Positions 1-43,177 of a stretch of DNA of 43,177 nucleotides are shown here, piece by piece. The notes under the pieces are model-generated. The model made no database searches, had not been told where the DNA came from, and was given only the letters and a program-made list of their open reading frames with translations. The translations under genes and the position numbers were made by a program. The DNA lies in the NCBI GenBank assembly GCA_020435995.1, contig JAGQYO010000004.1, forward strand, positions 63,000-106,176, read 5' to 3'. Source of the stretch: Flavobacteriales bacterium (GTDB taxonomy: Bacteria > Bacteroidota > Bacteroidia > Flavobacteriales_G > Salibacteraceae). Each line of letters begins with the position of its first letter. The stretch's first letter is position 1.

Positions 1-1058
1 CTTAAATCTGTTTTTGGAAGTATTTGATAATTAACTCCTAAATAGGTTTTTAATGGCAATGAGGTGGAATAGGAAGCGCTATCCACTGTCCATTGAATTT
101 CTCCCACTAGCGAATCAAGAGCTGTTCGAAACCCTTCGGTGTTTTCATTTTTCAACCAGCTATCAAGGCTTTCACCTCGGTACGAATACGTAACATTACT
201 GGTTTGGCTATTGATGACTCCTTCGGTCCATTTAATAAGGCCCATATCTATTAAGGATGCATTAAACGAAAGTTTATCGTTGTATCGGTAAGTGGCTCCT
301 AGATCAACTGCAAAGCCGAGATTACCTGTAACGGAATTACTAAGTGCATCCATAAATTCAACATTGGTATCGAGTATTCCGCTCATGGCGCCGGCCGTTT
401 TATAAGCAAATTGACCATCTAGATACAGTCCATAATCTTCGGACGAGGTACGAATACCCAATTCGCTTTGGGTAGTTTGAAAATTGGCAATGCCCGAGAG
501 CATTTTTAGCTTTGCACCAACAGTCCAGTCTTCGTTGATGTCTCTTGCATACCCAAATGCAATTTCGTTGTATTGCATATAATCCAATCCCAAGCCATCA
601 AGTGGCACTCGTTTGTCCAAAAACTGAGAAGAGGCATTTCCATACCATAAAAATTCCATAAAGGTTTTTGGATAGGTGAGTCGGGTAGAAATTTTAGCAT
701 CAACATTAAATGAAAAATAGCTTGCTCCTGTTCTAAATCCAAACCCAAAAAGTGTGGTCCGAAAATCAAAACCAATGTCATTTAGATCAGCCATTTTATC
801 GATAGCATTAGAAAGGTCTAAGTTTAAGGAATCCCCGTCTCGGGTAATGGCATCTGCATACGTAAATCCAGTATTGTTAATCGATGCATAGATTCCGCTC
901 AATCCGGGTAGCAACACATAACCCCGTGCATAAGGCATTTTGGAAGGATTAATCATGTGCCCTTGAGGCATTGATCGCATCTCGTACATGGTGAGATCTT
1001 GCTGTGCTTGCACGGCAAAAGCCATCCCCATAAACAGTAAAATGATAATTTTTTTCAT
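1..1058 (-). CDS. DUF5723-like outer-membrane beta-barrel protein, copy A (partial, C-terminus off the left edge)
   Basis: The minus-strand frame opens at an ATG at 1056-1058 with a Sec signal peptide (MKKIIILLFMGMAFAVQAQ) and stays open for about 350 residues to the window edge. The mature part has the alternating aromatic/polar pattern of an outer-membrane barrel. It is a paralogue of the barrel at 2646-3977: both have NP..MP shortly after the signal peptide, a YPK(T/S)F(M/L)E..W.GN motif and an LDGLG(L/I)D motif. These features fit the Bacteroidota DUF5723 family, whose function is not established. It starts 9 bases after the lipoprotein gene stop at 1068, so it is the last visible gene of a five-gene minus-strand operon. 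Family call is from recall of sequence pattern, not a search. Confidence 0.75.
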   Translation of the reverse strand, partial: MKKIIILLFMGMAFAVQAQQDLTMYEMRSMPQGHMINPSKMPYARGYVLLPGLSGIYASINNTGFTYADAITRDGDSLNLDLSNAIDKMADLNDIGFDFRTTLFGFGFRTGASYFSFNVDAKISTRLTYPKTFMEFLWYGNASSQFLDKRVPLDGLGLDYMQYNEIAFGYARDINEDWTVGAKLKMLSGIANFQTTQSELGIRTSSEDYGLYLDGQFAYKTAGAMSGILDTNVEFMDALSNSVTGNLGFAVDLGATYRYNDKLSFNASLIDMGLIKWTEGVINSQTSNVTYSYRGESLDSWLKNENTEGFRTALDSLVGEIQWTVDSASYSTSLPLKTYLGVNYQILPKTDL

Positions 1059-1067
1059 GTTCGTCAT

Positions 1068-2585
1068 TTATTCAGTTAGTTTTATGTTACCCTTCAACTT
1101 AATTCCCATACTTACCTCCATTGAGTAAGTACTTAAAATCTTGACTGCATTTGATCCTTGATCGGTTTTCATCACGGCTCTTATTTGTGCAAATTCGGCT
1201 TCCTTCAGAAATGGTATTTCACTTTTATCTATTATATAATCTTGGTTGGTGGTAGTAGTTCCCACTACAACCTCACCTGAAACCAAGCCTGAAGAACAAA
1301 GAATTTGATCTTTGATAATTCTAACTGGCTCACCACCTTTCAATAGTGGTTGATAGTTTATATCCAAAAGCGTTACATCAATTATTGCATCCATTGGAAA
1401 GCCATTTACGACTTTAGATTTGATTGAAAAGTCTTGGATAACGTCAAGCGCGTCTTTGAGGCCTACTGGCACAGTATCCAGCACAACAAAGGAAATGACT
1501 TTGCCGTGCAAGGGCATTTCCATGCTGGTAGAAATTTCGCATGTAGCACTTTTCTCTAAAAAATTATATTGCCCCGGCGACAAGGGTGTGGGGTTACTTT
1601 GCATCAATGGCTGCATAACGATCCAACTCGGTGTGGGTCGAATAAAATTTTTAATCTCCGTATTGGATTTGTCCAATTTCACCTTCGTTCTAACAGTTCC
1701 CGAAGTTGGGCTTGTCTTCCCCGCAATTGGAATTGGCGCCGCCTTCTTTTCAAAAGGGATTGAATCTCCATTTGTTAAATAGCCAAATGATTTATTTAAT
1801 AGCAAATCGAATGGGATGCCCATGCCATTCTTCACATCGAGGAAGAGTCTCGGGTCGTTAACTTCAAAATCCCCTCTTTCTGAAACGTTTTTGAAAAGAT
1901 TAATTTGAATGGAGTCTTTTGGCAAGGTGAACATCGTATTGCCAAAATCGCCTTCAATAGAGGTGTAATCCATTTTGACAAATGAAAACTCAACATTTTC
2001 TACATTACCCCCAAGATTTGTAAGATCAATCCCAAAAGTAAACTCTCCTTGATCGTTTAGGGTAATTGTTTTGCCACCTATGGGAATAGAATCAGGAATG
2101 TTACCATTAAGGTCAATTGTCGCACTTGGTTCGCCTGAAATTGATTTAAGTGTCACGTTAATTGTACCTGTGGCACTTCCCTTTGTTAAGTTGAATTTGA
2201 AATAACCAGAGGATAAAACAATTTTCTTTAGTTTTTTCCCATCTGTGTTGAGCAAGGGGAATTTGAGCTCAACTTGTGGGCCCGTTGAGAGAGGACCAAC
2301 AGGAATCGTAAAATCCTCTAATTGAAACATCTCTCCGCCAGTAACTGTTATCGTCTTGCCTGGATATACCAACGTAACTAAGTTTTCTTTATCAACCCTC
2401 ATCACCGATGGGTCGGCTTTTGCGATCACATTAACCGCCTGTAAATTACTGTACATAAGAGGCATGGCAACCTCGGGGTTCCAAGTTGTTTTTGAAAGCT
2501 TGCTAAAGTCGAAGTCTTCTTTTTTTAAGCAGGAGCCCAAGATGATTCCACAAAACAAGAAGAGCCAAAGCGATTTTATTTTCAT
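1068..2585 (-). CDS. Lipoprotein with probable surface-export signal, copy A (partner of DUF5723 barrel)
   Basis: The open frame reaches 2603, but the ATG at 2583-2585 gives a clean lipoprotein signal (MKIKSLWLFLFCGIILGSC) and is the better start; the product is then about 505 residues. After the lipidated Cys comes LKKED, which matches the K-(D/E)2 lipoprotein export signal described in Capnocytophaga for surface-exposed lipoproteins. The mature protein is rich in beta-type sequence without recognisable catalytic motifs. It is paralogous to the lipoprotein at 3977-5539: both begin with an FD....(T)TW(N/K)P..A(M/I)PL....N segment. It lies 60 bases downstream of the copy B barrel and 9 bases upstream of the copy A barrel. 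Function unknown; a surface or barrel-associated structural role is inference. Confidence 0.8.
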   Translation of the reverse strand: MKIKSLWLFLFCGIILGSCLKKEDFDFSKLSKTTWNPEVAMPLMYSNLQAVNVIAKADPSVMRVDKENLVTLVYPGKTITVTGGEMFQLEDFTIPVGPLSTGPQVELKFPLLNTDGKKLKKIVLSSGYFKFNLTKGSATGTINVTLKSISGEPSATIDLNGNIPDSIPIGGKTITLNDQGEFTFGIDLTNLGGNVENVEFSFVKMDYTSIEGDFGNTMFTLPKDSIQINLFKNVSERGDFEVNDPRLFLDVKNGMGIPFDLLLNKSFGYLTNGDSIPFEKKAAPIPIAGKTSPTSGTVRTKVKLDKSNTEIKNFIRPTPSWIVMQPLMQSNPTPLSPGQYNFLEKSATCEISTSMEMPLHGKVISFVVLDTVPVGLKDALDVIQDFSIKSKVVNGFPMDAIIDVTLLDINYQPLLKGGEPVRIIKDQILCSSGLVSGEVVVGTTTTNQDYIIDKSEIPFLKEAEFAQIRAVMKTDQGSNAVKILSTYSMEVSMGIKLKGNIKLTE

Positions 2586-2645
2586 GAGATAGAGGTTTTG
2601 CACAAACTTATAAAAAAGGTTCGGCCATATTAACGCTTTTTAAGT

Positions 2646-3977
2646 CTACCTCTTGAATTTTTTTCGGCCAAAAATTAAGTTCATTCCAAATCGGAAGTTG
2701 GCGTTTCGTGCCAGAGTGGGTTTAAAATGAGCAATTAGGTTGTTAGTGACACCATAAAATTGAAAGGGTCCGAAGTTGAGAACAGCTCCTGCTCCAATAT
2801 TGTAAAAACTGCTTCCTTGAATCGAATAATTTGCGCTTAGGTCTAACCAATTCTTTAGCGAAAATTTGGAATTAACAATAAAGGAGGGTTGAAATTCACC
2901 TCGATAAGAGTAGTGGTTATAGTATGCCGCCAGTTCAACCCATCGGTTTAAATGATAATGCCCACCCACAGAAATACTTGATGAAAGAGTGGTTCTATAG
3001 TCCGATGCAATGTTTTTGAAGGTGAAGGTAGTATCAACTTGATTTATGAGCCCGTCGGAAATGGAGTCTACACTTTCTTCGAGCTTAAATAGGTTTTCAA
3101 CTGACAAACCTCCGTAATAAAAGAAAACCGAATCATCGTAGCGGGTTACGGCATTTTCTTTCCAGTTGATGTAGCCAAAATCTATTACCGAAGCTGCCAG
3201 CTCCCACTTGCTATTTATTTGGTACCGCATGCCGAGGTCAAGAGCAACACCATGGTTTTTTGAATTCAGCAATGTGTAATCCACTGATTCCCCTTCATCA
3301 TTAAAAAAACCAGCCGTTTGTCCACTAAACTGGCCTCCTACAAAGGTCGCGTAGGAATTTTCGTCTGTAATAAAAAAGAGTTCACTCTTTTTGGTTGTGA
3401 AATTTCCTAGCCCTGCCAAATACTTGATTCTTCCACCCAAAATCATTTTTCCATTGAAGTCGTGGGCAATTCCAAAAGCATATTCTCTAAAATGATTAAA
3501 ATCGATTCCCAGCCCATCTAAATATACCTTTTCGCCCAGCAAACTACCGCCGTTGCCTTCCCAAATAAGCTCCAAGAACGACTTTGGATATCCAAATCTT
3601 ATTTCCATTCTTTCCTTTATACCAAATGAAAAGTAGCTCGATTTTATGCGATAAGAAAAACTCAATAGGTCGATTTCCAATTGGGCAGAAAGAAAGTTTT
3701 TGTCATCCAATTCGTCTATGGCCGATTGCATATCGATGAGTGGTACGCCATCTTCTTGCACTTTTACCAAATCGCCCCAAGTGATACTGCTGCTGTACAA
3801 GTTTATATGAACAGAGGAAAGAACCGGTAATCCGACATGCGATTTATAACGAGGCATTTGGGCTGGGTTGGCACTCAAATTTTGCGGGATGCCCCTCAGC
3901 GTTAGAAAATTGTAATCAACTTGAGAATGAACGCTTATGGCCGCAAAAAACAATATGAAGGTAAGTAGCTTTTTCAT
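2646..3977 (-). CDS. DUF5723-like outer-membrane beta-barrel protein, copy B
   Basis: 443 residues with a signal peptide (MKKLLTFILFFAAISVHSQ) and beta-rich sequence with many aromatic and glycine residues typical of outer-membrane barrels. It shares the NP..MP, YPKSFLE..W.GN and LDGLGID motifs with the truncated barrel at 1-1058. The ATG overlaps the stop of the upstream lipoprotein gene by one base (TAATG), so the two are probably translationally coupled and work together. The C-terminus is basic (ends GRKKFKR) rather than aromatic, which is unusual for a classic BAM substrate. Function is not known; it may be a transport or assembly partner of the adjacent lipoprotein. Confidence 0.8.
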   Translation of the reverse strand: MKKLLTFILFFAAISVHSQVDYNFLTLRGIPQNLSANPAQMPRYKSHVGLPVLSSVHINLYSSSITWGDLVKVQEDGVPLIDMQSAIDELDDKNFLSAQLEIDLLSFSYRIKSSYFSFGIKERMEIRFGYPKSFLELIWEGNGGSLLGEKVYLDGLGIDFNHFREYAFGIAHDFNGKMILGGRIKYLAGLGNFTTKKSELFFITDENSYATFVGGQFSGQTAGFFNDEGESVDYTLLNSKNHGVALDLGMRYQINSKWELAASVIDFGYINWKENAVTRYDDSVFFYYGGLSVENLFKLEESVDSISDGLINQVDTTFTFKNIASDYRTTLSSSISVGGHYHLNRWVELAAYYNHYSYRGEFQPSFIVNSKFSLKNWLDLSANYSIQGSSFYNIGAGAVLNFGPFQFYGVTNNLIAHFKPTLARNANFRFGMNLIFGRKKFKR

Positions 3978-5539
3978 TATTGGTTGAGACTTCCTTTAGC
4001 CAAAACACGGCACTTCATTCCAATTCGATAATCGTCGTAGAATCTTACCCATTGGCTGCCATTATCATAGGTATTAAAACCAAAAATCACGCGCATTTTG
4101 GTAGCCAATTGTAATGCCTGGGCTTTTTCTTTATTTAAAATGATTTCATTTTTTTGGACAACATCTTTTTCTACTCGGCCATTGGCCTCCACAACACCAG
4201 ATTTAAAAAGGGTTCTTCCATTCGAAAACAGCGAGTCTATTACATTTTCGTTGGCATCCATAAAAATGAGCTGAAACCTAAGTTCGATGGGAAATTTGTT
4301 AATGGTCTCAAATTGGAATTTTACGAATTCAAAATCGGTGAGGAACAAATCGCTCATATCGACAGGCACTATAGGCCCAAAGTCAAATCTTCGAAACTTG
4401 AGTTGTAGTGGCAATTCAATTTGACTATGAAAAACAATTCGCGAAGTGTCGAGAACAAAATTGGTGTCGGCGCTGCCATCATCATTCAAATAAACCGCAT
4501 TTTGGTAGTGAAATACCTTCGGCGATATTTTAAGTACTTCTGAAAATGATTCAGCAACCTTTAAATCAACGGACTCTATTTTTACGTCCCCTACGTAACT
4601 TGGCCTCGATATATTAATCTTGTTTGATCCAGGCTCAAATTGCACATTTTGTGAGGCGCCAGATTCCGCTACACCACGCATTTGTTCAACTTCTAATAAA
4701 GCCGAACCTCCAAAAGAGTTTACAGAAACAAACTTGAGTTTTGGGTCAAGAAATTCTATGGCACCATTGAGGTTCTTGAGTTTGAAAAATGGGATATTAA
4801 AGGAGTCTTGGAGTGTCAGCACCTTTCTGGGCTTGATTTGCAAATAGGCCTTTTTGCCTTTCATTAATGAAGGAAGTATGTCAGCCTGAATTTCTCCGCT
4901 GCTATATGTTTGTCCAGGAGTACCCGTAATTTTGGCCTGAAGCAGTACACTTATCTCACCATTCGCATTGAATTTAAAATGGTATTCGCAGAGTTGTTCA
5001 ACCAGGCTATTACCCAGTCCTACCTCCAAGTGTATGGGGTTTCCGTTTTTTGCAATTTGAGTTGAACTCAGACTAATGCTTGCGTTGTATAAACTCGAAT
5101 TAATTGTGTTTATGGTTAAAAAACCTGACTTAAGCCATATCTCGTAAATTCGGTCGGTTCCATTTCCAAAGGGTATCTCCAGCGATTTGGTAACAAGCAC
5201 TTCTCCAGATGGCGGAAATACGCCACCAGCTACTTGAAAATTAACGGTCCGTTGTACGCCTGAAATTTGAAGTAACTCTTCTGCTGAAAATTCCAGAATA
5301 CTCGTGCGGTATACCAGTGACAAAAAACCATCATTATCATCCACTTGAATGATAGACGTGGCGTCAGCCGACGCCATCATGTCGTCGACAGAAATATTGG
5401 TTTCAAAAAGAGGAATTGCTGCGGTGGGTTTCCACGTACCCAGTTCCGCGTTCTCTAAGTCAAATTGTTTGAACTTACAAGAGTCAAATAATAAAATGAA
5501 AAGGACAACAATTATTGCCTGAGACTTGGCTTTCAGCAT
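3977..5539 (-). CDS. Lipoprotein, copy B (partner of DUF5723 barrel)
   Basis: 520 residues. The N-terminus is hydrophobic and ends in a lipobox-like LLFDSC near residue 21, so it is a predicted lipoprotein. The sequence after the Cys (KFKQFDLENAELGTWKPTAAIPLFETNI) lines up with the start of the lipoprotein at 1068-2585, although the acidic export signal is weaker here (CKFKQFD). No enzymatic motif is visible. It begins 31 bases downstream of the DUF3352-like gene and its stop overlaps the start of the copy B barrel by one base. The tandem lipoprotein-barrel arrangement twice in a row indicates duplication of a two-gene module. Function unknown. Confidence 0.8.
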   Translation of the reverse strand: MLKAKSQAIIVVLFILLFDSCKFKQFDLENAELGTWKPTAAIPLFETNISVDDMMASADATSIIQVDDNDGFLSLVYRTSILEFSAEELLQISGVQRTVNFQVAGGVFPPSGEVLVTKSLEIPFGNGTDRIYEIWLKSGFLTINTINSSLYNASISLSSTQIAKNGNPIHLEVGLGNSLVEQLCEYHFKFNANGEISVLLQAKITGTPGQTYSSGEIQADILPSLMKGKKAYLQIKPRKVLTLQDSFNIPFFKLKNLNGAIEFLDPKLKFVSVNSFGGSALLEVEQMRGVAESGASQNVQFEPGSNKINISRPSYVGDVKIESVDLKVAESFSEVLKISPKVFHYQNAVYLNDDGSADTNFVLDTSRIVFHSQIELPLQLKFRRFDFGPIVPVDMSDLFLTDFEFVKFQFETINKFPIELRFQLIFMDANENVIDSLFSNGRTLFKSGVVEANGRVEKDVVQKNEIILNKEKAQALQLATKMRVIFGFNTYDNGSQWVRFYDDYRIGMKCRVLAKGSLNQ

Positions 5540-5570
5540 ATCTGGACAAAAATAGCATTATGAGAGTTTG

Positions 5571-8327
5571 CTAATTCAATACATAACAATACATCATACC
5601 TTCAGGTGAGAGCGTAATTAACTCCAAACGACCATCGAGGTTTATATCCGAAAGTACGCCTCTATGGCCACCATAAAATGGCGAACCGTCGTATCTCGAC
5701 CCATCACTATTCAAAACGTATGTTTTGCCAGAATTGGTAGAGTTCAAGGTAACCAAGGTATTTTGGTTTTCTACCACAAAGGATTTAATACCCAGTTCCA
5801 AGGTATCGGAAGAACTATAAATAAGCATTGAATTTTTAGATTGGTCATAAATGTATAGCCTGTTGGGAGTTTGAATCACGTAATCGCGCTTTCCATCTAA
5901 GTCTATATCAATGTACCTAAAATGCTGTATTGGCGAAACACCTTGGAGTTGAACTTCATGTTGCTTGTCATCAAAGGAAATACGAGAAATGTTGCCCAGT
6001 GTATCTGAAAAGACAATGAAGGATGATTTTAGGTCTGATCCTTTTTCTAATGTCAAGGTTGAATTTATGCCCATAAATGCCTGTGATTTTAACCTTATCC
6101 TCAACTCACCTTTTCTGTTTAAAATCAGAACTTTCGCATCGGCCCTAATGCCAACCAAATAATCCTTGTTACCAATTTGCATGTATTTGAGATCGGTAAG
6201 CAACTCCGACTTGCCTTTGTATTTCCAACCTTTTATCTCCTTGCCTTCTATTCCATAGCAATCAATCGAGCCATTGGTATCCGTGTAGAAGATTCTGTAG
6301 TTCCGGTTTCGGTCATAATCCATCAAACTCAGCGGCAGCCTAGTTCCTGTTTTCATTTTCACTGGAAATCCATCTACGTCTTTTCCGTTTCGGTCTAATA
6401 AATAAATGCGGTTCGAAGTATTAAAAAGCATTTGGTATTTCTCGTTTTTGTAGCGGTCGACACGGTTAATTCCTCCCATAATCCTATCCTCTAACTGTCT
6501 GGTCCAAAGCACTCTGCCGGTATTAGAAATCAAATAGACTTTGTTGGCCATATCTTGAATAAAAATATCTTCGGTTTGGGTATAGTGGTTCGTAAAAAAC
6601 TGTGGAGTAATGGCGGGTGTAGTATCTAATGGCATCTCCCAAAGTGATGCACTAACTTGTTTGTATATAGGGTTTCTACTTAAAAATATGTTGTGATAAA
6701 ACCGGTTGTGTTGGTCTACTGATACCTGCAGGGCCAATCCGTCAAATTTTCGAAACAAGGGCAATTGCTCTTCTACCAAGGGCTTCGAATCTGAGTTTAA
6801 AAAATAGGACAATAAATAAGGTGATCGGCCAACATTAGAATATACCAAAAGCTGTGATGTGCTACTCAAATTTTCTTTAAAGGTCTGAAAGTGAACACAC
6901 TCATCTAGCGTTTTTTCTCCCCTCACAGCATTAATCATTTCACGAATGGTGCTTTTACGGTCGGCAAAAACGGCATAGCCATTAATATTGGCACAAAATC
7001 TATTGGCCAAAGGAGAAAACAAATCGCCGAAATAGGCGGCCAACAAACCATCGGCAGCGAGCTCAAATATCTCAATATCACGGTATTCAGAGTCGGTATC
7101 CACTACAGATTCCTTTTTGAAAAACGAACGCAGCAATTCCATCCCCTTTTCTTGGTCCTTCATTCTAATAATTCCAATGCTTTTGTCGCCTACTGCCGAA
7201 ATAGTTTGGCCGCTCATATCACTTGGTATCTCCAAAACTGCATAACAGAGTTCGCTTCCAACCAAAGCGGCGAAAAGCTCATCAGGTGTTTTTAAACTGT
7301 CCACCAAATATTTGGCTATGGTTTTTTCATACCCCTCCAATCGGTTAGTTGAGTTAAGGTATTTCATGTATCGCCGGCGAAGCGTTTTAAAATCTGAAAT
7401 TGAATAATGTACCAGAAAGGAAGTATTGGGGGGCAAAACAGAAAGTGCTTCAGGGGAACCTTCATTTTGACCTTCGAATATTCGGAAATAATTGTTGGTA
7501 GAATCGCTCGAATAGCTATAACCACTCATAAGCACGCTGCTTGGTTTTATCATAAAATCGAGAGCCACCCAGCCTGATATATCTTTCAAACCGCTGTAAC
7601 CTCGAGAGTGCTGGTTATCTATGTATTTGGTCATGGACGCTCGCCAGCGATTGGTATTCAGATAGAAATTGAGCATGCGGTTGTCGCCTGCAGTTTCCAT
7701 TACGTTTTTAAATTCCACATCTGCTTTAATACTGAGTTCGGAGTTAAGCTGGCGTATTCCATCTTCAATAGGCATCGAGCTGTAACTCATGAGTAAATAC
7801 CCTCGGTGAAAAGTTGCAAAAGCGGGCGTTTCGCTCCCCACAATTTGAACCTCCATGAGTTCGGCACCATCGTAGTCTTTAATTTTTTTGGGTTGGCCAC
7901 TTATAAAGCCATTTTGAAACAGCTCACCTAAATCATTCAAAGAAGTATTGCCTAGTTTGACAGAAAATAAAAAATCTTGTTTGTTGGCCCCGGTGGGAAC
8001 AAGTGAAATGATAATGGAGGTGTTTTCATAAGGCAACAAACGTTCGTGGTTCCCATTTAAAATGGAATCTAGAATCACCATTTTGGAATAGGCTGAATTC
8101 CAAATATTAGCCTCCAACAAATCTTGTACAATGAGGTTGCCTTGCTGAATATTGGTAAAAAAAGCCGCAGGTTTTTTTATATCCATTACCCAAATAGACT
8201 GATAGGGAATAGCCTCGAAGTAATCGTCGTCAATTATTTTTTTCTCTTGAAATTTGAAATAAAAAAACACTAACAAGCCCGCAAAAGCCACCAAAATGAG
8301 AGCAAATCCTATTCGTCTAAAAACCAT
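5571..8327 (-). CDS. DUF3352-like membrane-anchored periplasmic protein with C-terminal propeller-like repeats
   Basis: 918 residues. One N-terminal membrane segment (about residues 5-25) is followed by a large extracytoplasmic domain that begins EAIPYQSIWVMDIKKPAAFF, the arrangement typical of Bacteroidota DUF3352 proteins. From about residue 600 the sequence changes to short repeats such as VYLISNTGRVLWTRQL, IYLLDRNGKDVDGFPVK and CYGIEGKEIKGWKYKG, which look like PQQ/FG-GAP-type beta-propeller blades. It is the first gene of the operon that continues with two lipoprotein-barrel pairs. The role is unknown; a scaffold in envelope assembly is a guess. The family call rests on recalled similarity. 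Confidence 0.7.
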   Translation of the reverse strand: MVFRRIGFALILVAFAGLLVFFYFKFQEKKIIDDDYFEAIPYQSIWVMDIKKPAAFFTNIQQGNLIVQDLLEANIWNSAYSKMVILDSILNGNHERLLPYENTSIIISLVPTGANKQDFLFSVKLGNTSLNDLGELFQNGFISGQPKKIKDYDGAELMEVQIVGSETPAFATFHRGYLLMSYSSMPIEDGIRQLNSELSIKADVEFKNVMETAGDNRMLNFYLNTNRWRASMTKYIDNQHSRGYSGLKDISGWVALDFMIKPSSVLMSGYSYSSDSTNNYFRIFEGQNEGSPEALSVLPPNTSFLVHYSISDFKTLRRRYMKYLNSTNRLEGYEKTIAKYLVDSLKTPDELFAALVGSELCYAVLEIPSDMSGQTISAVGDKSIGIIRMKDQEKGMELLRSFFKKESVVDTDSEYRDIEIFELAADGLLAAYFGDLFSPLANRFCANINGYAVFADRKSTIREMINAVRGEKTLDECVHFQTFKENLSSTSQLLVYSNVGRSPYLLSYFLNSDSKPLVEEQLPLFRKFDGLALQVSVDQHNRFYHNIFLSRNPIYKQVSASLWEMPLDTTPAITPQFFTNHYTQTEDIFIQDMANKVYLISNTGRVLWTRQLEDRIMGGINRVDRYKNEKYQMLFNTSNRIYLLDRNGKDVDGFPVKMKTGTRLPLSLMDYDRNRNYRIFYTDTNGSIDCYGIEGKEIKGWKYKGKSELLTDLKYMQIGNKDYLVGIRADAKVLILNRKGELRIRLKSQAFMGINSTLTLEKGSDLKSSFIVFSDTLGNISRISFDDKQHEVQLQGVSPIQHFRYIDIDLDGKRDYVIQTPNRLYIYDQSKNSMLIYSSSDTLELGIKSFVVENQNTLVTLNSTNSGKTYVLNSDGSRYDGSPFYGGHRGVLSDINLDGRLELITLSPEGMMYCYVLN

Positions 8328-8870
8328 AATTGTAGCCCGTAAAAATAAAATGACTTACCCAGACAGTATAGCCGCTTTAAAATGAGTATTAACAAAAAAG
8401 AGTTATAAGTTTCTGTTCAGATTGTCCGAGTTTTCTATATCGGACTGCCAGCCATATAACCTAAGAAGTAATGAAAAGAATATTTTAGATATTGGGTATT
8501 TGATTCGAAATCTAATACTGATCGGCTTCTTAATTTTAAATGGTTTCAAAATCTAAACTTCTCTAATCCAATTTCCATACGTTCAATTTTAATACTGACT
8601 CAGGTGAAAACTTGTATCTTACTTTTTCTTTTTTTCTTGGATTAAACCTTATTGACCAACTAAGAATTTCTTTGGTAAAGCACAAAGGCAATTTGGCTGT
8701 AAGTATTGTTGTAGTGCCTTCAAGCAAATGGTGATAAAATCCAGGCATTGTGAAAAGGAGATCGCATTTCAGGTTATGCAACTAGTTGTTAAAGGCCAGC
8801 AGCTATCAACCAAAAACTATTATTTTACATTTTGATTCTCTAACTCTTCAACGCGATTAAATTTGCCCTC
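8328..8870. other. 543-base divergent intergenic region with no supported gene
   Basis: This is the only gene-free stretch over 300 bases. It separates the divergent envelope operon (minus) and methyltransferase gene (plus), so promoters of both must lie here; the plus-strand promoter is at its right end. A 6-bp inverted repeat (GTCCGA at 8424-8429, TCGGAC at 8440-8445) is present but lacks a T-tract. A 72-codon minus-strand frame at 8563-8781 opens with TTG directly after an in-frame stop. Its C-terminal half (ILSWSIRFNPRKKEKVRYKF) faintly resembles the end of DUF4139 proteins, so it might be a gene remnant. I see nothing else. Confidence 0.5.
8832..8865 (+). promoter_or_regulatory. Predicted Bacteroidota promoter of the methyltransferase gene
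   Basis: TTG at 8832-8834 and TAAATTTG at 8858-8865 match the TTG-N17-23-TAnnTTTG consensus of flavobacterial housekeeping promoters with a 23-base spacer. The -7 box ends only 5 bases before the TTG start codon, so the transcript is predicted to have almost no leader. Confidence 0.55.
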
Positions 8871-9719
8871 TTGAGCTCCTTAGAAGACATATCGGATTAT
8901 TATAACCAAACATTTACCCACTACCTTACATGGTGGAACTTATCGAAAAGCAATGCACTACATTACGGTATCTGGCACTCGGGTACCAAAAATTTTGAAG
9001 AAGCACTAGCCAATACAAATAAACTGATGGCACAATTGGCCAATATCGAAAGAAACAGCAAGGTGCTTGATGCCGGATGCGGTGTAGGTGGTTCTTCCTT
9101 CTTTTTGGCAAAAGAATTTGGTTGTATTGTAGAAGCAATAACTCTCAATGAAAAACAGGTAAATTTCGGAAAGGAATATATCCAGAAAAATAAACTGGAA
9201 CCACAAGTTTGTATTTCTCAGCAAGATTACTGCAATACGAATTTCAAAGATGAATCATTTGACTTTGTATGGGCCTGCGAAAGCTCTTGCCATGCCTACC
9301 CAAAAGAATTGTTTTATAAAGAGGCTTATCGGGTTTTAAAGCCAAATGGCAAACTCGTGGTAGCAGATTACTTCATTACAGAAAAAGGAAAGGCTAATAA
9401 AAATAAGTATATTGATAAATGGAGCGAACTCTGGGCTATTAAGGAATTTCATCAATACAATCGGGTAAGAGAAGAAAGCGCCAGCCAGAGTCTGAATTTA
9501 ATATTCGACGGAAATTATACCAAGGAAATCATGCCGTCTGCCAAAAAAATGTACTGGGCAGCAATCCTAGGCGCCCCTTTTTCAGAGGGCTATAACTTAT
9601 TATTTGGAGCCTCTCGTTTTGCCAAACACCATTATCGAACTGGATATTATCAATACAAAGCGCTAAAAGCAGATCAATGGGATTATCGCATATTGGTTTT
9701 TGAAAAAGGTGCCCTTTGA
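8871..9719 (+). CDS. SAM-dependent methyltransferase, class I (tocopherol/sterol/cyclopropane-type)
   Basis: 282 residues with a Rossmann-fold methyltransferase domain. Motif I is VLDAGCGVGGSSFFLAKEFG (about residues 64-83); motif II/III region contains DFVWACESSCHAYPKELFYKEAYRVLKPNGKLVVADYF. The N-terminal YYNQTFTHYLTWWNLSKSNALHYGIW is typical of the group with gamma-tocopherol, sterol C-24 and cyclopropane-fatty-acid methyltransferases, so a lipid or quinone-like small-molecule substrate is plausible. No specific substrate can be read. The start is TTG at 8871; no in-frame ATG occurs before motif I, and the preceding -7 box is only 5 bases away. It lies just upstream of gldA and metK (the SAM supplier), but with its own and following promoters an operon is not required. 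Confidence 0.85.
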   Translation: MSSLEDISDYYNQTFTHYLTWWNLSKSNALHYGIWHSGTKNFEEALANTNKLMAQLANIERNSKVLDAGCGVGGSSFFLAKEFGCIVEAITLNEKQVNFGKEYIQKNKLEPQVCISQQDYCNTNFKDESFDFVWACESSCHAYPKELFYKEAYRVLKPNGKLVVADYFITEKGKANKNKYIDKWSELWAIKEFHQYNRVREESASQSLNLIFDGNYTKEIMPSAKKMYWAAILGAPFSEGYNLLFGASRFAKHHYRTGYYQYKALKADQWDYRILVFEKGAL

Positions 9720-9760
9720 TAAAAACATTCATCAAAAGTTCTCACTGTGAACATCACGGC

Positions 9761-9768
9761 TAAATTTG
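9761..9768 (+). promoter_or_regulatory. Predicted -7 box of gldA
   Basis: TAAATTTG is an exact TAnnTTTG match and ends 7 bases before the gldA ATG. No TTG -33 element is visible at the usual distance. A transcript from here would be essentially leaderless. Confidence 0.45.
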
Positions 9769-9775
9769 CAATCCT

Positions 9776-10675
9776 ATGTCCATTCAAGTAGTTGGTGTAA
9801 GTAAAATATATGGTGAGCAAAATGCGCTCGATAATGTTTCATTTGAAGTTAAGCCAGGCGAAATAGTTGGTTTTCTTGGCCCAAACGGGGCGGGAAAATC
9901 TACCATGATGAAAATCATCACCTGCTATCTTCCCCAATCTATGGGAGTTGTGAAGGTTTGTGGGTTTGATGTAACCCAAGAAGAAATGGAGGTAAAAAAG
10001 CGAGTAGGCTACCTTCCAGAGCACAACCCTCTCTACCTAGAAATGTATGTAAAGGAGTATCTTGGATTTATTGCGGGTTTGCATAAAATCAAAAACAAAA
10101 AAGAAAAGGTTGCTGGTATCATTGAATTAGTTGGACTTCAGATTGAGCAAAAAAAGAAGATTGGTGCGCTATCAAAGGGTTACCGCCAAAGGGTGGGTTT
10201 AGCTCAAGCCTTGATTCACGATCCCGAGGTTCTAATACTCGATGAACCCACCACGGGATTAGATCCCAATCAAATAGAAGAAATCAGGAGTTTGATAAAA
10301 AAAATAGGCCGCGACAAAACGGTAATGATGTCTACACACATCATGCAAGAAGTAGAAGCGGTGTGCGATAGGGTCATTATCATCAACAAAGGAAAAATAG
10401 TGGCAAACGATACGTCGGCGCACATTCGGGCATCAAACCAAACCCTCATTACCATTAAAGTGGAGTTCGCAGCACCTATTTTATCTTCTGATTTAATGGG
10501 AATTAAAGGAGTATTGGAGGCAAAAAATGTTTCTGGAAATTTGTGGTTACTCCAATGCAAAACAGATGTGCGAGATCAACTATTTAAATTCTCTTTGGAG
10601 AAAAATACTTCGGTAATTACACTTCAAAAGGAAGAGGAAAAGTTAGAGGACGTATTTCGCAACCTCACCAATTAA
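9776..10675 (+). CDS. gldA: Gliding motility ABC transporter ATP-binding protein GldA
   Basis: 299 residues. It has Walker A GPNGAGKST (about residues 35-43), signature LSKGYRQRVGLAQAL (about 133-147), Walker B VLILDEPTTGLDPNQ and the switch histidine in MMSTHIMQEVEAVCDRV. The stretches YLPEHNPLYLEMYVKEYL and LSKGYRQRVGLA..L are characteristic of GldA from gliding Bacteroidota. GldA energises the GldFG permease; gldF and gldG are not in the window, consistent with gldA lying apart from gldFG in Flavobacterium. The cytoplasmic ATPase is probably needed for gliding in some species but dispensable in others. The assignment over a generic ABC-2 ATPase is fairly secure from these motifs. Confidence 0.85.
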   Translation: MSIQVVGVSKIYGEQNALDNVSFEVKPGEIVGFLGPNGAGKSTMMKIITCYLPQSMGVVKVCGFDVTQEEMEVKKRVGYLPEHNPLYLEMYVKEYLGFIAGLHKIKNKKEKVAGIIELVGLQIEQKKKIGALSKGYRQRVGLAQALIHDPEVLILDEPTTGLDPNQIEEIRSLIKKIGRDKTVMMSTHIMQEVEAVCDRVIIINKGKIVANDTSAHIRASNQTLITIKVEFAAPILSSDLMGIKGVLEAKNVSGNLWLLQCKTDVRDQLFKFSLEKNTSVITLQKEEEKLEDVFRNLTN

Positions 10676-10769
10676 CCGATACATTTTTTCGAGATTTAAT
10701 AATCCTTTTCTCAATTCTTTAATTAATTATTTTCGTGGCTCAATTTTTATACGAAAAAACACACAATAA

Positions 10770-12023
10770 ATGGCTTATTTTTTTACTTCTGAATCAGTAT
10801 CAGAAGGACACCCAGATAAAATTGCAGATCAAATTTCAGACGGACTTATCGATAATTTCCTCGCGTTTGATTCGTCTTCTAAAGTAGCATGTGAAACATT
10901 GGTAACAACAGGCCAAGTGATTTTGGCAGGAGAGGTTAAGTCTAAAACTTACCTCGACGTTCAGAAAATTGCTAGAGATGTAATTGCACAAATTGGCTAT
11001 ACCAAAGGTGAATATATGTTTGATGCACACTCATGTGGAGTTCTTTCGGCTATTCATGAGCAATCTCCAGACATTAACCAAGGTGTTGAGCGAGCTAACC
11101 CAATGGATCAAGGTGCTGGAGATCAGGGAATGATGTTCGGATACGCAACCAACGAAACAGAAAATTACATGCCATTGGCACTCGATCTTTCTCACATGAT
11201 TTTGCAAGAACTTGCAGCCCTGAGAAGAGAAGCCAAAGAAATGCCTTATTTGAGGCCCGACTCAAAATCGCAGGTTACTTTAGAATATGATGATAACAAC
11301 AAACCCATTAGAATTGCAGCTGTAGTTGTTTCTACTCAGCATGACGATTTCGATACCGAAACCAAAATGTTGGAAAGAATTAGTAAAGATATAAAAGGCA
11401 TATTGATTCCACGCGTTAAGGCAAGGTTATCGAAGGAGAATCAAGCCTTGTTCGATGATCGGGTTATTTATCATATTAACCCCACCGGAATTTTTGTAAT
11501 TGGCGGTCCACACGGCGATACGGGACTCACAGGAAGAAAGATTATTGTAGATACCTATGGTGGCAAAGGAGCACATGGTGGTGGGGCTTTCTCTGGAAAA
11601 GACCCAAGCAAGGTTGACCGCTCTGCTGCTTATGCAACACGACACATTGCAAAAAATTTAGTTGCTGCAGGTCTTTGTGATGAAGTATTGGTGCAGGTGT
11701 CATACGCAATTGGAGTAGCCAAGCCAATGGGAATTTTTGTCAACACCTATGGCACTGCCAAAGTGAATATGAACGACGGTGAAATTGCGAATAAAGTAGA
11801 GGCTATTTTCGATATGCGCCCCTATGCCATCGAGCAAAGATTGAAATTGCGAAACCCCATGTATTTGGAAACCGCCGCTTATGGGCACATGGGTCGTCAA
11901 AATGAAATTGTAACTAAAACATTTAGCACCCCAGATGGCGAAACTAAAACCATGGAAGTCGAATTATTTACATGGGAAAAATTAGATTTCGTTGATCAAG
12001 TAAAGGCTGGTTTCGGACTCTAA
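10770..12023 (+). CDS. metK: S-adenosylmethionine synthase
   Basis: 417 residues, normal for MetK. It makes S-adenosylmethionine from ATP and methionine in the cytoplasm. Diagnostic motifs are present: [15 protein letters not shown] near the N-terminus (ATP and Mg2+ binding), [12 protein letters not shown] (methionine/K+ site), and the glycine-rich [22 protein letters not shown] phosphate loop. The ATG at 10770 follows an A-rich leader (cacacaataa) as usual in Bacteroidota. A TAnnTTYG-like box (TATTTTCG, 10728-10735) lies 34 bases upstream and could be its promoter. No clear terminator follows; the next operon's control region starts about 75 bases after the stop. Confidence 0.97.
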
Positions 12024-12098
12024 AGCTTCCATAAATTAGGCTTTCAAAAGTCATCTATGTATGGCTATTCTTTTCTAAAAAACGAAATCCGAGCAAAA

Positions 12099-12116
12099 AA
12101 CTGACTTGCGTCAGTT
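12099..12116. promoter_or_regulatory. Perfect palindrome upstream of the nos operon, Crp/Fnr-like operator candidate
   Basis: AACTGAC (12099-12105), TTGC, GTCAGTT (12110-12116) is a perfect inverted repeat with 7-bp arms and a 4-base centre. The layout CTGAC-N4-GTCAG has the same spacing as the FNR box TTGAT-N4-ATCAA. It lies 39 bases (centre to box start) upstream of the predicted -7 box, which lacks a -33 element, as expected for an activator-dependent promoter. Regulator identity is inference. Confidence 0.5.
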
Positions 12117-12145
12117 AATAAAGATATAAAGGTCTTTTTTTACCT

Positions 12146-12153
12146 TAGCTTTG
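12146..12153 (+). promoter_or_regulatory. Predicted -7 box of the nos operon
   Basis: TAGCTTTG is an exact TAnnTTTG match 39 bases before the ATG of the fasciclin gene. No TTG lies 17-23 bases upstream, suggesting dependence on an activator bound at the palindrome at 12099-12116. Confidence 0.5.
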
Positions 12154-12192
12154 TCTTGCACCTTTGCAGGGTAATTTAAATCTCACAAAAAA

Positions 12193-12771
12193 ATGAAAAA
12201 AATAACACGCGCATTTTTCACCCTAGCTTTGGGAGGAATGCTTTTTACTGGATGCAACCAACCTGCTGGCGACAATGCTGAAACAACTGAATCTTCAGCT
12301 CCAGAACAAGACGTTTCTAAAGGTCAATCTATGGTGGCCGCAAGTGAGGGTGAAACACCCAATATCCTTCAGGTTGCATTGGGGTCCCCAGATCATACAA
12401 CACTAGTTGCTGCGGTACAAGCTGCCGAATTAGAAGATGTATTGGTAAATGCTGGACCTTTTACGGTATTTGCACCTACAAATGCAGCTTTTGACGCACT
12501 TCCTCCAGGTACGGTTGAAGACTTGGTGAAGCCAGAAAATAAGGCCACTTTGGCAAACATCATTAAATACCACGCAGCACCAGGTAAATATACTGGAGCT
12601 AACATTAAAGGAGTAATGATGATTGGTCAAGCTACGGGAGATAAAGTTGTTGTCGAAGAGAAAGATGGGGCTACTTACGTTAATGGGGCCAAAATATTAG
12701 GAACAGTAGAAGCTTCAAATGGTGTGGTTCACGTAATTGACGGCGTGTTGCTCCCACCTGCAAAAAATTAA
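12193..12771 (+). CDS. Fasciclin (FAS1) domain lipoprotein, first gene of the nos operon
   Basis: 192 residues. Signal peptide with lipobox LFTGC (Cys21) predicts a lipid-anchored periplasmic protein. After a low-complexity acidic linker (residues 22-55) there is one FAS1 domain, with the typical TLVAAVQAAELEDVL, GPFTVFAPTNAAFDALP (H1 motif) and NGVVHVIDGVLLPP (H2 motif, C-terminal) segments. FAS1 domains mediate protein or surface interactions; some bind ligands. It is first in the operon, 46 bases before the cytochrome ATG, so it is presumably co-expressed with nosZ. A role as scaffold or copper/electron-transfer helper is inference; such genes are recalled beside nosZ in other Bacteroidota. 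Confidence 0.9.
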   Translation: MKKITRAFFTLALGGMLFTGCNQPAGDNAETTESSAPEQDVSKGQSMVAASEGETPNILQVALGSPDHTTLVAAVQAAELEDVLVNAGPFTVFAPTNAAFDALPPGTVEDLVKPENKATLANIIKYHAAPGKYTGANIKGVMMIGQATGDKVVVEEKDGATYVNGAKILGTVEASNGVVHVIDGVLLPPAKN

Positions 12772-12816
12772 TAATTACAAATCGCTTATAATTCTACAAA
12801 CAAAAAATTGAATATC

Positions 12817-13317
12817 ATGAAAAGATTAATCTTACCCGTAGCTATTTTATGTGTTGGTTTCATCTACACCAGTTGTGGAGGTGGAGGAAGCACTGAAGCT
12901 CCAAAAGAAGAAAAAAAGGTTCAAATGAACATGGGATCGGATCCCGCTCCATCTGCGGAAGCTCCTTCAGCAGATGTTGGTGACCCAATGACTAACCTCG
13001 GAATCGGTCCAGTAAAATCCATTGAGCTTGCTGCCATAGACCAAGGCATGGTTGCAGAAGGTAAAAAACTCTTCGAAGAGTACTGTACTGCTTGTCACAA
13101 GGTGGATAAAAAGTTCATTGGCCCTTCTCCTGCAGGTATTATGGAAAGAAGAACACCAGAATGGGTTATGAATATGATCTTGAATCCCGAAGAAATGATT
13201 CAAAAAGATCCTTTGGCCAAGCAAGTTATGATGGAATCTAATATGGCTGTTATGGCCAATCAGAACATGACTGAAGATCAAGCCAGAAAGATTTTAGAAT
13301 ATTTTAGAACACTTTAA
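12817..13317 (+). CDS. c-type cytochrome lipoprotein, probable electron donor to NosZ
   Basis: 166 residues from the ATG at 12817; a TTG at 12808 would add three residues before the signal and is less likely. Lipobox FIYTSC puts the lipid anchor on Cys20. A flexible Pro/Ala/Glu linker (residues 21-65) is followed by a class I cytochrome c domain with heme motif C90-T-A-C93-H94 and Met-rich downstream region (MMESNMAVMANQNM) supplying the axial Met. The fold resembles cytochrome c551/c552. It lies 20 bases before nosZ, so it most likely carries electrons from the quinol chain to the CuA site of NosZ in the periplasm. The specific partnership is inferred from position. Confidence 0.9.
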   Translation: MKRLILPVAILCVGFIYTSCGGGGSTEAPKEEKKVQMNMGSDPAPSAEAPSADVGDPMTNLGIGPVKSIELAAIDQGMVAEGKKLFEEYCTACHKVDKKFIGPSPAGIMERRTPEWVMNMILNPEEMIQKDPLAKQVMMESNMAVMANQNMTEDQARKILEYFRTL

Positions 13318-13337
13318 TAGAACAAAATATTACAACA

Positions 13338-15293
13338 ATGAAAAGTTTAAAAATATCAATAGCAGCACTAATTGGAATTAGTGGCCTATTCATCGGATGC
13401 CAAAGTGGTGGCCAAAAGAAAGCGGCTTCTGCTACTGGAAGTGATGCAGCAAGCTCAGTTTATGTAGCGCCAGGAGAATATGACGAATTCTATGCTTTTA
13501 TGAGTGGTGGATTCAGTGGGCAACTCTCAGTTCAGGGACTGCCATCAGGTCGCGTATTTAAAGTAATCCCTGTTTTCTCGGTAGATGCAGAAAAAGGATA
13601 CGGCTTTAATGAAGAGACTAAGCCAATGTTAAATACTTCTCACGGATTTATTCCTTGGGATGATGCTCACCACCCTGAGTTATCTCAAACGGATGGTGTT
13701 CCTGATGGAAGATGGTGTTTTATCAATGGTAACAACACGCCTCGTGTAGCTCGTATTGATCTCAAAACATTTGAGACAACTGAGATTCTTGAGCTTCCTA
13801 ACAGTGGTGGTAACCATAGTTCACCCTTTATCACTGAAAACTCAGAATATATCGTGGCTGGTACCCGTTTCTCGGTTCCCATTCCCCAAAGAAACATGCC
13901 CATTAACCTTGCAAAGGGAAATTTTAAAGGTGCACTTTCTTTTATTACAGCTAATGAGCCTGGGAATATGACAATTAAATTTCAGATTCTGGTGCCAGGA
14001 TTTGACTACGACTTAGCGCACTCAGGAAAGGGTAAATCACACGGTTGGACTTTCTTTACTACGTATAACACGGAAGAAGCCCACACCCTGAAAGAAGCTT
14101 ATGCTTCTCAAAATGACAAGGATTACATCGCGGCGGTAAACTGGAAAAAAGCTGAAGAATATTTGGCTGCAGGAAACTTTACTGAAATGCCTGCCGAGTA
14201 TGCTCACAACTATTATGATGAGAGAACCCAATCTGCTACAAGTTCAATGCTTAAGACTGTAAAGGTTTTGGATCCGGCGAAATGCCCAGGACTTATCTAT
14301 TACATGCCTTGTCCAAAGTCACCTCATGGTATTGACGTGAACCCAACAGGAGATTACATTGTTGGTGCTGGTAAATTATCTGCAGACCTTACTGTTCATT
14401 CTTTTGACAAAATGATCGCTGCTATCGAAGGAAAGCAGTTTGACGGTGATGCTTACGGTATTCCTGTATTGAAATTTGACGCGGTAAATATTGGCACAGT
14501 TAGCTCTGGAGGTTTAGGCCCATTGCATACTGAGTTTGATGACAAAGGAAATGCGTATACTTCATTCTTTATCTCTTCAGAAGTGGTGAAATGGAAAGTT
14601 GGTACGTGGGAAGTTCTTGATCGAGTTCCATGTTACTACTCTGTTGGACACCTAATGATTCCTGGTGGAGATAGCAAAAAGCCTTGGGGTAAATACATGG
14701 TAGCAATGAACAAGATCACTAAGGATAGATACTTACCTACTGGTCCAGAAATGTGTCACAGTGCTCAGCTTTACGATATCTCAGGTGAAAAAATGAAGTT
14801 AATTCTTGATTTCCCAACAATGGGAGAGCCACATTACGCTCAAGGAATTCATGCTGATGTTGTAAAACCAAATTCTCAAAAGATTTACAGATTAGATGAA
14901 AATGAGCATCCATTTGCTTGTAAGAAAGAATCTGAAGCCAGAGTTGAAAGAGATGGTAAAGATGTACACGTGTACATGACCATGATCAGAAGTCACTTTG
15001 CGCCAGATAATATTTCCGGATTAGAAGTGGGAGATCGTGTTTATTTTCACGTAACAAACTTAGAGCAAGACTGGGATACTCCTCACGGATTCAGTGTTCT
15101 TGGTGCAAATAACTCTGAGTTACTTATTATGCCAGGTCAAACTGAAACCTTGGTTTGGGAGCCCAAGAAAGAAGGAGTTTGGCCGTTCTATTGTACTGAC
15201 TTCTGCTCAGCGCTTCACCAAGAAATGCAAGGTTACTTAGGAGTTGGCGCCAAAGGACAAGGTGGCGAGCTCAAATGGTCTTTAGGAGATTAA
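13338..15293 (+). CDS. nosZ: Nitrous oxide reductase, clade II (Sec-type) NosZ
   Basis: 651 residues. It reduces N2O to N2 in the periplasm. The N-terminus lacks twin arginines and has a Sec/lipoprotein signal (ISGLFIGC, Cys21), as in clade II enzymes. All seven CuZ histidines are visible: His111 and His112 (DDAHHPEL), His160 (GGNH), His330 (SPHG), His397 (GPLHTEFDDKGNAYT), His438 (VGHL) and His474 (MCHSAQLYDISG). The C-terminal cupredoxin holds the CuA ligands His583, Cys619, Cys623, His627 and Met630 in CTDFCSALHQEM; Asp replaces the Trp of clade I CTWFC, a clade II trait. It is therefore expected to be functional. It is followed by a strong hairpin before the accessory genes. Confidence 0.97.
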   Translation: MKSLKISIAALIGISGLFIGCQSGGQKKAASATGSDAASSVYVAPGEYDEFYAFMSGGFSGQLSVQGLPSGRVFKVIPVFSVDAEKGYGFNEETKPMLNTSHGFIPWDDAHHPELSQTDGVPDGRWCFINGNNTPRVARIDLKTFETTEILELPNSGGNHSSPFITENSEYIVAGTRFSVPIPQRNMPINLAKGNFKGALSFITANEPGNMTIKFQILVPGFDYDLAHSGKGKSHGWTFFTTYNTEEAHTLKEAYASQNDKDYIAAVNWKKAEEYLAAGNFTEMPAEYAHNYYDERTQSATSSMLKTVKVLDPAKCPGLIYYMPCPKSPHGIDVNPTGDYIVGAGKLSADLTVHSFDKMIAAIEGKQFDGDAYGIPVLKFDAVNIGTVSSGGLGPLHTEFDDKGNAYTSFFISSEVVKWKVGTWEVLDRVPCYYSVGHLMIPGGDSKKPWGKYMVAMNKITKDRYLPTGPEMCHSAQLYDISGEKMKLILDFPTMGEPHYAQGIHADVVKPNSQKIYRLDENEHPFACKKESEARVERDGKDVHVYMTMIRSHFAPDNISGLEVGDRVYFHVTNLEQDWDTPHGFSVLGANNSELLIMPGQTETLVWEPKKEGVWPFYCTDFCSALHQEMQGYLGVGAKGQGGELKWSLGD

Positions 15294-15357
15294 AATTCTA
15301 TAACCGCAATATCCTTTTCAGGAGGCTGTCTTCAGATTTTTCATAAGCGTGTTAATG

Positions 15358-15382
15358 GTCCCTGCCAATTTTTGGCAGGGAC
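15358..15382 (+). terminator. Strong hairpin between nosZ and the accessory nos genes (partial terminator or mRNA stabiliser)
   Basis: GTCCCTGCCAA (15358-15368), loop TTT, TTGGCAGGGAC (15372-15382) is a perfect 11-bp stem. It is not followed at once by a T-tract; a TTTTT run comes 12 bases later. The structure probably stabilises the 3' end of the fasciclin-cytochrome-nosZ transcript or lets only part of transcription pass to the downstream genes. Confidence 0.7.
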
Positions 15383-15418
15383 ATTAGACGGCCTTTTTAT
15401 CCACTAAACAAGATAACA

Positions 15419-15991
15419 ATGAAACACCTATCTAAGGTATTAATGTTACTCACCATACCATTAACACTACAATTATTTTTCTTTCCACTCTGGCAAATTA
15501 CGCTAGAAGCACCTCAGTATCCTGAGGGAATTACCATGTTCATCTGGATCAATAAAATCACAGGAACAACTGAATACACCCTTCAAAACATCAACATACT
15601 CAACCACTATATTGGCATGAAATACATCGAGCCAGACTCTATTCCTGAGCTGAAGTATTTTCCTTGGGTTGTAATTGGAATTGCTTTCCTAGAAGTACTC
15701 GGATTGTTTTGGTATAACAGGTGGTATTACTTATTTATTGGTGCCTTGGTTTTTGCCTTAAGCTGTTTGGGTGTTTACGATTTCTATCTATGGGAATATG
15801 ACTATGGTCATAATTTAGATCCAAATGCGCCTATTAAAATAGAGGGAATGGTGTATCAACCCCCATTAATCGGCAGTAAAATGCTCCTCAATTTCAATGC
15901 GATTTCACTACCCGCCACTGGTGGTTACCTTTTTCTATTAGGAAATATATTCGGATTCCTATCCTTTGTGCTTTTTCCAAAAAAGAAATGA
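15419..15991 (+). CDS. Small polytopic membrane protein of the nos operon (possible NosB position)
   Basis: 190 residues with about four membrane segments: near residues 7-25, 78-97, 100-120 and 165-185. A conserved-looking NINILNHYIGMKYI segment lies in the loop after the first segment and contains a potential metal-binding His/Met pair. It sits directly after nosZ, where clade II clusters carry a membrane protein gene often called nosB, but I cannot claim homology to NosB of Wolinella, which I recall as a differently sized protein. Its stop overlaps the nosL start by four bases (ATGA), so it is translationally coupled to the copper chaperone. A role in copper delivery or electron transfer is inference. 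Confidence 0.75.
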   Translation: MKHLSKVLMLLTIPLTLQLFFFPLWQITLEAPQYPEGITMFIWINKITGTTEYTLQNINILNHYIGMKYIEPDSIPELKYFPWVVIGIAFLEVLGLFWYNRWYYLFIGALVFALSCLGVYDFYLWEYDYGHNLDPNAPIKIEGMVYQPPLIGSKMLLNFNAISLPATGGYLFLLGNIFGFLSFVLFPKKK

Positions 15992-16410
15992 AAAGGTTTT
16001 TGATTATAATTTTCGCATCCCTTTTAACGATTTCATGTAGCACGGAGCCTCGAAAAATCCATTACGGATTAGACGTGTGCGAATTTTGCCACATGAGTAT
16101 CACAGATCAACGGTATGGCACCGAAATCGTAACCGAAAAAGGGAAGATCTATACCTTCGATTCGATTGAATGTATGATTGATTATACTGAAGAATCGGGC
16201 GTAAAAGCCGCACAGCAATTAGTAACATCTATACTTAATCCAGGTGTTCTTATTGATGCAAAAGGCACTTTTGTAATTAAATGCAAAGCAATGCCAAGTC
16301 CTATGGGGCGGTATCTGACAGCGTTTCCTAGCAAAGAAGAAGCGCAGAAAATAATAGATGAAAAAGGCGGCGAAATTCTTCCATGGGACGAAGCCTTTAA
16401 ATCTTTCTAG
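15988..16410 (+). CDS. nosL: NosL copper chaperone lipoprotein
   Basis: 140 residues. Lipobox LLTISC places the lipid anchor at Cys17. The conserved NosL Cu(I) site is present as DVCEFCHMSI (Cys31, Cys34, Met36), followed by TFDSIECMIDY. NosL binds Cu(I) in the periplasm and passes it to the NosDFY complex and NosZ for CuZ assembly. It overlaps the preceding membrane protein gene by four bases and is one base before nosD. Length is near the lower end for the family, which often carries a longer C-terminal tail. High confidence. Confidence 0.93.
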   Translation: MKRFLIIIFASLLTISCSTEPRKIHYGLDVCEFCHMSITDQRYGTEIVTEKGKIYTFDSIECMIDYTEESGVKAAQQLVTSILNPGVLIDAKGTFVIKCKAMPSPMGRYLTAFPSKEEAQKIIDEKGGEILPWDEAFKSF

Positions 16411-16411
16411 A

Positions 16412-17644
16412 ATGAAATTTCTCGCGGTAGTATTTTGCTCAATAGTAGCTTTATTTGCGCATGGGGCAAACATTGAAGTATGTCCCAGTTGTGAAATAAA
16501 ATCATTGCGAGATGCGTTGAAGGTAAGCCAACCATTTGATGTAATTAACATAAAGTCAGGAGTTTATATTGATCATGCAATTGAACTCACCATGCCTCTT
16601 ACACTCATTGGTGAAAAAGGAAGCGTGCTCGATGGTGGAGATCAGGGAGAAATTCTAACCCTTCATGCGGACAGCATCATCATCAAGGGACTCACTTTTA
16701 GGAATGTAGGACTTAGTTATACAAAAGATTGGGCCGGCATCAGTTCCGACAGAGTGAAGGGATGTAGAATTGAAAATAACACTTTCGAAAAAACCTTTTT
16801 TGGGATTTATCTACGCAAATCAGAGGATTGCGTCGTTTCAGGCAATTATATGGATGGCGAGGCAGAACAAGAAATGACCAGTGGAAATGGTATTCATTTC
16901 TGGTATTGCAAAAACATGTTGGTTGAAAACAATCAAGTGCTGCGACATCGAGATGGAATTTATTTTGAATTCGTAAAACACAGCATTGTAAAAAACAACC
17001 TGAGTAAAAATAACGTGCGGTATGGACTGCATTTTATGTTTAGCGACAATGATGATTATTTGAACAATACATTTGAAGACAATGGTTCTGGTGTGGCCGT
17101 GATGTACTCCAATTTTATTAAGATGAACAACAACCGCTTTATTGAAAACTGGGGCCCCTCATCCTATGGTTTGCTCCTTAAGGAAATAAAAGATGGAGAA
17201 ATAAAAGGCAATGAGTTTTATAGGAATACCACGGCTGTTTTTGGAGAAGGTGCCATGAGAATGGATATCTCAGAAAACGTATTCACCTATAATGGCTGGG
17301 CCATAAAACTCCTTTCAAGTTGTATGGAAAATACCGTAACTCACAACGATTTTATCTCTAATAGTTTTAGTGTATTTACCAATGCATCTCGCAGTTACAA
17401 CAGTTTTGATGAAAACTTCTGGAGTGAATACAGCGGTTACGATTTAGACAAGGATGGCATTGGCGACATTCCACATCTGCCTGTAAGTCTTTTTACTTTC
17501 ATTGTAGAAAAATGTGAGCCTGCACTGCTTTTAATGAGGAGTAACTTTATCGGACTTTTAGAAATAGCCGAAAAAGCTGCACCCGCCATAACCCCTGAAG
17601 CACTTGTGGATAACAAACCCCGAATGAAACCCCTATGGCAATAA
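16412..17644 (+). CDS. nosD: NosD, periplasmic beta-helix copper-site maturation protein
   Basis: The frame is open from 16358, but the ATG at 16412, one base after the nosL stop, gives the signal peptide MKFLAVVFCSIVALFAHGA and a 410-residue product. The mature protein begins with a C24-P-S-C27 motif, then right-handed parallel beta-helix (PbH1/CASH) repeats such as GIYLRKSEDCVVSGNYM and GIHFWYCKNMLVENNQV. NosD interacts with NosL, the NosFY ABC transporter and NosZ to build the CuZ site. The gene overlaps nosF by 10 bases. NosD of this clade commonly has the N-terminal Cys pair; its metal role is inference. Confidence 0.93.
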   Translation: MKFLAVVFCSIVALFAHGANIEVCPSCEIKSLRDALKVSQPFDVINIKSGVYIDHAIELTMPLTLIGEKGSVLDGGDQGEILTLHADSIIIKGLTFRNVGLSYTKDWAGISSDRVKGCRIENNTFEKTFFGIYLRKSEDCVVSGNYMDGEAEQEMTSGNGIHFWYCKNMLVENNQVLRHRDGIYFEFVKHSIVKNNLSKNNVRYGLHFMFSDNDDYLNNTFEDNGSGVAVMYSNFIKMNNNRFIENWGPSSYGLLLKEIKDGEIKGNEFYRNTTAVFGEGAMRMDISENVFTYNGWAIKLLSSCMENTVTHNDFISNSFSVFTNASRSYNSFDENFWSEYSGYDLDKDGIGDIPHLPVSLFTFIVEKCEPALLLMRSNFIGLLEIAEKAAPAITPEALVDNKPRMKPLWQ

Positions 17645-18396
17645 CAATTGAAAACATCCAAAAACGCTTTGGAAAACAAGAGGTCTTACGTGGTATTCAT
17701 CTCAACTTTAAGGAGGGAACCATTTATTCTATTCTTGGACCTAATGGCTCCGGTAAGACCACTTTAATGAAATCCATTTTGGGATTGGTTCGTCCAGACA
17801 ATGGCGTTATTAAAGTGTTTGAAAACGACACTAATTTTGACCACGAATACCGAAGGAAAATTAGCTATGTGCCACAGATTGCGCGTTTTCCAGAGAATTT
17901 AAAGGTGCATGAATTAATTGATTTGGTTCAAAAAGTTAGGCAGGAAAAAGCGGACCCAACATATTATATCCAGTTATTTGATATCGAAAGCTACCTCCAG
18001 CATCAACTCAAAAATTTAAGTGGTGGAACCCGGCAAAAAGTAAACCTAGTTTTGGCATTTATGTTCAAAACAGACATACTTATTCTCGATGAGCCAACAT
18101 CGGGTTTAGATCCTATTAATGTACTCCGGCTAAAATCGGAAATGAAAAAAATGAAGGCCGACGGGAAGTGCATTATTCTTACAACCCATATTCTACAATT
18201 GGCTGAAGAAATTTCTGATGAGTTGGTTTTTCTGCTTGAAGGTCAAATTAAATATTTTGGAACGCCAGCGAAATTGAATGAGCAAACTCAGATGGATACC
18301 TTAGAAAAATCAATTGCGGCTTTGCTCGAGGTAGGTCCAGAAGGCATTAAAAAGACTCCTAATCTCAACATTAATTCAAAAGGAACTCATGGGTAG
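17635..18396 (+). CDS. nosF: NosF, ATPase of the NosDFY ABC transporter
   Basis: 253 residues. Walker A GPNGSGKTT (about residues 36-44), signature LSGGTRQKVNLVLAF, Walker B ILILDEPTSGLDPINVL and the H-loop ILTTHILQLAEEISDE are intact. It powers NosY and, with NosD, supports CuZ maturation of NosZ. The ATG at 17635 lies inside the last codons of nosD (10-base overlap) and its end overlaps nosY by 8 bases, so translation of nosD-nosF-nosY is tightly coupled. Confidence 0.93.
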   Translation: MAITIENIQKRFGKQEVLRGIHLNFKEGTIYSILGPNGSGKTTLMKSILGLVRPDNGVIKVFENDTNFDHEYRRKISYVPQIARFPENLKVHELIDLVQKVRQEKADPTYYIQLFDIESYLQHQLKNLSGGTRQKVNLVLAFMFKTDILILDEPTSGLDPINVLRLKSEMKKMKADGKCIILTTHILQLAEEISDELVFLLEGQIKYFGTPAKLNEQTQMDTLEKSIAALLEVGPEGIKKTPNLNINSKGTHG

Positions 18397-19165
18397 CATC
18401 TTTAAATATTGTTTGTTCGATTTGATGCGCAGCAAGTGGGCCATCACTTATACTTTATTCTATTTTGTTAGCTGTTCGGCTCTACTCTATTTCTCCAATT
18501 CGCCGAGCAATGCAGTGGCTAGCTTAATGAATATCGTGCTTTTTATCACGCCCTTGGTGAGTTTGTTATTAGGTATTATTTACTTCTACCAAAACCGCGA
18601 TTTTGCCGAATTACTTCTGTCGCAACCCATTAAACGGAACGCCTACTTTCTTGGAAATTACCTCGGCTTAAGCACTTCGCTCGTCCTCAGTTTATTGGTT
18701 GGCTTCGGAATTCCTTGTATCGTGTTTGGCACCTATGAACTCATTGAAGAACTTGGGGTACTTATTTTGTCAGGAGTTATGCTCACGTTGGTATTTAGTG
18801 GGATGGCTTTGCTTTTAACTTTATACAACGAGAACCGAATTAAGGGGTTTGGGTATGCGATTCTGGCTTGGTTATTTTTTGCTGTGATTTACGATGGACT
18901 GTTCTTGGTAGCATTATTTTGGTTCAACGACTACCCCCTTGAAAAATTCGCCCTAGCGGCTACCATTCTTAATCCCATGGACTTGAGCAGGGTTATGATA
19001 CTGTTACAGCTCGACCTTTCTGCATTACTCGGTTTTACGGGAGCTTCATTCCGTCATTTTTTCGGTTCTTATACTGGCTTTTTCGTATCACTGGGTTCTA
19101 TCATGCTGTGGATATTTGTTCCCTTATGGGCATTGCTCAAAAAAGGAAATTCAAAGGATTTTTAA
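18389..19165 (+). CDS. nosY: NosY, ABC-2 type membrane subunit of NosDFY
   Basis: 258 residues with six predicted membrane segments (for example around residues 17-35, 48-68, 90-115, 125-145, 155-180 and 230-252). The loop motif FYQNRDFAELLLSQPIKRNAYFLGNYLG is typical of ABC-2 permeases of the NosY type (contact with the ATPase). It forms the membrane part of the complex with NosF and NosD. The stop codon directly abuts the TTG start of the Rrf2 regulator. Confidence 0.92.
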   Translation: MGSIFKYCLFDLMRSKWAITYTLFYFVSCSALLYFSNSPSNAVASLMNIVLFITPLVSLLLGIIYFYQNRDFAELLLSQPIKRNAYFLGNYLGLSTSLVLSLLVGFGIPCIVFGTYELIEELGVLILSGVMLTLVFSGMALLLTLYNENRIKGFGYAILAWLFFAVIYDGLFLVALFWFNDYPLEKFALAATILNPMDLSRVMILLQLDLSALLGFTGASFRHFFGSYTGFFVSLGSIMLWIFVPLWALLKKGNSKDF

Positions 19166-19606
19166 TTGAATTTGTCCAAAACCGTCCAATACGCGATTCG
19201 GGCGTTGTTATATGTACATAACCAAAACAATGCTGACGTACGAATTCTTTCGGTTCATGAAATTGCCGACAACATAGGCTCACCCAAGCCATTTACGGCT
19301 AAAATCTTACAAACCCTTACCAAAAAACACATCCTTGGTTCATCAAAAGGGCCAGGTGGTGGCTTCTTTTCAAACGAACTTACTGGCCAAGCTACTCTTT
19401 ACGATATTATTGGGTTCCATGAGGGAGAAGATTATCACGCGACTTGCATTCTGGGGCTTCCCCAATGCTCAGATTCTAAGCCTTGTCCTATCCATTTTCA
19501 ATACAAATTGCACCGCTGCAAGTTAAATGACATGTTTAAGGACAATACCATACAACAGTTGGCCGATGAATTATCACAAGGAAAGGACCAATTTCAACTG
19601 TTATAA
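19166..19606 (+). CDS. Rrf2-family transcription regulator with three-cysteine Fe-S site (NsrR/IscR-like)
   Basis: 146 residues. N-terminal winged helix MNLSKTVQYAIRALLYVHNQ with DNIGSPKPFTAKILQTLTKKHILGSSKGPGGGFF is the Rrf2 signature. Three cysteines, Cys94, Cys101 and Cys107 (C-x6-C-x5-C), match the Fe-S ligating loop of IscR/NsrR-type members; Cys118 is extra. The start is a TTG placed directly after the nosY stop; a second TTG two codons on is also possible. As last gene of the nos operon it probably senses NO, O2 or redox state and controls nos or other nitrogen-oxide genes. Whether it is NsrR proper cannot be decided here. Confidence 0.88.
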   Translation: MNLSKTVQYAIRALLYVHNQNNADVRILSVHEIADNIGSPKPFTAKILQTLTKKHILGSSKGPGGGFFSNELTGQATLYDIIGFHEGEDYHATCILGLPQCSDSKPCPIHFQYKLHRCKLNDMFKDNTIQQLADELSQGKDQFQLL

Positions 19607-19681
19607 TTCTTACCGACCAGCTTAATCATAACATCAAGTTAGCCAAAGTCATTCAACAGGTCGACTTATTGGTATTTTCGC

Positions 19682-19726
19682 GGCAGTAAAATAACTTCGA
19701 TGCTAAAATGGCTAATTTTAGCTGCC
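19682..19726 (+). promoter_or_regulatory. Two mutually exclusive hairpins in the putative 5' leader of the beta-helix T9SS gene
   Basis: ATTTTAGC (19715-19722) can pair with GCTAAAAT (19702-19709). The overlapping ATTTTA-G-CTGCC (19715-19726) can instead pair with GGCAGTAAAAT (19682-19692) with one bulged G. A TATTTTCG box at 19673-19680 would start transcription near the first arm. The two folds exclude each other, so a switch is possible but unproven. Confidence 0.3.
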
Positions 19727-19739
19727 AAATTTGAATACT

Positions 19740-22700
19740 ATGTCTCTGTTAACTAGAAATTTGTTCTTTATTTTCATATTCATGCTGAGTTCTATCAGTG
19801 GGTTTTCTCAATTATCGGGAACGGTAACGGTTGGAAGCGCAATGAGTAATGACTACCAATGCCTTACTTGTGATTCAGGTCTTTTTAAGGCACTCAACGA
19901 CAGTGGCACTACGGGAAATGTTGAAGTGCTCATCACGAGCAGCCTGATGGGCGAAACGGCAGAAATAGACCTCAAAGAATATAAAGGAACACACGCCATT
20001 AGTATCAAACCTGCCAGTGCAGGCCTCAAAACTGTTTCGTTTCCAGCTGATTCTAATGATATTCTTTTAAACTTAGATAGCGTAGTTAATCTCACTATTG
20101 ACGGAAGTTTTAATGGATCGGGACGGCATTTGGCATTTGTAAGTTTAGACTCAATTAACCCAGCCATTCAAATTGTAAGAGATTGCAAAAACATCAGAAT
20201 TGCCAATTGTGTCATCCGAAGTAACAATACATCTAGCTCTGGTGTACTAGGCGGCGCCATAAACCTTCGAAGCTTCGGTTCTACGGGCAATGACAATGTT
20301 GTGCTAGAAAACAATGTGATTGAACGAGCTTCTACTACTGGAAAATTGGCCGTTGGTGTTTTTGTAAATGGTGTAAATAATTCAACGGAAACTGCTAGTG
20401 GGCTTCAAGTCTTAAAAAATGAATTCGTTTCGTGTCAGCAGTTTGGATTAATCATGGAGCCCAGCACAGGCCACGTAGGCCCAACGCTAATCAAAGCCAA
20501 TAGTTTTTACACTACAAGCAACATTTCGGGTCCAAATAATTTAACGCCACTCAGCGCCATTTATATCAACACGGGAGAAAATCACCAAATTATTGGAAAT
20601 TATATTGGTGGTCAATCAGCTAAGTGCGGCGGAGCCAAAATGTCGGTACTGCTTTCCGATTTTTCGAGCCAAGTTTATTTCATTCGAATTGGATCGGGGG
20701 TATTGAACAACAAGACTATCGAAGTTGACAGCAATACCATTAAAAATATCCAAGTATTTGGCTCTAGTGCTGCGGGATGCCAGGTTCATATTTTCCATGT
20801 TCATGCCAACGTAAAACCAAAAATTAGCTTTGGAACCAAGCATGGAAATTTTATTGGTGACGTAAATGTAGACGCTAGCACCTCTGGAAATTCTAGTATT
20901 TGGTTTCAAGAGCGCTTCAACAGCGCTTCCAATTTTTTCAAAATTTTCAATCTTCTCGGTACCAACGATATTGACATTATAAAATCGAGTATCGGTGGAA
21001 TTCATTTGTCCCAAGTAAACGCCAAGGGTTCGCAGTTGGAATTTATCCATTGTGAAGATGCCACCAATCTGCTGGTTGACTCAAACATCATTGGAGTCGC
21101 TAAAAACAACATTGTCAAAAAATCAGATGGAATGTTCCGACTCCTTAATTCCGATGCCAATTCTACCATTACCAATAACCAAATAACGGGGATTACCAAC
21201 AATGGTGACTTCTCCGATTTCTTCTTGATTTTTGATCTCTACTCCTCGGGAAAATCCATAAAAATTAAGGACAATACCATCGGAAATTTGTTGGATGACG
21301 CTTCGGTTGATGCCGCCATTAAAACTTCAAGCGACAAACTCATCCCAAAAGCTTTTAAAATAGTGAGTGTAGCTGGCAACTCAGTAAAATCGTTGGAAGT
21401 CACGGGCAATCAAGTAGGATCTATACACATCTCTGCTTCAGGCGCACTAAAAAAAGTTGATTTTACAGCAGTTGATGTAAGAAGCCCAAACACAAGTCAA
21501 TATGTAATTTCGAACAACTCTATAGGCTCTGGTGTAAGCAACAATATCCTTCAAGAATCAGATGGAAAAATATTTGGAATTGTCATCGAAGGCCCCGGTA
21601 AGAATGTAAAAATTGAAAACAACCGAATAAACGGCATTTCAGGTAAAAGCTATTTTAGCAATTCGTTTACTGGCATCGAAATCACTGGAAATGCCATCGT
21701 TACGAGTACTGTACTGGTTAAGGGAAATATCATAGGTGATACTTCAAAAAATGCCGCATCGTCTCCAGCTATTGATTTGGGAGGGGGTTCATTGGGAATT
21801 GCTCCATCAAGTTATGCCTTACAATCAGTTTCGAGAATTGATGTTTTGAAAATAGAGAATAATGCCATTGGTGGAATCAAAACTACTTCTGGCGGAGAAG
21901 AAGTACCTTACATTTCATTTTTAATCGGTGATGTAAAAGATACGTTTCATTTAAAAAACAACCAAATTGGAAGTAGATTACAAGCGGATAATATGTTCCT
22001 CGGTGCGCCCGATAACTTCGCTTACCAAGTTTATTTGTCTAACCCAGATGGCAATAAAGAAGTTGTTGTGGCAAATAACCTCTTTTCAAACATTACATAT
22101 TCAGGTGCTTTCAACAGCTCGGTGCAAGTATTGCGATCAACTAATGGTACCGCATTGGGTTCAGTGCTTATCAAAAACAACCAATTTAGGAATTTTAAAA
22201 TGGGAACTGGAGGAGACAAAGTGAATGTGAAAATGATTTATTCAAGCAACAACACCACCACTGTCGACAACAACTTGATTGAAAACGTTGTGATTTCGAG
22301 TACCTACCCTGGAATTCAATTTGAAGGAGTAAACATTGATGAATCGGGAAGTGATCACGAAATAAATTTGAACACCATTTCGAAAGTACGCTTGATAAGT
22401 ACAAGTGCTTTTGAGGGCTCAGCAACGGGAATCTCGATTTTTGGGGCAGCTAGTAATTTCTCAGTAGGTAACAACCTTATCACCAAGTTCGATATGCTAT
22501 CTACCTCAGATAAAAGCTCCTTTAAAGGCATTTTGGTGAACTCTTGTGTAAGCGCATCAATAACCAATAATGTGATACTCTACAGAAATGCAGGTGGAAG
22601 TATTTCTCCGACGGGAATTTATGATTTTGCCAACACAGGCTCGTTGGATATTTTCCATAACTCCGTAGATTTAGCTGGAGCCTTACCGAATGTGGCTTCT

Positions 22701-23396
22701 ATTTTCTCTACCTGCTACCTTAAAAACAATGATGCGACCCGAAAAATTTCGAATAACTTTTTTAATAACAGAACCAGTGGTGGACAAAGACCACATTACG
22801 CGGTGTATTTTGGCACCTCCACAGGAAGTATAGGCTGTGATTTTAACCTGCTTTATTCTGAGCAAAATCGAGATAAGGTGGTGTTCTACACCGATAATTT
22901 GGATATGACTGCATGGCAATCAAAGGGCTTTGGTTTGAAGTCGGTAAATCCCATTGCGCAGAATTTGATCGACTCACTTACAGGCAAACAACTGACCAAA
23001 CTCGGAAATGATGTGGGACTCACGAATGTTGGAATAAATACAGATTTTGCAGGCGCGAGCCGACCGCAAGATGCAGGCTTTGACATGGGCGCATTTGAAA
23101 TCGCTACTGCAACCTTAGCTGATGGTAAATTGCCACCGGTTGCTCCAATTTCAGTAAGAGAGAATGAGCTTAAAAAATCAAAAATATACCCTAACCCAGC
23201 TCATGATGTGCTCAACGTTGATTTTATTGGAAATGAAGAAATTGAAATTGCGGTATATACTATTTCTGGCATCGTGAAAATCGAAGCTGCCTTAATTCCC
23301 GGATTAAATAAAATAGATTTAGATGAATTAGAAAGCGGCTATTACTTCCTTTCTACAGGAGCTGGCACCACTATACCTTTTTCAGTAATTAAATAA
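19740..23396 (+). CDS. Secreted right-handed beta-helix protein with type IX secretion C-terminal domain
   Basis: About 1218 residues from the ATG at 19740; a TTG three codons earlier is less likely. Signal peptide (SLLTRNLFFIFIFMLSSISGFSQ) is followed by dozens of PbH1-type beta-helix turns, seen as repeated N-N-x-I/V-G/x patterns (NNVIERAS, NNQITGITN, KGNIIGDTS, NNAIGGIKT, KNNQIGSRL). This is a parallel beta-helix like pectate lyases or surface adhesins, but no catalytic residues can be assigned. The last ~75 residues (KIYPNPAHDVLNVDF ... ISGIVKIEA ... LESGYYFLSTG) form a type A T9SS sorting domain, so it is exported through T9SS and attached to or released from the surface. It ends abutting the convergent cyclophilin gene. 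Confidence 0.88.
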   Translation: MSLLTRNLFFIFIFMLSSISGFSQLSGTVTVGSAMSNDYQCLTCDSGLFKALNDSGTTGNVEVLITSSLMGETAEIDLKEYKGTHAISIKPASAGLKTVSFPADSNDILLNLDSVVNLTIDGSFNGSGRHLAFVSLDSINPAIQIVRDCKNIRIANCVIRSNNTSSSGVLGGAINLRSFGSTGNDNVVLENNVIERASTTGKLAVGVFVNGVNNSTETASGLQVLKNEFVSCQQFGLIMEPSTGHVGPTLIKANSFYTTSNISGPNNLTPLSAIYINTGENHQIIGNYIGGQSAKCGGAKMSVLLSDFSSQVYFIRIGSGVLNNKTIEVDSNTIKNIQVFGSSAAGCQVHIFHVHANVKPKISFGTKHGNFIGDVNVDASTSGNSSIWFQERFNSASNFFKIFNLLGTNDIDIIKSSIGGIHLSQVNAKGSQLEFIHCEDATNLLVDSNIIGVAKNNIVKKSDGMFRLLNSDANSTITNNQITGITNNGDFSDFFLIFDLYSSGKSIKIKDNTIGNLLDDASVDAAIKTSSDKLIPKAFKIVSVAGNSVKSLEVTGNQVGSIHISASGALKKVDFTAVDVRSPNTSQYVISNNSIGSGVSNNILQESDGKIFGIVIEGPGKNVKIENNRINGISGKSYFSNSFTGIEITGNAIVTSTVLVKGNIIGDTSKNAASSPAIDLGGGSLGIAPSSYALQSVSRIDVLKIENNAIGGIKTTSGGEEVPYISFLIGDVKDTFHLKNNQIGSRLQADNMFLGAPDNFAYQVYLSNPDGNKEVVVANNLFSNITYSGAFNSSVQVLRSTNGTALGSVLIKNNQFRNFKMGTGGDKVNVKMIYSSNNTTTVDNNLIENVVISSTYPGIQFEGVNIDESGSDHEINLNTISKVRLISTSAFEGSATGISIFGAASNFSVGNNLITKFDMLSTSDKSSFKGILVNSCVSASITNNVILYRNAGGSISPTGIYDFANTGSLDIFHNSVDLAGALPNVASIFSTCYLKNNDATRKISNNFFNNRTSGGQRPHYAVYFGTSTGSIGCDFNLLYSEQNRDKVVFYTDNLDMTAWQSKGFGLKSVNPIAQNLIDSLTGKQLTKLGNDVGLTNVGINTDFAGASRPQDAGFDMGAFEIATATLADGKLPPVAPISVRENELKKSKIYPNPAHDVLNVDFIGNEEIEIAVYTISGIVKIEAALIPGLNKIDLDELESGYYFLSTGAGTTIPFSVIK

Positions 23397-24236
23397 TTAC
23401 CTCACCACTATTCTCAATACCTCAACCGCTGAGGCAGATTGCATTTGAAGTAGATAAATTCCAGATGTAATCGACTTATCAGATAACTCTGAAAAGGGCA
23501 ATCTAGTCACTCGTTGATTGGGTGCAACATCAATCTGGGCAACCTCATTTCCTACTATGTCTATTAACTTCACTTTGGTATTTTCTCTTAATGCGCCAAA
23601 TGAAATAATGGAATTCTCATTTATCGGATTTGGAGAACAAGTCATCAGTAAGGTTTCTTTTTGTTGCACAGCTTGAACAGCTGCCGGAGGGCCTACTGGC
23701 ACAATTCTCAAACTATCCATTACTACATCCGTTAGCGGCTTATTAGCTCCAGCAGGTGGATTGCCATTGGTTGCCACTTTTCCGATGTCCTGAACAACAT
23801 TAAAATTTTCGACCACCTTTCCAAAAACAGGATGTTTCGATGTTAGGGGAGCTTTATTGTAATCCAATCCCGTATTGTCTTTCAGATTAATAAAAAACTG
23901 TGTGTTTCCAGAATTTGCCGCCCCTGTGTTTGCCATCGAAATAGTACCCATAAGATTACTCAAAGAATCGTGAAATTCATCTTGGATATTCGGTTTTCCA
24001 GCTGCTCCTTTCCCTCCTTGAATCATAAAATTATCGATCACTCGATGAAAAATCACACCATCGTAATACTTCTCCTTCACGAGGTCAATAAAATTTCCAG
24101 CTGTAATCGGCACCAGATCCTCACGAAGCTCAACAACAATATCTCCTTTGGTGGTATAGAAGATTACTTTTGTCTGACTGCTTAAATTCAGACAAAACAG
24201 GCTTATTAACAAAACAATGACAACGTTTCTTTTCAT
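23397..24236 (-). CDS. Cyclophilin-type peptidyl-prolyl isomerase fused to a T9SS sorting domain
   Basis: 279 residues. Signal peptide MKRNVVIVLLISLFCLNLSSQ; cyclophilin domain about residues 22-180 with active-site FHRVIDNFMIQGG (Arg65, Phe70, Gln73), SMANTGAANSGNTQFFINL and HPVFGKVVEN. The human CypA Trp position appears not conserved, common in bacterial members. Residues about 196-279 carry a T9SS type A-like domain (SPNPINENSIISF ... VKLIDIVGNEV ... ITSGIYLLQM ... LRIVVR), so this prolyl isomerase is probably secreted to the outside rather than kept in the periplasm. Its stop codon abuts the stop of the preceding plus-strand gene. A -7 box TAGTTTTG lies 22 bases upstream. Confidence 0.9.
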   Translation of the reverse strand: MKRNVVIVLLISLFCLNLSSQTKVIFYTTKGDIVVELREDLVPITAGNFIDLVKEKYYDGVIFHRVIDNFMIQGGKGAAGKPNIQDEFHDSLSNLMGTISMANTGAANSGNTQFFINLKDNTGLDYNKAPLTSKHPVFGKVVENFNVVQDIGKVATNGNPPAGANKPLTDVVMDSLRIVPVGPPAAVQAVQQKETLLMTCSPNPINENSIISFGALRENTKVKLIDIVGNEVAQIDVAPNQRVTRLPFSELSDKSITSGIYLLQMQSASAVEVLRIVVR

Positions 24237-24258
24237 AATAAAATGATTTTGATTACTT

Positions 24259-24285
24259 CAAAACTAATGATTTGACAATTAGAAA
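24259..24285 (-). promoter_or_regulatory. Predicted -7 box region of the cyclophilin gene
   Basis: On the minus strand TAGTTTTG (24259-24266) is an exact TAnnTTTG match, 22 bases before the ATG. A TTTG sits about 23 bases further upstream, inside the start of the divergent glycosyltransferase gene, giving a consensus-like spacing. Confidence 0.45.
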
Positions 24286-25738
24286 TCTACAAAACGTTAT
24301 TCTTTCCTTAACGGCTACCATCTTTTTGGCTCTTGTTTTCTTTAAAGCATATCATGCGAGTTTTACACATGATGAAAGTTTAACCTACAATATTTATGTA
24401 GGGAAAACATATTGGGAGATTATTTCAATGGTTGACCCATCTGCAAACAACCACATACTCAATACCTTACTCATGAAGGTTTCTGAGTACTTATTCGGCA
24501 ACCGAGAGTGGGCCTTAAGGCTACCCAATGTGCTGGGCTTTTTGGTTTTTTCAATTTATACCATTCGAATATTCATCAGTTCCAAGAGAAGTTGGGTGGG
24601 ATTACTTGTCATTTCAACCCTATTTTTTCAACCCTTTTTAAACGAAATGTTTGCCGTAGGTAGAGGATATGGAATTTCCTATGCAATGATTCTTGCTGGG
24701 GTCTTCCATCTCAACACATATTTAGATCAATCGGATAAGTATGGACAAACTAAAGCCCTCATTTTCTTCTTATTGGCTACACTCGCGAGTCTCAATCTCA
24801 TTTACCTTTTTGTAAGTGTAATCATGTACATCAACGTTTTGGCGTTTTTATCTGCGAAGAATGGCATGTCATATTTTAAAACCCTCTTGAAAATTAACAA
24901 GAACACATTTTGGGTTAGCACCCTACTGCTTATAGTTCTCTATGAGCCCTTTAGGTTATTGATTGCCGAAGGACAACTATATTTTGGCGGTAGCGAAGGT
25001 TTCTTGACAGATACCATTTCTTCAATTGCACATGTGATGCTGTATGAGCACTACTATTTTTCTCATGTTATAGAATTTGTATATGTAATGCTTGGCCTTG
25101 GATTGGGATTCATCATTTGGGCATTGTTTACCCTTAAAAAAACTCGGGATTTTAAGGAAATGGTCCGCACCCCTCTCTTTTCAGTAGCATTTATTTTTAT
25201 GGCAATAGTAGCCGGAAGTATTGCCAATAATTGGTTGTTTGACACCCTTTTTATGCTTCGCAGAACTGCATTCTTCCTCTATGTTTTATTTATCATTATG
25301 CTCTTCTTCGCAGTTGACGAATTGAGTTCAAATACTCACTTAAAATCCCGGCTCATCCTGTACTCTTTATTGGTTTTCAGTCTTTCGGCGGCACATTTTG
25401 TCCTTTGTTATGATTCTTCCAAGTATCTGGAATGGGGTGGTGATGCATCTATTAAACCCATGCTTACTGAGCTCGAACACCAAGCAAAAAGTGAAGGCAG
25501 CACAGTCAAAATCAACCTTGGCGTATCATGGTTTTTTGAGCCTTCTATCAACTATTATCGGAAGGCATACGGTTATCACACATGGTTGAATAAGGTAACC
25601 CGCGACCCCTTTAACGCAAATCAAGAATACTTTTTTGTGATTGAAGAACACAAAAAAGACTTACCAGAAACTGAAACAACACTCATTCAATCCTACCCAA
25701 AAGCAAATACTTTACTACTAAAAAACACCCGGAACTAG
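24272..25738 (+). CDS. GT-C type membrane glycosyltransferase
   Basis: 488 residues with about 10-12 membrane segments. The first loop contains FTHDES (Asp34-Glu35), the acidic catalytic pair expected after membrane segment 1 in GT-C enzymes such as dolichyl-phosphate mannosyltransferases and ArnT. ANNHILNTLLMKVSEYLFG.REWALRLPNVL is the following conserved loop. A C-terminal soluble part (from about residue 390) is short. It would transfer a sugar from a polyprenyl-phosphate donor to an unknown periplasmic acceptor. The start is TTG at 24272, because the nearby ATG at 24266 runs into a stop. The gene is divergent from the cyclophilin and convergent with another GT-C gene. Confidence 0.8.
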   Translation: MTIRNLQNVILSLTATIFLALVFFKAYHASFTHDESLTYNIYVGKTYWEIISMVDPSANNHILNTLLMKVSEYLFGNREWALRLPNVLGFLVFSIYTIRIFISSKRSWVGLLVISTLFFQPFLNEMFAVGRGYGISYAMILAGVFHLNTYLDQSDKYGQTKALIFFLLATLASLNLIYLFVSVIMYINVLAFLSAKNGMSYFKTLLKINKNTFWVSTLLLIVLYEPFRLLIAEGQLYFGGSEGFLTDTISSIAHVMLYEHYYFSHVIEFVYVMLGLGLGFIIWALFTLKKTRDFKEMVRTPLFSVAFIFMAIVAGSIANNWLFDTLFMLRRTAFFLYVLFIIMLFFAVDELSSNTHLKSRLILYSLLVFSLSAAHFVLCYDSSKYLEWGGDASIKPMLTELEHQAKSEGSTVKINLGVSWFFEPSINYYRKAYGYHTWLNKVTRDPFNANQEYFFVIEEHKKDLPETETTLIQSYPKANTLLLKNTRN

Positions 25739-27282
25739 TAGAAGTTTTTCAGTATTTCAACTTCTGGGTGGTTTAAAATATAATCGGGCAAAGGATGGGT
25801 TCCATTTTCAATAACCACTACTGGGTAGTTTTTTAATGTGTTCTCTAGGTCTTCTATGGATGGAATAAAATTGTAGCCTATGCTACGGCTATAAAACATA
25901 AGGTATACCGAATCAAAATCTTTCAGGTTGAAAAGAACAGTTGGGGCCTTATGGTTTTCTGCAAATCCCGAAAATATCGCCTTTTTGTACAAGTCTGAGG
26001 TACGCCATTCACTTTGCGGTTTTTTCCAGGTGGTGTGGTAGCGTTGCAGGTTTTCGAAGTTAATATTTATCAATCCAACTAAAAATAAACACAAGCATGC
26101 CCCTGTTTTCACCCAGCCGCTTTGAGAAAACCTTACTTGAGCTACCCCATATATTTCAACCAAAGCTACTGACACCAACAAAAAAATGGGCACCGAAATC
26201 ATAAAAGTAAATGACGGCATTTTGGTAGCTGCAAGAGAGAAAAATAAAAAGACGCCGGCGATCATTGCAAACAAAACAAACCTCACTTCTCTATTGTGGC
26301 CAGACTTCCAAAAAGCACCAAAAGGCACCAAAATCAAAAGGACCGCAACGAGTCCATACAAATTGTAAAGATTTTTTACATAATAATACCAAGGCTCTTC
26401 ATGGCCCTCAATCACGTCCCAAAAATGGTTTGAATTTAATGCCATTTCTCTTAGAAAAACATCGGTATAATTAACATACGCGAAAAGCTGCCAAGGAATA
26501 AAAACAAGGAGGCAAATTCCCAGTGCGGCCAGTCCATGTAAAAATGTAGATCGGCTAATTTTTTTACTCAAAACAACCCACAACACCCATCCAAAAAACA
26601 CGATAAAGGCGGATAGCCACTTTACCAAAACTGCACATCCAACGGCAGCCCCCATAAGTACAGCCCACTTCCATGACGGTTTTCGAACATATTCAAGCAT
26701 GGCCCAAATGCCAAGAGACACGTAAAACAAAAAGGAGACATCATTGTGATCGATCATAAAGGCTCCAGAGATAAGTTGATAACTGTAGCTAAGTGTTGTC
26801 ATAAAAACAGCCGCTACAAAACCTACATGCTTGCTGTGCAATAAATAGCCAGTGCGGTAAACTATGGGAATAAGCAAGACATAGAGCAAAGCACTAGGCA
26901 AGCGAAGGGCAAATTCATTAACACCAAACAACGAAAAACTAGCCGCAATTTGCCACAAAAAAAGAGGCTGCTTGTGTAACCAAACATGATCTCCAACCCA
27001 TGAAGGTGTGCCTAGCTTTATGGCATGAAATTCATACAAGGTTGGCTTTAACGGATGTGCCATTAAATTTTTTGCAACTACAGCATGAAAGGCTTCATCC
27101 CATAAATGCAAATAAGGATCAAAAGCGGCAGCTGCGATCGCCAATACAAGCGCCGAAAGAGCCAGAAGCAAAGTTGCAATTCCAAATGATTTTTTGAAGC
27201 CAAACGCCACGCCAGTTAAAAGCAGCAAACTTGCGACGATAAACGCCCAAACGAAGTGTAATTCGAAATACGACTGAAACAT
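25735..27282 (-). CDS. ArnT/PMT-like GT-C glycosyltransferase
   Basis: 515 residues with about 12 membrane segments. LWDEAFHAVVAKNLM (Asp62-Glu63) is the catalytic acidic motif of the PMT_2/ArnT group, and HKQPLFLWQIAASFSLFGVNEFALRLPSALL is the typical next loop. ISGAFMIDHNDVSFLF is consistent with the later TM4 loop. It likely moves a sugar from undecaprenyl phosphate to lipid A, a lipoprotein or another envelope acceptor. The last four bases CTAG serve as the overlapping stop of this gene and of the convergent GT-C gene. A TACCTTTG box sits 7 bases before the ATG. Confidence 0.85.
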   Translation of the reverse strand: MFQSYFELHFVWAFIVASLLLLTGVAFGFKKSFGIATLLLALSALVLAIAAAAFDPYLHLWDEAFHAVVAKNLMAHPLKPTLYEFHAIKLGTPSWVGDHVWLHKQPLFLWQIAASFSLFGVNEFALRLPSALLYVLLIPIVYRTGYLLHSKHVGFVAAVFMTTLSYSYQLISGAFMIDHNDVSFLFYVSLGIWAMLEYVRKPSWKWAVLMGAAVGCAVLVKWLSAFIVFFGWVLWVVLSKKISRSTFLHGLAALGICLLVFIPWQLFAYVNYTDVFLREMALNSNHFWDVIEGHEEPWYYYVKNLYNLYGLVAVLLILVPFGAFWKSGHNREVRFVLFAMIAGVFLFFSLAATKMPSFTFMISVPIFLLVSVALVEIYGVAQVRFSQSGWVKTGACLCLFLVGLININFENLQRYHTTWKKPQSEWRTSDLYKKAIFSGFAENHKAPTVLFNLKDFDSVYLMFYSRSIGYNFIPSIEDLENTLKNYPVVVIENGTHPLPDYILNHPEVEILKNFY

Positions 27283-27289
27283 TATGGGC

Positions 27290-27297
27290 CAAAGGTA
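27290..27297 (-). promoter_or_regulatory. Predicted -7 box of the ArnT-like gene
   Basis: Minus strand TACCTTTG is an exact TAnnTTTG match ending 7 bases before the ATG at 27280-27282, predicting a leader of only a few bases. No clear TTG at -33. Confidence 0.45.
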
Positions 27298-27472
27298 AAC
27301 TTGCCAGTTTAGTAGAGTACTGTGTTGACTTTCGCCTCAAAAGTTTGTTTTTTCAATTTATCAACAAATGACAAATCATAAATTAATATCCAACCTTTGT
27401 TAAAAATGTAGCGTTAGGCTAATTAGCGGTTAATTTCGCGCAGCAATTAATTATACCTAAATTATTTACATT

Positions 27473-30400
27473 ATGAAAAGATTTATACACACAACAGCAT
27501 TAGTTGTTTGTTCGTTAGCTCTTGGTTTACAGGGATTTAGCCAAGCAAGAGACTATGTTTTTACGTCCTCTTCTGGTACGTTCACACCCCTTTCGGGTGG
27601 CACCAACGTGGGTCTAATCGAGGCCGACGATCAGTTAAGTACGTCACTTCCCATCGGATTCAACTTTGAGTTTGAAGGAATAACCTACACTAAGGTAAGA
27701 GCGAGTTCAAATGGATTTTTACAATTGGACACCACCAAAACTGCCTCTCAATCCTTTAATGATTTAGACGGAGTAAATGAACCTATTATCGCACCCCTAT
27801 GGGATGACTTAGATGGGCGCGCTACTGGTGGATCAAGTGCCAATTATTCTACAACTGGCACTAGTCCAAACCGCATCTTCACATTCGAATGGTTGAGATG
27901 GGAATGGAATTTCAGTGCTTCCAGTCCGAGAATCTCTTTCCAAGTAAAGCTATATGAAACAACCAACAAGATCGAATTCATTTACCGACCAGATGCCACA
28001 TCAATCAATTCAGGTTCTGCATCAATTGGTCTTTGTGGATTGGGAACTGGCCCTGGTACATTTTTATCACTCGATGGATTGACCACATCTCCGAATGCAT
28101 CATCAAGCACTGAAACCTCTAGCATCAATACACTCCCAGACTCGGGTAGAACTTATACTTTCATTCCAGCAACTTGTAAGTCCCCTTTTGGAATAAAGGA
28201 CACCTTGGTTACCGGCTCGACAGCCACAATTCTTTTTAAAAGCCTTGCAACAACTGGCGCCCTCTATGAGATGGAGTATGGTGTTACAAGCTCTTCTTCC
28301 GTTTCTACTTCAAGTGGGGTTACCACCTCAGGGTCTACTGCAATCGCACTTTCTGGATTAACTGCGGCAACAAATTATACAATTAAAATTAAGGTTGTTT
28401 GTGGGCCTGGGGACACTTCCAAGTTTGCCTCTTACTCTTTCTCAACTCTCTATAATACGCCACTTACGGTAGACTTCGCTGGATTTACAGGGGCCAACCT
28501 TTCATCGGTTTTTTCTGGTTGGAGTGAAGGCGCAGGGTATAATACACCTTCTGGCACATCTTCACTTTGGACTGCTTCAAGTACTACCCAAGCTTCTTTT
28601 TTAGGGTCAAGCGCGGCAAAAGTTAATTTGTATACCAACAACCGAAAAGAATGGATTATTTCACCTCGGTTTGTTGCTACAAGTACTGATTTGGTCAAAT
28701 TAAAAGCAGCAGTCACGGGCTATAATGGAACAGGCACCTCTAATATGGGTTCGGATGATAGTGTTAAGGTTTTAGTTTCCAATAATGGTGGTTTAACATG
28801 GACTTCCCTTATTAATATAACCAACGCCAATAAACCGTCTAACTCCTTTTCAGATTTTAGTGCAAGTTTAGGCACCTATGCTGGTCAAGCGATTAATGTG
28901 GCCTTCTACGCGCAAGATGGTCCTATAAGTAACTCTGAGGATTATGATTTTCATATCACTAGTTTATTTATTGGCACTCCACCAAATGTGGACATGAAGC
29001 CAAATGGCGTTATTGTAAATGGTTGCTTAGGAAGTAGTCATTCGGTATATGCCATCATTGAAAACAATTCTACTTCTACCATTGACTTTGCAGTAAATAA
29101 CACAACCGCAGGCGCAAGAATAAGTGGAGCCATTACGGCCAATTTAAGCACAATATTGACTTCCGACACCTTACAAGCGGGTGATACCATGCACGTTTTG
29201 GTTGGAACCGCAAACTTAAGCGCAACTGGCAACTACAACTTCAGGGCGTTTACTTATGTATCTGTTGATGGTAATTTAAATAATGATACTTCGTCTACAC
29301 AAACCTTACTGAATGACTCTACCTATGGCAGGCAAGAAATTGATTTCGTAGCTTACAACGGGTCAAACATGAGTATCGCGTATCCAGGATGGCGCGATGT
29401 ATACGGCGTAGGAACTCCGAGCGCTGTTTCGGGTAACTGGACTTCTCTTAATACAACTCAAAAAACTCATTTTGGTGTTTCTGGAGCCAAGGTTAATTTA
29501 TATTCAACCAACCAATGGGAATGGCTTATTTCACCTAAGATGAATGCTATCACGACGGATTCATTGTTCTTCAAGGCCGCCATAGTTTCTTACAACACTA
29601 CTACTACTTCTCCTATGGGTGGTGACGATTCAGTGGATGTATTGGTATCTACTGATTGTGGAAATACTTGGAACATTATCATGACCTTTGATAGTAGCTC
29701 GAATACTTTGAGCAATACCCTTTCGCCATTTGCTATTCCACTTGGCTCTTATGCTGGAAACAAAATTTATGTTGCCTTCTTAGGAAGAGATGGAAATTCT
29801 TATGATGCTCCAGATTACGATTTTGTTATATCTGATGTGTTTATCGGAACTCGACCTACCAAAGATTTTGGTGTAGTTGCGCTTTATTCTCCTGCTAATA
29901 ACGCATGTGGAGAAGATTCGGCGATAGTTGAAGTGGTTGTAAAGAATTTTGGTGTTCTCACCCAAACCAGTGTTGGGGTAAATGTAACCGTTTCAGGTTC
30001 TGGTACAGCTACATTGAGTTCAACCATTGCATCTCTTGCTCCTGATGCGATGGACACGATTTTGGTAGGTAAAATTCCCACTTCGGCAGGCGGAACTTTT
30101 AATTTCAAATCCTACACCAGTCTTTCGGGCGATGAAGACAACTCAAACGACACAAATTGGTCGTCAGTTACTATCCTAGTTGTTCCAAATGCACCATCTG
30201 TTACAAACGCAGCAGCTTGTACTGGATCTGACACCACATTTAAAGCTACAGGAGGAGTAAATTACCGTTGGTACGATCAGCCAGTTGGAGGTACCTTGCT
30301 TTCTATGGACGATACTTTGCAAATACTTAGCGTACTTCAGTCTGACACATTTTATGTTGAAACTTATACATCACAGAGTTATCATGTTGGACCTGCGAAC

Positions 30401-32458
30401 CCTTCAATAGGTTCAAACGCCACTTATGTTAGCTATACCGATGGGCTTGTTTTCAACGCATTAAAAGCTTTTACCCTCGATTCAGTTACCGTAATAACTG
30501 GTAGTTCTGGTCTAGTGGCGTTAAGGTTATTAAACAGCTCTAGCACAGTTATCGCTAGTACATCTGTAAGTGTTAATTCAGCTGGTACACACCGTATACC
30601 GGTTAATTTTTCAGTTAATCCTGGCACTGGCTACCAACTTGATGCTTCTGGTACAACAGTTACTTCATTGGTTAGAAATAGTTCCGGAGCCAGTATGCCA
30701 TACACCGATGCAGGAAGCCATGTTTCAATTGTCAACACCATTAACAATTTGTCTGGTTATTACTACTTCTTTTATGATTGGGGAATTACTGCAAAGGGTT
30801 GTGTTTCAAAAAGATCTGAGGCTATTCTTACTATGATACAGTCGCCCGTTATTAATATTGGAAATGATACAGCATTTTGTGCTGGGGCAACTTTTTCAGT
30901 AGTATTTGATGCAACTTACGCTACAGCTGCTGGTTTCGAGTGGCAGGATAATTCAGGCGGAAGCACATTTGCTGCTACGATTCCTGGTAAATACTGGTGT
31001 AAAGTTACGGATCTAAATGGTTGTGCAACTGTGGATTCTGCCAATATTGCTACCTTGAGTTTACCTACTGTAAACTTCCCTAATTTTTCAAATATGTGTG
31101 CAAATTCGCCACTTATTAATTTAAATACGGGAACTCCTGCAGGTGGTACCTACACAGGAACAAACGTATCGGCAGGAACTTATGACCCACAAGCGGCTGG
31201 CCCAGGACCTGATACCTTGTTCTACACTTATACAGATACAAATGGCTGTGTTAACTCTGATCCAGCTTACATTATGATTGATAGCGTGACCGCTGTTAGC
31301 ACTACTTCACTTGCAAATGTTTGTAAGGGTTCAGCAGCTATTACACTTTCATTTGGTTCTCCAGCTGGTGGGGTTTACAAAGGAACTAATGTGTCAGGTG
31401 GTGTTTTCACACCTACTTCTTCAGGTTCTTTTCCTATTCGATATGCCATAGCTAACAGCTTTAATTGTGTTGATTCAGCAATCGAAACTATTGTTGTAGA
31501 CACCTTACCTCTCGTAACTCATTCTGCAATTCCTGATGTATGTGAAAACACAGCATCGGTTCCATTAACAGGTGGAACTCCAAGTGGCGGAACATATTAT
31601 GGAACTGCAGTAAGTGGATCTCTTTACATTCCCACTTTAGCTGGCGCTGGAGTTGACACAGTATATTACTCATTTACTGATGGAAACAACTGTAAGGACA
31701 GTGTAAAAGCTCCAATTAAAGTGTTGGCTAAACCTGTAGTTTCTTTAAGCACGCTAGGTGCTCTTTGTGAAACTGCAGATCCAAAAACGCTCACTGAAGG
31801 ATCGCCTGCAAATGGAACCTACTCAGGAACAGGGGTTACAGGGAACTCATTTGATCCAAAGGTTGCTGGCGTAGGAACTGTACAAATTACTTACGTGTTC
31901 ACCAATGCCGCAAACTGTACAGACACAGCTAAGTCAAACATTTCTGTAGAAGCAAATCCTGTATTTAACATTACTGGCACCAAAGAGTCTTGTGGTGACA
32001 ACCCAGTATCATTAAGTACAAGTTTGGCAAATCATGAGTACAACTGGAGCGACGGTACAACTGCTGCTACCTTCACTACTAAAAACAGTGGACAAGTTTG
32101 GGTTAAGGTAACAGATACCACTACCACAAGCCAGTGTTTTGCTTATGATACGGTTGATGTTAAGTATGACGCTGTTTGCTTAGGTGTTGATGAAGCGCTT
32201 TCTGGAACTTCTGTGCGTTACTTCCCTAATCCTAATAATGGATCGTTTAATTTCGAAATCAAAGGATTTTCAGGAATGGACGTAAAAATCAATGTGTTCA
32301 GTGCGAACGGACAAGTTGTTTTTGCTGATACTTGGAACGATGTTTCTGACCTTCATACAGGACAAATAGAACTTAACGCTATTGAAAGTGGAATGTATTT
32401 CATTCACCTGACTACCGAAAAGGGTGCTGTTGTACATCGAATAGCAATTTCGAAGTAG
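27473..32458 (+). CDS. Very large multidomain T9SS-secreted surface protein (adhesin-like)
   Basis: 1661 residues. Signal peptide ends near residue 25 (LGLQGFSQA). An N-terminal beta-sandwich domain (about 30-215, with LPIGFNFEFEGITYTKVRASSNGFLQL) is followed by a fibronectin type III domain (about 235-330). Two MAM/cleaved-adhesin-like modules are paralogous to each other (about 335-500 and 615-775; both contain AKVNLY.(T/S)N..EW(I/L)ISP). Next come a CARDB-like domain and an Ig-like region (about 780-1130), four related repeats of about 75 residues (1190-1490) with the pattern C...GTP.GG.Y.GT.VS.G.(Y/F).P..AG, and a C-terminal T9SS type A domain (FPNPNNGSFNFEI ... ESGMYFIHLTT). It is probably a cell-surface adhesin. 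Its transcript ends at a clear terminator. Confidence 0.88.
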   Translation: MKRFIHTTALVVCSLALGLQGFSQARDYVFTSSSGTFTPLSGGTNVGLIEADDQLSTSLPIGFNFEFEGITYTKVRASSNGFLQLDTTKTASQSFNDLDGVNEPIIAPLWDDLDGRATGGSSANYSTTGTSPNRIFTFEWLRWEWNFSASSPRISFQVKLYETTNKIEFIYRPDATSINSGSASIGLCGLGTGPGTFLSLDGLTTSPNASSSTETSSINTLPDSGRTYTFIPATCKSPFGIKDTLVTGSTATILFKSLATTGALYEMEYGVTSSSSVSTSSGVTTSGSTAIALSGLTAATNYTIKIKVVCGPGDTSKFASYSFSTLYNTPLTVDFAGFTGANLSSVFSGWSEGAGYNTPSGTSSLWTASSTTQASFLGSSAAKVNLYTNNRKEWIISPRFVATSTDLVKLKAAVTGYNGTGTSNMGSDDSVKVLVSNNGGLTWTSLINITNANKPSNSFSDFSASLGTYAGQAINVAFYAQDGPISNSEDYDFHITSLFIGTPPNVDMKPNGVIVNGCLGSSHSVYAIIENNSTSTIDFAVNNTTAGARISGAITANLSTILTSDTLQAGDTMHVLVGTANLSATGNYNFRAFTYVSVDGNLNNDTSSTQTLLNDSTYGRQEIDFVAYNGSNMSIAYPGWRDVYGVGTPSAVSGNWTSLNTTQKTHFGVSGAKVNLYSTNQWEWLISPKMNAITTDSLFFKAAIVSYNTTTTSPMGGDDSVDVLVSTDCGNTWNIIMTFDSSSNTLSNTLSPFAIPLGSYAGNKIYVAFLGRDGNSYDAPDYDFVISDVFIGTRPTKDFGVVALYSPANNACGEDSAIVEVVVKNFGVLTQTSVGVNVTVSGSGTATLSSTIASLAPDAMDTILVGKIPTSAGGTFNFKSYTSLSGDEDNSNDTNWSSVTILVVPNAPSVTNAAACTGSDTTFKATGGVNYRWYDQPVGGTLLSMDDTLQILSVLQSDTFYVETYTSQSYHVGPANPSIGSNATYVSYTDGLVFNALKAFTLDSVTVITGSSGLVALRLLNSSSTVIASTSVSVNSAGTHRIPVNFSVNPGTGYQLDASGTTVTSLVRNSSGASMPYTDAGSHVSIVNTINNLSGYYYFFYDWGITAKGCVSKRSEAILTMIQSPVINIGNDTAFCAGATFSVVFDATYATAAGFEWQDNSGGSTFAATIPGKYWCKVTDLNGCATVDSANIATLSLPTVNFPNFSNMCANSPLINLNTGTPAGGTYTGTNVSAGTYDPQAAGPGPDTLFYTYTDTNGCVNSDPAYIMIDSVTAVSTTSLANVCKGSAAITLSFGSPAGGVYKGTNVSGGVFTPTSSGSFPIRYAIANSFNCVDSAIETIVVDTLPLVTHSAIPDVCENTASVPLTGGTPSGGTYYGTAVSGSLYIPTLAGAGVDTVYYSFTDGNNCKDSVKAPIKVLAKPVVSLSTLGALCETADPKTLTEGSPANGTYSGTGVTGNSFDPKVAGVGTVQITYVFTNAANCTDTAKSNISVEANPVFNITGTKESCGDNPVSLSTSLANHEYNWSDGTTAATFTTKNSGQVWVKVTDTTTTSQCFAYDTVDVKYDAVCLGVDEALSGTSVRYFPNPNNGSFNFEIKGFSGMDVKINVFSANGQVVFADTWNDVSDLHTGQIELNAIESGMYFIHLTTEKGAVVHRIAISK

Positions 32459-32484
32459 AACTTCATATCCCAAATTAAAAAAAG

Positions 32485-32515
32485 CCCTTCACTCTTAGAG
32501 TGAAGGGTTTTTTTT
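32485..32515 (+). terminator. Intrinsic terminator after the large T9SS gene
   Basis: CCCTTCACTC (32485-32494), loop TTA, GAGTGAAGGG (32498-32507) is a perfect 10-bp stem followed by eight T (32508-32515). A run of A on the left side also makes it usable on the other strand, but no minus-strand gene needs it here. Confidence 0.92.
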
Positions 32516-32536
32516 ATGCCATTCTCTCCACTTAAA

Positions 32537-32569
32537 TTGAATGACCAACATTTCTTTTCACTAAATTCG
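32537..32569 (+). promoter_or_regulatory. Predicted promoter of the PIF1-like helicase gene
   Basis: TTG (32537-32539) and TAAATTCG (32562-32569, one mismatch to TAnnTTTG) are separated by 22 bases. The box ends 4 bases before the ATG, so the mRNA should start at or next to the start codon. Confidence 0.5.
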
Positions 32570-32573
32570 AGGC

Positions 32574-34853
32574 ATGGAATCCACCAAGCAAGAAATTGAT
32601 TTAATTGACCTCACAGCTCAGTTTGTCAACAGTACTTCAAGTCACATATTTTTAACTGGAAAAGCTGGAACCGGAAAAACAACTTTTTTAAGAAACCTCG
32701 CCCAGAAAACCCACAAAAATTATGTGATTGTAGCACCTACTGGAATTGCGGCGCTCAACGCCCAGGGCGTAACCATCCATTCGCAATTTCTCTTTCCTTT
32801 TGGGAGTTTTGTTCCAGAAAACAAACCCGATGGCAACTTTGGTCAATCAGCTAGGTTTTACACCCAACGAACATTAGCCAGCAAGCATCCTATCAACTCG
32901 GTCAGAAAACAGGTACTTAGAACCGCCGACCTGCTCATTATTGATGAGGTGAGTATGCTGAGAGCCGATATCCTTGACGCTATTGACTACCGAATGAAAA
33001 GTGTAAAAGGAAATTTCGGCCAATCCTTTGGCGGTGTTCAGGTGCTTTTTATTGGTGATTTGCTCCAGCTACCACCAATTGTAAAAGACGAAGAATGGTA
33101 TGTATTAAAAAGCTACTACCGTAGCATGCATTTTTTTGAGGCTCTGGCATTAAAAGAAGACCCTCCGATATATATTGAACTAGAGAAGATATTCAGACAG
33201 CAAGACGATAAGTTCATTCAAATTTTAAATAACCTGAGAGACAATCGACCCACGAAAGAAGATATAGAAGAACTTAATCTACATTACAAAACCGAAGCTG
33301 ATTTACAAAACATAGAAGGCGTTATTACCTTAACCACCCATAATAGAAAAGCCGAGTCGATTAATCAGAAACAACTGGCCGAATTGGATGGTAAAACCTA
33401 TTATTATACCGCCGATATAGATGGTGAATTCCCCGAATCTATCTTTCCTTCAGACGAAACCATTGGGTTAAAAATTGGGGCTCAAATCATGTTTATTAGA
33501 AACGACACGAGCCTCGATAAACGTTATTTTAATGGAAAATTAGCCAAGGTAACCACCTTAACTTCCGATAGGATTAAGGTGATACTCGATGGCGAAAAAA
33601 ATGAATATACCCTGCACAAAGACCTTTGGGAAAACAAAAAATACATCGTGAACCCAGATTCTAAAGAATTGGAAGAAGAAGTGGTCGGTTCATTTGAACA
33701 ATACCCCATTAAATTGGCCTGGGCAGTAACCGTGCACAAAAGCCAAGGATTAACCTTTGAAAAAGCCATAGTAGATGTAGGGCAAGCATTTGCGCCTGGG
33801 CAAATCTATGTAGCCCTGAGTAGGTTAAGAAGCTTAGATGGCCTAATGCTTCGAACCAAAATAAGCACTAACTCGCTTAACATCGATCGCGATGTTTCTT
33901 CCTATGTTGAAGGACAACACAAAATGGAGCGTTTACCCATTCTTTTGGAGGCATATCAAAGCGAATATTTACGTCAAATTCTTGCCCTCACCTTTGATTT
34001 TTCTCCAATAGAAAAACAACTGGACTTTATTGTTGGAGACAAAAAATCTAACTTGGAATTTGAGTTAGAAGAAATGCAGCAAGCTATCCCAAACATCAGA
34101 GAAAAGCTCCTCAACGAAAAGAATTATACGATCAAATTTAAGAATCAATTACTCTATTTGCTCGGCCAAAACGACCATAACACGCTTGAAGAAAGGCTCA
34201 AAAAAGGAACGGAATATTATCTTGAAAAATTAATTGATTTACAAAAATCCTTGTTGAATCATGTCGCCGAAGTAGAACAGTTTTCAAAAACAAAAACATA
34301 TTTAAATACCCTGGGTGAATTAGATCAATTGTTTACCAAATCTATTTCTGAAATTAGAAAATCGAATTATATCGTTGGTTGTATTCTAAAAGGAATCGCC
34401 ATTGAAAAAATAGGAGTATCGAAAAACACCTCGCCATTCGACAGGATGGCATTTTTAGAAAATTCGCGACTGAAAGCCAAGGATAATTCTGCTTTAAAAC
34501 TGACCAAAACCGGCAAAAGGAAAAAGAAAAGTGAAACAAACCAACTTGCCAAACCAAAAGTGGAAAAGGGAGAAACCTATAAAATTACTTATGCGCTTAT
34601 AAAAGACGGAATGAGCTTGAAGGAGATAGCAGCTACACGTGAAATGGCTATTTCAACCATTGAAGGACACGCCATAAAAGGCTTACAGGCCAACGAATTA
34701 ATCATAAGTCAAGTTCTGCCTCCTGACACCATTGAGGTACTGACCCTTTCCTTCAAAAAATCAAAAAAGGGCGTTAAGGAAATTGTAGAAGCTTTTAAAG
34801 GAAAGTATTCGTACAACGAAGTACGAATGGTTCAAGCTAGCCTAATCAGATAA
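32574..34853 (+). CDS. PIF1-like superfamily 1B DNA helicase with C-terminal helix-turn-helix
   Basis: 759 residues. Walker A GKAGTGKT (29-36), Walker B LIIDEVSM (121-128), motif III GDLLQLPP (161-168), and C-terminal motifs AWAVTVHKSQGLTF (about 381-394) and YVALSRLRSLDGL (about 412-424) place it in the PIF1/RecD-like SF1B helicases. After a coiled, lysine-rich linker (about 470-665) comes a C-terminal winged-helix of the HTH_40 type (ITYALIKDGMSLKEIAATRE ... STIEGHA). It likely unwinds DNA 5' to 3' or resolves G-quadruplexes or stalled forks; the exact role is unknown. The ATG at 32574 is preceded by a -7 box only 4 bases away. Confidence 0.9.
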   Translation: MESTKQEIDLIDLTAQFVNSTSSHIFLTGKAGTGKTTFLRNLAQKTHKNYVIVAPTGIAALNAQGVTIHSQFLFPFGSFVPENKPDGNFGQSARFYTQRTLASKHPINSVRKQVLRTADLLIIDEVSMLRADILDAIDYRMKSVKGNFGQSFGGVQVLFIGDLLQLPPIVKDEEWYVLKSYYRSMHFFEALALKEDPPIYIELEKIFRQQDDKFIQILNNLRDNRPTKEDIEELNLHYKTEADLQNIEGVITLTTHNRKAESINQKQLAELDGKTYYYTADIDGEFPESIFPSDETIGLKIGAQIMFIRNDTSLDKRYFNGKLAKVTTLTSDRIKVILDGEKNEYTLHKDLWENKKYIVNPDSKELEEEVVGSFEQYPIKLAWAVTVHKSQGLTFEKAIVDVGQAFAPGQIYVALSRLRSLDGLMLRTKISTNSLNIDRDVSSYVEGQHKMERLPILLEAYQSEYLRQILALTFDFSPIEKQLDFIVGDKKSNLEFELEEMQQAIPNIREKLLNEKNYTIKFKNQLLYLLGQNDHNTLEERLKKGTEYYLEKLIDLQKSLLNHVAEVEQFSKTKTYLNTLGELDQLFTKSISEIRKSNYIVGCILKGIAIEKIGVSKNTSPFDRMAFLENSRLKAKDNSALKLTKTGKRKKKSETNQLAKPKVEKGETYKITYALIKDGMSLKEIAATREMAISTIEGHAIKGLQANELIISQVLPPDTIEVLTLSFKKSKKGVKEIVEAFKGKYSYNEVRMVQASLIR

Positions 34854-34964
34854 TCAATAATCAGACTTACCCAATTTTTTCATTTTCTTATCGGCCCTTT
34901 TTTCTTTGGTGGTTTTCGTAGGTTCTTTTTTTACTTCCTTCTTCGAATCTTTGCTTTTTGACAT
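34854..34964 (-). CDS. 36-residue lysine-rich small protein
   Basis: An ATG at 34962-34964 opens a 37-codon minus-strand frame ending in TGA at 34854-34856. The product begins MSKSKDSKKEVKKEPTKTTK and contains 14 lysines in 36 residues, with no hydrophobic core. Short proteins of this composition (M.K.KD.KK.VKKEP.KT.KEKR) recur in Bacteroidota and, as I recall, are annotated only as hypothetical. The stop lies directly next to the stop of the convergent helicase gene, leaving no gap. A nucleic-acid or ribosome-binding role is possible from the charge only. The gene is short enough to be missed by standard callers. Confidence 0.6.
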   Translation of the reverse strand: MSKSKDSKKEVKKEPTKTTKEKRADKKMKKLGKSDY

Positions 34965-35019
34965 AAAAATGAAATTTGTGAAACGGAAAGTTACACTTAA
35001 TAAGTTAGCTCCCCCTAAG

Positions 35020-36240
35020 CTAAAAATTCCATTTAAATCTTAAATAATATTGAGAGCCATAATCGCCATAAGCTGTGTTGGGTGTACCCGAAAAGAACTG
35101 AGCCGTTAACATTACCTCAAAGTTGTTGGACACAGTGTAGGAAGCCGCAGGTCCGAGAAAAAAGGATAAGTCAGACGGATTTAAAATAGTGAAGAAGTTG
35201 CCATAAAACATAGGCGCAAATTGGTAGCCCGCCCCAGCATAAATGCTGTGCATACTCGGACTTAATAACTGCGCAGATAATTGCCTATTCACGAAAAATG
35301 CACCGTAATTCCCTTCCTTGGTGTCCAGCCCCTCGCTGTTGTATAGGTAAGAACCTGAAAGTCGTAGAGAGTTGTTGAAAGTATAGTCAAAATCTACCGT
35401 GGCTACCAATTGAGATTCGAATGGAATGTAATCAAATGCGGGTACAAATTGAGTAAACTCACCCCGAAAACCTGCTCCTTTTATCTCTCCTGCCCAACCA
35501 CCTCCAGCAACCCAAAAGCCTTTTTGAAAACCCGCGAACCCTTGCCAGTCATATCCCGCTTTGTTAAATTGGTATTTAATGGCTGTAGAACTGCCTTTCA
35601 AACTATCCGAAGGAGCATAAACTGCCTCCACATTGGCTGAAGAATTGAGGTAGTATTTTATTGCCCCTGCGTCGGTTCCAGGCCGCTCTTCATAATCAAA
35701 GTCAAATAAGGAATAGGCATTAAAAATATCGTTTGGATTCCACACCAAACTCGTACCCCAGTTGATACGCTGGCGGCCCAAACGAATTTCTATTTTCCCG
35801 AATGTGCCTTGAAAATTTAGTCGGTCAAATGTGGTATGCAGCAAATACGAAGTATCAGAGGCAACAACGCTGGTAAGGTCAAGCCAACTGGGGTCGCTCT
35901 CCATGGACTCCAAGTAACCCGGAAGAAAAGTGTACTTTAATTTTTGAGCCTCTCCAAAATAAAGTCGGTTTCGCATGGCTGCCTCCAGCTTCAAGTTATT
36001 ATTGATAAACCACCAATAATTAAAGCGCTGATGAAGCAGATTGTCCGACATCCATTCGTTAGTTAAGCTCGAACTGCTATTGGGGGGTACTATTACAGAG
36101 GTCAGGTTTTTTACATAACCATTCAATTGCATGTTTTTCCAAACGGATTTTTTTTGCTCGGGCACTTGAGCTCGCAATGAAAGATGTACCAGAATTAAAA
36201 ATCCGATTCTAAAAACGATATGTATTGTTTTGACATGCAT
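35020..36240 (-). CDS. Outer-membrane beta-barrel protein of the export operon (DUF1302-like)
   Basis: 406 residues. Signal peptide ends near residue 24 (HLSLRAQ); the mature part is beta-barrel-like and ends LRFKWNF with the terminal Phe expected for BAM assembly. The segments LGRQRINWGTSLVWNPNDIFNAYSLFDFDYEERPGTDAGAIKYYL resemble DUF1302 barrels (LGRQ...WG....NP.D). DUF1302 barrels are typically encoded with a LolA-like DUF1329 protein and an MMPL/RND transporter; here a LolA-like protein and ABC permeases are in the same operon. It is last of the operon, 143 bases after the ATPase gene. Export channel or lipid acceptor is inference. Confidence 0.75.
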   Translation of the reverse strand: MHVKTIHIVFRIGFLILVHLSLRAQVPEQKKSVWKNMQLNGYVKNLTSVIVPPNSSSSLTNEWMSDNLLHQRFNYWWFINNNLKLEAAMRNRLYFGEAQKLKYTFLPGYLESMESDPSWLDLTSVVASDTSYLLHTTFDRLNFQGTFGKIEIRLGRQRINWGTSLVWNPNDIFNAYSLFDFDYEERPGTDAGAIKYYLNSSANVEAVYAPSDSLKGSSTAIKYQFNKAGYDWQGFAGFQKGFWVAGGGWAGEIKGAGFRGEFTQFVPAFDYIPFESQLVATVDFDYTFNNSLRLSGSYLYNSEGLDTKEGNYGAFFVNRQLSAQLLSPSMHSIYAGAGYQFAPMFYGNFFTILNPSDLSFFLGPAASYTVSNNFEVMLTAQFFSGTPNTAYGDYGSQYYLRFKWNF

Positions 36241-36383
36241 GATCTAGTTTCTAGCACATAGCTTCTAGCTCGATTGAATCAGCTAGTAGCTCAATTATTT
36301 CTTCTCTATCTTTTTGCAGCTTGTTCCTTGTGTCTTGTGTCCAATCTTATTCTCGCAACTCGTAGCTAAAAACTCACAACTCA
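36241..36383 (-). repeat. Low-complexity degenerate word repeats between ATPase and barrel genes
   Basis: Read on the minus strand, the spacer is a run of imperfect self-similar words: GAGTTGTGAGTT, ACGAGTTGCGAG, ACACAAGACACAAGGAACAAG-like and GAGCTAGAAGCTATGTGCTAG. Nothing here codes for protein and no terminator is visible. Similar word-like spacers occur beside the pseudogene at 37093-37556. Confidence 0.6.
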
Positions 36384-37067
36384 TTACTTCCTCTCATCCT
36401 TTATCACCTTCCCATCCTCAAGCGAAACCACCCTTCTTGCTTTGCGAATAACGCGGTCATCGTGGGTAGCAAAAATGAAGGTTATGTTCTCCTTTTCATT
36501 CATGAATTTCATGAGGTCGAGCAATGTTTCGGTAGATTTACTGTCCAAATTTGCTGTAGGCTCATCGGCCAGTACAAATTGTGGCTTGGATGCCAAAGCA
36601 CGAGCCACCGCAACCCTTTGCTGTTGACCTCCACTCATTTCGCTGGGCCTTTTTAGTTTTTGGTCTTTTATCCCCAACTCCTCTATTAACTCATCAACTC
36701 TCGCTTCACTTTCCTTGGCACTGATGCCTTGTAGTTGCATGATAAATTCGATGTTTTCCTTGGTGTTCAAAACAGGAATCAGGTTGTAAGCCTGAAATAC
36801 AAACCCAATATTTTTAAGCCTGAAATCCGTGAGCTTCGAAGGGCTTAGTGAGGTCAAGTCAATGCCATCAATTTCCACCTTACCAGAAGTAGCTTGTTCA
36901 AGCCCCCCTAGCATATTCAAGAATGTAGTTTTACCGCATCCCGATGGCCCAACCAAAGCTGTGAATTCTCCTGCCTCAAATTCTAAGTCAATTCCATTTA
37001 CAGCGTGAACCGGAATCGTGGTTTCGTTGTAGGTTTTCTTTAAGTCGTGTATTTTTATGATAGACAT
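36384..37067 (-). CDS. LolD/MacB-type ABC transporter ATP-binding protein
   Basis: 227 residues, the normal size for the LolD/MacB/FtsE family. Walker A GPSGCGKTT (about residues 40-48), Q-loop FVFQAYNLIPVLNTKENIEF, signature MSGGQQQRVAVARAL, Walker B FVLADEPTANLDS and H-loop FATHDDRV are all intact. It is the only ATPase in an operon with three FtsX-type permeases and must serve them. It is separated from the last permease by an inserted, broken four-helix-bundle gene and repeat sequences. Mechanotransmission-type export of a lipid, lipoprotein or peptide from the inner membrane side of the periplasm is the family role. Confidence 0.92.
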   Translation of the reverse strand: MSIIKIHDLKKTYNETTIPVHAVNGIDLEFEAGEFTALVGPSGCGKTTFLNMLGGLEQATSGKVEIDGIDLTSLSPSKLTDFRLKNIGFVFQAYNLIPVLNTKENIEFIMQLQGISAKESEARVDELIEELGIKDQKLKRPSEMSGGQQQRVAVARALASKPQFVLADEPTANLDSKSTETLLDLMKFMNEKENITFIFATHDDRVIRKARRVVSLEDGKVIKDERK

Positions 37068-37092
37068 TTTTTCAGATATTAGATATTAGATT

Positions 37093-37556
37093 CTAAATTT
37101 TGGATGACAGATCGTTGATTTCAGATAGCATTTGATCAAAATCCGTTTCATAATTTTCAGTTGGCTCTTCTAATTTGCTTCCATACTTCATATTGTGATA
37201 TTTTTCAACTCCCTGAATAAAATTATTAAGTTTTTTTCCTAATTCATCAAGTTCAGATTTCAACTATTAAATAGTTCCTTACTTTTTAAGCTTCCAGTTT
37301 CAAACAGAATATCTAGATGATCTTGGGTCTCCTAACAAGATGCAAATGCGTAAGTTAAATATTTAATGAAATCGCCTTTATACCTTCTTCTACCATAACC
37401 CTCAACAATATTTGACCTTATGCTTTTAGAAGCTCGACGAATTTGGGAAGCCTCTTCAAAGATTTCGAATTTTGGTAAATCTTCTAGGGTCATACGATGA
37501 ATTTCGTTGCTCACAGATTTACTCAAAATCGATATTTCTAACTTCTTATAAGACAT
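37093..37556 (-). pseudogene. Broken four-helix-bundle protein gene (23S rRNA intervening-sequence protein family)
   Basis: The ATG at 37554-37556 opens [20 protein letters not shown]..., with [42 protein letters not shown], the hallmark of the four-helix-bundle/S23 family. An in-frame TAG at 37332-37334 stops it at 74 residues. Beyond it the frame continues ETQDHLDILFETGSLKSKELFNS, then one missing base near 37260 shifts it to LKSELDELGKKLNNFIQGVE ... ending at TAG 37093-37095. Intact relatives have this whole length (about 120-150 residues), so two lesions are present. It lies on the same strand inside the ABC operon and is flanked by word repeats. Confidence 0.85.
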
Positions 37557-37579
37557 ACTTAATTATTTTAATTTCTCTT

Positions 37580-37629
37580 ATCCAACATCCAACCACGCCT
37601 TGTGGGGCGGGCAGGCATCCAACATCCAA
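37580..37629. repeat. 24-base GC-rich segment between 13-base direct repeats
   Basis: ATCCAACATCCAA occurs at 37580-37592 and again at 37617-37629. Between them lies CCACGCC...GGCAGGC (37593-37616), much richer in GC than the surroundings and containing a small hairpin CCAC-GCCTT-GTGG. The arrangement resembles a short insertion with target duplication, or slippage within word repeats. Confidence 0.6.
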
Positions 37630-37638
37630 ATCCCCCCC

Positions 37639-38859
37639 CTACATCTCCCTAATCGCCGTAGCAGGATTCAACTTAATGGCTCTTTTGGCAGGGAAATAGG
37701 CCGCAACAATGGCCGTGATTGTTACCATGATCGTGATCTGAAAATAAAAACTTGTTTCCACTTCTGGGTAGATAATTGGCGACCACCCAAGGTCTTCCAT
37801 TCCGCTCATATATTCTGTAAGGTCGATGCCGCGCTTGCCCAACCAGCCAATAATTCCAATACTCATGATGCATCCAATTATTCCTCCAACAAGAGATAGA
37901 AAAACGGTTTCGAGAACTATCATCGAAGCTACTCGGAGTTTGCTCATACCCACCGCCCGCAACATGCCAATTTCGTGCGTTCGTTCCATGATGACCATCA
38001 ACATGGTATTGATAATTCCAAAAATGAGCGCGATTAGAATAATGGCGAGTAAAATGAAATTAAACTGATCAATAAATCCTGAATACATTTTAATAGTAGG
38101 CTGCAATTCGCCCCAATCGCGAACCTTGGTCTCGGGAAACTTTTGCTGCAAATCAGTGACATAATTTGACAGCTCTTTTTCGTCCTTGAGCATAACAGCC
38201 ACTTCGTGAGTCGCTCCATCTAGCAAACCAATCAAAGGCATCAAATCTTCCTTTTTTACAAAAACATGCGAGCCGTCGTATATTCCATTTCCTGTGTGAA
38301 AAATACCCACCACACGAAACAATCCATACGAAACATTGCCGTCAATATCTGGCATATTCAACACAATTTTGGACTTGAGTCGCACTTTTAGTTCTTCCGC
38401 TTGCTTTCTAGAAATCAGAATAGGAGCTGTTTTCGAATTCCCTTCGAAATAAGAGCCAGTATCCAACTTCGTCCATAATTCAGTGGTGGTTTTTTCCATT
38501 TCGGGATCCACTCCAACTATTCTAACCCCCATGGCTTTGTTGGCCGTAGAAGCCATTCCATTGGAAACAACTCTTGTGGTTATATTTTTTACTCTTGAGT
38601 CATTCGATAGCGAGGAAACCAAATTCTCAACTTGTGGAATTACCAGACCAAGGTCTTCATTTTGAGGAAAATCCTTTTCACATACCTGAAAATGTGAAGT
38701 TTCGATTCGTATGCTCCGCGATATTTGCTCGGTGACCATACCTGTCATAAATGCCGCAAAAAATATAGCACCTGTAATACCTATGGCAATAGCCAAGATA
38801 ACTACGGCACTTCGCGATTTATTTCTCCAAACGTTTCTCCATGCAATTTTTAGCAACAT
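37639..38859 (-). CDS. FtsX/MacB-type ABC permease, third of three
   Basis: 406 residues. N-terminal IAWRNVWRNKSRSAVVILAIAIGITGAIFF is the cytoplasmic helix and first membrane segment (about 18-40), followed by a large MacB-like periplasmic domain (about 45-265) and three C-terminal membrane segments (about 270-400) with GMLRAVGMSKLRVASMIVLET (coupling helix to the ATPase). It belongs to the LolC/E-MacB superfamily. It is more divergent than the two upstream permeases. It starts one base after the stop of the second permease gene. Confidence 0.9.
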   Translation of the reverse strand: MLLKIAWRNVWRNKSRSAVVILAIAIGITGAIFFAAFMTGMVTEQISRSIRIETSHFQVCEKDFPQNEDLGLVIPQVENLVSSLSNDSRVKNITTRVVSNGMASTANKAMGVRIVGVDPEMEKTTTELWTKLDTGSYFEGNSKTAPILISRKQAEELKVRLKSKIVLNMPDIDGNVSYGLFRVVGIFHTGNGIYDGSHVFVKKEDLMPLIGLLDGATHEVAVMLKDEKELSNYVTDLQQKFPETKVRDWGELQPTIKMYSGFIDQFNFILLAIILIALIFGIINTMLMVIMERTHEIGMLRAVGMSKLRVASMIVLETVFLSLVGGIIGCIMSIGIIGWLGKRGIDLTEYMSGMEDLGWSPIIYPEVETSFYFQITIMVTITAIVAAYFPAKRAIKLNPATAIREM

Positions 38860-38860
38860 A

Positions 38861-40084
38861 TTATCTCCCTCTTAATGAATCGACCACGTTTAATTTTTTA
38901 ATCAAATTGATAGGTGCAACCAAGGAGGCCACACATATTATAAGCACAATAATGGCCTGCCAATAAATATAGCTCGGATTCGTGCTCATTCGCATAACTG
39001 GTTCTATGTTGAATTCAGCAAACATATCGGCGGCTTCGCCTGCAAAATGAATGGGGTTAAAGTAGAAATAGACGTTAACAGGAATAGAAATGACCATACC
39101 CACAAATACCGCCACCAAGGCCAGCCATACCGTTTCAAAAAACACAATTTTTATAATCGCGCTTCGTCGCATACCGATTGAATTCATGACCGAAAACTCC
39201 CTCTTCCTTTCAGCCGCCATCATGAGTAAGGTACCAAATATTCCAAAAGCTATTATCATATACAGCACTCCAATCATAATCTGACCTGACACGTTATCTA
39301 ATTGAATACTCTGAATCAATTTTTCATTAAGTTTTTCCCAATTCACAACCGCGATTTCACTGTTGTTTAGTTTGGAGTTCAGGCTTTTTTGGGTGCTTTG
39401 GGTAAAATCATTGTTAGAAAGTGCAATACTCAAGGTGGTGATCTTTCCTTCGGCTCCGTAGAGTAATTGGGCCTCATTCAAATTCATATACACCACTGCA
39501 TTTCCCACTGCCGAAAATGAATAATCAAATATGCCTACAACTGGGTACTTCCCTACGGCGGTAATTCCATGATACCCTTGCCCAAACAATACGATGCTAT
39601 CTCCTACATCTGCTTGAAGGTATTTGGCCAAATCAACCGAAATTAAAACCCCGTGATCAACTTCTTTTAGGTATTCGCCTTTTATCAATACTTTCTCAAT
39701 TCCGGTTGCTTTTTTCTCGTTTTCAGGTTCAATTCCAAAAACAGGAACTCCCTTGGTATGCGGGCCGTTTGAAGCCAACGCAAAATTCTGGAACCTCGGA
39801 TAGCTATTTATCACATTGGGTTCTTCCTTAATAATTCGCACCAATTCAGGCGTATAATCGAAAATATGTTCAATCGATTTGTCGTTCCACCATTTTGTGT
39901 GTTGTAATTGAATGTGGCCTGTGGTTGCCTTTAAGGTGCCTTCAATCATGGTTTCGTAAGAGCCCAATTGAAAACCGCGCATCACTACGGCAATAAACAC
40001 CGCAAATGCAATACTCGAAACCGTAAGCAAGGTTCGTCGCTTATTTCGCCAGAGGTTTCGCCATGCCATTTTTGCCAGCATCAT
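38861..40084 (-). CDS. FtsX/MacB-type ABC permease, second of three
   Basis: 407 residues with the same layout: MMLAKMAWRNLWRNKRRTLLTVSSIAFAVFIAVVM, a periplasmic domain and a three-helix FtsX domain with FSVMNSIGMRRSAIIKIVFFET. It is clearly paralogous to the permease at 40081-41307 (both contain GD(S/T)(I/L)VLFGQGYHG.TA.GK). Two consecutive ATG codons mark the start; the first overlaps the upstream gene stop by four bases, suggesting translational coupling. Confidence 0.9.
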   Translation of the reverse strand: MMLAKMAWRNLWRNKRRTLLTVSSIAFAVFIAVVMRGFQLGSYETMIEGTLKATTGHIQLQHTKWWNDKSIEHIFDYTPELVRIIKEEPNVINSYPRFQNFALASNGPHTKGVPVFGIEPENEKKATGIEKVLIKGEYLKEVDHGVLISVDLAKYLQADVGDSIVLFGQGYHGITAVGKYPVVGIFDYSFSAVGNAVVYMNLNEAQLLYGAEGKITTLSIALSNNDFTQSTQKSLNSKLNNSEIAVVNWEKLNEKLIQSIQLDNVSGQIMIGVLYMIIAFGIFGTLLMMAAERKREFSVMNSIGMRRSAIIKIVFFETVWLALVAVFVGMVISIPVNVYFYFNPIHFAGEAADMFAEFNIEPVMRMSTNPSYIYWQAIIVLIICVASLVAPINLIKKLNVVDSLRGR

Positions 40085-41307
40085 TTTCCCCTTAAAGCCT
40101 TAACGAAATCTAATTTAAAAACACTCATAACGGGAACTATGGAGAGAAATACACACAACACAAAAACCACCATGAACTGATTGAAAATAAAGCCCGATTC
40201 GAATGCAAAATGATATTCAGGTTCAATGCCGTAGGCTTGATACATTTCGGCGAGATCGCCAGAAAGCGGGATGGGATTGGCGTGTAAATAAGCCAATAAA
40301 GGAAGGCTAACTCCTATTCCTGCTAGGCCACCAACTAAACCCAGCAATAAACTCTCTATAAATACCACCACGGCCAATTTACTCCTGCGCATTCCGATGG
40401 AAATCATCACCGAAAACTCTCGCCTTCTTTCCAAAGTCATCATAAATAAAGTTCCGAAAATCCCGAAGCCCACTATGAGGTACAAAATGCCAATCATAAT
40501 GCCCGAGGAGATGTTTTTAGTTCCGGCCATTTGAACATATTCGGCGTTCATTTCCTTCCAATTCATCACCCGATATTGACTGGTATCAATTTTCGAAATT
40601 AGGTCATTTTGAATTTTCTCTAATTGCTTCGGATCATCAACCATCATAGCCAAGTGGGTCAACCGACTTTCGGCCCCGAATAAGTGTTGGGCATCCTCTA
40701 ATCTAATATAAACGAGGGTGTTGTTCATCATTGGTATCCTTAAATCGATAATGCCTTCCGTCCAAAATTTGCCAGCAGCGGTTACACCATGGTATCCTTG
40801 ACCAAACAATACCAGCGTATCGCCAATTTCAACTTGTAAATATTCGGCCAAATTGACTGGCACCATAGCTCCACCCGATTTTCCAGAAAAGTAAGTGCCC
40901 TCAATAACCTTGGTGTCCATATTCGACATCGATTTTTCTACCGATGCATCTGTTCCAATAATGGCGACTCCTTTGGTAATGTTGCCCGTAGATGCCAATG
41001 CGAAATAATCGAGCTTGGGCACTTGGGTGGTAATCCCGTGGGTAGTGTTTACGGCCTCAGCAATTTCTGAGGTGAGTTCCATTGAGTGATCTATGGTTTT
41101 ATCATCCCAATAATTCAACCCTTGAATTTGCAAATAGCCCGTTGAATTTTTAATCATGGCATTGTCCAAACTCGCATAGGTGCCTTGAATCATGGATTTC
41201 ATCATGAGCCCATAAAACATAGCAAAACAAATACTCGAAACCGTGATAATGGTTCTGCGTTTGTTACGCCACAAATTCCGCCAGGCTAATTTGAAAAAAG
41301 TGCTCAT
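40081..41307 (-). CDS. FtsX/MacB-type ABC permease, first of three
   Basis: 408 residues: AWRNLWRNKRRTIITVSSICFAMFYGLMM, then a MacB-like periplasmic domain (about 45-265) containing LQVEIGDTLVLFGQGYHGVTAAGK, then three C-terminal membrane segments with FSVMISIGMRRSKLAVVVFIES. It is a close paralogue of the next permease. Its ATG overlaps the LolA-like gene stop by one base (TAATG). Three permeases and one ATPase are more than LolCDE or MacB need. Confidence 0.9.
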   Translation of the reverse strand: MSTFFKLAWRNLWRNKRRTIITVSSICFAMFYGLMMKSMIQGTYASLDNAMIKNSTGYLQIQGLNYWDDKTIDHSMELTSEIAEAVNTTHGITTQVPKLDYFALASTGNITKGVAIIGTDASVEKSMSNMDTKVIEGTYFSGKSGGAMVPVNLAEYLQVEIGDTLVLFGQGYHGVTAAGKFWTEGIIDLRIPMMNNTLVYIRLEDAQHLFGAESRLTHLAMMVDDPKQLEKIQNDLISKIDTSQYRVMNWKEMNAEYVQMAGTKNISSGIMIGILYLIVGFGIFGTLFMMTLERRREFSVMISIGMRRSKLAVVVFIESLLLGLVGGLAGIGVSLPLLAYLHANPIPLSGDLAEMYQAYGIEPEYHFAFESGFIFNQFMVVFVLCVFLSIVPVMSVFKLDFVKALRGK

Positions 41308-42059
41308 TACCGAACCTGTTTCATGTTTTGCTGAGAGAAAAAGCTTTCGTCAATATCTATATTAAACTCTTGCCATTTGGTCACGATGATGGTCTTCTGG
41401 TTTTTCTTATCTGAAGGAATTAATTCCAAACGAGCTGGGAGTTTGCGATCGCCCATTTGTTTTACATCTGATGCCGTCATGATGTTCACCAACATCATGT
41501 CCTCATCGTAATTTTCCTGCTTCATGGTGTAATACTCGCCCTTGGCTACCCACACCACCAACTTCCCCCAAACTACGGCAGCTTCTTCCTTGGGCATCAG
41601 TTCGATTTTATAACATTCAAATCCATTGATTTTTTCTTCGCCCAATATTTTGTGGGTATAATCTTCTACGATAGAGTTCATTCGCACCAAATCATCGTTG
41701 GTAAAATCAGAGCCCATCCAGCTCTGGCCCATCATGCTGCTTGGTATTTTCATCATTCGCGATACGGTGGGCATCCAGTTCCACATTTCGGTTTCACGTT
41801 TCAGAAAAACTTGGCCCTTATCCCTTGCCGGAGCAGTGATATAAATGAGTGAATACCCGCGTCCCAAACTCCAAGTTTTCATGGTAATGGTTCGGCTCCA
41901 AGACGGTCGTTCAATGGTCATTTCCATCTCGCCCTTTGCCGATCGGCCCAGAGTAAGGTTATTGGCCTTTTCAATGATTTGTTTGGCCGTAAGGTCTTGG
42001 GACTTTAGGTTATAAGTGCCTATGCTCAAAAACAATATGGCTACACATAAATATTTCAT
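41307..42059 (-). CDS. LolA-like outer-membrane lipoprotein-sorting family protein
   Basis: 250 residues. Signal peptide MKYLCVAILFLSIGTYNLKSQ, then a LolA/LppX-like fold of the family annotated as outer membrane lipoprotein-sorting protein (PF17131 type). The diagnostic segment is GQVFLKRETEMWNWMPTVSRMMKIPSSMMGQSWMGSDFTNDDLV. Such proteins carry a hydrophobic ligand across the periplasm. It is the first gene of the operon below the TetR operator, followed directly by three permeases. Related proteins elsewhere accompany either FtsX-type ABC or MMPL transporters. The cargo is unknown; a lipid is more likely than lipoprotein because essential LolCDE-type genes usually lie elsewhere, but this is inference. 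Confidence 0.88.
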   Translation of the reverse strand: MKYLCVAILFLSIGTYNLKSQDLTAKQIIEKANNLTLGRSAKGEMEMTIERPSWSRTITMKTWSLGRGYSLIYITAPARDKGQVFLKRETEMWNWMPTVSRMMKIPSSMMGQSWMGSDFTNDDLVRMNSIVEDYTHKILGEEKINGFECYKIELMPKEEAAVVWGKLVVWVAKGEYYTMKQENYDEDMMLVNIMTASDVKQMGDRKLPARLELIPSDKKNQKTIIVTKWQEFNIDIDESFFSQQNMKQVR

Positions 42060-42078
42060 GATTTTCGATTTAACGGGG

Positions 42079-42086
42079 CAAAATTA
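42079..42086 (-). promoter_or_regulatory. Predicted -7 box of the LolA-like/ABC operon
   Basis: Minus strand TAATTTTG exactly matches TAnnTTTG, 19 bases before the ATG; TATATTTG at 42090-42097 is an alternative. The TetR-type operator lies 18 bases upstream, over the -33 region, well placed for repression. Confidence 0.5.
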
Positions 42087-42104
42087 CAACAAATATATTT
42101 TTTA

Positions 42105-42122
42105 ACTGACCGAATGGTCGGT
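42105..42122. promoter_or_regulatory. TetR-type operator between tetR and the export operon
   Basis: ACTGACC (42105-42111), GAAT, GGTCGGT (42116-42122) is an inverted repeat with one mismatch and a perfect GACC-N4-GGTC core, the form typical of TetR-family operators that contain ACCGACCGGTC-like sequences. It lies between the tetR stop and the LolA-like gene start, over the predicted promoter. Confidence 0.6.
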
Positions 42123-42127
42123 AAATA

Positions 42128-42700
42128 TTATTTATAACGTTGAAGCATGAGATCCACTACCTTTTCAAAAGGGTATTCATTCCCCATAAGAAGGTAGGCT
42201 CTTGTGGCTCCGCTAAAGGATGAATTAAACAAAAGCATTTCGTTTTCAACGTTTTGCACACCTAACTTTTCAAACACACTTGCGAAAATAGTTGCTTTTT
42301 CAATCCCCATTTTTTGGGCCGACTCCATAATGTGCGGCTTTTTAATAACCACTCGAATAAGGTCATCCATCATCAAAAAAAAGTCGCGATTCGACTTAAT
42401 ATATGAAACCGTTTTATGAATCACATCAAACAGATGTTTTTTTGGATCTTCAAACTCTTGTGTGAAATCCACTTCCTTTGACCAATTGTGGTAATAATCG
42501 TCAAGAAGAGTAATCAGTATTTCGTCTTTGCTTTTAAAATGGTGGTATACGCTCGACTTTGCAATCCCCACTTTATCCGCAATAGATTGAATAGAAGTGT
42601 GCGCAAATCCATCATTGGCAAATTGTTTTAGCGCCACAGCAAGAATTTTCTTGCGAGTAGCCAACCGTATTTTTTCAAAATCTTCCTTCGACCGAGGCAT
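42128..42700 (-). CDS. TetR/AcrR-family transcription regulator
   Basis: 190 residues. Helix-turn-helix region ALKQFANDGFAHTSIQSIADKVGIAKSSVYHHFKSKDEIL (about residues 23-62) is canonical TetR_N. The C-terminal ligand domain (about 75-190) is predicted all-helical with no further clue to the ligand; the group that includes FadR-like and efflux regulators is likely. It is transcribed in the same direction as the export operon and immediately upstream. An operator in the 68-base gap to the next gene suggests it represses the operon. Its own -7 box TACTTTTG lies 4 bases before the ATG. Confidence 0.93.
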   Translation of the reverse strand: MPRSKEDFEKIRLATRKKILAVALKQFANDGFAHTSIQSIADKVGIAKSSVYHHFKSKDEILITLLDDYYHNWSKEVDFTQEFEDPKKHLFDVIHKTVSYIKSNRDFFLMMDDLIRVVIKKPHIMESAQKMGIEKATIFASVFEKLGVQNVENEMLLFNSSFSGATRAYLLMGNEYPFEKVVDLMLQRYK

Positions 42701-42704
42701 TTTA

Positions 42705-42712
42705 CAAAAGTA
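42705..42712 (-). promoter_or_regulatory. Predicted -7 box of tetR
   Basis: Minus strand TACTTTTG exactly matches TAnnTTTG and ends 4 bases before the ATG at 42698-42700, predicting transcription to start at or next to the start codon. Confidence 0.45.
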
Positions 42713-42867
42713 TTTTTAAAATGATTGCATGTTGGGCGTTTTTAGTAGTGAGCAACCAGGCGCTAGTTAGTAGACGCAAGAAATTTTGGTCTGAAAGATG
42801 TTGGATCAACATTCAGAATTTTTCAAATCCAATTTTTTCTATCTTTAACCTTCATTAATTGACACTT

Positions 42868-43177
42868 ATGAAAACAACACACACACACACAAACTGGGGC
42901 TTTGCGTTCTTTTTGTTGTTTTATTCTTCACTAGCCATGAGTCAAAACTCGCCTACCCAACACCCCGAGCCCGATATTATTTATGGTTTGACTCCAGAAA
43001 GAGGGCAAGTATTTGAGCAAGGCTATGGAAACTCTACTCTTGAAGGGGCTTATGATGTAATGAGCACCAATATTGGCGTTACCATGGCGGGCTGGACTGA
43101 AACCACCGAAGGCGGCTATGAAAGCACTGTTTGGATTATTGACTCCATAGGCGAACTGATTTCAACCTACACCAAAT
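42868..43177 (+). CDS. Secreted protein, partial at the right edge
   Basis: The frame opens at ATG 42868-42870 and remains open for 103 codons to the window end. The N-terminus MKTTHTHTNWGFAFFLLFYSSLAMSQ is a signal peptide with a His/Thr-rich head encoded by an (AC)7 tract. The mature start (NSPTQHPEPDIIYGLTPERGQVFEQGYGNS) and GVTMAGWTETTEGGYESTVWIIDSIGELI read like the beginning of a large Bacteroidota surface protein. No family is recognised. A TATCTTTA box at 42840-42847 may be the promoter; the gene is divergent from tetR. Confidence 0.75.
   Translation, partial: MKTTHTHTNWGFAFFLLFYSSLAMSQNSPTQHPEPDIIYGLTPERGQVFEQGYGNSTLEGAYDVMSTNIGVTMAGWTETTEGGYESTVWIIDSIGELISTYTK
42877..42891 (+). repeat. 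(AC)7 dinucleotide tract inside a signal-peptide coding region
   Basis: Seven AC units plus A lie 9 bases after the ATG of the partial secreted-protein gene. A gain or loss of one unit would shift the reading frame right after the start, so the tract could act as a slippage site. Confidence 0.75.

Follow-up and report, generated by a model that had tools for sequence, protein, structure and literature searches.

Clade II N2O reducers are among the main biological sinks of a strong greenhouse gas, and of their essential parts NosB is the least understood. The nosB gene is described as lying directly 3' of nosZ (PMC11409646), and a Wolinella nosB mutant is cited as having lost N2O reduction (Hein et al. 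2017, via PMC13274427 and PMC9697520). In flavobacterial nos clusters, a "hypothetical protein" has been reported between nosZ and nosL, or a single protein fused to NosL (PMC9697520). In its passages on these clusters, the same paper equates this hypothetical protein with NosB, at 40-46% identity to Gemmatimonas NosB, and cites LNHYIGM and YGHN as the conserved NosB motifs of van Spanning (2011). The published view of NosB, as far as it is represented by the relevant passages of PMC9697520 and other papers, favours a function in electron transport and considers a copper role possible.

The locus that is compared here with these systems is situated in a window of 43,177 nucleotides, the whole stretch of DNA that was analysed, from a Flavobacteriales bacterium of the Salibacteraceae. 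It comprises the following features:

12808..13317, + strand: c-type cytochrome of the nos cluster (PF00034, 45.2 bits, cut-off 21.3)
13338..15293, + strand: nosZ, clade II Sec-dependent N2O reductase (TIGR04246, 920.9 bits, cut-off 625)
15419..15991, + strand: nosB, 190 amino acids, ATG start, four-helix membrane protein with a predicted claudin-type fold
15988..15991, + strand: ATGA common to the nosB stop and the nosL start, translational coupling
15988..16410, + strand: nosL, copper-chaperone lipoprotein (PF05573, 40.9 bits, cut-off 24)
16358..17644, + strand: nosD, from the first ATG of the mechanical open reading frame (TIGR04247, 416.8 bits, cut-off 300)
17635..18396, + strand: nosF, ABC ATPase (PF00005, and position)
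18389..19165, + strand: nosY, ABC-2 type permease (position, and a PF12679 match below the cut-off, 21.9 versus 27.2 bits)
19166..19606, + strand: Rrf2-family regulator (PF02082, 65.6 bits, cut-off 30)

The order in the window is c-type cytochrome, nosZ, nosB, nosL, nosD, nosF, nosY and Rrf2 regulator. The cluster can be assigned to clade II, since its NosZ scores 920.9 bits with the Sec-dependent model and 370.2 bits with the Tat model of clade I, the cut-off being 625 for both. The TGA stop codon of nosB (15989-15991) and the ATG start codon of nosL (15988-15990) overlap. Further downstream, the first ATG of the nosD reading frame (16358) falls inside nosL; the true start is probably at 16412, just past the nosL stop codon. 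A second complete nos cluster is found in the same genome bin (L103; contig C191, 1-10157), with genes for cytochrome c, nosZ, nosB, nosL, nosD, nosF and nosY as well as a ScdA/Ric-like gene and an Rrf2 gene. The NosZ and NosB proteins of this cluster are 61% and 51% identical to those of the window, and 84% and 76% identical to those encoded on a plasmid of Tunicatimonas pelagia. In view of the latter, high identities, the cluster may be mobile or may represent a contaminating contig.

The protein encoded at 15419-15991 is almost certainly NosB. Both LNHYIGM and YGHN are present, and the sequence is 46% identical to that of the Gemmatirosa relative, a value consistent with the 40-46% reported for flavobacterial proteins and Gemmatimonas NosB. 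The gene as such is ordinary, being a further member of a known family, and its reading frame does not occur by chance, since relatives occupy the same gene position in 96 further loci. The first-pass annotation had described a four-segment membrane protein that overlaps nosL by four bases and occupies the nosB position of clade II clusters, and in these respects it is borne out. Its statement that the protein, at 190 residues, could not be matched to NosB does not stand: the motifs and the assignment made in PMC9697520 identify it, and 57 of 97 relatives have a length of 190-199 amino acids. That it could not be placed earlier can be explained by the databases, as no family model in Pfam, NCBIfam or PHROGs gives a score over its cut-off for this protein. 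NosB is labelled "hypothetical protein" in 7 of 7 annotated plasmid records, and PMC9697520 is the sole match to LNHYIGM in the open-licence literature.

The gene neighbourhood is strongly conserved. Among the best 80 of 485 matches in named public genomes, NosZ lies directly before the relative and NosL after it in 79 loci; in the 80th (L035), the contig begins 111 bases before nosB. The same gene order is found in 16 further regions, among them the additional nos cluster (L103) described above. Because the best 80 of 485 matches were retained, the sequence sets are mostly from Bacteroidota. Those of 97 and 105 sequences, used below, contain related genomes, at least one genome very likely being present twice (L091 and L116, whose contigs do not differ in length), and the start codons in the sets were picked by a simple rule. 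In two metagenome-assembled genomes labelled as Bacteroides (L064:8001-12448 and L097:1295-5691), nosB and nosL are separated by an insertion of about 3.5 kb. In plasmid records, nosB follows nosZ in 8 of 8 cases, distributed over Bacteroidota, Gemmatimonadota, Deinococcota, Thermomicrobiota and Halobacteria; the gene after it is nosL in three of these (Tunicatimonas, Hymenobacter and Gemmatirosa) and nosD in the other five. The three haloarchaeal plasmid records have a nosZ annotated as Tat-dependent, and the occurrence of nosB alongside Tat-type nosZ in Chloroflexota and archaea is already noted in PMC11409646. Natural NosB-NosL fusions also exist (L075:8001-9026, L023, L033, L040, L051, L077, L078 and L079). 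In these fusions, a hydrophobic segment with a terminal cysteine, resembling the lipoprotein signal of NosL, is retained inside the fused protein, and lipidation of this cysteine may therefore be lost.

A comparable picture emerges from the scan of 392 Bacteroidota genomes, in which matches to a NosB profile were compared with those to the NosZ model at its cut-off. The NosB profile matches 139 genomes and NosZ exceeds the cut-off in 134, all 134 of which also contain NosB. The first-pass annotation had reasoned that wide occurrence of the protein without nos genes would speak against a partnership with NosZ. Such an occurrence was not observed, as only 5 of the 139 NosB genomes are without NosZ over the cut-off, and in 4 of these 5 the contig is truncated or nosZ is disrupted: in G166 and G269, nosB lies at the contig end and is followed by nosL, nosD, nosF and nosY, in G289 the contig starts with a truncated nosZ, and in G408 nosZ is split over two frames. 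Outside nos clusters, the 392 Bacteroidota genomes contain only one true lone copy and one second copy. The lone copy (G063, L127:6249-9166) is 30% identical to the window protein and is flanked by a hemerythrin gene and an Rrf2 regulator, with a membrane polyferredoxin and a Ric/ScdA-type repair protein encoded nearby. Its best relatives (44-48%; G112, G150, G073 and G204) all come from NosZ-carrying genomes, and it may therefore be a remnant of a nos cluster; the alternative is that this NosB serves a different function. The second copy (G443, L128:7877-8999) is divergent, reads KHIGL at the motif position, immediately precedes an Rrf2 regulator gene and is separate from the nos cluster of its genome.

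Hydropathy and an AlphaFold2 model of the window protein (pLDDT 89.7 and pTM 0.82, with an alignment of 44 of the 81 available rows) agree on four membrane helices, modelled at residues 4-20, 77-98, 101-130 and 167-184. Both termini are predicted to be cytoplasmic, while the two periplasmic loops are predicted to form one beta-sheet domain. The elements of these loops are:

15485..15646, + strand: first periplasmic loop, residues 23-76, modelled as strands 25-31, 34-42 and 47-49 and helix 54-64
15593..15619, + strand: NILNHYIGM, residues 59-67, published NosB motif; Asn62, Tyr64 and Gly66 invariant, His63 and Met67 nearly so
15803..15814, + strand: YGHN, residues 129-132, the other of the two published NosB motifs, where helix 3 ends on the outer side
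15809..15916, + strand: second periplasmic loop, residues 131-166, with modelled strands 152-156 and 159-165; A137, P148, P149 and G152 invariant

The two loops constitute the most conserved region of the protein (mean top-residue share 0.77). Loss of the loop motif in relatives had been set beforehand as an outcome that would refute the first-pass reading, and the motif is in fact retained: HYxGM is present in 97 of 97 sequences, YGHN in 92 and the exact LNHYIGM in 36. The exact string NHYIGM is not suited as a mark of the family, as it is found letter for letter in only 38 of the 97 and the position after the tyrosine varies. In the set of 105 sequences, 13 positions are invariant: P23, W25, A31, Q33, N62, Y64, G66, E77, G130, A137, P148, P149 and G152. 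Eleven of these are located in the periplasmic loops, and the remaining two, E77 and G130, at the outward-facing ends of helices 2 and 3. None of the invariant residues in the 105 sequences is a histidine, methionine or cysteine, and the sole cysteine of the window protein (position 116, within helix 3) is not conserved.

On the basis of the models, NosB is predicted to share the claudin/TARP fold. By title, all 50 matches listed in a Foldseek search against the PDB are claudins, TARP/GSG1L proteins, designed claudin folds or DUOX1-DUOXA1, the GSG1L and TARP entries being listed either alone or with AMPA receptors; the best E value is 1.7e-3, with no match at E 0.001. In VIA-align 2, 144-157 residues of the window model align to claudin-type chains with Z up to 11.1, a value obtained for both TARP gamma 7 (144 residues, rmsd 3.1) and claudin-9 (145 residues, rmsd 3.7), and the tool itself warns that a Z below about 13 may be due to chance for helical bundles. 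A second model, that of the Zhouia amylolytica NosB-NosL fusion (L075; pLDDT 88.2, pTM 0.67), which is 54% identical to the window protein, repeats the same secondary-structure elements. Its NosB part aligns to claudin-type chains over 148 residues (rmsd 3.1) with Z up to 11.8, a value to which the same warning applies, and rows 6-50 among the matches listed for the fusion are all claudin-type by title. The NosL part of this model matches the NosL structure 7og7 with a Z of 17.1, which serves as a built-in positive control.

The claudin fold is described as comprising four helices and a sheet of five strands, strands 3 and 4 of loop 1 being linked by a conserved disulfide (PMC13307082, in its account of the fold). 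Four helices and an extracellular five-strand sheet are found in both predicted models. The disulfide is absent, as there is no conserved cysteine pair in the 105 NosB sequences. With E values up to 1 admitted, the Pfam matches include no claudin family, and neither the sequence nor the profile search of the PDB yields a solved chain; there is also no match among predicted viral structures (best E 1.0). Given the lack of the disulfide cysteines and of a sequence match to solved structures, a shared predicted fold is claimed here, not family membership or common descent. The open-licence literature, which includes no preprints and few subscription journals, holds no relevant paper that links claudins to NosB or to bacteria. 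The prediction of a claudin fold for NosB thus appears to be new, a negative literature result being weak evidence of novelty.

In animals, claudin-fold auxiliary subunits serve channels and oxidases by holding or maturing their partners. We consider the chances about even that NosB is a periplasm-facing docking or assembly subunit, which links NosZ to the NosDFY/NosL machinery and is not a redox or copper carrier. The helices of NosB would then pack against a partner in the membrane, for which NosY, the permease of NosDFY, is the likeliest candidate, and the conserved outer face (W25, Q33, N62, Y64, G66, E77 and the PP-G loop) would hold apo-NosZ and NosL during copper loading. NosB would act in analogy with the animal subunits and would itself carry neither electrons nor copper. 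The periplasmic location of 11 of the 13 invariant positions, the natural fusions to NosL and the nature of the invariant residues, none of them His, Met or Cys, argue for such a docking function. In the fused members, a further hydrophobic helix (H199-212 in the L075 model) leads into NosL, a layout that fits NosL on the periplasmic side with the termini of NosB inside. On the other hand, a shared fold alone demonstrates no function, the genome with the lone copy keeps NosB without NosZ, and the literature, in the portions that deal with NosB, assigns it to electron transport. The hypothesis of claudin-type docking, together with the 13 invariant residues and the NosB-NosL fusions, makes the role of NosB directly testable, and it moves the focus from His and Met to W25, Q33, N62, Y64, G66 and E77 as the prime targets for mutation.

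It seems rather unlikely that NosB instead functions as a copper relay, in which His63, Met67 and His131 would coordinate Cu(I) at the surface of the membrane and convey it from NosL/NosDFY to NosZ. These residues are near-invariant, being retained in 103, 102 and 102 of the 105 sequences, respectively. Furthermore, NosB is coupled and fused to NosL, and its fusion to NosL is the ground on which PMC9697520, in the relevant passage, suggests a copper role. However, the three haloarchaeal members have Phe at position 67, two of them with Arg or Lys at position 63, and the Deinococcus member has Thr at position 131. These exceptions are few, but they mean that the His/Met loop cannot form a copper site shared by the entire family. 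None of the fully invariant residues is a copper ligand, and in Deinococcus ficus and Thermomicrobium NosB lies apart from NosL or has no annotated NosL in the stretch shown. A metal site at His63, Met67 and His131 is possible in most members, judging from the retention of these residues in 97-98% of the sequences. The earlier proposal of copper binding through the histidine and methionine of the loop is therefore weakened: HYxGM is kept, yet His63 and Met67 show exceptions while their neighbours Asn62, Tyr64 and Gly66 show none.

An electron path to NosZ, in which NosB would serve as the membrane subunit that docks quinol or a cytochrome, is in our view improbable. The literature describes an electron route through NosBC2 in clade II and mentions fusions of NosB to the cytochrome NosC2, and the lone copy of G063 adjoins genes for an Rrf2 regulator and a membrane polyferredoxin. 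Against this, the 105 sequences contain no conserved set of heme or Fe-S ligands, no conserved membrane histidine and no conserved acidic pocket on the cytoplasmic side, all conservation being found on the periplasmic side. Finally, it is hardly credible that the protein is something other than NosB, for example, a piece of a ComEC-like DUF4131 domain, since the Pfam match to this domain (21.2 bits, E 2.5e-4) stays under the gathering cut-off of 31.6 bits and covers only hydrophobic segments (81-154), and gene order, motifs and co-occurrence with NosZ all point to NosB.

In comparison with the known NosB proteins of Wolinella succinogenes, Gemmatimonas aurantiaca and Flavobacterium, the window protein has the same position after nosZ, the same polytopic membrane character and the LNHYIGM and YGHN motifs. 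No feature that would distinguish it from clade II NosB was found in position and motifs, the sequence comparison being with the Gemmatirosa protein. With the NosDFYL complex, known from clade I structures (7og7, 7znq and 7osf), the link is through NosL, which is encoded by the partner gene and is predicted, in the fused form, to adopt the known NosL fold; by the entry titles, NosB is not a component of these structures. The likeness to claudin, TARP and PMP22 resides in the predicted succession of a helix, loop-1 strands with a short helix, two helices, loop-2 strands and a last helix. The strands are divided 3+2 over the loops in NosB, according to DSSP, as against 4+1 in claudins, as given in the account of the claudin fold in PMC13307082. 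Moreover, NosB is bacterial or archaeal and linked to nos genes, whereas claudin, TARP and PMP22 are four-helix membrane proteins of animals. As a tentative proposal, which we hold at somewhat less than an even chance, NosB could be a prokaryotic claudin-fold auxiliary subunit, the counterpart by fold of TARP, Cav gamma and claudin, that docks NosZ and NosL onto NosDFY. If this is true, the fold of the animal four-helix auxiliary subunits also serves anaerobic respiration in bacteria and archaea.
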